From contig NAVB01000235.1 of NCBI GenBank assembly GCA_002179805.1, positions 1 to 64,000 on the forward strand: a DNA stretch of 64,000 nt, in the 5' to 3' direction. The stretch comes from Acanthamoeba lenticulata (Eukaryota; Discosea; Longamoebia; Acanthamoebidae). Shown in pieces: positions 1 to 64,000 of this stretch. Numbering within the stretch: the stretch's first letter is position 1; every line of letters begins with the position of its first letter. The notes beneath the pieces are model-generated. The model was given only the letters and a program-made list of their open reading frames with translations. It had not been told where the DNA came from and did no database searches. Made by a program: the position numbers and the translations under genes.

Positions 1-441
1 GGCATCACGCTCAGCGGCGGCCAGAAGCAGAGGGTCGCCATCGCTCGTGCCATCCTCAAAAATCCAAGCATCCTGCTGCTTGACGAAGGTACGTCTTTCA
101 CACGAGCTCCAACGTCAAGGAATCCCACTCACGCATGGTGGACTTGTAGCCACTTCGGCACTGGACGCCGAGAGCGAGAAGTTGGTGCAGGACGCCCTGG
201 ACAAGCTCATGCAGGGCCGCTCCGTGCTGGTGATCGCCCACCGCCTCAGCACTGTACGCAACGCAGACGTCGTGTGCGTGATCGAGGGCGGACGCATCGT
301 CGAACAGGTGCGAGCATGATCCGACCCTTTGCCCCTCTCTCCATCTACTTACGCATGTCATGACAGGGAACTCACGATGAGCTGTTGGCGATGGAGGGCA
401 TCTACACGCGTCTTGTGCGACATCAACTGCAGTCTGAGTGA
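1..441 (+). CDS. ABC transporter, C-terminal nucleotide-binding domain (5' partial)
   Basis: This is the C-terminal end of an ABC exporter that enters the window inside its nucleotide-binding domain. The three exons are 1-88, 150-307 and 367-441, joined in phase and giving about 106 residues. The signature motif LSGGQKQR is at the very start. It is followed by Walker B (ILLLDE, completed across intron 1 to give DEATSALD), the H-loop ([13 protein letters not shown]) and the usual [13 protein letters not shown] end. This order is typical of subfamily B (MDR/TAP/mitochondrial type), which hydrolyses ATP to move substrates across a membrane. Substrate and membrane cannot be told from this fragment. 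The stop at 439-441 follows a normal family C-terminus. A strong acceptor (cag at 529-531) just downstream leaves open an alternative 3' exon. Confidence 0.93.
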
Positions 442-554
442 AAACCTTCACAGAGGCATTTTTAAAACATTGTTCAAAAATTTGCTTTTGCTTTGTGTTT
501 TCTTTGCGCCAAACACATTTTTTTCTCTCAGACCAGCAATCAATTGGCCGGAGG

Positions 555-1151
555 ATGAACGGATTCACACGGATGAGGAGCGGTGCTTCTCGAGCCACCC
601 CACTGTGCCGTGGCGCCTTCTCTGGCAATACCGCATCATTTTCCTCGCAACGACTTCGCTTTGCCGGCAGTCCATTTTCGACCTCGGCAGCTGCTCCGCG
701 CCCTGGCCGCATGGGGACTTCCACTTCCTCCTCGCGCACGCCTGCTTTTGAAACGCCACACATCAATGCGAGCAGCAGCAGAAAGAATTCAACTGCCGTG
801 AACCGCTACCTCAACGCCACAAATCCCCGGTAATGGAAGCGATTTGCCTCTTTTCTTGGAATTATGCGCTCACCTTGCGGCATCTTGTGTCATGCAGGAC
901 GGTCATGCCCTTGGCTGCGGCCACTGTGCGCCTGTCTGGCCTTCTTGACCTCCTCGGTGAGTCTAGTGGTACGCCTTCGCCTCAACTTTTTTCTCCCCAG
1001 TTGCGTGTTTCTTTTCCATTCCTCCCACTTCCTGTTCTCTTTCTTTGCTCGTGAGGCAGTGTGCTGCAAGTCTCGCTTCGTTCTGTTCTCACTCCGTTCC
1101 CTCCTCTTCTTGCTCTTGCTCTTCTCTGCTCCGTGGTGGCGCCTCGCGTAG
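555..1151 (+). CDS. Hypothetical small protein, presequence-like N-terminus and hydrophobic C-terminus (doubtful)
   Basis: I do not recognise this gene. A possible three-exon model is 555-829, 898-956 and 1060-1151, which stays in phase and gives about 141 residues. The first exon is rich in Ser, Arg, Ala and Thr, with almost no acidic residues, as in a mitochondrial targeting peptide. The last exon encodes a Leu/Phe-rich stretch that could span a membrane. Splice signals at 830 (gtaatg) and 897 (catgcag) are good; those of the second intron are weaker, and this stretch is CT-rich, so the last exon may be untranslated. It may instead be the 3' untranslated region of the ABC gene or a separate short gene. 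Confidence 0.25.
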
Positions 1152-1629
1152 AGGGTGACGATGATGGCTAAATCCTACCCCCCTTTCCATCTCTCTCTCT
1201 CTCTCTTCCCTGTCCACCTTTTATCGGCTTTCTTTCCTCTTCGATCTCGTTGGTCGTTCCCATCCACACACACGTGCAGGCGAGGACGATGATGGGTGTT
1301 GAGGTGAAAACACAATGATTGTAGCGAGAAGCCTTGCTCCTCTTCTTTTCCTCTTACTGTCCTGTACGCTCCCGGTGTCAATAAACACCATTCTTGCCTC
1401 TTTGCTGCCCCGACCACCTCTTCAAGCTGAGCTCGGCTGGCCCCAGTAGGTCGTGCGCTTGGGCCATTGTTTTAAGAATTTGAAATTATGTTCGAAAAGG
1501 AAAGTCACAGCCAGAGTTTGGCAACCTACGCGACGGCCACGACGTAGCTCGGCCGCAAGTCAAACAAAGCTTGCAGAGTGGACAACGATGGAAACGAAAG
1601 GCAAACAACAAGAAGGCGTAAGGAGCAAA
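1152..1629. other. Intergenic stretch before the 5S gene
   Basis: No supportable gene is seen. The left part is CT-rich with a (TC) run near 1190-1205. A short putative exon after an acceptor at about 1279 reads GEDDDG before a stop, and could be an alternative end for the doubtful upstream gene. The right part flanks the 3' side of the 5S gene. Confidence 0.4.
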
Positions 1630-1630
1630 A
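1627..1630 (-). terminator. Pol III oligo-T terminator of the 5S gene
   Basis: Four A on the + strand give TTTT directly at the 3' end of the 5S RNA, the standard RNA polymerase III stop signal. Confidence 0.8.
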
Positions 1631-1748
1631 GGATACGACACGGTGGATTCCCGGGTGGTCGCCCACCCCAGTACTAACACCGCCTGGCGCAGCTTAACTT
1701 CGCTGTTCGGATGGGAAGCGGTGCTTTCTGCGCAGTATGGCCGTATCC
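1630..1748 (-). rRNA. 5S ribosomal RNA
   Basis: Read on the minus strand, the 119-nt segment starts GGATACGGCCATACTGCGC and ends with the complementary CGTATCCT, so helix I closes end to end. It contains the typical 5S blocks, including AAGTTAAGC and the GGCGGTGTTAGTACTGGG segment. From memory it agrees with the published Acanthamoeba castellanii 5S rRNA almost base for base; one position near the 3' end (CGTGTCG) would make a G-U pair in helix I. It is a single gene here, with no neighbouring copy in the window. A run of four T follows on the transcribed strand. Confidence 0.97.
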
Positions 1749-1835
1749 AACAACATCGTTGTCAGCGTGCACGAAACCACGCAGGTGGCACGAAAAAGAC
1801 TGACAACATGTGCACGACGCCTGAAGTCGACGAGT

Positions 1836-2390
1836 CTAGAGGGCAAGGTTGTTTTCTAAAAGCTCAAGTAGCTGGCGCTTGGCTAAGAAGCGAGAACTGG
1901 TGGCACTTCGAATGGGAAGACTGTGCAGCTTGCAGGCGAGTCGTAGCTCACTAAGCCGCAAGCATCGAAAGTTCACGGCTCCGACAGCTATGAGTTCTGC
2001 CAGTTCGTCCGTATCGAGGTCTTCTTCCTCTGCTTCATACGCCTCGATTTCGAATGGATTTGCGTGATAGGCGGATGCGCACCATTCACCCCAGAAGTCC
2101 TTCTTCGTTTTGTTGCGTTTGGAAGTACGGAAATGGGCCACGATCCACCGTGCAATCTCGCGCAAGAAGAGGTACGCATAGATCAGGTAGAAAAGAAGGA
2201 AGCCGTAGGCACGAAACTGGCGCACATGGACCATCTCATGCTTCAGCGTTTCACGATCGAATTCGGTGTCACTTTCCTCCCTCGTCTTTGCAAAGAGGAT
2301 GAATGGGTATAACGTGAGCGCCACCATATTTAGTCTATTCAGCAGGATGCAACTGAAGATGGGCCGCAACTTCATCCTCTCTTCCGACAA
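1836..2390 (-). CDS. Small membrane metallopeptidase-like protein with SAP-like tail
   Basis: A single-exon gene of 184 residues. It carries a zincin-like motif HEMVHVRQF at about residues 51-59, followed by a hydrophobic segment ([13 protein letters not shown]) and then by [11 protein letters not shown] at about 111-121. In many bacterial HExxH proteins a similar NP-x-E-x-EA segment supplies the third zinc ligand. The N-terminus also has a hydrophobic stretch, so the active site probably sits at a membrane face. The last 40 residues ([12 protein letters not shown]...LLELLENN) look like a SAP-type helix-extended-helix. This may be a bacterial-type peptidase domain acquired by the amoeba, but that is inference. 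The start at 2390 lies only 46 bp downstream of the stop of the neighbouring papain-like gene on the same strand. A second Met five codons in is also possible. Confidence 0.75.
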
Positions 2391-2436
2391 GTTAATACAG
2401 CTCGTTCATGCCCTGCAATTAACCGTGTCGGCAGGC

Positions 2437-3837
2437 TCAAAAGTTGAGGCCGGAGAAGGACAGCTGCGCAACACCGCACGCATCCTTGCCAAACTCGAGG
2501 TACATGTAGCCCTTCATGCCTGCAACAAAAACAACAATCATGAGGCCTTCCAGCGTGCTGGAGCATGGAGTCCATCGTGAGACGCGTACCCCACTTGTCT
2601 CCCCACGAGTTGCGCAGAATCCAGTAGGGCGGGTTCGCCTCCAAATTGTAGCCGACTGCCGTCAAGCAGTGGTTGAAGTCAGAGCCGCATCCCTGAGCCG
2701 GGAAGACACCCCCTATGGTCATGACACAAGCTGGGCATGAGCGGACGTTGTTGTGCACAGTTTAGGAGAAACGTGCCAGTGTAAGACATCCAGTTGAGTG
2801 CATCCACGCAAACGGTGAAGGGACTAAGGTAGGACAGGAAGCCGGTCTGTCTCAGGAAACGGCAGTCAGCAAGGTTGGGCACCAGGTGAACTGAAACAGA
2901 ACGGGTGGCACCATTTCAGTTTCGCTGGCGGTGCGGGAGACAATCATGTAGTTCCAGATCTTGGACTTGATCTTGGTCGAATTAAAGGAGCACTGGCCAG
3001 TCTTTCCAGTGTAAGGATAGGAGGACGCCGCCTCCAGACCGCCCGCAGACATGATTTCCTTTGTATGGTGGATGTTACAAAAGGCTCGATCAATGATGGC
3101 AAAAGTTTGGCTTGAATACCTCAAACCCAGCGTTGGACAAACCACCTTTACAGCCCGAAGCAGCTTTAGAACAATCGATGAGCTGTTGCATCGACATGGG
3201 GATCAGGCCGTGGCCAGCAATCGCCCACAGAGACTCAAGATTTTCTGCCACAGAAAAAGCCCTGCACGAGGAATGAGAACACCAGAATAACATGAACGGG
3301 AACATCATGCTCATTTTCACACGTACCAGCCAGCACTGCAGTCTTTTCCTTGGTCGTACACGGGCGTCAGAATGCCGGTGGTGTTGCGCCAATCAAACAC
3401 CTTGGGCACGACTACTGGCGATGGCCATGGGCTTGCGGTTGGGCTTGGGGTTGCACCACCGCTACCCTTCTTCTGATCGACTAGGAAGGCTGGCATGCTC
3501 GTTAGCACTCCTTCCTTGAACTCGTCCTGGGTCATGTCGGCAAACTGTGTGATGCCGAACTGTGTCTTGCCCTGCAGCGAACCAGTAATGAGCCTGAGGC
3601 AGGTAAAAGGCGGTTGCCAGCAGGGTGCCGTACTTGGTACTTGGAGTTGAGTGCGTTAATTTGTGCCAGGTTGTGCCTAAAGGCAGTGAACCTCTGTTGG
3701 TACTCGTTGGTGTCAGTGTACTTCTTGTTGAACTGCTGGATAAAATTGGCAAACAGTTCCTTGTCGTCGGCAGTGTCGAATGCGCAGGCTGCCGCAATTA
3801 GACCGACAAACACGAACAAGACAAGCCACTTCTTCAT
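2437..3837 (-). CDS. Papain-fold (cathepsin-like) protein lacking the catalytic cysteine
   Basis: A C1A-family precursor. The N-terminal signal peptide ([19 protein letters not shown]) is followed by an I29-type inhibitor prodomain ending at FADMTQDEF, then a mature domain starting near FDWRN. Exons I trust are 3837-3634, 3571-3327, 3261-3120, 3058 to about 2940, then after a doubtful stretch the C-terminal exons, with the last at 2519-2437. Family landmarks kept are the oxyanion Gln (DQGK), the GCKGG block, the active-site His ([10 protein letters not shown]) and Asn (LRNSWG). The active-site block reads DCSAGWAFS, so the position of the nucleophile (normally the second Cys of CGSCWAF) is Gly. 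The protein is therefore probably not a peptidase but a secreted binding or regulatory homologue, as known for Gly- or Ser-substituted family members. The stretch 2870-2940 cannot be spliced cleanly, so an exon or an error may lie there. Confidence 0.85.
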
Positions 3838-4059
3838 CTTGGGACGTTCCAACCGAGCGATGCGCTCTACGCGGGATGATCAGGCAGTTTTCCTTACGTG
3901 GAAGGAACGGGTTTGCTGCCATCAGTGACGTCTGCAGACCACGCCTTTTCGCAGAGTTTGCTTTTTCTTTTACTTTTTTTTCTTTTACCATTTTTTCTTT
4001 GACCGCTGATGGTTAGATTAATTTAAATAAGTATCTCGCTCTGAGCCCATCGGAACAGC

Positions 4060-4606
4060 ATGACGAGGGTTTTCTTCGTCGATTATGAAAACAAATGTCA
4101 AAATTTCATCAAGAAATCAGTGGCCCGTGTTGATAGATTTTATCAGCGATCTCGAGATGAGCGGCCGCCAGATGGACGTGAGCTGTTCCATGTGCACATT
4201 TTCTACCGAGCTGATGGGATCATTCCCAGAAAGGGAGGCCAAATCCTGCACCGGAAGTGGCTGACGCATCATCCTGTGCCCTCCACGGAAAAAGATGCCG
4301 CCGACTACGCTCTGATTGATGCTGTGCGGGCCTATCAAGCGGCGCCGGACGATGAAGTCTTCATCATTTGCGGTGGCGACCAAATCTACCGACGAACCTT
4401 CACAACGCCGGGCGTCTGCACTCTGATTGACGTACGCACGGCCTCCATCCAACCTAACCTAGAACGCTCGTGCTGATACGGTTGTGCGGTCCTAGGACGC
4501 AACGGAGCGGCACTTGGCCGACTACTTGCCTCTTCCTGTACCCCTGCGACTCTTTTTGTTCTTCCTCCGCTGGCTCTTTGTCCTGCGCTTCCTCTTCTTC
4601 TTGTAG
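4060..4606 (+). CDS. NYN/PIN-like nuclease-domain protein with hydrophobic C-terminal tail
   Basis: Two exons, 4060-4431 and 4496-4606, give 160 residues. The N-terminus VFFVDYENK resembles the first acidic motif of NYN domains (FxDxEN). EKDAADYALIDAV (near residue 80) fits the second conserved acidic block, and DEVFIICGGDQIY the third strand. NYN domains belong to the PIN-like fold and are usually metal-dependent ribonucleases. The second exon ends in a Leu/Phe/Arg-rich hydrophobic stretch of about 25 residues right before the stop, which would make this a tail-anchored protein on a cytoplasmic membrane. That combination is unusual. It is divergent from the papain-like gene (222 bp between starts) and convergent with the WWE gene. 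The nuclease assignment is by motif only. Confidence 0.75.
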
Positions 4607-4902
4607 ATACTCTTCCAGCGAAAATCAAAATAAAAAGCTATATAATTGCATACAAGAACGGGCCAGCTGTCCCTTGGGCAGCCCTGCTCCCGCCAGCCAC
4701 CGCAAGCGCTGCAGCGCACGCGGGAAGAAGAGAACGTTCACGTCGCCTGGTTTATCCGTTGCTCTCTCCTTCCCTTCCCTTTCGGGCCTCCGGCTCTGCC
4801 GAAGGCGTTGCTGTCGCGTTGCTGATGGTTGGCGGAGGCGGACTCCTGCCTCCTCCTCGATCGTAGATGTACATCGTCGTGTCGTCATTTACAAAACTGC
4901 GC

Positions 4903-7251
4903 TCAATCCTCGCCTCGCCTGATGTGCTTCCACCGCTTGGGGTTGTCGATGCGCTTCTGGGTCATGGAGTGGAAGTCCATCATGTAGGTCACGTCGTGCA
5001 GGACGACGACGCACGGGGTCTGGCTCTTGTGCGCGCGCTCGAGCTGGGTCGACACGCTCTCCGCGTAGGGTTCCCACGTCGCGTTGTTCTTCCAATACCA
5101 CTGGACCGGCTTGCTTGCCTCGTCGTTGCCGAGGCTGCTGGTCGGCAAAGGCTCAGGAGCGTCACGCCGGGCGACCTTGGCGGGCGACGGAAGGCCGTCT
5201 GTCGGCGCTGTGGCTGCAACTGCCGCAGTGGAGGCCGCCACGGCGGCCTCGAAGGAGCGCTTGCGGCCAGACTGGGTCGCGTCCAATGTGGAGGTGGAGG
5301 AGGTAGTGGAGTCGATGACTGACGCCAGCGAGCAGAGCGAGAAGAGCGACGGCAGCGGGCCCGACGAGTTGTTCGAGGGCGCAGCGCCGTTCCCGGCAGA
5401 AATAGGGGGAAGAAGCACGCTTGAGGCCGCCGCGGAGGACGGCATCGAGGACGGGAAGGAGCAGCGATTGCTGTCGCCAAGGGCGGAGAGCAGCGGAGGA
5501 AGCAGCGGCGACGATGAAGATGATGCCGACGAAGAGGAGACCGAAGACGACGTCAAGGTCGTCGATGACGGAGCAGCGAGAGTGGTCTGAGGCGGAAGCT
5601 GCTGCATGTTGACGTGCGAAGAGATGGCGTCGGCCAGCGTGCACAGTGACGACGAGGCCGAGGCCGGGGCGACGACCGTGGGCATCGGGAGGCCCGCAAG
5701 CGAGTCGCTAAGCCTGCGCGGCTTGGGCACGACCGGCGGCGCCTGCTGCTGTCCGACGTGCAGTTGCGGAAGGAGGCCCAGCTGGCTCTGCTGATGGGCG
5801 GCCTGGAGCTGCGCCAGCTGGCTCTGCTGGTGGGCCAGCGCGCTCAAAATGGCCGCCATCGGGTTGGTGGTAGCGTCGAGGAAGGCGCCGGTGCCCAGCG
5901 GAGGCAGCAACGGGGCGGGGGCGGGCACGGGCGCGAGGGCAGGGGCGGGCGCTGCGCTGACGGCGTCCCCGATCGGTGTGAGGCCCATCTGCGCCAGAAG
6001 CTGGCTCGTGCGCGGCTGGCCCACGGCCTGCCCGAGGTAGCTCACCATCTCGTCGAAGCTGATGGCGCCAAACTGCAGCTTGGCGAGCAGCTCGTTGATG
6101 AAGTTGATCTCGGCCGCCGACGCTGGCGCATTGCCGACATCAGCCGTGGGCAGAGGCGCCAAGGTCATGCTCGTCGGCGCAAGGACCGCCTGGGTCACGT
6201 AGGACGGCGCCGAAGGCGGCGCGCTCATGCGCCTGAGGGAGCTGCCGGCCGCGTTGACGTCGGGTTCGCTGCCGCCAAAGACCTGCTGCACCGCCTCGAG
6301 CGCGGCGGCCCGCGAGCCGCCCTGCTCCTTGAAGGCCTGTAGCACGCCAAAGAGCGTGCTTTGGACCTTCTTGCTGTCCATGCCCTTGACGATGTCCTTG
6401 ATCTCCTTGCGCACGCCGGCGCTCGGGCTCGCGCTCGCGCCCGTCGAGACTGTTACACATGCACGCAGACGAAATCGCGTGAGTTGCCGCCGAGAGCCAG
6501 ACCAGGGAGAGGAGAAGCAGCAGGAGAAGAAGGAGGAGGACGCACACTTGGGCGCCTTGCGGTTGAGGTACTGCGAGTGGGAAAAGACCTCGATCGGGTG
6601 CGACACGACCTCGCAGTCGGGCGTGTCGACATTGATGAACTGGGAGGCGTCGTATCGCTTGAGCGTGAACTTGAGGCGGAAGAGGATGCCCTGCAGCTGC
6701 TGTGAAGTGGACAGGATCTTGAGCTTCTTGAACGTCGCCGTGTACACGCCTTCGGCCCACGGATTTTTCTCGAAGCGGACGATGCTGTTCCCGTCCAGGC
6801 ACTTGCTCAGAGGCTCGCCATTGTCGCCTCGCAGCAAAGTGGCCTCCACAAACAGACCGTTGTGGGAGCTGTTTGATGTTCCGTTGGCGGAGAGTGTTTC
6901 TGGTGCCAACGAAGAGAGAAAAATCAGTTCGAGGCCACCTCGACAACGACTTTGGAGGTCAGGGCACATACCCAACACTTGCGCGTAGCTCTCGTGGGCT
7001 TCGGCCGTGTTCTTCGCCTGCTGGTCGTCTTCCTCGTCGTCAGAGAGAGGATTGTTGCGGCTTCGTTGATGCTTGTTCTGTGTCGAGTTGCTCTTGGGCG
7101 CCACCGTGAATGTGACCGTTGGGAAGGGCTTGAGGATGCGCTGGTACACGGTCTTGGGCGGTGGCTGTGTCGTGATGCTAACCTGAAAGCTGTCGTTGGT
7201 GTATTCCAAATCAGTATCACGTCGTGCCGGCACATAAATGTGAAACTGCAT
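4903..7251 (-). CDS. WWE-domain protein with N-terminal beta-rich (possibly CudA/STAT-like) domain
   Basis: Three exons (7251-6972, 6899-6546, 6449-4903) encode about 726 residues; both introns are multiples of three, so the unspliced frame is also open. The C-terminal 85 residues form a WWE domain: VQWYWKNNATWEPY, later VVLHDVTYMMDF and a final NPKRWKHIRR. WWE domains bind poly- or iso-ADP-ribose in ubiquitin/PARP pathways. The first 220 residues are beta-rich with LFVEATLLR, YTATFKKLKIL and end SHPIEVFSHSQYL. This pattern reminds me of Ig-fold DNA-binding cores such as Dictyostelium CudA or STAT, but the match is weak. The middle is low-complexity Ser, Ala, Pro and Gln. It is probably a nuclear regulator. 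A Ser/Thr-rich upstream exon beginning near 7806 cannot be excluded. Confidence 0.8.
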   Translation of the reverse strand: MQFHIYVPARRDTDLEYTNDSFQVSITTQPPPKTVYQRILKPFPTVTFTVAPKSNSTQNKHQRSRNNPLSDDEEDDQQAKNTAEAHESYAQVLGMCPDLQSRCRGGLELIFLSSLAPETLSANGTSNSSHNGLFVEATLLRGDNGEPLSKCLDGNSIVRFEKNPWAEGVYTATFKKLKILSTSQQLQGILFRLKFTLKRYDASQFINVDTPDCEVVSHPIEVFSHSQYLNRKAPKCASSSFFSCCFSSPWSGSRRQLTRFRLRACVTVSTGASASPSAGVRKEIKDIVKGMDSKKVQSTLFGVLQAFKEQGGSRAAALEAVQQVFGGSEPDVNAAGSSLRRMSAPPSAPSYVTQAVLAPTSMTLAPLPTADVGNAPASAAEINFINELLAKLQFGAISFDEMVSYLGQAVGQPRTSQLLAQMGLTPIGDAVSAAPAPALAPVPAPAPLLPPLGTGAFLDATTNPMAAILSALAHQQSQLAQLQAAHQQSQLGLLPQLHVGQQQAPPVVPKPRRLSDSLAGLPMPTVVAPASASSSLCTLADAISSHVNMQQLPPQTTLAAPSSTTLTSSSVSSSSASSSSSPLLPPLLSALGDSNRCSFPSSMPSSAAASSVLLPPISAGNGAAPSNNSSGPLPSLFSLCSLASVIDSTTSSTSTLDATQSGRKRSFEAAVAASTAAVAATAPTDGLPSPAKVARRDAPEPLPTSSLGNDEASKPVQWYWKNNATWEPYAESVSTQLERAHKSQTPCVVVLHDVTYMMDFHSMTQKRIDNPKRWKHIRRGED

Positions 7252-8668
7252 GGGCTTGAGCTGGCAACAAGGTTAGGGGGCCTCTTCGCAAAGTCGGTCT
7301 TGGTTCAAGAGGGCACCAGACCAGATCACAAGCCTTTGCAAAAACAACAAAGGCGCGTGGGATAGCCCTTTTGTGACTAAATGGCTATGACTATAGCCAT
7401 TCCTTAAATATCATTCCATATAAGGATAATAGCTCTGAAAATTCCCGAATTGTCGACCGGATAACATAACAGAAGTCGCAGGGAACAGAAGCTACGCGGA
7501 AAAAAAGAATGGGGTTGGTGAAAGGGCTTCGGAACTCTCGTGCCCTTGCGCACTCAACCGTTGTGGCAACTTCCGTAACGAAGAAGGCCCGAGAAAGGTG
7601 GCGAGAACAAGAAGGAGAAAGGGAACGGGGAGGAGAGCATGCGTACAAGTCGTTCTTGCTGGTGGTATTGGCCACAAAGGTGTTTGCCTGCGGGCCTTTA
7701 TCTTCGTTCTCTCCCGTGCTGGGCTGAACTGACGGGGGTGTATCGCGTTGTGCGGGCGGAGTCAGCAGCAACGCACGCTCGCTGGAAGTAGTCGGTTGAA
7801 GTAGCATTTTGAGCACTTGCTTGGCGGCTGTGTTGGGCGCGGAATGAACCTGGTGGCCAGCGTCACCCGGGTGGGTTAGTGGCTGCCCTTGCCAACTGTG
7901 AGGTCAAGGAAGGGTGTGTGTCCTACCTTTAAGTTCGCTTTCCAAGTAGGGGAAGGAGGGTGAGTGGCCGGGGCGGGTCGGTGTGGTCAGGTGGCGGTGC
8001 GATTGTGAGAATACACGGATAGGACCCGAGAAGACAACCCCCTTTCTTTGGCGAGAGCAGGAAAAGCTGGGGCTCGTGCTCTTTGGCGTCACCCTTTTCC
8101 GCCGCAGCAAGCTCGCCTCACCCTGCCTCGATATTTCCCGGGCCCTGTCTGCTTGAACCAATCAGCCATTCGAGAATGCTGTCAAGAGCCAATAGGGTTT
8201 CTTGAAATAAAGCGCGTGCCGTCGGGCAGAATTGCCGTCGACGTGGTTTTGGGACGGACCGTCAGCCAGCTTAGGGCGACAGCCGTAGCCTTGGGTGCGT
8301 TGACAGGCGCCGCGTGCGAACCTTGCTCGCGTTGGGCGTTCGGCGCCTGGGACGAGCTTGGCGTTGTGGTGGTATGCGCACTCCTAACCCCGTCGTTCTA
8401 CAAGGAGATACAGGGACGTGTTGAAGACTGCTGTTGTTTTGGACTGCCATCACGTCGTAAACGCGGTCGTAAGACCTGCTGAGGCGTGTGCTCGAGCTCA
8501 CTACTAACCCTCCCTTCAGTCCACGTCGCACGAGCCAAGCGCTTCCAAAACCTCGCGCGAACTCGCCAAAGCGCACACGCAGTGACACAAAGTGTACATT
8601 GTGGTTTTTAACATTTTCCCACACAAGGCCAAGTGAACAAGAACTCTGTGCAGGACGAGGAGGAGGGG
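7252..8668. other. Intergenic / promoter region between the WWE gene and eIF4E2
   Basis: No convincing gene is seen. On the minus strand, 7806 down to about 7660 is open and Ser/Thr/Pro-rich, and could be a distant 5' exon of the WWE gene. Two CCAAT motifs lie about 33 bp apart near 8158 and 8191, followed by a short AT-rich tract, so a promoter may lie there. The plus-strand frame at 8048-8482 has no recognisable domain. Confidence 0.35.
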
Positions 8669-9710
8669 TCATCTGTAGATGTCCGTGTTGCGGAAGGACG
8701 AGTTGTCCCTGATCGAGTCGTCGTGGCACTTGTACTCCATTGGCGTGTTGGGGGGAAGGTTAAGCACTGTCTTCAGCGTTTCGCTGCACATCACACGCGC
8801 GGTGAGTCCTGCAGAAGCGAAAGCGCCAACGAAAGGACATCATCGACGTGGCCCGCAGCACGTACTGGATCTTTTGCTTGGCCTGCTTGTTGTCGGCGTT
8901 CTTGTTCCACACTGAGAGGATATCCTCATTGAACCGGATAGAGCAAACGATGCCGCACACCTCGTCACCCACCTGGAACTGCTCTCCCACTACCGCCAAT
9001 AGCTGTCGACGAGGAAGAACGAAGAACAAAATAAAGCCACAACCACACAGAGACATCAGTCAGTGTTTGGACCTAGTTGAAACAGCTTCTTGATGCTTGC
9101 AAATACCAAATCTTCCCAGTACTTGGTGGCCAGCCCCTTCTTCAGCCGAATGATCCACTTGCCTCCTCGCTTGTTCGCGTCATCCTGCCACACTGGATTC
9201 AGAATTGGATCACAACATTTGGGCAGCATTTGGGGCAGTACCTCCCACATCGGCTTGATGCCCTCCTTGAAAAGATGGTAATCAGAAGTATTGGGCAGAT
9301 CGTGAGGTCGCACGAGGTGATTGTAGTATTTCCAAAAGCCCTCAAGCTGAGAAGTGCGCAGCACGGCATGAGTGGTTGAAGAAAGAGTAGCGAGGACAAG
9401 CAAGAGGCATACACACCGATCTAAAGCCACCAATTCTTTTGATTGCGTTCGCGTAGTTCTCTTGGCTCCGAGCCCCTGATCGGCGAACAAACCAAAACGT
9501 GTAGCCGCAAGAGAGGAAGTGGCCATTTTCAGGATCCACGCCCGCAGGGATGCTCCATTTCTTGTGTACATCGGGCTTTGATGAATCAGACGCTGCCTCG
9601 AGCGCTTCATCAAACTTGGCCAGCTCGCCATCGGTGAAGCCTCCATCTTCGTGTTTGGCACTGGAGCCCCGTCGTCCGGTCGAGCTCAAAGCCTGTTTGG
9701 TCTCCTCCAT
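8669..9710 (-). CDS. Cap-binding protein eIF4E type 2 (4EHP-like)
   Basis: Five exons (9710-9417, 9346-9242, 9184-9107, 9002-8866, 8783-8669) join in phase to 242 residues. The order of conserved blocks is that of eIF4E: GYTFWFVRR, then FWKYYNHLVRP, the Trp of GIKPMWE that stacks on the cap, GGKWIIRLKKG, LLAVVGEQF and VLNLPPNT. The ending MEYKCHDDSIRDNSSFRNT closely follows animal 4EHP (eIF4E2), and the first aromatic cap residue is within YTFWF as in class II. Class II proteins bind the mRNA 5' cap but poorly recruit eIF4G, and often repress translation. The start is shared back to back with the thiolase gene, with only 83 bp between the two ATGs. Confidence 0.95.
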
Positions 9711-9793
9711 CGTGTTGGATGTTGTGTAATTGAGTATCTGTTCTGCTTTTCCCAATTTCTCCATTCTTTTCTCTCTTTCACAGAACAACAAAC
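9711..9793. promoter_or_regulatory. Compact divergent promoter
   Basis: Only 83 bp separate the start codons of eIF4E2 (minus) and the thiolase-like gene (plus), so both 5' untranslated regions and core promoters must lie here or inside the neighbouring 5' ends. The stretch is T-rich on the plus strand (ctgcttttcccaatttctcc). No TATA box is obvious. Confidence 0.45.
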
Positions 9794-11776
9794 ATGCGAG
9801 GTCCCAAGGTGGCTCGCATCGTGGGCGTGGGCATGACCCCTCTCGGCAAGCATAACAAGACACCTTCCACACTCATGCGGTAAGAAGTAGAAACTGAACG
9901 TTTGGTTTTAAACGGTACAATATTAAATCAGTTTATTGCTGCAGCAACTCACTGGAGCTTGCGTTGGGCGACGCGGGCATGACCCTGCGGCAGCTGGACG
10001 GCCTTGTGGCCATTCCCTCCCTGGCCGACCCGCACTTCGTATGCCTGGACTTGACCACTGCTTTTGGTCACAGCGGGCAGCTGGCACTCATGTGCTCCCT
10101 CGTTTGTGCACAGATGGAAGCCCACTTCCTCGCAACGCGTATGGGCCTCCTGCCGAACAAGGAACGCGACGTCATCGTGCGCACGATCGACACGGGCGGG
10201 TATTGATCATTCGCTTTGCCTCTACACCATCACTACCGCGCTCGCTCACCTTCGCCTGATTCCCCCCCCCCAGTGCCGGGCCCGTGACAGGCCTCCTGGA
10301 AGCGGCGCGCATGATCAAGATGGACTGGTGCGAGACCGTGGCCGTGGTGGCAGGCGATGCCGTGTGCTCCCTCTCCAAGAACGAGTTCCTGAGCCGGGCT
10401 GACCAGACCTGCCGCGATCCCGACGGCGAGCTGCAGAGCCCGGTCATCCCGCACGGCTACGACCGGGTCGCCCAGTGGTTTGTGTGCCATCATGACCTCC
10501 TTGCCCCTTGCTGCTCTCAATCACGATTACCGCACGTAACACCACCACGCTGCTGGGTGCAGGCAGATGCGAACGTATGGGATCACGCGCGAGCAATTGG
10601 CTATGTGCTCCGTCCTCATGAGCATGCAGGCTGCCCGGCACCCCTTCGCCGTCACCCAGCGGTAAGACGCGAAGACCTGAACGGCGCTGGCGTGCTACCC
10701 ACTCTTCTCCCCGGCCGCTGCTCACCGCCGTGGCCCCGGAGTGCAGAGTCAGGACCCTCGAAGAGGTGTTGGCCTCGCCGCAGGTGGCGCCCGTCACCAA
10801 CCTGCTCGAGGTACGTCACGTCCCCAAGCTCGCCAGGCTGCAGCCAATCATGCCCCACGCATGCGTGACGCTCACTCGCCCTGCGTGTGTTTGTGTGTGT
10901 ACGTGTGTTTGCAGTGCGCACGGCGGGCCGACGGCGGCGCCGCGATCGTGCTCGCCTCGTCGAGGTGGCTCGAGCGCAACGGCTACGGTAAGAAGAAGGG
11001 TGTGGCGGTGCTGGGCGGAGGCGAGGGCAGCGGCCCGCTCTATCCACCTCCGGTCATCGACGAGGACATGTTCACCGCTGACATCGCCGCTGAGCTAGGT
11101 ATCGAGTTCTATTCTTCCATAATTTGTTAATATATAAATATAACTAATATTAATAACCTGATGTTGTGGTTGGCAGCGTTCAACGAAGCGCAGATCGGGC
11201 CCAACGACATCGACTTCTTTGGCCTGTATGACTGCTTTCCCATCTGTCTCATCCGCGCCATCGAGGCCGTGGGGCTGGCCAACAAGGGTACGCTCGAGAG
11301 CAGCAGCCGGCTCACTCGGGCTTTAGGGAGAGAGAGACGCAGGTCCAAGCGCTGACTTTTGAAACACACGTGCTCAGGCGAGGGCGGCGTCTGGATCGAG
11401 CGCAAGTATCGACAACTCCTGAAGGAGATCGAGGAGAAGGGGGGCAACGACAAGCGCGACCCAAACAATTTTCCCGTCAACACGCACGGCGGCCTGCTGG
11501 CCTTTGGCGCGCCCTGGGAGGTACGCACGCAGTGGGCCGTGAACGCAAGGGGCGAAGATGATGATGAAGGACGGAAGTCTTCTTATTCATATTGTTCAAC
11601 ATCTTCTCTTTCAACTCCAGACGCCGGCGATGTACAACGTGATCGAAGCCGTCGAGCAACTGCGCGGACGAGCCGGCGCCCGACAAGTGCGAGGCGCAAA
11701 GCGAGCGCTCGTCTACGCCAACGGCGGCATCTTCTCCGCCAGCTCGATTGCCCTGCTCGGCGTTGGTCATTTGTGA
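9794..11776 (+). CDS. Thiolase-superfamily protein without the usual catalytic residues
   Basis: Ten exons (9794-9879, 9945-10038, 10114-10199, 10274-10477, 10563-10661, 10747-10810, 10915-11098, 11177-11287, 11378-11520, 11621-11776) join in phase to 408 residues, the normal length of a thiolase subunit. Fold markers are clear: ARIVGVGMTPLGK at the N-terminus, VAVVAGDAV, CARRADGGAAIVLAS, FFGLYDCF and HGGLLAFG. The closest type is the SCP-x/acetyl-CoA acetyltransferase-like branch. However, the nucleophile block reads IDTGGAGPVTG instead of a CASG type, GHP is replaced by GAPW, and the C-terminal CxG block by YANGG. Normal thiolytic cleavage or condensation is therefore unlikely. It may bind acyl-CoA or lipids, or work in a complex. 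No peroxisomal SKL end is present (ends GVGHL). Confidence 0.92.
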
Positions 11777-12077
11777 TCTGACTCCACTTTCTTCTTCTTC
11801 TTCTTCTTGCCTCTCCTCCTGGCAAGCAAGCGGGCGAATGATTGCTTTCAATGGGACTATGCAAAACCACGTGAGGCTAAGGTCCGTTTTTGATCAGATC
11901 TGCACTCGTCATGGTAACGAGACAGGTGTGTGGATCCGGATACCATCTGGATGCTCAGAGGCGAAGTTAAGGTCCGACACACTTGGCTTTATTCGAGCGT
12001 ACTCAATTAGCCGTTGGTGCATGTACTGCCCACGGACTCGGGAGATCGGGGACAACCGCGCACGCGCTCCTGCTTGA
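11777..12077. other. Intergenic region between convergent genes
   Basis: This holds the 3' ends of the thiolase-like (plus) and RFX (minus) genes. There is a cttctt repeat at about 11788-11808. Nothing else is recognised. Confidence 0.4.
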
Positions 12078-14471
12078 TCAGACGGGAGGGCCTCCGTGCG
12101 GTGGTGGTCGCGGGTGAGCCGCCTTGTGAATCAGCTGCGCTTGGCGGAAGAGGCGCATGGCAAAGTCGCTGACGGGCTGGTGAATGAAAAAGGAAGTGGT
12201 TGAGTTCGCGGAGGAGCATGACAAGAAGCGTTTGATAGGGCACCTTAAACAGGGACGCCGCGAGCTGAGGCGGGAGCACAGATTTCCTCCTGACCAACAC
12301 GGTGGGCAGCATCACGGCGACCTGATGGATGTAGGCGCTGCGGTTTTCGCCACTTGTCGGCGGACGGTCACCAAGGATGAGCGCATCTGCATTTGTTCAC
12401 GCGACGCTATCAGCTAATGCCCACCTCAAGAAGAAGTGTGGCAAGTACCGGACACCTCGAGTAGGACTCCATGCTCGATGAAGACCAGCTGCTGGCACAC
12501 CGACTCGTAATAAAACAGGCTCTATAGATGAACACGAGAAGAAGGTTACTTGTCCGGTGTGAGCACAGAGCAAAGGCAAAAGGGCATCGTACAGCAAATG
12601 TTTGCCCGACGTAGTCCCAGAACCGTTCGATGTCTGCCGGAAGGCTGTCGATGTTGCCCGAGAGCAGAGAGTTGTACAGGTTATTGTAGTAGATACGGCA
12701 CGCTGAAGTCAGGGCCGACACTGGTCCACAAAAGAGGGTTTCCATGGTGAGCCATGAGCGGACGCCGGGCTTGCCTGTGGAGCGAGTACCTTCGGCATAG
12801 GGCGGCCCCTCGTTGGAGCGGTTGGAGTGATCAAAATTGATGACTGTAGAGAGTCCCCTGTGCGTGGGGGTCGAGGTCATGGAGTGCAAGTCCCGCGCGC
12901 CTCGTGATATCCATGGTGGCGCTCTCAAGTTGAAGTTGTAGATCATCTCTTCTTGTTGAACTGATATCGGGACGAAGGTGCCCGAAGGAGGTGGCGAGAT
13001 TCCGCATGAGGAAGATGGTCGATGAACGGGGAACGAGTGTTGTTGAGGTTGTTGAGGCAACATAAACGCATCGGCGTCGTAGGAGTGGCACATGGGCGGC
13101 TGGTACCCCGCAACAGACGGACGCATGTCAACTCCAGAAACCGATCGTGGGCGGGGGACCGCTCGTCGGGGGGCGGCTGGCGGGGAGCCCACGAGAGGGC
13201 TTTCGACATGAGATGAAAACGGGAAGGGAGAGTGGAAGGGAGAAGGGCCTCTGGTCTGCTGGGGCGTGGGAAAGAACTCGGCCGACAGAGAGTGCGGCCT
13301 CGAGGAAGTGATGATCTGCATGCTCGGCGAGGGTTGGGAGCTGGTCGGTCGCGAAGGGAGGGAGCTGACCCTGTTATGCCAACCAGAGTCCATCATTGTC
13401 TCCTCTACGGCTTCCACCACAGTGCTCATCTCCTCCGAGCTGTCTCCCTTTTCGACGCGACATTCTTCAACCCTGGAAGGAGAGACCACGTTCGCTGGTG
13501 AGATTGTCGAGTTATTGAGTTCTGAAAGTTAAAGAGTGGACCAAGTACCTCGAACTTACCCACTCCGCTAGATCGCTGAATGAGTCGCGCGGAGGGAGTG
13601 TCGGAATGGAAGTGCTTGGACTGGTCGGCCATGAGATCTCCATGGCCGGTTGGGTCTGGAGCAGACTGGTCATCCACGTCCCCGGCTGTGTGACGTGCTG
13701 CGGCATGTAGTGCATCGACGGCGGAGGCATGGCGTGCGGAGGGCCTTGGGGCTGGGGCTGGGGCACCATTCCCACCCGGGGGCTCATGTCGATCAGAGGA
13801 CTGGAGAGGTCGGGCATGGGATAGCCACCAGAGAAGGAGGGACTGGAGGACAGCTCCGAGGGGCTTCCCTCGGCCCAGGACGACGTGTGCGAAGCTCGTC
13901 GCCGTAGACCGGCGTACATGTGCAACGCATGTCCTCTGGGTCCGCGTCTATTGGAGACCACAGAAGGGAAAGCCTGTGGTGGAAGAATGAAGAGTTGTTG
14001 AGCAGCAGCTCAGGTTGTGCCTATCACTCGGCATCATGAAGGTACCCTGCGAACAAACTTGCCGAAAGCGGGACCTGGCATGGCGCAGCAGGACTCTTGT
14101 GAGAAACAGCATTCATTACTGTTGACCAGAGGGATGTATTACCGGTGGTGGGTTGCAGTTGCTCGGTATGGCACATGTGGAGGTAGTCTTGATAAACGGA
14201 CGCCTGTACAAGACACAAAACCTGGTGAGCTTGTCTTGTGGCTTCCCATCCGCTGGAGGGTAAGACCTACCTTGCTTACGCAAGAGTTAGTAGGGTCGAC
14301 CAGTTCATAATTTTCCTTTAGCCTGGCATCCAGGTGGTGGTTGCAGGGCAGTTGAACTTTAGTTGGTCTTTAGGATCCTAAACAAGAGCAGAAGGCCAAC
14401 AAAAAGAAGAGGACGCACCAGATGACGATCTCTTCGCCGTGCTTCTTTCTGGCCTGGATGTGCTCGGTCAT
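12078..14471 (-). CDS. RFX-type winged-helix transcription factor
   Basis: The DNA-binding domain is split over five short exons (14471-14419, 14322-14271, 14203-14143, 14074-14046, 13973 onward) that join in phase. It reads IVIWLKENYELVDPTN, then ASVYQDYLHMCHTEQLQP, then AFGKFVRRAFP and SNRRGPRGHALHMYAGL. This matches the RFX domain (WLxxNYE, YxxYxxxC, FGKLIRxxFP, RRLGxRGxSKYHYYG), although SKYHY is HALHM here. RFX proteins bind X-box DNA and control ciliary genes in animals and cell-cycle or damage genes in fungi. The rest is Pro/Ser/Gln-rich, then a conserved-looking helical part (LTSACRIYYNNLYNSLL) and exons ending at 12078. Later junctions used are 13549|13472, a donor near 12461 and a 69-nt intron near 12230. 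A start upstream of 14471 is possible. Confidence 0.85.
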
Positions 14472-15670
14472 CAGGGTGGCCCACCCCGCCACAGCGCAGA
14501 CAGCGACGTCAGCTGTGGTGGTGTCTGCGCAGATCAACACGTGGGTGAAGGCCCCGTGGTGGCAGCAGGCGAGCGCGACTCCGCTCGGGCAGCAAAGCCC
14601 AGGTTGGAGGCGGACTACTCGCGCACTTGGCCAGGTAGTTTGTGGTGCGGCCTGAGAGCAGCAACCAAGAGATGAAGTCTTTCAAACAAAAAAGCGGTAG
14701 ATCGAACCAGTCAGGCTGGTGTGGTGTGCGCGTCTCACGGCACGACTATACTTGGGCGGCCACAGCTGAGGGCGAGCGAAGCTTTGAAAGTTCAAGTGGA
14801 ACAGTGCAAGCAACCTCTCGGACTGAAAATACACTGCTCTGCCGGAGGACGCTCTCTCCGATAAGGATAAAATATAGGAGCCTACTTGGACACTGGACCA
14901 AGGGCTTCGTATGAAAAGAAATGCATGCGACCACCCCCCCCCCCAAACTCAAAAAAAGGCTGAAGGTGATTGGTCTAAACCCACTGAATTGCTCAAAGAG
15001 GCAACAAGGCAACCACTTGTAAGGGAATCACCTCAGCACCCTGCCTTTTCTCAAGAGTCTCTGGTAAACATAGTCCGGTTACCAAGCCTTGTAACGGACA
15101 GGAGTCTTTAGATCCAGGACTACACTCCGTACATCAACTCCTTCCTTTCTTCTACCATACTCCAAAACCGGTTCGCATACCAAACATGCCACTTCTGTTA
15201 AAAAGGAACAAACATCACCGTTACAAGGATAATTGCCTTATCTGCTACTCACCTTTTCCCTTTTTTTGATAAGGCCTGTTGTTGCCTCACTGCGTACCCA
15301 GTTACCACCAGATGGCTCGGAGAACTGGTAGAGTAGCGACCGGCGACCCACCAATGCCGCGCGCTTTTGATCACCAGTCCCTCAGCGCCGCCACTCAGCT
15401 TGCACTGTCCCGGCTCAGCGCGCTGAAACACACAGCTCCCCCCCCCCTTGCACCCAGGACTGCATTCAAATCGCATGCTGGTTGCAGCTGAACCCAGCAC
15501 AGCCACCAAAGCTTTATTTACAGCGGTCACAAATTTCTCTCATGTAACTGGTAAGCGTCGAGTCCGACACCCCAGAGCCGAGGCGGGCGGCTCGGTTCAA
15601 GTCCGACGCCGAGGCAGCATGAGGCTCTCGGGGTGAAGAAAGAAAAAAACTGGGTGGGTGCGCAGACAGC
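14472..15670. other. Intergenic region, no gene identified
   Basis: About 1.2 kb between the RFX 5' end and the 3' end of the FYVE-EI24 gene. It contains C homopolymers (14933-14944 and 15438-15447). A tRNA-B-box-like string (ggttcaagtcc near 15594) lacks the rest of a tRNA. Short open frames on both strands show no domain or splice pattern. Part of it may be RFX 5' untranslated sequence. Confidence 0.4.
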
Positions 15671-18600
15671 TCAGAAGACGAGGTAGAAGAGGAGCGAGGC
15701 CGAGACGCCGAGTGTGACGACGCTCAGCACAGTGAGCGCCAGCACGCGGACGATGGTGGCGGCCTTCTCCTCGAGGCTCTGGACGAGCCACGGCACATTG
15801 GAGGCAAAGCGGATCAAGGGAGCGATGATGCTGCTGTCGAGGAACTGGGACATTGGGATCGGCTTCCACAGGCTCTGCGTCTTAGGTGACCCGAACATGG
15901 CCATCGGAATGAACTGTTCGCCCCCAAATGAGGGATGGACCATGCGAGTGAGTCCACACCATTTGACCAAAAATAAAAAAGAAAATCGTCCGAGAAGAGA
16001 GTGTTCTTTTCTAGAAGCAAAAGTATTTGCTTGTCGTGGTGTGTTCAATTATCTGATTTGTATAATATTTCATTTTTGCGTTTTACGCTAAATGCTCCGT
16101 AACGAAACCAAAAAGGGTGGGAATAGACTAAAGAAGGAAAAGAGATGGTGGGTACCAAAGGGAAGAGAAGCGACACGAGCGAATAGCTGATGATGTACTC
16201 GAAGAAGAAGGTGGCCAACGTAATCGGTAGTCCTGCAAGGAGAGAGCTGCGTTGAGAATAGGGAAACGTCTACCTTTGAACATAGGGGCGTCAAGTAACG
16301 AGAGGTGGTGACGTCGGTCGATTCGTACCAAAGCCCACAAAGTAGAGCCAACGCGTTTCACAGTAGCTAATCTTCTTCTGTAGACTCCACATCTATAGGG
16401 TGACCACAACACACCAGTGACGTGAACAGACCGGACGGGTGCAACAACGCACGGAGCCCAGGTGAAACCATCCCGTGAGCCAGACTAGAGAGATCTAGGG
16501 GAGGGAGAAGGAAGAGAGCTCACCTGGTTGCCCCACTTGTAGTCGAAGCAGTACACCGCATTGAGCCAACACATGCAAAGGAAGTAGAACGGCGGCCCGA
16601 CTTGACGTCAAGAAGAAAGCACATGTATGAGTGTCGCCGCGGCAGAGAGGCTGGAGGAGGAGGGTGCAAGCATACCGACTGGAACAAATTTACAAAAGAA
16701 GTTGAGCACATTGAACACGCCGAAGATGACTTGCCAGTAGATGGCCTGCGCGAGTGTGTCGGGTAACCTGGCGCGACAGCAACTGTCAGCCTCTGCTCTG
16801 GGACAAGAGGCAAGAGGAGGGGGAACGTACGACTTGGAGGCCTTCTGGACGGCCTTGCCTCGTCGAATGTAGGTGTAGAGCGAGAATGCGCCGTTTCCGA
16901 TCTCTTGCGACCATTGTATGTTGAGCACGATCGACAGCACGTAGATCGGACCCACCCACAGCACCTATCGACACGAAAAGAGGCAATGATAAGCATTAAT
17001 GCTATGTGTGGCCACCGCCGCGAGTCCGCCCAGTATGTGAGAAAGAGGGCGCGTCCTTACGATGAACAGGGTCTTGATGACGATCTGCAGGACATGAACT
17101 ATGCCGAGGGTGATCCCGCGGTGCTCCTCAAAGTGGAGCGCGCTGGCAAAGTGGGGCTCGAGCAGGTACTTGAAGACCAGCCACATCATCAGGAGCAGCC
17201 CGCCGTTCAGGATCACCGTGTCCCAGATTCGATTGTACACCCGGTTCGAGTTCTGTGGCGTACATGAAGCGTTGTGTGATTGAGAATCAATTTTGACTTG
17301 AGCGCTGCATGATTGGGCTGCTAAAGTGGGGGAGCACACCTTGAAGGAGACCGTGACGCGCTTGAGCTGGAGCGCATCCCGCAGGCCGTAGAAGAGGGAC
17401 GAGACGAGCTCCTTGGCAGCGAGGGTCGCTACCTCGACGCGCGCGTGAATCGTACCGGTCTGCATATTTCGGAGCTTGTTCTGGATGGCCTCCATCTTCT
17501 CCTTCTCCACCTTGTCCTCCTCTTCGGTACGCTTAATACTTTCCTTTAGCGCCATCACTTCAGCCTTCTCCTCTTCCGCCGGGCCTCGAGCCGTGGGCAG
17601 CGGTGTGTCTGGATCGGCAGAAGGTTGCTGCTGTTCGGAGGGCTCAGAGGGCGCCTCGCCCTCGACCCCGCTCGCATCCTGCGTCGTCTTCGTGGTCTGG
17701 GTCTGTACACTAACGTCACCGGCTCCCGCCCGAGTTTCCTGCCCTTCAGGCTCGCTTGAGCGCAAACCGGAGTCGGGCGCGACGCCCTCCTGTTCTCGCG
17801 GCACGATTTCCTCTCTCGTCGGTGCGACAAATGGCTCGCCTTGTTGTTCTTTTTCTTCTTCATCTACGGGAGCGGTTGGTTCGGCGATTGCTTGAGGCGG
17901 CTGGTCATCCTCCTTATGCTCTTCGTTTGGTATGTTGATAGGTGGCTCATCCTCTTCGTTCTCATCACGGCGACTCACATCCTCGACACCTTGGTTCTCC
18001 GGGATCTGACTTCCTCCTGTCTCGGCTGCGCTTCCCGCTTCGGGCTCGGTCTCGTCCCGGCGCGGCGCTTGTGCGTCTTCCTCTCCATCACGATTGTCGG
18101 CCTCGGTCTGATTGCGGTGCCCTTCTTCGTGTGACTTGTCGACTTGTGTCTCAGGCATTACCGGCTGTTGTTCGTTTTGCGCACTTGGTTCACTTGACTC
18201 CTCGGCATTCTTCTCCTCCTTTTGGGGAGCGCCCTTCTCCTTCTCTTCCTCCTCCGCGATGGCCTCCACTTCGTCTTCGTCTTCTTTGTCGACGGGCTTG
18301 GGAGAAGGAGACACGGGAGAATAATACGAGGCAGGTCGATTCGTTAGCCACGTAGCCCTGGGCGAGTCACTCGCGCCAAAGCCACCCAGGCTGGCCGACA
18401 TGGGATCGAAGCTGGCGGTCTGGAGGGCGTTGGGCAGGGCCACATGAGATAAGCAAAGCAAGCTGGCGAGGAGAGTGGGTGGTGTCGTACCCGCGAACCG
18501 TCGTACTCTTGGAGCTGACGCGCCGTAAAGCCAACAGGAAGGGAAGCGGACATGTGCCCGCCAGACCCGGCCTCAACACGGACCACAGGCCGGGCAGCAG

Positions 18601-19066
18601 AACGGCTACGAGGAGTCAGAGAAGAACCGGTTCTGGTGCGCGAGCAAACGATGTCGGCACATAATCTAAAGACTTAAGGTCTAAGATGGCAGGAGATGGT
18701 GTACCTTGAGTACTTAGCGTAACAATCGTCGCAAACACGAACAGGAGTCGGGTGCTGCGGCGGCAGGGCAAGTACTTGACTTGAGCATTTTTGGCAGAAG
18801 CAGCCTCCGCAAGCTCGGCAATGGTGCTGACAACAGATGATGAACAGTCAAATCTACAGCCATCCATCTTTCAATGCCCCCCCCCCCGCATAATACTCTA
18901 CCTTCCAAGGTAGCCATGATGACGTTCCACACCGTTGGCACTGTGATGCATCAACCCTGAAGAACAATTGGAGGCTATGAGCAAAATGCATCTTTGGCGA
19001 AGTTACGACGTACCATTCTACGTTCTGAGGGAAGTGGAAAGGAGCATCGGATGAAGACGAGCTCAT
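15671..19066 (-). CDS. FYVE zinc finger fused to an EI24/EPG-4-type membrane protein
   Basis: Eleven exons in phase (19066-19014, 18956-18902, 18826-18705, 18632-18491, 18419-17340, 17252-17061, 16964-16831, 16767-16676, 16600-16524, 16392-16329/16232-16156, 15913-15671) give about 776 residues. Residues about 18-77 form a FYVE finger: [35 protein letters not shown], with all eight zinc Cys/His positions. FYVE domains bind PI3P on endosomes and autophagosomes. A long Glu/Pro/Gln-rich acidic linker follows to about residue 430. The C-terminal 290 residues are the multi-pass EI24 region: [47 protein letters not shown]24 (EPG-4, PIG8) is an ER membrane protein needed for autophagy in animals. 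The 72-nt intron joining the FYVE exon to the rest keeps frame, so both parts belong to one protein. Confidence 0.88.
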
Positions 19067-19383
19067 TCAACGATCGGGAAAAGGTATTACAAGCAGTTGA
19101 TGGATGCACACGAAACTGGCTCCGTGGTACTTCTTGCTTGTACGTGGATTTTGTTTTTTGATCTTGTGGATCGTTTTTTGTCCACGTCTGCTTCCGCCGA
19201 CGTCTCTGTTTCTCTGCTATACTTTCTTTTCAATCTTTTCTTTCAACATTTCATTTGAAAACGTCGACCACAATTACGGAACAACTGCCAATACAAGCTG
19301 CTGGTGGACGAGAGGAGGCAACGCGGACACTGTGGGGAGAGCAACCTCGCTTCTCTCGAGAGCGGCCTTGATTCGGTGGCGCT
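19067..19383. other. Divergent intergenic region
   Basis: 317 bp between the starts of FYVE-EI24 (minus) and RasGAP-PH (plus). It is T-rich in the middle (tttttgtcc, tttctttcaatc around 19180-19245), as expected for a promoter with 5' untranslated sequence. No clear motif is seen. Confidence 0.4.
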
Positions 19384-22197
19384 ATGGAAACGGAGCAGAC
19401 GGGCGGCTGGGGAGCGGCTCGCCCGCGCGCCAGTGTCAACAAGGATCAGACATCGCCACGCTCGCCAGCGTCCCCGGCTGCTTGGACGCGGAAACGGCCC
19501 TCAGATGCAGAAGACTCGGCACTACGCACTCCTGACAGTCCCAGATCGACCAGCGAAGGTGCTCTAGCTCCGCGTGGGTTCGGCGAAGAGAACCAAGAGA
19601 TTTGGGGAGACAATTCTCACCTGCACAATTTGATTTTTTTGGTAGGGCTGCGTGTCGAGATGAGCAAGCTCCTCTTGGTGAACGCTGACGACACCTTGCG
19701 GCCACATGGGCGCACGATCTCGCGTCGCGACGACCCAAGTCCAGGTAAAACCTGTCACATCATAGCACCATGGGGACACGTGATTCTCTTCTTACCACTG
19801 CTGCACGCAAGGCATCCAAACGTCCTACTCCATGCCCAATCTCAACATGAGCTCTCCGCGCGCTGTCCTGTCACCCCGGTCCGTGTCGAGCGAGCGCGTT
19901 GGTGCGTCCGCCCTCTGCTTGCCTCTCTCAGCCTCCCGTTGTCCTCGTTCAAGCCGGCGTGAGCACTGTGTTGCGTTGTTGTATGTTATTTTTGTTGTCC
20001 TTTTCTATTATTAAATAATTAAGTATTTTTAAGTGTCAAGCACCACTTGCGTTTTCCTTTTCCACATCACTTAATTTACACGATCGGCCCTGTCGTGCGA
20101 GAAGGCTCGGGCGAGCGCAAGTTCAGCCTGGGCTCGCAGCGGGAAGCGGAAATGCTTCGCAGCAAGCAGGACCTGCCGCCGGCCACGACGTCGGGGACCC
20201 CAGCCGAGGCCGAGAAACCGCCATGTCGAACGCGCTTCCCCAAGAGCGAGCCCGTGGCCGACTCGGCCTACATCGCCCTAAAAGCGGTCCGCCCAGTTTT
20301 TGCATTCTGCTTTCATCTTGTTGCTGGCAACTGTGACTCACGCACGCGCTTCACGTGGTGCAGATACTCCTGGAGCCGTCGTTCAAGGTCGTCCTTGCGG
20401 CCTGCGATGCCCTCGCCGAGTTGGAGGACTTTGACAAGTTCCTCACCGCCGTCGTCCGGTGCGTCAGCCCTGCTTGCCTGCACGCAATCAATTTCAACAC
20501 GACCCAATGAGCTCACGGACTGACTCTCGGACCCTGACGGTTGCGCTGACCTTCGGGACATGTAGACTGTTCCACGCCAACGGGCGAATCCTGTGGCTCG
20601 TGCGGCTGATGGTTGCGCGCGAGGTCATGTACACGCTGGATCCCACGACGCTGTTCCGGCAGGACAGCATTGCCACCAAGGTCCTCTCGGCCTATGCCAA
20701 GGAGGTGGGCCTGGACTACCTTCGGGCTTGCCTGCTCGGGCCCATGAAGCGCCTCTGCCAGCACGCCATGTTCACGCCCGAAGCGCTCGAGGTACGTCGT
20801 CCAAGCCAGAAGGCGCAGCGGCATCGTTCCTCAAGCCGGCCTCACCCGTGCCCGTTGTCGTGCCCGCCGGGCGCGAGCCACAGATCGATCCCACGAAGCT
20901 GGCCGAGGGGGTGAGTGCAGAGGCAAACGCCGAGAACCTGCAGGTGGTGGTCACCGACTTTATGAACTCCATCTACGCACAGACCGACGAGTGCCCGCCG
21001 TACGGCACACTGCCTTTGTCGTCGCCCACTTTTCGTCTCCTTGTGCACTGAGTCGAGGATGTTGTCGGCGAAATGATTGACCAAGATTCCTCGGCTTCTG
21101 CGTGCCCGCAGGTGCTTCCGAGAAATCGCGTGGTTCCTGCAGGAGCAGGTGGGCTCCAAGTTTCCGTCGTCCCGAACGCAGGCCGTGGCGGGCTTCCTTT
21201 TCCTCCGTTTCCTTTGCCCCGCCATCCTCAACCCCAAGGGCTATGGCATCATGGAAGGTACTCTTGTGATCTCTCCACACCACACAACACCGATTTGATG
21301 CGGTGCAGATCACGTCACAATCTCACCTTTCGCTTTCGTTCTTTTGTGTTGAATTCGTTCTCCATATATTTCTTGTGTCTTTCAGAGACGCCGAACCGAC
21401 CCGAGTTCCGGGCGTTGATCCTCGTGTCGAAGCTTGTTCAACAGATGGCCAATGGGGCCCGTCCAATCAAGCAGGACTTTATGCAGGTACGGGCCAGATC
21501 CACACGCGTCCAATATGGCATGCGCGACTCACGCGGGTCGGACCTCAGGTCATGGACGGCTACATCGTCGACAAGCTGGGCGAGGTGTCGGACTTCCTCA
21601 ACTCCTACGGGGTACATGCGCTGACCACACCACCCCGCCACGATGCTGCGCTGTTCGTCGCTCACGTGCCGCGATGGCCATCCACAGGTGAAGTTCGAAC
21701 TGAACAACAGCGACAACGAAAAGGCGTCTCCCACCGTCACACCTGGTACGCCGTCTTCCTCGGCGCATTTCTTTTCATTTTATAAATTGTTTTTAATAAA
21801 ATTAACTTTATAAAAATGCAGTGGAAAAGGAGGCGCTAGACGTGCTTCAAAAGATCATGAAGTTCAACATCCACAAGATCGGCCGCGTCATCGTCACGTC
21901 CAACGAGGTTCGTTCGCCCAGGCCTTCATCGCGGAGGGTGGTGGCACGCTTCACTTGCGTTGGTCTCGTCTCATCTCCCTGTTGTTGTTGTCATTGTCGT
22001 CGTCACGTGGCAGCAACGCAAGTCGTGGCGTAAGAACGTGGCCGACACGGCCGAGATGCAGGGCTACCTCAAGAAGAAGGGCGAGATCTCGGTCACCTCG
22101 CCCTGGCGCACCCGGTGGTTCGTCCTCAAGAACCGCTTCCTCTATTACTTCAAGAGTCCCCAGGCACGGCCCCCGCCCAGCGCTCGTCTCCTCTTCG

Positions 22198-22281
<84 letters not shown>

Positions 22282-24534
22282 GCTCATCTTGGCTGTGCAG
22301 CACTCCACGTCGGCGGGAGCCATCCCGCTGGGCAAGTGCACGGTCCGAATCGTCGAGCAGCCGGAGGCGCGGGACAAGGAGGCCCAGGAGTTTTGCTTTG
22401 AGATCGTCACCAACTATCGGTAAGTACTTTCTTTTTTCTTTTCTTTTTTTTGAAAAAAAGTATAAATAATTTAAGATCCATTAGAAAATACAATTACTAA
22501 TTGGTGATGTGGCCTGTGCTTGGTAGGACGTATTGCCTCATGGCGGCGACAGAGAAGGAGCGCAACAAGTGGATGGCGGCCATCGAGGCCCAGATCAAGT
22601 CGGCCGGCAGCGTCGTGTTGGCACCCACGCAACAGCCGTCGGTGCTGGCAACGGCAGGCTCGGCGATCGTGACGGCCAAGAAGGGCTACCTCATCAAGCG
22701 CGGCAACATGGTCAAGAACTGGTGCGCCCACAGACCAGAATACACGACGTTGCCAAACAACAACAAGTTGTTGCTGACCACCAATGGCGATGCAGGAAGA
22801 AGCGATGGTTCGTGCTGAAGGACCACCTCTTGTTCTACTACAAGTCGCACACGGACCCGAGCCCCAAAGGCGAGGTCCCCATCCAGCACTGCTTCGTCCG
22901 CCGCTCCGCCCTCAAGTGCGTTTTGTTTCGTTTTCATTTCACACTTTTTTTGAAATATTTTTGAAAATGGTTTCTTAAAAATGAATTCTTTTCAACGCAC
23001 AGGGACGCGGAGACGCCGTACGTGTTTGAGCTGACGGTGGCCGAGCGCACGTTCGTGTTCTGCGCGCCGGACGAGGAGACGGTCAAGGCCTGGATGGACG
23101 CCATCAAGCGCTCCAAGAACGAGTGGTGGAAGACTGAGCAGGACCGCAAGGGCAAGTACCTCGAGCGCAAGCCCGCCGGCCTCCGCGAGACCACGTCCCC
23201 GAGCGCTCGCGCCAAGCTCACCGACGAGGAGACCGCCAAGGCATCTCACCCATCCATCCCTCCCAGGCAGCAGGCCAGGCCCTGCTGCGGTCAGCTGACG
23301 TGTCCTCTCCTTCATGTCGTCGTGCTCGTCGTGCTCGTCATTGTCGTCGTCGTCGTCGTGGTGGTGGAACAGCGCGCGTTGATCAAGCCGGAGCGCGAGG
23401 GCTTCCTGGTGAAGCAGGGCGCCAGCGTGCGCACGTGGAAGCGCCAATGGTGCGTCGTCTCCGAGGGCCGCCTCTACTACTTCAAGACCCCCAACGTACG
23501 TGCAATTTTTCCAGCGCGCGAGCTCCTCGCGAGCTCATCGCACTCACACACGGGCACACCACGCAGGACGATACGGCGGCGGGGTACGTGGCGCTGGAGG
23601 ACTCGGCCGTGGAGCGCTCGGCCATGGGCGGGTTCTGCCTGGAGATCGTCACGCGCGAGCGGCGCCACTTTTTCCGCGCGACCGACCGGGAGGACATGGA
23701 GGCCTGGATCGCCGCCATCCGCCACTCGGCCGCCATCCGAGTCGAGTCTGGGCCGGTACGTCATTGACGTCGTCATAGTCTTCATCATCGTCATCGTCGT
23801 CTTCATCGTCTTCCTTCTTGTCATTATCATCATGGAAGGCAGCTGACGGCCCAAATGCGCAGGAAAAGGGACTGGCGCCGCCGGCCGAGGGCTCGACGCG
23901 CAAGGTCGGCTGGCTGATGAAGATGGGCGTCAAGGTCAACAGCACCTGGTGCCGCCGCTGGATCATCATTCACGACAACCTCCTCTCCTACTATCGAACG
24001 CCACAAGTATCGTCTTCTTCGTCCTCCTCATCATGCTGGAGGCCAGCGGTTGCTGACGTGTCAGCGTGACGTGTGTGGTGTGCGAGGACAGGACGAGGAT
24101 CCCAATGGTGTGATCCCGCTCGAGAACAGCTCGATCCGGTTCGTGGAGGGCAAGCAGGGCAGCTTCGAGATATTCACGCAGTACCGAAAGTACTTCTTCA
24201 TGGCGCGCAACGAGATCGAGGCCAGCGAGTGGATCGAGGCCATCCAGCAGGCGCGCGTCTCCGCCTCCACAACGACCACCGGTGCTGAGCCCGAGGTTCG
24301 TTCACGCGTGTGTGGCGCGTGTGGCTCGTGTGTGCATGTGCGGCCTGACGTAACGGTACACTTGTGGTGTGCGGTTGGGGCCGAGCGCAGCAAAACGCGA
24401 TGATCGCGTCCTTCCGCCACCTGCACGAGGCCCTCGAGATGTTTGGCAGCGACGGCAGCTCCATTGCCATGCCCAAGGGCTCGCTCATACGGCCGCTCAG
24501 CCTGTCCAGCATCGTAGACCGTTCGGCGTCCTGA
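19384..24534 (+). CDS. RasGAP protein with four C-terminal PH domains
   Basis: A many-exon gene starting METEQTGG with a disordered Ser/Arg/Pro-rich N-terminus. The RasGAP domain is encoded at about 20364-21900. It has ALFR-type LFRQDSIATK, CFREIAWFL and the diagnostic FLRFLCPAILNPKGYGI; the arginine finger is probably in VVRLFHANG/TLFRQ context. It would speed GTP hydrolysis by Ras-like GTPases. Four PH domains follow: GYLKKKGEIS...KWMAAIE (22050-22600), GYLIKRGNMVKNW...WMDAIK (22680-23120), GFLVKQGASVRTW...WIAAIR (23395-23740) and GWLMKMGVKVNS...WIEAIQ (23905-24260). Each ends in the invariant PH Trp. They should bring the protein to phosphoinositide membranes. PH domains after the GAP, and four of them, differ from animal RASA/synaptojanin-type layouts. 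One intron near 22169 appears to use a GC donor and contains a GTGC microsatellite. Confidence 0.92.
22197..22280 (+). repeat. (GTGC)21 tetranucleotide microsatellite
   Basis: 84 bp of perfect GTGC repeat, 21 units, inside an intron in the first PH domain of the RasGAP gene. Every unit resembles a GTGCGT splice donor, so the true donor could be at CAG|GCACGG before the repeat or at its first unit. Confidence 0.95.
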
Positions 24535-25001
24535 CCCAGTCCGAGCTCCTGCCCTGCTGCCCCAATTTTGACTCCACGCCATTGGCTGACGAAGAATAAT
24601 AAAAATAATAAAATTTTGAGTTATTTTGTTTCGGTCTTGTTGTGGTTCGAACCCACACCCACTTTTTTGCTGCCTCTGCTGGGGGGCTGTGTGATGGCTG
24701 GTCGTGGAAATTTCCGTTCAACAACCCACTGCCCACAATGTTTTGGTTGGGACAGGTAAGGGGACGTGTCTGCGACCGTGGCTGCACCAGCCGGAGACCT
24801 CTTTCCGCGAGTCTTCCTGGAGGGCTCGCCTGTTGTGCTGGCGGTGGTTATTACAACATGTTTGTGGAAAGATACAAAAAGGCCAGCCCAAGGTGGGCTT
24901 TATCATCACTCCACACCAACAACAAACGCGCTCTAAACAAGCTCATCTCTTGACCTCATCAACAAAAGAGCTCTCAATCAACAGCAAGAGATCAAGAAAT
25001 C
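24535..25001. other. 3' end of RasGAP-PH gene and promoter of CBM49 lectin
   Basis: An AT-rich block at 24593-24630 (aataataaaaataataaaattt) fits a polyadenylation region. The last 130 bp before the lectin ATG are CA-rich with a TATA-like gatacaaaaagg near 24869. No gene is seen. Confidence 0.4.
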
Positions 25002-26309
25002 ATGAAGTACCTTGCCCTTCTGGCCATCTTTGCGGCCTTCTTCTGTGTCTCGGCCTTAGCCGACTGCAGCGTCAACATCAAGCAGACCCTTGGCAGCGCC
25101 TGGCAGCAGGACGGCAAGAACCTGTCCCAGTGGAATGTGGCCATCACGGCCGGCTCGGAGGCGGTCAAATCGCTCGAGCTCACCATCACCGGCGCCACCA
25201 TCAACCAGCTCTGGGAGCTGACCAACAAGTCCAACAACGTCTTCGCCCTGCCCGACTGGCGCCTCCAGAACGGCGGCATTCCGGCCGGCCAGACCCACCA
25301 GTTCGGCTACATTTGGCAGTCTTCCTCGCAGGCCACCATCGCCGTTTCAGCCATCAACTGCGGTGCCGCCGCCTCGGCTTCGCCTGCTGCGCCCTCGCCT
25401 TCGGCCTCTGCCGCCCCGGCCAGCCCGAGCGCCTCGCCCGCCGCGCCCTCGCCTTCCACTATCGTCTCCACTCCTCAGCCCAGCTCGGCTCCCGCGGGTT
25501 GCAGCGTGAAGGTGGCCCAGACCACGCGCACGAGCCAGGACGGCTCGTGGACCACGGGTGACTTCAAGTTCCAGATCTACGACCTCGTCTTCACCAACAA
25601 CGGCAACCAGCCCGCCACCGGCATCCAGTTCAGCGTCGCCCTGAACGCGAACCAGGAGATCTACCAGTTCTGGAATGTCGAGCGCCAGTCGGCCAACAGC
25701 AACGCCTTTAACGTGCCCACCTCGTGGGGTCCGCTCCAGATCGGCGCCACCCTCGGTGCTGGCTACATCGTCCGCTCGCCCGTCTCGGCTGGCAACATCG
25801 CCGCCCCCGCTGTGACCATCACCTCCACCACTTGCTCTGGCTCGTCCACCGCCGCTCCGTCGCCCTCGGCCGCCCCGGCCAGCCCGAGCGCCTCGCCCGC
25901 TGCTCCCTCGGCCTCGCCGTCGGCCAACCCGACCATCGTCGCCACGCCGCAGCCCAGCTCGGCCAACGGCTGCAGCGCCAGCGTGAGCATCGTCGCCCGC
26001 TCGGCCGCCTCGGGTGGCGTGTGGAACGACAACGGCAACACGTTCCAGATCTTTGACGTCTCGCTCCAGAACAAGGGCCAGCGCGCCATCAACGGCGGCG
26101 TGTTCACCTTTGGCCTCCAGTCCGGCGCCAGCATCAGCCAGTTCTGGGAGCTCAACCGCCAGGGCTCGAGCAACGCCTTCAACGTGGCCTTCAACTACGG
26201 CGCCCTCCAGGCCGGCGCCAGCCAGGGCTCCGGCATCATCGTCCAGGTGGCCGGTTCGAGCCCCGCTGCTCTGCCCAGCGTCACCCTCAGCTCGCTCGCC
26301 TGCCAGTAG
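25002..26309 (+). CDS. Secreted cellulose-binding lectin with three CBM49 domains (Luke(3)-like)
   Basis: An intronless gene of 435 residues. A signal peptide (MKYLALLAIFAAFFCVSALA) precedes three related modules of about 100 residues near 21-122, 164-285 and 325-435. Each starts with Cys (DCSVNIKQT, GCSVKVAQT, GCSASVSIV), has an exposed Trp (INQLWELTN, IYQFWNVER, ISQFWELNR) and ends with a Cys. The spacers are repeats of Ala, Ser and Pro (SPSASPAAPS). This is the architecture of the Luke lectins, abundant Acanthamoeba cyst-wall proteins whose CBM49 domains bind cellulose; Luke(3) forms have three modules. There is no enzyme domain. It is expected to be exported during encystation and deposited in the cyst wall. 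The biased GC-rich spacer creates a long open frame on the other strand, which I take to be a shadow. Confidence 0.93.
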   Translation: MKYLALLAIFAAFFCVSALADCSVNIKQTLGSAWQQDGKNLSQWNVAITAGSEAVKSLELTITGATINQLWELTNKSNNVFALPDWRLQNGGIPAGQTHQFGYIWQSSSQATIAVSAINCGAAASASPAAPSPSASAAPASPSASPAAPSPSTIVSTPQPSSAPAGCSVKVAQTTRTSQDGSWTTGDFKFQIYDLVFTNNGNQPATGIQFSVALNANQEIYQFWNVERQSANSNAFNVPTSWGPLQIGATLGAGYIVRSPVSAGNIAAPAVTITSTTCSGSSTAAPSPSAAPASPSASPAAPSASPSANPTIVATPQPSSANGCSASVSIVARSAASGGVWNDNGNTFQIFDVSLQNKGQRAINGGVFTFGLQSGASISQFWELNRQGSSNAFNVAFNYGALQAGASQGSGIIVQVAGSSPAALPSVTLSSLACQ

Positions 26310-26596
26310 ATATACCACATCTTTCCTCCTGTGAGGAGATAGCCTCCTCACCAACTTTCCTTTCCTTCTGTCCCTTTGTGCATCTGTTCTCTAATGAACA
26401 CGTAAAAACTCGAGATATTCTCCACTGGATGCCTCCTTCTTCACTTTGCCCCCCGATCTGAGGTTCCACGCGCCTATTGGTTGATGAAATTAAAACCACG
26501 CAAGGAAAATGATTTCCTGTTCATGCTCATGTTCCACGAAGGCGTATTTATTTTCTTTCGACTGTCGGACAGAAGGGCAAGAAGAAGGGTAGGAAA

Positions 26597-27027
26597 ATGG
26601 CGCACCATGGGTACATGCGGTACTCGGAGGAGGAGTCTGTTGCTGTGGCCGAGTGCAAGCCGTGCCCCTACAGCTCCTGCAAGCCACTCTACCTTGAAGT
26701 GACCGACGATGACGGTATCGCCTTTTGCTTCCATACCGGCCGCCACCATGACCTCACCCCACGAGTGGCGCCCAGGTTATCCCGAGCACATGTGCTGCTG
26801 TGCGGCTTGCTGGTGGTCCTCTTGGCGCTTGGGCAACTACGTGACGGGCCTCATGTGCACGTACGCCAAGACTTCTTTTACTTTTCCTCTTGGCCCCGAT
26901 AGCGGGGATATGACATGTTGCTCCAATTCATGCTCCCGCCTCTTCCCCTCTTCCTCCCCCACGCAGGCCATGGCACGAGTGGTGTGACTGGGACTGGTGC
27001 CTGTTGGACTGCTGCGGCCTCCAGTGA
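26597..27027 (+). CDS. Small Cys- and Trp-rich protein, family unknown
   Basis: Three exons (26597-26714, 26776-26860, 26967-27027) join in phase to 87 residues. I do not recognise a family. The N-terminal third contains CKPCPYSSC. The rest is dense in Cys and Trp (EHMCCCAACWWSSWRLG, then CTPWHEWCDWDWCLLDCCG). About 14 of 87 residues are Cys. There is no signal peptide. It could be a metal-binding protein, or a membrane-associated, palmitoylated protein of the PLAC8/CYSTM kind. The phase-correct junctions and the non-random Cys pattern support it being real; the unspliced alternative frames lose the pattern. Confidence 0.6.
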
Positions 27028-27191
27028 TCGGGTCGGGCCCCAAGCGAGGACAGCCAGAGCCGCAATGTACAGAGAGAACGAAAGAGAACTACAGGAGGGA
27101 AGCCACTGAAGAAGGTGTTTGGTTGTTGTGCTCACATGCGATTTTACTACAGCAGGAGGGTTCCTCTGCGACTCGTAGGACGTCCTCTGGC

Positions 27192-29727
27192 CTACTGGCC
27201 GTAGACAAACTGGCGGACGTCCTTCTCCAGGGCCAGAGTTTGCAGCACGGACGCGGCCGCGCGGGCCATGTCCTGCAGGCACACGGGGTCGATGTTGTCC
27301 AGCGTGTCGCAGGGCAGATGGTAGCACGTGTCCAGCTGGTCGTCATGCCCACGCAACAACATACATGAGACTGACGTCAGTCACGTCCACCACCGTCTCA
27401 ACCTCTCTCTCATGTACCTGCGCGTTGGCGAACCCGCCAAAGATGGCGCGCTGCTCCATCGTCTTGATCTCCGACGCGCCCGTGGCCAGTCCGCCTGTGG
27501 TGATGGAGGCCAACGAACGAAGTCAGCGAGTGAGCTGCCGAGGTGTGGACAATGCGCCGTCGCGCAAGGCCCCGTGTGTCAACGCACCGGCGGCGATGTT
27601 GGTGTAGGCGACGAACGGGTAGTAGTCCGACCCTCCCCCCATGCCGGTCAGCGCGTAGGGCTTCTTGAGGGTCTCGTTGAAGAACCGTTCGAACAGCTTC
27701 GTGATCACGAGGCTCCCGTTGCGCACCTGCATTTCACGTTTGCAAGAATAGAAAAAGAAACCATTAAATCATTTTAAAAAATAAAATAAAAACCATTTAT
27801 TCGTAAAGAAATAGGTAAAGAAGGAGAGACGTACGTTGGCGGGGGTGTCGTTGCCGTCGTGGATCTGTGGCACGTAGTTGGGCGAGCCCAGCATGTCAAA
27901 GTTGAGGTAGGCCACGATCTCCTGCTCCTTCTGCTCGCGCGCCCCACCCAACCCCCGCAGGATGATCACAGCGTGTGTCAGATGAAATGAAGAGAGGCAG
28001 AGGGAAGGGCCATCGAGAAAAGGATAGAAACGTACGGTAGTGTTGAGGATGCTGCGGACAAAGGCGCGCGAGCCGAGGAGGCCCAGCTCCTCAGCGCCCC
28101 ACCAGGCAAAGGTGACCTGGTTGACGGGCTCGATGCCCAGGCGCGCCATCTGGATGGCCAGCTCGAGCACCGACGACGAGCCGCTGCCGTTATCGTTTAT
28201 GCCGGGCCCCTCCGGGACCGAGTCTGGCGTGGGCCGCGTGCGGTGAGTAAAACAAATAATAAATATGTTTTTATAAATATTTGAAATAAATAAAAATAAA
28301 ATAAAATAGAGTCCGCGATCGTACCGAGATGAGCGCCGGCCATGACGACGTTCTTAGGGTCGCCCTTGGTGGTGGTGCAGAACACGTTGAAGGTCGGGTC
28401 GAGCGTGACCTGCGACCGGGACACCAGGTTGAGCTCGATCGGCCCTTGCTCTGTTTTCATCAAATAATAATAATAATTAGTATATCATTTTAAGAAGAAT
28501 AATAATAAAAAATAAAGATCACAGTTTGCATAGTACCGCGGAGGGACATGAGGGTGGTGGCCACAGAGTAGGAGACGCCAACTGAGGGGATGTTGACGAT
28601 CCGGTCGGCTGTCAAAGAACCAACGCCAGAAGTCAGAGGCCTCAAGGAGCAGATGTTTGTTTGTTGTGACCAACAAGAATCAGTGATGGGACGTACTGGG
28701 AACCCAGGTGGAGTCGAAGACGCGCGCGGCGGTGATGACGGTGGTCGAGTTGGGGTTGGCAAAGAGGATGCCCGCCGCCTGGGCGTCCTCGGCCAGGATG
28801 GCCTTGTTGTACAGCGTGCAGTTGCCGCCGCGCACGATGAGCGCGATCGTGCCGGGCTTGACCGACGCGTAGTCCGACGCGGCGCAGCCCAGGTTGGCCA
28901 CCACTGAGAGGTCGGCCCGGATGTCGTACGTCCCGTTGCCGCCGTAGCGAAGGTACAGGAAGTCGACGCCGTACTGGTAGGTCAGGGGCGTGAAGGCCGG
29001 CGACGAGGCGTTGGCGACTGGGATGGCCGTGAGGACGAGCTGCGGGGTGGCGAGCAGCTGGAAGACCGGGATGACAAAGGGCTGCGTGGTGACCTCGCAA
29101 AAGTCCTTCCCGACCACCTCCTGCAGCTGCTGGATGATGTAGGCCGCCGATTCGTTGTAACCGTTCCGCACCGACCGCGAGTTGACGGTGTTGTTGGTCA
29201 AGTTGTTGGCCTGAACACCACCGCACACGCGCGCACGTACGACGTGAGCGACTCGTGCAGGCACACGACAGATCAGCAGATGGTGGAAGTCACCGTGTCA
29301 AAAAGCTTGGCGAGGTGCTTCTGGATATTGGCCGCACTCACGCTCGAGTAGAGGTTGGTCGAACCCGGGGTGTTGTTGTTATTATTGTCGTCGTTGTTGT
29401 CCAGACCCACCGAAAGGGCCACGGCCAGCACCACGACGGCGACAATGGCGACTGCTACCACCTGTGCCCCAACAAATCAGCTGACCGTGGTCAAAAAATG
29501 TGGAGAGCGAGCGCACGATTGCGATGCCGATCCATAGCTTCCTCTGCTGCAGCTTGTACCACCAACTGTTGTGGAGAGCTAGATGCGGCCAGAATTGTGA
29601 GAATCTTATTCTGTCTAGATGAAATGAATTTGGGTTGGAATTCTGGAAATAAAGGAACTTACAGTCATAGACAATGGCCGACTCTTCTTCGTCGCGTCCA
29701 CGCACGAGGCCCGTCCTCTCGCCCCTC
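27192..29727 (-). CDS. Membrane-anchored M28 family metallopeptidase with PA domain
   Basis: Multiple exons, starting MRGERTGL at 29727 and ending with QFVYGQ. A cytoplasmic tail of about 40 residues precedes one transmembrane helix (VVAVAIVAVVVLAVALSVG), so it is a type II membrane protein. A protease-associated domain follows (FLYLRYGGNGTY, IVRGGNCTLYNKA). The peptidase domain has all zinc ligands of M28: the His of AGAHLDS (joined across an intron), Asp of GINDNGSG, Glu-Glu of WWGAEELG, Asp of NFDMLGS and His of CYHLPCDTLDN. The overall plan resembles plasma-membrane glutamate carboxypeptidase/aminopeptidases that trim extracellular or lysosomal peptides. Family-typical Asn glycosylation sites are present. 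Exons lie at about 29727-29660, 29590-29515, 29461-29282, 29212-28698 and further ones down to 27192. Confidence 0.92.
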
Positions 29728-29993
29728 ATGTTGCGGGTCTGGTCTGCAAGTGTTGTGTCTCGGCGAACGAAAAGAAATGGGCCAGCCAATTATTAATAGT
29801 TTTCAATTTCAAACATCCAAGCGCAAGCTGCCTGTTCATAGTTGACATAGTTTTCGCCACCCCAACCTTTCCTCTCCTTCTTCTGTTTGCGGCGACAAAG
29901 TGCCCTCGTCCGACTAATCGCTTCCGCGGTCGTCATCTTGCTCATATATGAAGAAGAAGAAGAAGGGGACAAGTAAGGTTCCCAAGGTGGGCT

Positions 29994-31514
29994 TCAATCC
30001 TTGTCCTTGTCTCCCGGGATCCAAAACACTAATCGGAAGTCGGACGACGCAGCCATCATGTACCTGGAAATGAACACGATCGGGTAAGGTTCATGACAAC
30101 CTCATCATGTTGATGACGCTCATGCAATAAAGGAGAAAGAAACAACGCATACCGTGGATTCCACTGGACGGCGCCCACGACGCCCGCGTGGCCTCGCCAC
30201 ACCGCGACCTGCTCGCCGCTCACCGTGTTCCACACGTGCACCGACCCGTCCTCGGATCCTGTGTGCGTCCCAGGCCGATCAGCATCAGCATCAGCATCAT
30301 CAGCGTCATGGGTCACCACGCCGCGGCCACGCACACCAGACGGCAGACACGCACCGGAGAGCACGTATTGCGCGTCGGGCGAGAACGAGGCCTCCAGCAC
30401 GGACTGGTGGTCGTTGATGCGCGTTGTGTACATTTGTTTCTGCTCCATTTCACGCGGGTAAGACGATCAACAAGAAGATCAGTGAGGAGGAGGAAGGAGG
30501 GAGAGGGGACCTTCTTGCCGGTGAAGGCGTCGATGAGGAAGATGGGGCTCTCGGTCGTGGGGAGCAAGATGTACTTGCCGTCGTTGCTGAACTTGATGCC
30601 CGTCCACTGCAGCGGCACCGGGTGCTCCACGGTAAACGTGGCGAACGGACCCTTCTCAAACGATCGCAGGTCGTAGAGTTTAATGGCATTGTTGGCGGTG
30701 GCCACAGCGAAAATAAGGCCCTGCGCGTCGTAGGCCACGCTCGCTCGTCCCGTCCGTCGAATGAGGCCCTGCACCACAGTTTATAGATGAACATGATGAA
30801 GGTCGATCATGGTGATGATAGTGGTGAAGATGGGAAATACCTGGCAAGCATTGGTGCGGAGGTCCCACAGGCGGACGGTGCTGTCGAGCGAGGCCGAGAG
30901 GAAGGTGTCGTCGACGGGCGACATAGCGAGCGATGTCACCCGGTCGCGATGGCCCTTGAAGTACCGCAGGTAGTGATTGTCGTGCAGCGACAAATACCGT
31001 AGTGTCTCTGTGCGCGAGTTGTCAGAATTGCACTGTCAAGGAAGCTTGATGGGATCCCAACACCACGTACCGTCCCACGAGTTCTTGGAGGCGCAGATGA
31101 CGGTGTTCTCGTTGTGCGTCCAGCGGATGAGGTCAACACCGTACTTCTTGCTCAGCACTGTTCTTGTCATCCTGGAGGGGAGGTGGATGCACGCGCCCGA
31201 GCGTGGTTGTGGTGAGCCCATGGGCGTGGCCAGCAGCTGCGTGCAACGAACGTACTTGCCAGACACGGCATTGTAGACGTGAATCGATTCATCGTCGCTG
31301 GCGGTAACGAGGTGCTCCCCCGTTTTGTAGAAATCTAGCGAATTGATTCTGGACGTCTGTGCATAGTGGCGCACGGGGAATGGTACGATTGAGCGGAGAA
31401 CGATTGGGCAAAAATGGACGGCCAACCACATCAAATTTGTAATATACGCACATTGTCCTTGAAGACCTTGCCCATGGCCATGGCATGCACGACATCATCG
31501 TCAATGCGCGCCAT
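29994..31514 (-). CDS. WDR82/Swd2-type WD40 protein (COMPASS subunit)
   Basis: About seven exons from MARIDDDVV at 31514 to PGDKDKD at 29994. It is a seven-bladed WD40 protein whose blades closely follow animal WDR82: [106 protein letters not shown] and [13 protein letters not shown]82 (yeast Swd2) links the SET1/COMPASS H3K4 methyltransferase and PNUTS/PP1 or termination factors to RNA polymerase II, so this is a nuclear housekeeping protein. It is divergent from the BioD-like gene with 166 bp between starts. Confidence 0.95.
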
Positions 31515-31680
31515 GAAGGTGTTAACTGTTGGATCTTGTTGGATCCAAGAGCGAACGAAAAGAAACTGAAAACAAAAGCAAAGAAAACGCTTAGTTAAGG
31601 GGACAGCTTACGTCGCGCCTTGCTGGCGCTCAAGGTGAGCTCTTGCTCGCTGCGTGTTCTGCAAACTGCAAACAACCACA

Positions 31681-33048
31681 ATGGAGGCAGCACCACCCGT
31701 CCCGGTCGAATCGCTCGTAACTCACGAGATCGGACCAAAGATGATTTTTGTGGCGGGTGATCGCGCCTCTGTGGGCAAGAGCACTGTCGCTCTCGGCCTC
31801 CTCGGCTCTCTTCTTCGCACCGTTCGTTGCTCCTCCAAAAAGCAAGATGCTGTTGCCAAACGCTCACGCGCGTTCGTTACAGGGTCTGTACAAGCCGGAA
31901 GAAATCGCCTACATCAAGCCCGCCACCCAATGCATCGACGTGCAGCTTGTGTCCAAGTACTGCCACTTGCATGGTTGCTGCTTCTCCGTCTGATTAACGC
32001 GCCGGGTAGTTGTGGGGAACATGCTGGCTTGCTGACTGCGACACGCTCCTCCAGGCATCGCGCACCGCGGCATAGGGCCGGTGGTGTTCTACACGGGCTT
32101 CACGCGCGAGTGCATCAATGGCGTGGGTCCATCGCCCAAGGAGCTGCTGGACAAGATCGAGGATGCCGTCAAAACCATCGCTAAGGGCAAGAAGGTGCCA
32201 TCTTTCCCGCTTGCGCCCCTCTTCAGGCCATATTGGCTCATCCTCGCTGGCTTTTCGCGTGTGTGCAGTTCGTTATCGTGGACGGCGTGGGCTATCCCTC
32301 GGTCGGCAGGTGCGTTGCCTCTAACAAAAGTTCAGCAAGTGCACCGCCGTATGTTTGTGCGCTCACCACCGCTCCTCCTGTGCGCTCAGTGTCGTCGGCG
32401 TGTCGAATGCTCAGATCGCTCAGCGCCTCAACATCCCCGTGCTCCTTGTGGGCCGAAGTGGTACGGCGCAAAAGCTTATAAGCTTGTCTGGTGGTGAGCT
32501 TGTGATATTGATGAATGGCGCCATCGGCGGTGATCATTGTCTAGGTGTGGGTGACGCGATCGATAGCTTTAACATCAACAAGGTCTACTTTGAGCACTTT
32601 GGCGTCCGCGTGCTGGGCGCAGTGTTCAACAAGGTGGAGGACCCCTTCGAGGATATCAAGGATCATGGTGCGTTTCTTATCTTCATGCACGGTTTCTTTT
32701 TGTTTGTTGTTCACATTGACGTCTCGTCGACCACCGCTCGCGACACAGTGACGCGCTACTTTGTACAGAACTATCCCGAGCTGACCGCCTATGGGTTCAT
32801 CCCGCTCGCGCAGCACCTTGGCCCCAAGGACGGTGTTAGGCGAGGTACGTGCTCCTCTCTCGCGCCCTGGGCAATACACACGTGAGTCTCACGCACGACT
32901 GCTGCATGCTCACACAGAGAAGGGCGCTTGCCAGCGCGAGACGCCGGTCACGCTTACGCTCGGCGACGAGGAAAAGGCGCGAGCGGAAGCCGTTATCGAG
33001 GCCTTTGTAGAGCACGTCAACGTCGTAAAGATCGTTGGTGACGTGTAA
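31681..33048 (+). CDS. BioD/CobQ-like P-loop ATPase-fold protein
   Basis: Exons from 31681 to 33048 encode a protein of roughly 300 residues. A deviant Walker A is near the N-terminus (MIFVAGDRASVGKSTVALG). Further blocks are YKPEEIAYIKPATQ (joined across introns), FVIVDGVGYPSVGS as the Walker B-like strand, IAQRLNIPVLLVGRSG, VRVLGAVFNKV and YGFIPLAQHLGPKD. The order KPxQ, then VDGxG, then PVLLVG, then GxIxN is that of dethiobiotin synthetase and the N-terminal domain of some phosphotransacetylases (AAA_26 class). Biotin-pathway function is not shown; the C-terminus lacks the acetyltransferase domain. It is probably an ATP-dependent ligase or a regulatory homologue. No targeting peptide is evident. 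Confidence 0.8.
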
Positions 33049-33193
33049 AAACTCCTTTCCATGAACTAGTGTTACAGCCCTAAGTTCTTTGCAACGTCAG
33101 CCCCACCAACACCTCAGCCGGGGACAGCGTGGACGACATGCTGATGGAGCGGTAAAGCTTTCAGGTCAATCGAAAAGCCGAACTGTTTAATGT

Positions 33194-33862
33194 TTACGCC
33201 TGAAGCGAGGCGATGGCAGACTCCACAACCGCGTTGACGGCGGCGAAGGCGTCCACATTGTGATGCTGGCTCCTGGCCCCGAGGTGAGCGACGACGCTGC
33301 TGGCACACGAACGAGGCGGGACAAAGACGCTGGCCGAAGCGCCCGCGGCAAAGCTGGTGAAATCAATAAGGATGCCAGTGCCCTGGTTGTTGACGACGTA
33401 GCGCACAGGCTCCTGGCTGCTGTTGTTGGTCACGAAGACCTGGACCAGCAGAGTACCGTATTCGAACGTCCACTTCTGGGTCTGGCGGCCATTCACGACC
33501 TCGAGGCCCTTGTAGGTCGTGTACTGGATGAGGCTGAGCGGATCCGAGAAGGGCGTGTCGAGCGGAGTCCTTCTGCATGGCCCGGCAGCAGCCCACGAGA
33601 AGGTGAACTTTTGCTTGTAAAGATTGAGCGACGAGACCTCCAAGCCAAACATGAGGCCGGTCTGGAAGGTCGCCTCAAGGCTGCTGCTGATGATAAGGCT
33701 ACCGTCGGTGAAGGTGAAGTTCTGGCCGGCAGATGAAGCAGTCATCTGGCTAAAGGCGGCATGGTAGTCCTTAGGGAAGGAGGGCTGCGACGGAGCGGCA
33801 ATCACACCAGCCACCGCGAGGAAGACGAACACAGCAGTAGTAAGGATAAGGGTGCGGATCAT
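33194..33862 (-). CDS. Secreted protein of unknown family
   Basis: A single exon of 222 residues with a clear signal peptide (MIRTLILTTAVFVFLAVAGVIAA). The mature part is beta-rich with alternating hydrophobics (FTFTDGSLIISSSL, KFTFSWAAAG, WTFEYGTLLVQVFV) and ends in an amphipathic helix (VDAFAAVNAVVESAIASL). It has only two Cys in the mature part and several Asn-X-Ser/Thr sites. I do not recognise it; a lipocalin-like or ependymin-like beta barrel is conceivable. It is divergent from the EF-hand gene (274 bp). Confidence 0.75.
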   Translation of the reverse strand: MIRTLILTTAVFVFLAVAGVIAAPSQPSFPKDYHAAFSQMTASSAGQNFTFTDGSLIISSSLEATFQTGLMFGLEVSSLNLYKQKFTFSWAAAGPCRRTPLDTPFSDPLSLIQYTTYKGLEVVNGRQTQKWTFEYGTLLVQVFVTNNSSQEPVRYVVNNQGTGILIDFTSFAAGASASVFVPPRSCASSVVAHLGARSQHHNVDAFAAVNAVVESAIASLQA

Positions 33863-34136
33863 TGTGGTAGGGCCGGTTGAAAAGAAGAAAGCAAGACCGC
33901 GCTTGCAACCTTAAGTCACCACTGCGGCGGACAAACAAACAGAACTTTCGTGGTGTCGGGCTCAGGTAACTGCCCACGAGGGATTAATTCGCCAATCCTG
34001 CAAAGCCAAAAGAAGGTTTACAGGTTTGGGCTTTTGGATCAGCACGAAGCGGGAAGAGGGAAAATGAAGCTGGGATTGACTTCGTCGCCAAAAAAGAAAA
34101 AGGTTGCCAAATAACTGTTTCCTTTTCACCACCGAT

Positions 34137-35316
34137 ATGGCAGACGGAGGGAGCGAGTTTGACGCAGTTACGACTCGGCGACTACGCAAGCTCTTCGCCA
34201 TCCTGGATGACGATGAAAATGGCAAACTTGACGTTCGTGTTCCCGTTCTTGTGCCGCCTTACCCTTCCTTTTAACTTCTGTGTGCTATGCAGGCAGAAGA
34301 GTTGAAGGTAATTCTGAATGAGCAGAGCGGTCACAACTTCTCCGACACCCAGATAGGCGGTAAGCCACTCCCCCCCCCTCTCTTTGCAAAAGCTTCGCTG
34401 TTTTTCGTTTTCTTTCTTCTTATCTCTCCATGTTTTGGCGTGGTTTTCCTGACTGGCCACAGTGTTGATCCAATCTGTTAGCAGCACTGGTAAGTATAAA
34501 AAGCTCACATTTGACGAGTTCTTAGAGCTTATTGCCTACACGCACAAGGTATGTGCATGATTCTAGAGTGACGTGCTTGGTCTTACTTGTGGCTGGACAC
34601 AGGTCAAGCGTGTCTTCAGCAAGTTTGACACTGACGACAGCGGACAAATTGACCATGCGGTTCTTTACCATGGTTAGCCCCGTTTTGTTAGCTTGTGCGT
34701 CTAATTTGTTATGACGCACTAGGAGCTGGAGGAAGCCCTCAGTGCCGTGGGCTACAAGTTCAGCCGCGATCAAATTAAGCTCTTCCTCCACATGGTGCGT
34801 TCAGTCCCACCATTTCACGTGGGAAATGTGCCACTCAAGCTTCCTTGTCCACCAGGTTGATGAGGATGACTCGGGGTCCATCGGGTGAGTTTCTCTGTTG
34901 TTTGCAAACCTCATCTCATCTCCTGTCTTTTTCAGATATGAGGAATTCTTTCAGTTGGAGTTCTTCCTCAAGCGTGCAGAGACCATCTTTGAGGCCGCCG
35001 ACGATGGTATAACTCACCTTCTTACCTCTAGCTTTTATGTGTCTCACTGGCCCACACAAACAAAGATGGATCTGGGGAGCTCTCGTTTGCTGAACTCAAA
35101 GAACTCCTGCCCGTAGTAGATGTCAAAGCTAAGAATGATTCTGAGGTACGGTACTCTGATTCAAGTTTGGGACATCTCCACCTCAACTGTGTGTGTTTAT
35201 TGGTGATGCAGGTGAGTCGCATGATGAAGGCGTTGGACAAGGACGGCTCAGGCAAACTCTCGTTCGAAGAGTTTGTCAATTTGCTCTTCTGTCTCATGTA
35301 TGACATTGATCCCTGA
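34137..35316 (+). CDS. Calmodulin-like EF-hand protein with five EF hands
   Basis: About eight exons starting MADGGSEFDAV and ending CLMYDIDP. Canonical calcium loops are DDDENGKLDAEE (first, completed across intron 1), DTDDSGQIDHAV (second), DEDDSGSIGYEE (third, across an intron), a loop around ADDGSGELSFAE (fourth) and DKDGSGKLSFEE (last). The spacing is that of calmodulin-like or calcineurin B-like sensors. No myristoylation signal or kinase domain is present. It is probably a cytosolic calcium sensor. The stop is 120 bp upstream of the next gene on the same strand. Confidence 0.88.
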
Positions 35317-35436
35317 AGATTCGCGCCGTTAATGGGATTACATGTTTCGCCGAAAGAATAAGAAAAGCAAAACAAAAAATCAAAAATACCTGAAAAAACA
35401 AAGATTAAGATAGCGAACCGCAACACAAAAAAGGGG

Positions 35437-36590
35437 ATGAGGCTTGGGCTAGCGAAGAAGAGGACAGAGGAGATACACATTCCGTTGGACAAACTGCGAA
35501 CCAACTTAGCGTCTGTCCCGCAAGGCAAGGTGCCGGTGGTGCTTGTATCCACTGGGTACCCCCCCCCTCTCTGGCGTAACACTGAACTTGTTTATTGACA
35601 TGGGGTCGGCCAAGGTCTTATGCGCCCGTCCACCGCATGCATGTTGCAGTCTTCGAGGCGGCCAAGCACTGGTAAGTGGTGTTCTGTTTGCTTCCTGTCA
35701 GCGCGAACTGCTCACGTGTTGAGCAGGCTTGAAGAGCGTCACGACTTTGTGGTGGTGGCCGGCTTCATGTCACCTTCGCACGACCTCTACGTGGGGAGCA
35801 AGGTGCGCTCGAGTACTCCCAAAGCCTAACACTCCCCCACTGAGCTGTACATGCAAACAGATGCGGAGGAACAAGGTCGCACACATCACTATCGAGCATC
35901 GTATTGCCATGTGCCGCCTTAGCCTCCAGTACGTGGCACCGCTTGTTCTCCTGCCACTGAGGACCGAGAACCTCATAGGCTCATTACACTAGGGACTCGC
36001 CATGGCTGGCAGTGAGCGAGTGGGAAGCACGACAGAACACGTTCGTTGACTTCCCCGAGGTCGCCAGCGTGCACGAAAAATACATCAAGTAAGTGCACTT
36101 GAGTGACCCGCTCTTGTCGTCGGACCGATGAAGTTAAGAGCGGGCCTCAGGAATCAGCTCCGCTTGGAGGCGCCCAACATTGTGATCATGTACCTCTGTG
36201 GTGCCGATCACGCAACCAATTGTGGGCTCCTGCACGGCGTTTCCCACACCGTCCCCGTAGTGGCGGTAGCCAGGCACGTGTTCACTGCCCTCCTTGTTCG
36301 TATAGCCACGTACGTTCTCATATAGTTCCATGCAGACCCGGACATACCGATAGCATCGCGAAACGCAAGCGCACCGAGGGGATGTGTTATTTCGTGGAGG
36401 TGGAGACCGAAGACGTGAGCTCCACGGCCATTCGACACCGGTATGTTGCTAAAGCTTGTTGAAGCCTACATGCACATGCCAACCACATTGACATAGGTTG
36501 GCTCGATCGGAGGGAGTAGAGGACCTTACGGGCCCTGCTGTATCGCAGTACATATTCGCCAATGGTCTGCACTTGCTCTTCGCGAACTGA
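35437..36590 (+). CDS. Nicotinamide-nucleotide adenylyltransferase-like protein
   Basis: Seven exons from MRLGLAKKRT to LFAN. It follows eukaryotic NMN adenylyltransferase throughout: VVLVSTGSYAPVHRMH (nucleotidyltransferase HxxH signature), FEAAKHWL, VVAGFMSPSHDLY (compare SPVND-Y), IVIMYLCGADHA (GADLL position), VAVARPGH, EDVSSTAIR (ISSTxIR motif) and the closing VSQYIFANGLH. NMNAT makes NAD from NMN and ATP. The usual GSFNPxH is GSYAPVH here, so catalytic strength is uncertain, but both His remain. One intron (after VAVAR) seems to start with GC. It lies head to tail between an EF-hand gene and a phosphatase gene. Confidence 0.87.
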
Positions 36591-36655
36591 AAGAAAAAAG
36601 CCGAGAAAAAAGAAACGAAAACCAAACTGGCACAGTGTTCTTACAAATCAGCAAG

Positions 36656-37411
36656 ATGGCGCACTACATCCCTCCTATCAACTGGGGCATGGTGGAAGAG
36701 GACCTGTACCGGTCTGGGCAACCAAATGTCCTCAATTTTCCTTTCCTTGAGCGTCTCAATCTTAAGACTATCATTTGGCTCGCACCCGACGATCCTACTC
36801 AACAATTGTACGATATGTATTCATGACTTGACTTTGGCTTGGCTGGCACTCATTTCGGCACGTGGCAGCTACAATTTTGTAGATGACCAAGGCATTGAGC
36901 TGATCCATCTTGGCATGGACTCGCAACTTCGCATCTCGAACCCTTGGAATCCTATATCGGAGGTGCTGCCTGTTCATCTCGAGCAGAGGCGTGCTTATCG
37001 TGTTGCCGCTCATCTGCCGCTTCTGCACTCTCCAGGACACAGTCGTTTCGGCGTTGAAGCTCATTCTAGACCCGAAGAACTACCCTCTCTCGGTGATGTG
37101 CAATCTGGGTCGGCATCGGAGCGGTAGCCCTGTCCTCTCCCTGCCCTTTTTCATTTGCTGATGGTGTTTCAGGGACCGTGATCGGTTGCATGCGGAAGCT
37201 GCAACGATGGAACCTCACCTCCATCTTTGAAGAATATCGACGACACGCCGGCTCCAAGGTGCGTGCCTAGTTCGCGTGCGCACATGTATCTTCATCTTCG
37301 TCTCACGCAATTCTGCCACCGTCACAGGTTCGTCTGCTGAACGAGCAATTCATCGAGCTCTTCGACACGGACCTAGTGGGCATCCCAGAGAACCCGCCCA
37401 AGTGGCTCTAA
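36656..37411 (+). CDS. Siw14/PFA-DSP-type phosphatase
   Basis: Exons from [11 protein letters not shown] to PPKWL. The N-terminal [17 protein letters not shown] and [17 protein letters not shown] match plant and fungal atypical dual-specificity phosphatases (Siw14/OCA1). The catalytic Cx5R loop is [16 protein letters not shown], with CNLGRHR carrying the nucleophilic Cys and Arg; it is completed across an intron. Homologues remove the 5-beta phosphate from inositol pyrophosphates. It is cytosolic, with no membrane segment. Start 36656 lies 65 bp after the NMNAT-like stop. Confidence 0.88.
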
Positions 37412-37753
37412 GCGCAGGCGCCAGCTAACCCGGTGCCTGTTCTCTCTCCTCTCTTCTGCTTGGCTCGGCCGTGTTGTACATGTCTCAGTGGGCCGCCGCC
37501 CAAGAATAGAGAGAAGTGGCCACACAACCACCTGTCAAACACCACCTGCACTACGAGACCACATTCCGTTCGTTCCTGTGCTGTTCGTTATGTGCGGTTT
37601 TTAGGGCATGTGCCCAGAAAGGTATGCTGGTGCCGATCACGCTACTTGCAGGCCGAGAAAGCAGCAGCGAAGAAGTGGAAAAAGACGCCTCGTTCGCGAG
37701 GGCGAGCGCAGGACACCTGTGGTCTGAGTGTGGGTTCACTCTTCGTCATCATC

Positions 37754-40700
37754 ATGGATGGCTCATGCGAGGAGGAGGCGAGGAGGAACAGCTTTAGGGC
37801 GTTGGCCAAGAGGCTGATGCAGGAAGAGGATGATCTACGTAGCGCTTCCCCACTTTGTGCACACTCGCACCACCTATCTCACGTTCACATTGATTGTCCA
37901 GGTCTTGTGCGCGCCTTCTTGCAGAACTACCGCATCCTTGATGTGAAGTCTTCACTTCTACTTCGCCTCTGGATGGATGAATATCCTTACTGCCTCCACT
38001 CCCCACCCCAATCCAATTCAATTTATCCAATTGATGCAAATCTTTATGTTAAATCCATTTGATCCTTGACCGTTGTTACGTTCTTGCTTGTGTCGCGCGC
38101 CAAGTCCGAAGGCGCCGGTGACGGAGGTGCCTCAACGCCCACGAAACAACAGAGGTACGATCTGGTTCTTGTGCTGGCAGCCACAGACTCGTCTCTTATT
38201 CGAGCAGGATGGTTGTCTTTCTGCGAGAGTGGCTGGACAAGCATCACGTCTCCTTTGGCCGGGCAGACCTGTCGCAGCTCTTCCAGTTGACGCAGCGGGT
38301 ACGTTGGTGGTTAGGCAATGTCGTAGGAAGTCTCATGCTGTCCCTTCCGGCGTTGCCAGCTGGGCACTGAGAGCACGAACGAGTTCAAGCTCTTGTACAT
38401 ACGCAAGAAGTAGTACGGCTGCTTTTCCCCGCTGTGTCTACACGCGCCGCTAGCGGTTGTACTGAACCAGTCGACCTTCTGTATACACTCAGCCACCGAA
38501 CAGGGCTCTCGGCGGTGGCTCTTCCATTTCCGCAGACGGTGGAAGAGAGCATCCCAACACCTTTGTATAGCGATAAAAAGCCGGATAGCATCCAACCCTC
38601 CATATCTTCCTCGTTCCTCGCAACTTCTTCCCACTCTTTCGCTTTGACATCAACCGAGAGCTTGCCGACCGGGCGCGGCAAGGTACCGTACCTACGAAAG
38701 TCTTGTTTAATGTTTACTAACTGGCGTTTCGCTAGGACTTTGAGCTTCTACAACTGCCACCGGCCACGCTCGCCGCACAATTGACTGTCTTCGAGTTTAA
38801 CATCTTCCGCCGGGTGCGGCCCGAAGAGTTCTTTAAGCAGCAATGGAAGAAGGAGAGCAAGATCACGCACTCGCCCAACATCACCGCCATGATCGAGCAG
38901 TTCAACCGGGTATGCACCACCACCGCAGCTGCTACATAGTGAAGTGAAGTGAACTTATGAACGTCGCGATTCACGGCACAGGTGGGCTATTGGGTGGCAA
39001 CCGAGGTCGTACAATCCAAGGACCTCAAGGAGCAGTTGGCAACTGTCAAGAAGTTCATCCAGGTGGCGGGCGGTACTGGCGCTGATCATATTCCTTGTCT
39101 TCACCGATTGTGATTGACCGTTCGCCAATGTTCGTACGCACATAGAGTGTTTGGCGCTGGGCAATTTCAACTCGTTCATGGAGATCCTGTCTGGGTTGAA
39201 CAACTCCTCTGTGCAGCGACTCAAGCGGCTGTGGGAGGTACGAACTGGCTTTGATTTTTTTAATGAATACTACGTTGAGAGCGGGCTGACGGAATGGCGT
39301 GTCTTCTCTCCGTGGTGAAATGCAGAACCTATCTGCCAAATATGAGGCCAAGTTTGCAGAGCTGGAGGCCATCATGGGCGCGAAGCAGAACTTCCGACAG
39401 TATAGACAGGAGCTCAACTCGCGGCCGCTTCCCGTTCTGCCCTACTTTGGTGAGGCCAGCTCCTCTCTTGCTCCTCTGTATCCGGTTTCTCAATTTAGGC
39501 CCTTGACACGGCACAGGGCTGTACCTACGCGACTTCACCTTTATATACGATGGCAATCGGACCTATTTGGCGGACAACTCGATCAATTTCGACCTACTCA
39601 GCCTCCTCTACGAGCGCACACAGGACATCGCCAAGTATCAGAGCGTCAGCTACCCCATTCCTGAAGACAGGCTTATACAGCAGAAGCTGCTCGCCCTTTC
39701 TTGCTATGACTCTCATAACGAGGTGCGTCACAGGCACTCAAATGTTGCTGCTCATTTCCTCAACCATTGTGGCTTTTCATTTCTCGCGTGCAGGATGAGT
39801 TGTACACCTTGTCGCTCAAAGCCGAGCCCAGCTTGTGGAATATGTTCAGAAAGTGCGTCTCGCTCTACTCTCTCCCCGCTCAAGGGCGTCTGGACTTACT
39901 GTGTTGCAGGTCGGGGCCTGTGCCGACTGATCCGTCACGATCGACCATCGCCTATGAGCCCGAAACGGAAAGCAACACCACACAATCTGTACGTTTGGTC
40001 TCACCTCCCGTTACCTCTCGGGCAAACTCATACCAACTCAACCGCTGGACCGACAGGAGGATGATGACACAGACTCTTCGCTGTCTTCGTCTTTATCGTT
40101 GCTGCCTTCTTCGTCATCTTCCATTTCGATCCCTTTGGCCATTCCCAGCAACGTGCCGCTGCCGCCGCTGCTCTCTCAGTCTGCGTCAGCTATTCCAGTC
40201 ACTCCCGATCTCTCGGCCTCTGATAATGATTTTGCTTCCTCCGCCTCGACAACCTCAACGTTCACGAGCGGCACCATGCCTGCCATCTCCCTTACCTCAG
40301 CTCCCGGCAGCAACAGCAGTAGTACATCCTCGAGCATGACCACTCCCAGTGGTAGCATCAGTCCGAGAAGTACCTCCAGTGAAGGGAAACTGTCCCCGTC
40401 CACCTCGCGGCGCTCTCCTCGATCGACCTCCACTCCGACTCCGCTCAAGACCTCGAAGTGCAAAAACTCGAGCGAGCGCATCGACAGCCGTTCATCCTCG
40501 CCCCGAGAACGATCGTCGGACTCGAGCTTCTGTTCTTCTTCCTCTGACGACCTGTCGCGAATCAGCGACGATGTGCAGCCGGCTCGTGGCCACGACGGGA
40601 GCACCAGCCCTCGCGCTCTGGAATCGCCAGGCCGCGAGAAGATCAGCGGCTTGAGTCGTGAACGTTCTACACGTGAAGGGCGTGAGCGTTCTGGCTCGGG

Positions 40701-43700
40701 AAGTTCTTCGGACAGCAAGCGATCACGCGAGGCACGGTCAGACCGCGACCGGGAGCGTGACCGAGAGCGAGAACGAGAGAAGGACAGGGAAAAAGACACC
40801 CGAGAGCGACGGAAGTCGCTCGGCCGACTCAACGTCGACGCCGCGATCGCCGAAGAACGGCGTTCTTCGCCTCGTGATGGCTCGTCGCCCAAGGGTCTCG
40901 ATCGAAACATCGGCCAGTCGTCGCGCGACGTCCGCGAGAAGGGGACACCTGCAGTAACAGCGCAGGACAAGGACCGCGAACGTGACCGAGATCGCGATCG
41001 GGAGCGGGACCGCGAGTCACGAGATAAGGACCGCGACCGAGAGAAAGAACGGGAAAAGGACTCCAGAGAGAAGGATAGGGAACGCAAGACGCCAGCGGAG
41101 AGGAGGTTGTCTCGCACAGGCGGAACCATTATCGAAGACAAGCGCGACAAGGGGGCGTCGTCGTCGTCGACCTCTTCCCCCTCTCGCCGCCAACAGCGGC
41201 GACACAAGGACGGGCATGATGCGCCTCGCTGCCAGGTCAGTTCCCTTCCTCAACCACACCACAGCAAGAAGCTTGGTGAAGTCTCACCATGATGGGCGGC
41301 AGGGACCCGAGGAGCTCATGGAGCCCATGGCTAAGGCTGAGGCCCTGGTGGATCGTTACTTTGCGCAATGCTACCAGTCGGCCAAGAACGGAACGATTGA
41401 GGTCTGCGGCGAACGCTATCTCCTCTTCCGGTACCAAATCTGCTCCCCAGGCCTTTAGCGTTTGGCCAACGTAACGAGTGACATGTGTGTGTATGTGCAG
41501 GGCGGCGGCACTGTCAACCGAGTTCTTCCAGGCGGTCAAGGACAACTTTGGAGACCGGGGCAAGGACTTTGCCTACCAGTTTCTCTTTGACTTTGGCCAC
41601 TCGCTGGGCAAGTCTGATGCCCTTAACTTTGCCCAAAAATCCTCCTGCCCACATGGTACTCGCGAAAGCCTTGCCAGCCCTCTAGACCCATCACGGATGA
41701 ATATTCATCATGAGTTGAATCCCAGGGGTTGATACGACGCTGGCTGGGCCAGTCTACTTTTCCTACACCGGGTGGGCCTTCATCGAGATCCTACAGGCGC
41801 GGTTGGAGCCGGGCGACAGCTTCTTCCTCTACTCAGACCACATCTTCTCCTTTGAGGCCGACGCTTGGACTGCGCCCGGCGCCAAGTCCCTCCTCAGCGT
41901 ATGTTCCGCCATCGCTTGTCCGTTTCCCTGCGCTCAGAACGGTCGTTGATTGCTGACGAAACGTATTGAATGCAGTCAACTGAGAACGCGCCGCGGGGAC
42001 CCATGTGCATCCTTGGCGCCGGCTACAGCAGCGGGTGGGTCTCATCGTGCTTCAACTTCCCGTCGGAGCTGCTCGCGGTGGAGCTCCTGTGCAAGGCCAA
42101 GGGCGACGAGCGCTGCCTCTTTGTCATGGCCACAGAGGCTCGCATTCACGACCACATCTCCCGGTACGCCGCTTGTTCTGCTGACGTCGGAGCTGACCAA
42201 GTCGTCCCAGTGGATTGACGTTACCGCAACACATCAGATTTTTTGCAGAGAACAAGCACTTGGCCTCTGGCCACAAGGAGTCCCTGTACATTCCTCAGTT
42301 CCTCTCGACAACGCAGACCTACCTGCCCCGCACATCAACGTCCTCTTCCTCCTCGTCGGGGGACTCAACCGCGGCCAAGCTCCGACGCAAGTTGTCCATC
42401 AAGGGCAAGAGCACCCTTCTTTCAAGCAGCGGCAGTGCGAGCCCAACGCGGTCCGGGACGTCCCGCTCCAGTGGCGAGCTGTCGTCTTCGCCGTCCTCAG
42501 CCGACAACAGCGACGAGCAGCTCCCGCCCAAGCCCATCTTCCCGCCAGATCAGCTTAAGCAGCTCCGCAGCGTGCAGCACAAGATCGGCCGCCAGTTCTC
42601 CAAACTGTTCCAGGAGATCTCGTGCGAGCCGGCGCGGGGCGAGGTGCGGCTCAACAACGAGCGCCATATCTTTGTGCGAGGCAGCTCCATCTCGCTTGAG
42701 TTTGTGGACCTCGTCGAGCGCATGCTGATCGAGCAGCGCGAGGCCGAGACCGCGCGCGAGGGCAGCAAGTCGCGCCGCAGCAGCGCGCCTCGGCAGATCG
42801 ACGCGCGCCTCGTCGGCGATGCGGCCCTGGCTGCCTTTGGCGCCGCGGCAGCCGGTGGCGGTCTTGACTCGGTCCTCGCCAACCAGCAGCAACAACAGGG
42901 TGGTGCTTCCAGCACGGCAGAGGAGCGCGAGCGGGACGAGCTGCGCCGGAATGCCGAGATCTTCACGGCCAACTTCCTGTTTGACTTTTCGTCGGCCATG
43001 GGCAGCAACGACCACCGCGACTTTCTCAACAAGGTCGTCAGCCAGCGAAGCGTCGACATCACCTACCTGGCCTCGCTCTACTCTGCAGCGGCGACCACAT
43101 CCGTCGGGTCGGCTCGGGGCGGCGTGGCGGCCGCCAACCTGGCGCCGTCGATGTTTGCCGATCTGCTCCTGTTTGGCCTGCCGACGGTGATGGCCTACAC
43201 GGGCTGGGGCAGCGTGCGGTTCGACTACGCCACCCTCAGCTGCTCCTTTGGACCTGGGTCCGGCTCTGGCTCGTCGCCGGCTGGCCTCTACGTGCTGTTC
43301 ACCATCGAGAACTCCATGGAGGCATCGGTCTACCTCAAGCAGGCCGAGGCAAGCAGCAAGGGGACGACCTCTCACCACAGGCGGGACAGGGAACACCGTG
43401 ACCGGGACAAGGATAAGGACAAGGACAAGGACAAGGACGGCAACAGCAACAACAATCATCACCATCACCACCAGCACAATAGCGGAAGTAGCGGAAGGAC
43501 CCGAGAACGAAGAGAGCTTCGCACGTCGGCGTGTGTGATGGCGGCGGGCTACGTCAGCGGCTACCTCAACGAGTGCTGGCAGAAGTACTCAGAGGCGGCG
43601 CCCATCTTCTCCTTTGTCAACAAGAGCCGAGGCGCCAGCGGCTTGGCAGTGCCGGCCTCGCTGCAGGCGGTGAGCATGCACGCCGGCCGCTCGGACTCAG

Positions 43701-44193
43701 ACGTGAGTGAGGCGCCAACGATACCAGCGCACGTACCCGAGCTACGGAGGAAGGGCTCCACGATTCTCAGCGCTCGAGGCTTGCGGGACCGAAGCAACAC
43801 ACCCCCAGCCACTCCCCCTCCTGTTTCTTCCTCTGTGGTACCTTCTTTTTCTTCTTCTTCTTCCTCTTCTTACTCATCTTCGTTCATCTTTGTTTTGGTA
43901 TTTTATTTTATTTCGCTACGCGCCACAAGCTGGCCGTGGTGGAGCTGTCGTGCAGGGCGCTGGGACACGACTGCTGCGAGTTCCTGGTGTGCGCGCGGAG
44001 CCAGGTGGAGCGACACGCGCGGGCCTACTTTGAGAGCCGAGGTCGCAGCGCCGCCGCGCTTGCGCAGCAGGTGCCGCTGGTCGAGATCCTCGCCGCCAAG
44101 GACAAGGCCGAGGCCGAGGCTAGCGCCAGCAGCGCCAGTGGCCGAAAGGACAAGAAGGACAAGAGCAGCGCAAGCAGCAAATCGCGCAAGTGA
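37754..44193 (+). CDS. RasGEF protein fused to two V4R domains
   Basis: A very large multi-exon gene. The N-terminal RasGEF-N module includes LVRAFLQNYRIL and MVVFLREWLDKH. The CDC25 catalytic domain (38740-39720) has LAAQLTVFEFNIFRRV, AMIEQFNRVGYWVATEV, LGNFNSFMEILSGLN, LPYFGLYLRDFTFI and NSINFDLLS. Next come a Ser/Thr-rich stretch and a run of Arg-Glu/Arg-Asp dipeptides (about 40680-41110). Exon 41235|41303 then continues in frame into a V4R domain (ILGAGYSSGWVSS, ELLCKAKGDERCLFVMAT) and a second one (MAAGYVSGYLNECW, VELSCRALGHDCCEF). The stop is 44191-44193. V4R is a small-molecule-binding fold related to TRAPP Bet3. The frame of the linker exon would otherwise end at 41290-41292, only 22 bp before the first possible V4R start, so one gene is the better reading. 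The true start may be upstream: 37433-37753 is open and Lys/Arg-rich. Confidence 0.85.
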
Positions 44194-44266
44194 AATAAAA
44201 TGTTTTTTTAATTGTGAAAAATAAAAATAAATAAATAAAACAATTTAACGACCCGCCAGCACCGGC

Positions 44267-46729
<2,463 letters not shown>

Positions 46730-47003
46730 CTTCCAACCACGGCGGCGACGTGCCTTCCTGCGTAGGCAAACAAATAAAATTGTGCAGCTTTCCTTGGCAC
46801 AAAAGCCTTTGCTAAACCAACTGAGTTTATTCCACCGGATCCTCACCATCATTCGCTGCACACGCAGCTCGTCCTGCTGCTTCCCTCGCAAGCAGCTCTT
46901 CTGGTCCTTCTGGCCTCCCCCAACGAGACCGGGCAGAGAGCGGGAAGGAGACTGTCGAACTTAGCAAAAAAAGAAAGGAGGTGTTCAGACGGAGAAAGAA
47001 CAA

Positions 47004-47607
47004 CTACAGCTTCTTGGGGACAAGTTCAAACTCTTCTTGGGAAGTACTTGTCACTTGGGCGCCTTACCAGCTTGCCGAAGTTGGCCCTGTTCTGCTCGCA
47101 ATCAACCAGCCAAGGCCTGCTTCTCCTCGTCATCGGTGCGCGGGAAGTGGAAGGTGAGCACGACGACAGCCTTCTCTTGGCGCTCGTGGTCGTCGCCCAG
47201 CTTGAGGCCGATTCCGCTGTTGAACTTGCTCACCGTGCTCTTGTGCGGGTTGTAGGGCGCGCGAGCGGCATCGTTGCTCCTCGCGGTCTTGACTGAGATG
47301 GCGTTGCCATGAGCCGTGCTTGCGGCAGCTTACTGGAGGAAGCGATTCTCGGGCATGTCGACCCGCTCAGAGCCGCTCTTGACGACGATAGCCACGTCGG
47401 CGGGCACGGCGATGAGACAAGCCCTCGCGGAGTACTCAGCGTTACACGTATGCTCTCTACAGCCGCCAAAATCCTGTCCTGCCATTGTTGGTCCTCTCTT
47501 TGCTGCTGCTGCTGTCTCTCGGCCTGTTGAGCTTCAAGAAGTTGCCCGATTAGCAGGTAATGGCAAGGTCTCCCTTCCATGAGACTTGCGGCGCGTTTCA
47601 ACGTCAT
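47004..47607 (-). pseudogene. Broken gene of unknown family (in-frame stop and frame changes)
   Basis: The minus strand shows convincing protein-like sequence in pieces: ARACLIAVPADVAIVVKSG, VDMPENRFLQ, then an in-frame TAA (47332-47330), and in the same frame AAASTAHGNAISVKTARSN and STVSKFNSGIGLKLGDD up to DDEEKQALAG with TGA. The next similar stretch (VDCEQNRANFGKL) is in another frame, and the ending EEFELVPKKL in a third. No GT-AG introns repair these breaks neatly. An N-terminal Gln-rich part may start at 47607. It is either a pseudogene or a gene damaged by sequence errors; I do not know the family. Confidence 0.5.
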
Positions 47608-47942
47608 GCAGACATCACCGCGTCTCTTTAGCCCAGGGTGCCACGCGCAAGTAGATAAGAAGCAAAGAAGTCAAGTTGCTATGCTTTCTCTGGCGGAGCT
47701 CTCCAAGTTCTCCTGAGAGAGCTGGTGTTGCTGGCGTGCTCGGCCAACGCAGAAATTTTTATTGAAAAAAATGGCCTTCTTGGCCCAATTTTTTTGTACC
47801 TAATTTTAGTCGGTTGACTTCGCCCGAACTGGGTTCCCGCCTTCAGAAAACTAGTTAATAAAAAGCCAAAAGCCGCCCGACATAGTTGTAACTGCCGCCT
47901 ACCGGCCACACCAGTCCGCCGCCCAATACCCTCGACTACTTG
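47608..47942. other. Intergenic region
   Basis: Divergent region before the large GTPase gene. It contains T- and A-rich tracts (47755-47795) and no recognisable gene. Confidence 0.4.
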
Positions 47943-50900
47943 ATGCAGAAACCTTCCCCCAAGCGTGCACGAGTTGTCTCTGTGCCAGACGTGCCCGCGG
48001 GTATTTTACCAATCGATTAGTTTTTAACCAACGCACTTGCTTACTTCTTCAACCCCAGGAATGGCTACGTCAAGAGTAAAGAAGAGGAAGAAGCAAGCTT
48101 CGGTGCAAGTTAAAAAAGAACCGGAACAAGCTGAGGAGTATGACCTTGGGCCACCACCACTTATCGAGGTGGGCACCAAACGCAAGCGTATCGAGGAAGA
48201 GTGGATCAATGTGCGGCGGGAACAGGACAAAGACGGTGATGAGGGGGAAGGAGCAGTGTCGCGTATTACCATTCCAGCCATGTCGTCGCCGGAAGTAGAA
48301 GAAACGGAAGTAGGCAAGAAGAAGAAAAGCAAGCGCGGTAGGATTGGATTCACTGCCAGGGCTGCGTACGCTGTTCTTCCATCTTTGTTTCTTCTTGCTT
48401 GAGTTTCCTTCCACTGATGTCATGAATACGCAGACCGCCGCCAACACTCCCTGCCAGCCAAGCGGCTCAGGATGGGGAAGGTGAAGCAGAAGGCGCTCAG
48501 AAAGAGACCACTTCGCCGAGCAAGACTGGCGACTTCAAGAAGCGGTGGGAGGAACTGTTGGCACCGCCCAAGCCGCCCTCGCCCGGCAAGGCTGAGCTTG
48601 AACTAGTCCTAGGTCTCACCGAGAGGACTGAGCTCTTCACCGACGACGAGTGGGAACGGAACAAGGACAAACAGGCCTTCACCTCCCTGCAGGCTCAAAA
48701 GGACAAGTTGACCAACCTCAAAGCTGAGGTGGACAAGGGTGCCATGTTGGTGCTCTCGCTCTGGGGCAGCAAGGGTGCAGGCAAGTCATGGACGGCCAAC
48801 ACACTGATCGATCAACTGCTCAACTGTCAGTTCCCAGAGGGCGAGGCACCCCTACCCTCCTTCTCCGGCTTCACGGATGGCTCACCATGGCCCATCTTCA
48901 TCAGGTACCCTTCTTGGGTCATTGCCTCCTTCTCAATTTCTGTTCTCGCAATTTTTTGTGATAACAAGACCATGATGGTACCTCCAGGTTCATGCCCTCG
49001 GTGACTGAAACGCGAGCCTATCGTGAGACCTGCACCAAGCAAGAGTACCTGACAAGAGTCAAGGGCCAAACTGCAAAACGAACCGATGACGCTGCCCTTG
49101 TGGGCTTTGGTTGTGTTGAGCGCGAGGCACAAGTGCTCCTCGATCAAGCCAACCCAATCGGAGCGGAAGTCCATGCCAAGTTTTCGAAACAGATCCCACT
49201 GTGTGACCTGCCCCAGGGCCTTTCCACGGTCAACGCCTTGCGGAGGATCAAGAAGGCGCTGCTCACGCTGCGTGGTGCTGCGATGTATGACAACTTGCTC
49301 ACCAACTGGTGTGTGATCGAGGTCCAGCACAAGCTGGGAATCGAACTACGCGACATTCCTGGTGTTGGACACGGCGACTGGCGCTGGCAGCGCGATGTAC
49401 GAGCCTGCTGCCTCCTTCACTCCCTCTGAAGCAAGCAAACTGACCCATTTTCTGCACTCAATGCAAAGACCAAAGCGGTGCGCGGAACAGACATAGCATG
49501 TGTTGTGCTCTCGGGCGATCGCAGGTTGATCACATCGGATGAGCTTGATAACCTCCACAAGAGCCAGCTCTATGCCGAGCAGAACTTTGTCTACAACCAG
49601 CCGCCTAAGCTGGTCATCCTGCCAAATATGACCAAGCGGGAGGAGTTGGTTCTGCCTGACCAGCCACTCGAAGGTGACTTGGACGTGCCCTTCGTCGAGC
49701 TCATCCACCGGCAGATCCACGAGTCACTTCAGCCCAACACTCGACTCTCGGGAAGCACGATCATGTGGGAGGGCATCGACGAGGACTTGCGGCCAGACAT
49801 GCTCTCCAAAGCCCGCGAGAGCCTGGAGATCATCCCCTTCTATCCTCATCCAGTGAAGCTGTCGACCGGGCAGAACTACAACAGCATCCAGCTGTTGTGC
49901 GCCGTGGTGGAGCAGCAAAAGGCACAGAAGCTGGCCAACATGTGCTCCGTGGGCATGCGCCTGGCACGGACCTGGCTCTTCCATGCCTGGTCAGCCGTGG
50001 CCAAGGCCAAGAAGATGAGGAAGGGACAGCCAGCTCCAGGCCACAACGAGTTTATCAAGCAACTGGACGAGCTCTCCAAGTCGTTCAAAAAACAGTACAT
50101 ACACGGTAGCCATTCTTGCTCCTCGTCAAATTCATGTGACGCAGGTCACGACTCCTCCGGACCGGCTCTCCTAAAGAAGGCTCCGCCTTCTTTAGGAGAG
50201 GCTCTGCGGCAGCCGTGCTCCGATACGGCGCCGCATAAATCCCGTCGACGCCAGCGACCAATCCGCTGGCGTGCGAGACTCCGCCTCTGTGAAGCGGCAC
50301 GGCGTCAGGTTGACGCCGTGCAAGTACAAAAGGGCGGCGCGCCCGCCCGAATAAACAGTGTTCTCTCTTCTCTCTTGCTGGCACTTTATTCCTCTCCCAC
50401 AACACCACAACCCCGACACAGAGCCTCCCGCGGCTCTCTCTCTTACTACCCTCTCTAGAAGACTCTCTCATCGAACAACGAACGCACGCGCGTGACATTT
50501 TGGCGACAACGGCTAGTCGATGTCTAGGAAGGGTAAGGGTAAGAAGAAGGCGAAGTCTGCAGGAGGAAGCGGACGTAGCGACGAGGGCTCGGGCTCGGAG
50601 CTCTCCTTGGGCGGCGACGGAGGCGGCGGTGGGCCAGCGGCGCTCTCTGCCGACGAGATGGTCGACGAGATCACGCGGCGCGTGATGGAGGCTCTGAAGG
50701 CCAACTTCGCCTCTTCTACGTCAGGCGGCTGGTCGATGGGGGGGCCTTTGGCTCCCGACGACATCGGCGAGGAGGAGCCGGAGGACGAGGAGCTCGAGGA
50801 AGATGCCGTTAGCGTCATCAAGCCAGAGGAGGAGGAAATCGCGCCAGTGGTAGCGCCAGCAGCTGCGGTCCCAGCGGGCGCGTTGCCGATGGACCCAAGG

Positions 50901-53900
50901 CTGATGGTCAAGAAGCTCCCCATCTATAAGGGGGGGCACAGCGAGGATTTCTTCACGTGGTACGACGAGCTGGAGGCGATCACCAGCTTCCACCGTCTCG
51001 ACGACGCAGCTGTGGCCAGGTACCTGCCTTGGGCGTTAGAAGGAGCGGCAAGGCAGTGGCTCGCGCTGCAGCCCCTACAGGTGCAGCGCAGCGGTGCACG
51101 AGCTCTACGCGCCTTGGCCGAGACCTACGGCCACCTGACGACGAACCGACTCGACGAGCGCATCAGGAGCGCGCGGCAACTCAAGGACGAGAGCGGCCGC
51201 GACTACTGGTACTGCCTGCAACGCGAGGCGAACCGACTGCCTGGGACCTTCAGCGCGGGCCAACTGGAGGGGAGGTGGAGGACAGGGCTTCGGCCTGACC
51301 TCAGCACCTTCATCCTCCAGTATGCCGATAAGCCCTTTGCACGGCAGCTCGAGCGCCTGCACACCTTCGAGCGCGAGATTGTGCACCGCAAGGCGCACGT
51401 CATCGCGGCGGTGAGCGAGGCGGCCGAGAATCCAACGACGGTACCCAGCAACGTGCCGGCGGGTCAGCCTTCAAGTGGTCAGCCGGCTGAGCGAGCTAGG
51501 GGACCGGCAGGCTGTTGGCAGTGCGGCGAGATGGGGCACATCAAGGCCCGCTGCCCCCAACGCAAGAAGAAGGTTCAGCCGGCCCCGAAGCAGGCGCCGA
51601 CGTCCGCAGCGACGACGACGCCAGCGGTGGCCAAGTCGGGCCCGTCAAACTAGCAAGGGCCGCGGGTGTGGGCAACCCGACGGTCGCTAGTAGCGGCGAG
51701 CCCACCGGGAGGAGTAGTGGAGGGGCGGAGAAGCGCCCCAGTGAGGAGGAGCTGGTGACAGGGAGCTCGGGTGTGAGCAACCGGCCGACGTGCATCGCGA
51801 GCATCGGAGTTCGCGGTGGCACGCCACTCTACGTACCTGTGAAGCTCGACGGCCGAGACACGCGCGCCTGTGCGGACACGGGCGCCGGCGTCTCCATCAT
51901 CGATGAAGAGGTCTTCAAGCAGCTCGGCCTGACGCCGCAGGTGCAGCCCTACGAGGGGCCGCCTCTGCACGGCGTGGGAGCTCACCCTCTGGACACGCGT
52001 GGGACGGTGACAGTCCCGGTCCAGGTGGGCGCCACAACGAGGAGCCTGCAGCTGGTCGTCGTGCGCGGCGTCCAGATTGGAGTGCTCCTGGGTAACGACG
52101 CCCTGCAACGCTTCGGAAGCGTGGGCATCGACTACGCCAGGAGCCTCCTGTCGATTGGCGGCGTGGCCGTGCCGATGATGACGAGAGGAGCCGACGACCG
52201 GGTGGCAATGGCGGTGGACGACGGAGTCACCATCCCACCGCGGTCGGTTCGGTTCGTGCGCTGCCGAGTGGGCGCTTTGGCAGGCGAGGGCGTCATCAGC
52301 GCAGCATCGGCCGACGAGGGACCGGAAGCCGTCCGTGTCGGAGCGGTGGTGGCTCGTGGCCTCGGGAAGGTGAGCGCGAAGGACGGCCAGAGCTGGGCCT
52401 TCGCCCATGTCACCAATCCCAGCCTCGTACCGCTACGGCTGGAGCCAGGCTGGACGATTGCCTGGCTGGAGCCAAGCACGGCCGTGCCCGTGCTGGCCAT
52501 CATGTCAGATGGTGGCGCCGAGCCACGTCTGGGCGGCGGCTGCCGCGAGCAGCAGGTGAAGGCCGACAACGACCGGCAAACAGGCGGGCTCTCCGAGGAG
52601 GACTTGGAGACGCTCGTGACGAAAGCCGACGCCGACCTCACCAGCGACGAGCGCGAGGGACTAAGGCAGTTTCTGCGCAGGCACGAGAACGTATTCAAAA
52701 CGTCTCTTGCCCCCGCAGGCGCTGCCTTGGCGATCCCGCACGAGATCGACACGCAGGGCCATGCGCCAATCAAGCGCCGACGATACCGACTGTCAGCCAA
52801 GGAGAGCGAGGTGACGAGAGCAGAGACGCAGAAGCTTCGTCAGAACGGCGTCGTGCGGTCTTCACAGAGTCCGTGGTCCTTCCCCGTCGTCCTCATTCCG
52901 AAGAAGGATGGGACGTTGAGGTTCTGCGTTGACTACCGCGACCTCAACGCCGTCACCAAGAAGGACGCGTACCCGCTTCCACTCATCGACGATCTACTGG
53001 ACTCGGTCCAGGGCTCTCGATACCGGTCCAGCATGGACCTGACGACCGGGTACTGGCAGATCCCGGTGAAGGAGGAGGACCGGGAGAAGACCGCCTTCGC
53101 GACACCTGACGGCCTCTTTGAGTTCAACGTACTGCCGATGGGCCTGTCCAACGCGCCCGGCACGTTCCAGAGGAACATGGAGCGGCTGTTGCAAGGCCTG
53201 GTGTGGACGAGCTGCCTCGTCTACATCGACGACATCATCGTCTTCTCGCGCACGTTTGCCGACCACCTTCGGGATCTGGCGCACGTGTTCGAGCGGCTGC
53301 AGCAGGGCAACATGTGCCTTAAGCCGGCGAAGTGCTCCTTCTTTCAAAAGGAGCTCGCCTTCTTGGGGCACATCCTGAGCGACGACGGCCTGAGACCCGA
53401 CCCGGCCAAGGTAGCGGCAGTACGCGACGTGCGAGTGCCGCAGACCGCCACCGACGTGCGTGGGTTCCTCAGCCTGGCCAACTACTACCGGCGCTTCGTG
53501 CCCGACTTCGCCGGCATCGCCAGCCCACTCTACCGCCTCACCTCGAAGGAGGTGGCCTTTGAGTGGACCGACGAGTGCCAGCGGGCATTCGAGGCTCTAC
53601 GGGACGCGCTGACATCAGCGCCTGTGCTGTCCCTGCCGGTGACCGACAGACCCTTCGTGCTTCACACGGACGCGTCCGGTCATGCAATCGGCGCGGTGCT
53701 CACGCAAGTGGACGAGGCCGGGCGAGAACGAGTCGTGAGCTACGCTAGTCGCACGCTCGCGAAGGCCGAGCGCAACTACTCGACGACGCATCGCGAGTGT
53801 CTGGCGGTGGTGACATTCGTGAAGATGTTCCGACATTATCTTCACGGACGTCACTTCACCGTGGTCACCGATCATAACCCGCTGAAGTGGATAACCACTC

Positions 53901-56900
53901 AGCGGGATCCGACCAACCAGCTGGCACGGTGGGCGCTCACCTTGCAGGAGTTCGACTTCGGCATCCAGTACCGACCTGGCCGCGACCACGCCAATGCCGA
54001 CGCGCTGACCAGACCGCCGTTCCACGACGACAACGTGCAGGTGGTCGCCGGGGTCACGACGCGCGGCCAGCAAGGCGGCGGCCGCATGCACTACAGCCGA
54101 ACGCAAGGGCTGGTCGGGTGGAAGCCAGTGGCGGCCTCAGACGAGAAGCCGGAGCCGGCCGCGACCAGGCCAGTGACGGACGAAGCCGGACCAATGAGCC
54201 CGAAGAGCCTCGACAGGCCTGACAAGGGTAAGCAGATCGCAGACTCTGACGAGGAGGAGAAAGCCGAGGCCAAGCCGACAGGAGCGCTCGACAAGAGCTT
54301 CGAGGACAACAAGGACCGCCAGCCTCACCAAGAGGCCGAGCCCGACGACGAGGACGAGCAGACGGACCAAGAAGCAAACGTCGAGGGGCCGGGCTGGAGT
54401 CTGGCAGAGGGGGGGAACCTTTCAGCCAGCCGATTCAAGTCCGAGCAGCGCAAGGACGAGAGACTCAGCGTAATCATGTGCTACCTCGAGACGCAAGAGC
54501 TGCCGGACGACGAGCGAGAGGCCAGGCGGATCGTCCTCGAGAGTGGCCAGATGGAGGTCGACGACGGCCTCCTCCTTCGGTACTGGTGGCCTCAGAGGTC
54601 CGACCGCCGGACGGCCACACGTATTCAGGTGGCGGTGCCGGCGACCATGGTCGAGGACATGATGCGCGCGCATCACGACCATCTCCTTGGCGGCCATCTC
54701 GGCGAGAAGCGGACGTTGGAGCGCGTGCGCGTCCACTACTGGTGGCCGCGCATGTACTCCCAGGTCCGCCGCTGGGTCGCCGAGTGCCCTACGTGCCAGC
54801 AACGGAACGACCCGAAGGGCCGACGACCGGGACTACTACAGCCGATCCCGCCGAGCACGCGACCATTCGAGCGAGTCGGCGTGGACCTCGTAGGCCCGCT
54901 GCCGAAAACGACGGCCGGGAATCAACACCTCCTGGTCTTCGTCGACTACTTGACGAAGTGGCCAGAGGTGTTCGCAATCCCCGACGCCAAGGCCGAGACG
55001 GTGGCCAAGGTCTTCGTCGAGCAAGTTGTGTGCCGGCACGGAGCCCCCGAGGTGCTCCTCTCCGACCGAGGCGCCGTCTTCCTCAGCAAGGTGCTGCAGG
55101 AGGTCAACGCCTATTTGCGCGTGCAGAAGGCGAACACGACCGCCTACCACCCGCAGACCGATGGGCTGGTGGAACGCTTCAACGGCACGCTCGAGGGGCT
55201 GCTGGCCAAGGTGGTCAGCGAGCAGCAGGACGATTGGGATGTCTTCCTTCCCTACGTCCTGTTCGCTTACCGCACGAGCCAGCATGAGTCGACCGGCGAC
55301 TCACCTTTCTTCATGCTCTACGGCCGGGAGCCGAACGGACCCAGCGAGGTCACGGCCGGCGTGCCTGTGGACGCGATGGGCACGACGACGCGCCAGTATC
55401 GCTCGGAGCTGGTCACGCGTCTGCAGGACGCGTGGCAGCTCGCGCGCGAGTCCCAGAAGCAAGCACAGGCGGCCAACCGCCGCCACTACGACAGAGGCCG
55501 GGACGAGCCGCGCTACGCGGCTGGCGACAAGGTGCTGCTGCGGATCGGCCAACTGCCGCAGGGCCGAACCTTCAAGCTCGCGAAGCCATGGACGGGCCCT
55601 TACCGCGTCACCGAGCTCCTCAGCAAGCTCGTGGCGGTGATCCAGCACGTCAACAACCCCCGCGACATGCAGAAAGTCAACGTGCGGCGCCTCAAGCCGT
55701 ACAACGACGGCGACTCGCTGGCCGACTCGCTCGAGCGGCTTCGACAGCAGCAGGACGGCGTCGAAGAGCTAGAGATCGAGGCCATCCTCGATGACCGCCT
55801 TCAGAACGGGCGGCAGCAGTTCCTGCTGCGTTTCAAGGGCTACACGAAGCGGTACGACACGTGGGTCGACCGCGAGGACATCGACGCCGACGAACTGCTG
55901 CCCCGCTATGAGCAGAGTCGGAAGGCCAGGGCCGCGACGGGTCCCGCGAGGGCTTCAGAGTCGGAGGGAGGAATGTGACGCAGGTCACGACTCCTCCGGA
56001 CCGGCTCTCCTAAAGAAGGCTCCGCCTTCTTTAGGAGAGGCTCTGCGGCAGCCGTGCTCCGATACGGCGCCGCATAAATCCCGTCGACGCCAGCGACCAA
56101 TCCGCTGGCGTGCGAGACTCCGCCTCTGTGAAGCGGCACGGCGTCAGGTTGACGCCGTGCAAGTACAAAAGGGCGGCGCGCCCGCCCGAATAAACAGTGT
56201 TCTCTCTTCTCTCTTGCTGGCACTTTATTCCTCTCCCACAACACCACAACCCCGACACGGAGCCTCCCGCGGCTCTCTCTCTTACTACCCTCTCTAGAAG
56301 ACTCTCTCATCGAACAACGAACGCACGCGCGTGACATTCATATTGATGAGCGTCCAAGTACTCACCAAAGGCTGTGCTGTCCAGGCTTGGCCACCAAGAT
56401 TCAACCTGATGGTGAAGCTGTGGACTCGATTCTCAACCGTGTTGCACCACTGCTGGAGAAGAGCGTCCAAGAAGATCTCGACCAGTCTCCGTCGGCGCTC
56501 ACAGACAAAGGTCTGCGGTTCCTCTTGACTACAATCCAGGAGCAGGCGCTGAAGGAGATCATGAAGGAGGTTGACTTGTGGATCAAGCGCAAGCTCAAGG
56601 AGATTAAGCCTCTGCGCCGTGTTTTGGTCCAGGACTTGAAGAGGCCATTTCACCAGCTGTATGTATCACCAGCCCTATCTTGTCCCGTGGTTAACCGTTC
56701 CTTGCTTGTGGGTGGCCAGGCATGATGCTGCTGGTAAGGCTGATGCTGAAGAGGGAGGCTTGACTGGCGCACACTTTCCTTTGAAAGAGTACGTGCTCCT
56801 ACAAACACAAGCAATTAACATTCAACTAATCATACTACTACGTGCTTAATACCTGCCACATGCATGCTTAAAGACTTCAAGGCCAAGAGGAAGAGGTGTT

Positions 56901-59156
56901 CAAGGAGGTGCAAGAGTGGCTTGTGGGCAATAAGATGGTCACTGAACTGGAGACAATCACGCGTAAGGCCATGGCCAACTACATCAAGGAGCGCCAAGTC
57001 GAGGAGATGGAGTCAGTGCGTGAGGAGCTTGAATGGGTGCTCTATCAAGCTGTGCACTACACTCTGTGCGGCGATCCATCAGTCAAGAAGAAGCGCAGTG
57101 TGGAGATCATCCTTCGAGAGGTCATCACCAACCCCAAGTACGCTTTCCATTATATCAAAGCCCTTTTCATATGACTAATGCCGCTGTGGTTTGTGTGGGT
57201 AGGACTAATAAGTTGAAGCCCAGTTATTTCCGTGGGATCAAGGAGCTCATTGAAGCTGTCACTGTCTCTCCTGAGCAGTTCACTGGTAAGCTGCACAACT
57301 GTTCTTGTTGCCTTACTTTTAAATACTGATGTTTTTGCCGGCCTCAGACATGTCAAAGAGGAAGGAGCAGAAACTGAAGGACTTGCATCGTCAGCTGGTC
57401 AATTTCGGTGCTGCAGCGCCCAAGGGAGCACGACCTCCAAGCTACTACAACCCTGTCCAGGTGCGCAAAGGCATTGACGCCCTGCGCCAGGCCTCCCAGA
57501 AGCCTGCTCTCGCCAAGAACAAGGAGAAGCAGTGGGCTACGTGCCAGAGCTCGTCGATGAAGAACGACCTCACGTCCGTCGTCGATGGCAACGTGCCCAA
57601 GGTCGAAGTGCAGGACGTGACAACCCACCGTCGCCACATTACAACCAGCCGCTCCAGCGCTCAGGGGATCTACACGTTCTTCATCCCAAGCTCGCTTCAA
57701 AAGGACTACGAGACGTTCATGCATGGAGGCGAGGAATCCGCTGGCCGGCTGCAGTGCCCACTGGTGGCAGCCATGTTCAGCACGGCAGCCATGACCCAGC
57801 TGTGGCCGTGCATTCAGCGGCTGGACCAGTTCGAGCCCAACTACGGTGGCCAGTACTTCCTGTTTATCATCGTTGCAGACTCTGACTGGGACGAAGCTCA
57901 ACGCATCTTCGAGTCTTGCCCTTCAACCTACCTCGTCCGCTTGCCCAAGCCTAGCCGGTAGGTGCCGGTTCAGTTATGATTTTCTCCCATTTCACATTTT
58001 CTTATTGGGATATGTGTTACACAGTAATTCAAAGGACGCACATGAGCCACTGGAGGCGGCTAAACAACTTGGAGAGGCTCTTGGCCCTACCTTGGGGTTC
58101 GATGTGCACTACGTGCTTTCGGAAAGTGTTGAGTTTATCCGTGAGTACGACAGCAAGCAGTGCCAAATGGTGCCATCAACCTACTACCGCGCTTTCCAGG
58201 TACTGTACATGCGTCGTGCCCACAGAACATGTGCCTATACTAAACCACTTTATGTACATGCGCAGGAGGGATTGCGTGTGTACAGGCACTTGGATGAGGT
58301 GTACCAAAAAGAGCTTTTGCGTTTCTTGGAACCTCAGTTGCAAGATATTGCCCACCTCTGCTCCGACACCAAGGCCATCATGCAGCTACAGTCGACCTTG
58401 CTCAAGAACCCTGCCAGCTTTGACATCCAGAACCTGCTTGACCTTCTGCCGTCCCCGGACAGCTTCACCAAGAAGATCAACAAGCTTCAGAAAAAGGTGG
58501 ACAAGTTACGCGAGAAGGACAAACCAGGTACCGCACATTTCCCTGGTGCCTACGTAGAATTCTGTACTAACAACACCTGCACAGAGAAAGCGAACAAGCG
58601 CAAGGAGATCCAAAAGAAGATCCGCAAGCTTGAGAAAAAGAAGAAGCAGCTTAGCGAGTTCGAAAGTAACGTTGGGGCGCGCCGGGGCGCCTATCGTATT
58701 GGGCCAGTTTTCATCGCCAACGTGAGCAACGGGGACAACAAGTGCAACCATGCTTGTTCTGGTACTCATGCAATGTGCTAGGTGGTGTGTGCAAAACATT
58801 GATGGCTGAAGTCACGCTTTGAAACAGGAACCTATTTCCCTACAAAGTCATCGGTGACCAACTTGGCTCTGTTCAACACGAAGAGCATGCAGCCTTACAG
58901 GGTGGTCAGCGTCAAGAAGCGCCGCGGCCCCCTCCCGAAGAAGCCACTGGTGCCACTTGCCAAGCAGATGTGGGCGGATGGTCGTCCACCTGTGGTGGTG
59001 TTCAACTTCGAGTACTACCCCAAGATTCCCAAGGTCGCCATCCAGCACCTTGATCAGGTCAAGCCTGACATCAGCCAGCTGGAGGAACAGGAGGCAAGGC
59101 AGTACCTCCAAAAACTTACCCCTGACAAGGAGGAGACCGACGATGAAAACCAATAA
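47943..59156 (+). CDS. SLIP-GC-like large GTPase, interrupted by an intronic retrotransposon
   Basis: Many exons (47943-48000, 48059-48365, 48434-48904, 48988 onward, a long exon to 50105, then 56385 to 59156). The N-terminus is basic (KPSPKRAR, KKKKSKRGR), suggesting nuclear entry. The GTPase part has the P-loop LWGSKGAGKSWTANTL, a DIPG switch in LRDIPGVGHGD, ACVVLSGDRRLITSDEL and KLVILPNMTK. This order resembles dynamin-superfamily-like SLIP-GC (nuclear GTPase of germinal-centre B cells). Helical and coiled-coil regions follow (KKINKLQKKVDKLREKDK, KKIRKLEKK), with a C-terminal VVVFNFEYYPKIPK. The intron 50106-56384 contains a complete Ty3/gypsy element in the same orientation. Removing the element leaves a normal intron of about 77 nt, and the flanking exons join in phase, so the protein can still be made if splicing copes. 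Confidence 0.85.
50131..50134 (+). repeat. Target-site duplication, left copy
   Basis: TTCA directly before the 5' LTR equals TTCA after the 3' LTR. If the last A of the LTR is counted as host, the duplication is five bases (ATTCA). Confidence 0.8.
50135..50497 (+). repeat. 5' LTR
   Basis: 363 bp, TG...CA. Contains an inverted-repeat stem (cctaaagaaggctccgcc / ttctttagg) near 50169-50197 and a TATA-like gtacaaaagg near 50324. It differs from the 3' LTR by one A/G (gacacAgagcc). Confidence 0.95.
50501..50516 (+). other. Primer-binding site
   Basis: TGGCGACAACGGCTAG, three bases after the LTR, beginning with the TGG that pairs with the CCA end of the primer tRNA. The primer tRNA cannot be named without the host tRNA set. 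Confidence 0.65.
50520..51653 (+). CDS. Gag polyprotein of the chromovirus
   Basis: 377 residues starting MSRKGKGKKKAK, four bases after the primer-binding site. A basic N-terminus and an acidic linker precede a Ty3-type capsid region (LPIYKGGHSEDFFTWYDE, AVARYLPWALEGAARQWL, RSARQLKDESG, IVHRKAHVIAAV). One CCHC zinc knuckle follows (CWQCGEMGHIKARC) and a Lys/Gln/Ala-rich end. Gag forms the virus-like particle and the knuckle binds the RNA. The stop is TAG 51651-51653. Pol lies in the -1 frame and overlaps by about 140 bp, so Pol is most likely made by a programmed -1 frameshift as a Gag-Pol fusion. Confidence 0.95.
   Translation: MSRKGKGKKKAKSAGGSGRSDEGSGSELSLGGDGGGGGPAALSADEMVDEITRRVMEALKANFASSTSGGWSMGGPLAPDDIGEEEPEDEELEEDAVSVIKPEEEEIAPVVAPAAAVPAGALPMDPRLMVKKLPIYKGGHSEDFFTWYDELEAITSFHRLDDAAVARYLPWALEGAARQWLALQPLQVQRSGARALRALAETYGHLTTNRLDERIRSARQLKDESGRDYWYCLQREANRLPGTFSAGQLEGRWRTGLRPDLSTFILQYADKPFARQLERLHTFEREIVHRKAHVIAAVSEAAENPTTVPSNVPAGQPSSGQPAERARGPAGCWQCGEMGHIKARCPQRKKKVQPAPKQAPTSAATTTPAVAKSGPSN
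51515..55978 (+). CDS. Pol polyprotein (protease, RT, RNase H, integrase, chromodomain)
   Basis: An open frame of 1487 codons in the -1 frame to gag; the translated part probably begins at the frameshift near 51644. In order: aspartic protease with ADTGAGVSIID (about 51870); reverse transcriptase with CVDYRDLNAVT, DLTTGYWQIPV and the catalytic VYIDDIIVFS (53220-53245); RNase H with LHTDASGHAIGAVL (about 53660); integrase with the HHCC finger (HHDH...CPTCQQR, 54670-54800) and the DDE core (GVDLVGPLPK, LSDRGAVF and a downstream Glu); then a linker and a C-terminal chromodomain (EIEAILDDR, LLRFKGYTKRYDTWVDRED, 55765-55890). Chromodomains steer integration to marked chromatin. The stop TGA (55976-55978) is inside the 3' LTR. 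No disabling mutation is seen. Confidence 0.97.
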   Translation: MAVRRDGAHQGPLPPTQEEGSAGPEAGADVRSDDDASGGQVGPVKLARAAGVGNPTVASSGEPTGRSSGGAEKRPSEEELVTGSSGVSNRPTCIASIGVRGGTPLYVPVKLDGRDTRACADTGAGVSIIDEEVFKQLGLTPQVQPYEGPPLHGVGAHPLDTRGTVTVPVQVGATTRSLQLVVVRGVQIGVLLGNDALQRFGSVGIDYARSLLSIGGVAVPMMTRGADDRVAMAVDDGVTIPPRSVRFVRCRVGALAGEGVISAASADEGPEAVRVGAVVARGLGKVSAKDGQSWAFAHVTNPSLVPLRLEPGWTIAWLEPSTAVPVLAIMSDGGAEPRLGGGCREQQVKADNDRQTGGLSEEDLETLVTKADADLTSDEREGLRQFLRRHENVFKTSLAPAGAALAIPHEIDTQGHAPIKRRRYRLSAKESEVTRAETQKLRQNGVVRSSQSPWSFPVVLIPKKDGTLRFCVDYRDLNAVTKKDAYPLPLIDDLLDSVQGSRYRSSMDLTTGYWQIPVKEEDREKTAFATPDGLFEFNVLPMGLSNAPGTFQRNMERLLQGLVWTSCLVYIDDIIVFSRTFADHLRDLAHVFERLQQGNMCLKPAKCSFFQKELAFLGHILSDDGLRPDPAKVAAVRDVRVPQTATDVRGFLSLANYYRRFVPDFAGIASPLYRLTSKEVAFEWTDECQRAFEALRDALTSAPVLSLPVTDRPFVLHTDASGHAIGAVLTQVDEAGRERVVSYASRTLAKAERNYSTTHRECLAVVTFVKMFRHYLHGRHFTVVTDHNPLKWITTQRDPTNQLARWALTLQEFDFGIQYRPGRDHANADALTRPPFHDDNVQVVAGVTTRGQQGGGRMHYSRTQGLVGWKPVAASDEKPEPAATRPVTDEAGPMSPKSLDRPDKGKQIADSDEEEKAEAKPTGALDKSFEDNKDRQPHQEAEPDDEDEQTDQEANVEGPGWSLAEGGNLSASRFKSEQRKDERLSVIMCYLETQELPDDEREARRIVLESGQMEVDDGLLLRYWWPQRSDRRTATRIQVAVPATMVEDMMRAHHDHLLGGHLGEKRTLERVRVHYWWPRMYSQVRRWVAECPTCQQRNDPKGRRPGLLQPIPPSTRPFERVGVDLVGPLPKTTAGNQHLLVFVDYLTKWPEVFAIPDAKAETVAKVFVEQVVCRHGAPEVLLSDRGAVFLSKVLQEVNAYLRVQKANTTAYHPQTDGLVERFNGTLEGLLAKVVSEQQDDWDVFLPYVLFAYRTSQHESTGDSPFFMLYGREPNGPSEVTAGVPVDAMGTTTRQYRSELVTRLQDAWQLARESQKQAQAANRRHYDRGRDEPRYAAGDKVLLRIGQLPQGRTFKLAKPWTGPYRVTELLSKLVAVIQHVNNPRDMQKVNVRRLKPYNDGDSLADSLERLRQQQDGVEELEIEAILDDRLQNGRQQFLLRFKGYTKRYDTWVDREDIDADELLPRYEQSRKARAATGPARASESEGGM
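51638..51644 (+). promoter_or_regulatory. Candidate -1 ribosomal frameshift heptamer
   Basis: GGGCCCG lies in the gag frame as G GGC CCG, the X XXY YYZ arrangement, seven bases before the gag stop. Slipping back one base continues as GTC AAA CTA in the pol frame. The YYY part is CCC rather than the stronger AAA or TTT, so this is a candidate only. Confidence 0.45.
55963..55973 (+). other. Polypurine tract
   Basis: GGAGGGAGGAA immediately before the 3' LTR, the plus-strand DNA primer site; it overlaps the last codons of pol. Confidence 0.85.
55974..56336 (+). repeat. 3' LTR
   Basis: 363 bp, same length as the 5' LTR, with one observed difference (gacacGgagcc). Confidence 0.95.
56337..56340 (+). 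repeat. Target-site duplication, right copy
   Basis: TTCA directly after the 3' LTR, matching 50131-50134. Confidence 0.8.
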
Positions 59157-59230
59157 AACGAGCACATACAAGTTGTTTTTCTGCAATTAAAAAAAAATAA
59201 TTTAAAAAAATGGTGGGCAAAAGCTCTTTT

Positions 59231-60604
59231 TTAAACACCGGGACATTGACCTTCAATAGAGGTGCCGACAGCGAAACCTGACACACCCCAGTACCCCGCA
59301 CCCGACGTGCAAGTCGTGAAGCTGTTGTAGCAGAAGGCCGCTGCCGCTGGCCCTTCGGTGGCCAACAGATTGTACGTGGCGTCGCCTCCTCCAGTCGCGC
59401 ACGCCGCCACAAAGTAGGAGGCCTGCGGGTCAAGCACGACGGACTGAGCGAACACGGCCTTGGCCGTAACTGCTCCTGAGCTGGGCAGCAGAGCGCTGAT
59501 GTCGGCCGAGCTGATCAGACCGTTGGGGCCAACGATCACCACGGCAGCCTGCAGCGAAGAACCGCCGGCGTGGAGGAAGGTGAAGGTGACACTCGAGATG
59601 GAGCTGTAGCCTGTGACCTTGTTTCCGAGGCATCGAGCGCCACTGGCGCCCCAGCCTCCGTAGGGGAAGAGGCCCACGATGGTGCCGTTGAAATTGGGGC
59701 CGGGGCCACACTTTGAGAGCGCACCCGACGGGAAAGACGTCGAAGAAGGGGAAGGGCTCGGTGGGCGAGACGGCGAGTTGGATGAAGTGGGACTAGGCAC
59801 ACGAGTGATGGACGGTGAGGGCGTCGGCGTGTAGTACGGAGAGGTACTTGGAGAGCGCGTCGGCGAGTTAAGCGGCGAGTTGGACGGAGTAACACTAGGC
59901 GTACGGGAGATAGTAGGCGTACGGGAAATGGTAGGCGTCGCTGAGGGCGGCGGCGAGTTGGACGACGTGAAGGAAGGGTGCGGCGAGGAGGAAGGCGTGA
60001 GGAAGGGCGAGTTGGACGACGTGTGGGACGGCGGAGGCGTTGGTGCCGAGCAGCTGCCCTGCACGATCGTCCCCAGCACGTTGCTCCCGAGGCCCCAGCC
60101 GGGATTGCTAACACAATCGGCGAAGCTGCCGTAGCAGAAACCAGTCGCTTGGCCCACATAGTCGATCCACATGTTGTACTGTCCGTCGCCCGCTCCAGTC
60201 GCGCAGAAGGCCACCCAGTAGGTTGCCGTGGGGTCGAGCTGCGCAGGGCTGGGGAAGGTGGCCTGGACGGGGCCGTAGCCGCCAGCAGTGGGCAGAAGAG
60301 AGCTGACGTCGACCGAATCAAGCAAACCGTTGCTGCCGATGATGACGGCCGACACTTGCAGAGACGAACCGCTCCGGTGATTGAGGTAGTAGGTGACGCT
60401 CGAGATGCTGTAGAAGCCCTTGATCTGGTTGCCCATGCACCTCGACCCGCCATAGCCCCACGGCCCGTAGGCGTAGGAGGCCGGCGAATTGATCGTGGTG
60501 CCAGCAGAGCCGCAGCCGATGAGCGGCGTGGCGGAGACGGCCGAGAACAGGCACACCACGGCGAGAACCAAGACCAGCATGTGGGTAAGCGTCGTGGGTG
60601 CCAT
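59231..60604 (-). CDS. Secreted protein with a duplicated six-cysteine domain and STP-rich linker
   Basis: An intronless gene of 457 residues. A signal peptide (MAPTTLTHMLVLVLAVVCLF...) is followed by two copies of a domain of about 155 residues (near 30-185 and 300-455). Both copies share the same six Cys positions and blocks: SRCMGNQIKG / ARCLGNKVTG, YSISSVTYYL / SSISSVTFTF, GSSLQVSAVIIGSNGL / GSSLQAAVVIVGPNGL, DPTATYWVAFCATG / DPQASYFVAACATG, and GFCYGSFADC / AFCYNSFTTC. They are joined by about 110 residues of Ser, Thr, Pro and Asn (TPTISRTP repeats), which resemble the spacers of amoeba wall lectins. The domain is not one I know. It is probably a beta-sandwich extracellular or wall protein. 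Confidence 0.85.
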   Translation of the reverse strand: MAPTTLTHMLVLVLAVVCLFSAVSATPLIGCGSAGTTINSPASYAYGPWGYGGSRCMGNQIKGFYSISSVTYYLNHRSGSSLQVSAVIIGSNGLLDSVDVSSLLPTAGGYGPVQATFPSPAQLDPTATYWVAFCATGAGDGQYNMWIDYVGQATGFCYGSFADCVSNPGWGLGSNVLGTIVQGSCSAPTPPPSHTSSNSPFLTPSSSPHPSFTSSNSPPPSATPTISRTPTISRTPSVTPSNSPLNSPTRSPSTSPYYTPTPSPSITRVPSPTSSNSPSRPPSPSPSSTSFPSGALSKCGPGPNFNGTIVGLFPYGGWGASGARCLGNKVTGYSSISSVTFTFLHAGGSSLQAAVVIVGPNGLISSADISALLPSSGAVTAKAVFAQSVVLDPQASYFVAACATGGGDATYNLLATEGPAAAAFCYNSFTTCTSGAGYWGVSGFAVGTSIEGQCPGV

Positions 60605-60827
60605 GTGTCGGGCTGGTGTCGTAGTTGGTGTCTAGTCGGCCGGCCTTTTGTCGTGAGGCTCGGAGTAAGCGGTTTGAAGCGCACTTCAACAAAAACAAGC
60701 TTTACGCCCTCTCCGGTGTTTGCCGTGCGTGTGAATGAGCTCATGGTCAACAACTGAAAGTGTTTTGAAAAATTCCAGTTACTGCCGTTGGGCCGTTTTT
60801 GTGGGACAATCTCTTCGACACACGCGC

Positions 60828-62980
60828 CTATGGGCGAGAAGGCGGCGCAAAGGGAGTGAAGTCGGGCACATGCTCAGTGTTGAGGGACAGCTTGGTCTCG
60901 GCGAGGTCGTTCCACTTTGCCTGCAGCTGCTCCAGCGTCTGCTTTGAACATCACCCCAGTACGGTGAGCTTAGCCCACACGAGGCCAGCACCACACAAGA
61001 GGAAGGAGGACCTGTTCAAACACAGCCCGCGAGGCGTTGAGCCGTCCATCGATGCGCCGATCGACGCGGACGGCGTGCGTGTGAAGCTCGTAGTCCTCGC
61101 GTGCCTTGAGGATGGCGTCGTCTCGTTCGCGGGACCGCCGTTCCAGAGCGGGCAGGTTGCTCCGCATGTGCTCCTGGTACAGCCGGGCCTCGAGCTCCTT
61201 CAACCGCTCATACTCGCGCTCGATCTTAAGAGGGGGGAGGGGGAGGTCAACCAGCAATCGATCGTTCGGTCAGTCGCTGGCGCAAAGCAGGCAAGCAAGC
61301 GCTTGGCAGAGGGCAGCTTACGCCATTCTTGAAGGACTCCTTCAGCGTGGGCCCGATGGTAGGATCGTTGTTCACCTGTGGCCGTAAGCCGCCGACGGTT
61401 CAGCACAGGCACACGTGAGCAGAGGGCATGAGGAGAAGAAGGACGATGGTGTCAGGCTTCACCTGGCTCAGCTTGCGGTCGCGGTCGCGCTGGGCCTGGT
61501 TGACGCGCTCGCGATAGTTGTTGGTGTACAGCTCGACCAGCTTGGCCTCGGCCGAGGCCGCGTAGGCCGTCTGGGCGTCGGCGATCCGCCGGCTGCGCTC
61601 GCGCTCCGCCTTGCTGGTGAGCTCGGCCAGCTCGCACTCGAGCGCGACGGTCTCGTCCCGCAGGCGTCCATGCGCGGCGCGCAACTCGCGCTGCAGCTGG
61701 GACACTTCCTCAGCCTCTTCCTGCAGCAGCAGGCCAGAGTTGATCCACTCGACCACGTCGGCGTCCTTGAGGACCGTGAGGAGGCCTCCCTTGTCGGTGC
61801 CGGCCTGCTTGAGCAGCTTGGAACGGAGCTCGCGCGGCGTCACAAACTTGGTCGCCTTGGCCAGGCCGTGCTCCTTCACGATCTCCGAGTATTCGGCCAG
61901 CAACGCGCGGTCCCTGTGGCGAGCCATGATGATGGTGATGGCTTGGGTGAGAACAACTGGCACACAGACAACACACACGTCAAGCGAGCCAGCGCGGCCA
62001 GACCTGAAGGTGGCCCACTCGGCGACAGTGTGGTAGGCGCCGCAGCCCTTGTGCCACAGCACGACCGCGGCCACGAACAGCGCCAGCGGCCCGGCGATCA
62101 GCGCCGGCGTCTCGTTGAGCCACGCCCTGAATCCACACACGAGCAAACCAAAAAAATACAAAAAAGCAAATAAATAAATAAATTATTAACCTGTTGGCTG
62201 AGTCCCGAGCGAGCGAGAGTGCAACGACGTGCCAGGCGCCAGTGAAGAGATCGACGCCCTTGTGGTCGACCAGGTAGAGCCACGAGGCCGGGTAGAGCAC
62301 GCCGAGGGCCGACAGCACGGCGGCGAGCGCCTTTGCCACCACGTAGCGCGCCTGCTGCCACAGCGTCGGCCGGGCGACCACGACGGGCTTCCTCGTGTCG
62401 AGATAGGCGAACCGCCCATCGGGCGTGCACACGACTGCGGGCGCCAACGGGTCAGCCAACGGCGACGATGATGGAGATGAGAAGAGACGAGAAGGGAACG
62501 TACAGCCGTCGCGGATGGGGAAGGCGTAGGTGGCCGGCGGGATGACCAAGGCCGACACGCCGAGCACGGTGGCGGTGCGCCGGGCGAGCTGGACGCTGCA
62601 GGCCAGCACCTGTGCGCGGGCGGTGAATGCCGTCATGGAAGAGAGAGGCCCCGCCACACGAGGGGCGGACACCTCCAGCGTCAGGGTCCGAGAGGCTTCG
62701 TGGCACCTGCCATTATTACGGCCATAAAAAGAAAATAAACTGGGTCAACGTGCGCCCGGGCGGGTAGAGGAAGAACCGAGGAAGAAAAAGATGTGAACAA
62801 CACCGGGGGGACGTACCTGGACGAGAGGCGAGGAAGGGAGAGGGACGTCGACGAAGCTCGCTGGCCAGCAGCGCGGGTCAGCATGGCGCCTGAACGAAGC
62901 GCAGAGGCATAACGCCAGGCGCCACTCGTACTCGTAGGCGTCCTGGTCAGCAGGAGGGTTGTCGTCGTGGCGCGCCGCAT
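60828..62980 (-). CDS. Predicted mitochondrial membrane protein with C-terminal coiled coil
   Basis: Exons from 62980 (MRRATTTTLLLTRTP) to the stop at 60828-60830. The first 55 residues are Arg/Ser/Ala/Thr-rich with no acidic residue, a classic mitochondrial presequence. Two hydrophobic segments follow (VVAKALAAVLSALGVLYPASW and LIAGPLALFVAAVVLW), joined by a soluble piece. Then comes a conserved-looking region (LAEYSEIVKEHGLAKATKF, VTPRELRSKLLKQAG) and a long coiled coil (LQRELRAAHGRL, LTSKAERERSRR, LYTNNYRERVNQAQRD, IEREYERLKELEARLY). I do not recognise the family. The layout recalls inner-membrane shaping or scaffold proteins such as Mdm33 or LETM-type, but no signature residues confirm that. 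Confidence 0.75.
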
Positions 62981-63189
62981 GGTGGACACCTTGTTGTGTT
63001 GTTCTGACTTGCTTCTGGTGTCTGGTTGTGGCTTTCTTTTGTTGTCGACTGCTCGCCCGACACAACACAAGAAACGAGGAACTGTTTCCGCTTTCCTGAA
63101 GAGCCACAAAAGGAACTTGGGGAAGCTTCTTTTTCATGAAGTTCTAGTAATGTGCAGCAGCGAGACTCGGAAGCGCCGATAGAACAGGA

Positions 63190-64000
63190 TCACGGGTTCT
63201 GGGCATTCTGCTGTTCGGCAAACACGTCCAGCCCTGGGTCTTCGTCGTCGCCTGCGGCATCGTCGACGATGGGATGGCCGACGCCCAGCACCAGCTCACC
63301 ATCGTGGCCGTTGTCGTGGTGTTGACCGTTGTCGCCTGCGGCAGCGGCAGTGGCCTCCACATCATGTCCGTTCCCTTGCTCTTGATCAAGAAGATGAGTT
63401 TGATCACGACTCTGCTGTGCTTCGTGCTTGGTGATCGGGGCCATCTCCATCTCGCCCGAGGCAAACTCCTCCGCGAATGGGTCCGGCATGTCCTCTTCGT
63501 CGTCCACGGCGCCCTCAAACAGGTTGTCCTCGTCATCTTCGTCGAGGTGCGTGTAGGGCCCTGGGTTGGTAGTATCTGCAGCCAATTGGCAATTTAAAAA
63601 ATAAGAATCAGAATAAGAATAAAAAATATCAACGGCAACACAGCGCGAGGTGAGGCCGTACCGACGCCCAAATGCTCGACGGTTCTTCGCCGCTTGCGGT
63701 AGAAGTAAAAGGCCACCACAGCGCCGGTCGAGAACAGGAGGCAACCCATGACTGACAGGAACACCGCCACGCCCAGCGCCGTTGGGTAACCGGTCCTGTT
63801 GAATTCCACCAATAATTGATTAATAATTTAAAAGACATTCTTTCCAATAAAACAGATTTTTGTAAAACAAAAAAAGAGTCGTACTCGGAAGCTGCGGCCG
63901 TGGGTGAGACCGACGGGGACAAGGAGGCCGAGGGCGAAACCGACGCGGTGGCCGAGGCCGATGGCGTGGGGGAGGGCGGCACGAACGAGGGCGAGGCCGA
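63190..64000 (-). CDS. Type I membrane protein, C-terminal part (5' end outside window)
   Basis: The minus strand enters the window in a Ser/Pro/Ala/Thr stalk (SPSASLSPSVSPTAAAS). After an intron it encodes one transmembrane helix (VAVFLSVMGCLLFSTGAVVAFYFY) with a basic stop-transfer (RKRRR). After another intron comes an acidic cytoplasmic tail of about 130 residues (HLDEDDEDNLFEG, DDEEDMPDPFAEEF), ending AQNP at 63190. The extracellular part lies beyond 64000, so no function can be given. The acidic tail with NLFEG and DPF-like strings could bind endocytic adaptors. Confidence 0.75.

Follow-up and report, generated by a model that had tools for sequence, protein, structure and literature searches.

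A RasGEF gene of Acanthamoeba lenticulata with a predicted C-terminal tandem V4R module

A gene in the window (the whole 64,000-nucleotide stretch of A. lenticulata contig NAVB01000235.1 analysed here) was predicted to encode a single protein in which a RasGEF domain is followed by two V4R domains, and this predicted RasGEF-V4R fusion was confirmed by comparison with further genes of the same assembly and with a transcript-derived protein. We consider it rather probable that the product is an exchange factor of the Ras family in which the two V4R domains at the C terminus together act as a small-molecule sensor. No description of a RasGEF with a V4R domain, or of V4R in Acanthamoeba, was found in the open-licence literature, which agrees with the original prediction that no described Ras exchange factor carries such a domain. 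The architecture is real and apparently undescribed, and a variant of the idea of a ligand-regulated exchange factor.

Gene structure and the RasGEF domain

The coding region was spliced by hand into 20 exons (5082 nt) encoding 1693 aa with one terminal stop, which bears out the unbroken chain of phase-matched exons predicted originally (Table 1). The junction between the linker and the first V4R domain (41235|41303) was found to be in phase 0, exactly as claimed, and the charged linker expected ahead of the V4R part corresponds to exon 14, which is rich in Ser, Arg, Asp and Glu. Introns are GT-AG in 18 of 19 cases, the exception being intron 2 (AT-AC), which is the same in both haplotypes (see below) and has a U12-type 5' site, ATATCCTT, and a branch-like stretch, TCCTTGAC. 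A U12 snRNA gene is present in the assembly (C886:9538-9700, 73.7 bits), and twelve introns of A. castellanii were classed as minor by a survey pipeline (PMC10639083). An AATAAA-rich stretch lies directly 3' of the stop codon. The last intron (43838-43929) is pyrimidine-rich and the most divergent between the haplotypes (18 of 92 positions). The gene upstream, at approximately 36670-37411 on the + strand (extent estimated by eye), resembles tyrosine phosphatases of the Y_phosphatase2 type: 56 aa from its beginning match PF03162 with 53 bits.

Table 1. Features of the predicted RasGEF-V4R gene (positions in the window)
Feature	Position	Strand	Basis
Whole coding region, 20 exons, 1693 aa	37754..44193	+	splice model, haplotype comparison with C1253
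Exons 1-5, weak RasGEF_N (REM-like) region	37754..38409	+	PF00618, 16.6 bits
Intron 2, AT-AC, U12-type	37981..38079	+	ATATCCTT ... TCCTTGAC ... AC
RasGEF catalytic domain, aa 202-376, across exons 7-11	38769..39593	+	PF00617, E 2.9e-61
Exon 14, S/R/D/E-rich linker, aa 466-858, 393 residues	40057..41235	+	
Junction intron (intron 14), linker/V4R1, 67 nt, GT-AG, phase 0	41236..41302	+	
V4R1 with N-terminal XylR_N-like part, aa 859-1104, exons 15-18 and start of 19	41303..42331	+	
V4R2, aa 1175-1646, domain split by low-complexity inserts, exons 19-20	42542..44049	+	hhalign, zinc-ligand alignment

The N-terminal half is assigned to the RasGEF (CDC25) family by its match to PF00617 (207 bits, cut-off 23.1, E 2.9e-61), and exchange activity is predicted on that basis. 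Of the two blocks named in the original prediction, the CDC25 block thus passed the Pfam check, while RasGEF_N (PF00618) was seen at the expected place with only 16.6 bits, below the cut-off of 28.3; in the relative P0019 it likewise fell short (18.9 bits). In the PDB the best matches included 2ije (2.3e-38), entered as 'Guanine nucleotide-releasing protein', Rap guanine nucleotide exchange factor 4 (Epac2; 1.7e-33), SOS (about 1e-28 to 1e-29), RalGPS1 and Cell division control protein 25; the solved relatives are thus named as exchange factors for Ras, Rap and Ral. P0019 is a 1297-aa protein, 43-47% identical over the catalytic part, which ends in a low-complexity tail and gave no V4R match in a Pfam scan. 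When the RasGEF region was used as the query, 5 of 653 candidates matched; one of these (P0020) is fused, and the other four have no V4R entry in the precomputed Pfam column. Neither a cyclic-nucleotide-binding domain nor a HisKA/HATPase output was detected by Pfam in the three window pieces scanned, the linker (aa 466-858) lying outside the scan.

Evidence for a single fused gene

The actophorin of the assembly (48.5 Mb, 1825 contigs) matches PDB entry 1ahq, an Acanthamoeba protein, at 132 of 137 residues, which places the host in Acanthamoeba. The assembly was searched and V4R matches were obtained on seven contigs (C213, C1253, C12, C1302, C345, C1176 and C1326), with RasGEF matches upstream on the same strand on all seven. 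As C213/C1253 and C12/C1302 look like haplotype pairs from their sequences, the assembly is taken to hold five distinct genes; C1326 and C1176 were also considered as haplotypes of one gene, which was rejected as the fetched stretches gave no blastn match at 1e-10. Outside the assembly, P0020, a Trinity ORF of 1300 aa marked complete in EukProt, has both RasGEF (169 bits) and V4R (40.8 bits, in two stretches) above the respective cut-offs, and is 39% identical to the window protein over RasGEF and 35% over the linker end and V4R1, the latter match starting 39 residues upstream of the junction. The fusion was thus seen in five genes of the assembly, that of the window included, and in one EukProt transcript ORF, and the recurrence of order and strand on the seven contigs and in that ORF argues that the fusion is not due to chance. 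A short linker stretch with GGTII..KR precedes V4R1 both in the window protein (aa 820-858) and, from residue 669, in P0020, and may be a docking motif or a chance likeness.

In C12 the RasGEF exon joins a 796-nt exon which spans the linker into V4R1, the joined stretch being open in one of three frames; the intron between them has the place and phase of intron 12 of the window. Between C12 and C1302 this exon shows 15 substitutions, distributed 1/1/13 by codon position, and one 9-base indel, the two contigs being about 97.5% alike over the stretch compared. The linker and the start of V4R1 lie within one open exon in C12/C1302, C345 and C1326, although open length alone is moderate evidence because shuffled sequences sometimes stay open in GC-rich DNA (11/300 shuffles of the linker exon for C12, 2/300 for C1302, 0/300 for C345 and 1/300 for C1326). 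The C1176 gene, read by eye, is a fused paralogue whose contig ends inside V4R1; its RasGEF is followed by about 900 open, low-complexity codons, and the exon may end earlier.

The window and C1253 differ by 50 exon substitutions, distributed 8/6/36 by codon position (counted by eye), with exon indels of 9, 12, 3 and 6 bases, besides one of 11 at the contig end, and intron indels of 1, 2, 3, 5, 7 and 10 bases. Within exon 14 there are 17 substitutions (3/1/13) and indels of 12 and 3. The retention of haplotypes as separate contigs in this assembly (C213/C1253, C12/C1302) is useful for codon-position tests of gene models. Chance and contamination as sources of the V4R part were rejected, as introns interrupt V4R1 and both haplotypes carry the gene.

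That RasGEF and V4R belong to two adjacent genes here and are never made as one fused product was judged extremely improbable. Such a reading can draw on an in-frame stop at 41290-41292 when intron 14 is retained, after which the first Met of the V4R frame stands at 41318, leaving 25 bases between (not the 22-bp intergenic gap originally calculated), and on the database protein P0001 (738 aa), which shares 81% identity over V4R1 and begins at the Met matching 41318. The contig of P0001 is 2900 bases long with about 680 beyond the coding part, and its start could possibly mark a separate or internal start, giving a real short product, or be a choice of the gene caller, since GAGGAG directly precedes the corresponding ATG in the window. 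Against two genes stand the complete P0020 ORF with both parts, the exons shared by linker and V4R1 in the paralogues and the pairing on every contig with a V4R match; the read-through tail of intron 14 also differs between haplotypes, with an earlier stop in C1253 (by eye). On these grounds separate genes were rejected, as the original prediction had held. The start of P0001 could point to a fused protein accompanied by a shorter V4R-only form, which would arise from a promoter or start inside the gene at 41318 and compete or dimerise with it. We regard this as unlikely: no Met occurs in the last ~110 codons before V4R1 in C12 or in the last 182 residues before it in P0020, so an internal start could not be general.

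The V4R domains

Both V4R domains of the window scored below the PF02830 cut-off of 31 (19.3 and 19.1 bits), as did XylR_N (20 bits, cut-off 23), whereas P0001 exceeded both cut-offs (V4R 43 bits, XylR_N 27.9 bits). A V4R match above the Pfam cut-off was seen in the relatives P0001 and P0020, not in the window itself. Profile-profile comparison (hhalign) of V4R1 with V4R2 gave a probability of 99.9 and an E of 1.8e-31. V4R1 contains GYSSGW and ELLCKAKGDERCLF, and V4R2 contains GYVSGY and ELSCRALGHDCCEF; the GYxSGW and ExxCxxxGDxxCxF patterns reported originally therefore hold for V4R1, while V4R2 deviates slightly. Structure prediction, one of the checks proposed, returned a V4R fold for V4R1; for V4R2 the model is of low quality, with pLDDT mostly under 50. 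By sequence comparison V4R2 qualifies as a V4R homologue. Two further Pfam matches, Scm3 at 13.9 bits (cut-off 24.3) and Zip at 14.6 bits (cut-off 35.1), are weak and were put down to chance.

The zinc-ligand residues Cys, Glu, Cys and Cys are conserved in all five V4R1 rows of the alignment and in three of the five V4R2 rows, the other two keeping three and ending before the last Cys. The Glu column follows MopR, whose His106 and Trp134 are the counterparts of DmpR His100 and Trp128. These two columns hold Phe and His in V4R1 of the window, and Met and Ile in V4R2; since the phenol-contact His106 is replaced, the ligand identity of MopR is not transferable to V4R1. In DmpR phenol is contacted by His100 and Trp128, and the zinc glutamate is printed as Glu172 (PMC7264223), although the offset of the neighbouring cysteines would place it at 174.

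Six bacterial proteins aligned with V4R1 share 36-44% identity with it, and database matches ranged down to E 2.7e-46. A search with the V4R half (proteins of ~460-1460 aa) identified eight among the 8000 candidates scored, namely P0001 and seven with a kinase domain. The V4R1 region (proteins of 931-2963 aa) gave ten, nine with a precomputed PF02518 entry plus P0018, a diguanylate cyclase by its given name; this search missed at least one relative, P0020, although it holds V4R and is of fitting length.

A scan of prokaryotic genomes for V4R relatives returned 443 pattern matches, 348 of which encode relatives. Going by the labels, most of the best 80 kept belong to Myxococcota, Thermodesulfobacteriota, Bacteroidota and Planctomycetota, and two archaeal MAGs are among them. 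A tree was built by a quick method from 90 rows (80 prokaryotic, and five each of V4R1 and V4R2 from the amoeba); four of the ten amoeba rows (C12 and C345) were hand-spliced, three of them omitting unsure or inserted stretches, and those of C345 are long and partial. The V4R1 rows formed one group (SH-aLRT 96) beside the 80 prokaryotic rows. The V4R2 rows formed a second (support 100), the placement of which is unsure because of its very long branch. The tree fits one bacterial acquisition followed by duplication, a reading in which donor, order and direction are inferred.

Proposed function

The earlier reading, in which a ligand bound by V4R controls Ras activation, was partly supported. 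V4R1 would have a closed pocket for a small compound, hydrophobic or aromatic, with a histidine as the polar contact, while V4R2, with an aliphatic pocket, would be its structural partner; the two may pair within the molecule as a pseudo-dimer that resembles the DmpR sensor dimers. The V4R module would hold the RasGEF in check or in place, and bound ligand would release or recruit it. The model is DmpR, whose output is kept in check by the dimerised sensor as long as phenol is not bound (PMC7264223); the two V4R domains could likewise restrain or position the RasGEF, with a hydrophobic compound as the signal. The linker ranges from 170 residues (P0020) through 393 in the window to about 900 open codons (C1176), and as it is long and of varying length between relatives, docking, masking or localisation/recruitment would be likelier than rigid-helix coupling.

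It is possible, at perhaps one chance in a few, that the fusion is real and that V4R is not a ligand sensor at all, serving instead for dimerisation or for membrane or vesicle targeting, as Bet3 does in TRAPP, and so placing the exchange factor. V4R has been described as the likely ancestor of Bet3 (PMC2253512). TRAPP membership as such was rejected: PF04051 (TRAPP Bet3) was not among the matches up to E 1 in the three window pieces scanned, and the fold match of the window V4R to Bet3/TRAPPC3 was weaker. TRAPP matches in the assembly sit on other contigs.

Comparison with known systems and significance

The zinc-ligand residues of V4R1 are shared with the sensors of MopR, PoxR and DmpR (bacterial enhancer-binding proteins with XylR_N and V4R), which differ in having His and Trp where V4R1 has Phe and His, an AAA+ output instead of a RasGEF joined by a long linker, and one sensor copy to the two of the window. 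Bacterial V4R signalling proteins are mostly PAS-histidine kinases; the six aligned with V4R1 comprise five with a kinase and P0018, and the pocket His and Phe are the same as in the window in all five kinase rows compared. The window gene, in contrast, is eukaryotic with introns inside V4R1, and has no kinase, PAS or receiver. RasGRP is a further exchange factor of the RasGEF family whose chain also carries a small-molecule sensor. Epac (a cAMP-gated Rap GEF) and Dictyostelium GbpC/GbpD and RasGEFU also combine exchange factor and small-molecule sensor in one chain (PMC1273635), as proposed for the window protein. In all of these, as in RasGEFT/U with their cNMP domains, the sensor family is unrelated, and the putative sensor of the window protein lies C-terminal of the GEF. 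The Dictyostelium RasGEF survey includes cNMP-domain types and describes regulation in Dictyostelium as not shown, and the word V4R does not occur in its main text (PMC1273635). Ligand-gated exchange factors are known (Epac for cAMP), but none with a sensor of the V4R family was found.

A wider scenario, which we put forward tentatively as less probable than the sensor function itself, is that a bacterial V4R sensor module entered Acanthamoeba-like amoebae by gene transfer, was duplicated and set behind a RasGEF, and that the product was then expanded to at least five genes with diverging pockets, giving intracellular receptors of small molecules, perhaps from engulfed bacteria, that signal directly to Ras without a surface receptor. 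The Acanthamoeba homologues of formyl-peptide receptors remain unidentified according to one account (PMC13359236), and ligand control of the kind proposed, if true, would bear on how Acanthamoeba senses bacteria. It would also provide a natural template for Ras switches under chemical control, and would mean that in an amoeba a single protein, built with a bacterial-type part, links a hydrophobic small molecule to Ras. The architecture suggests that Ras signalling in this amoeba may be switched directly by an intracellular chemical.
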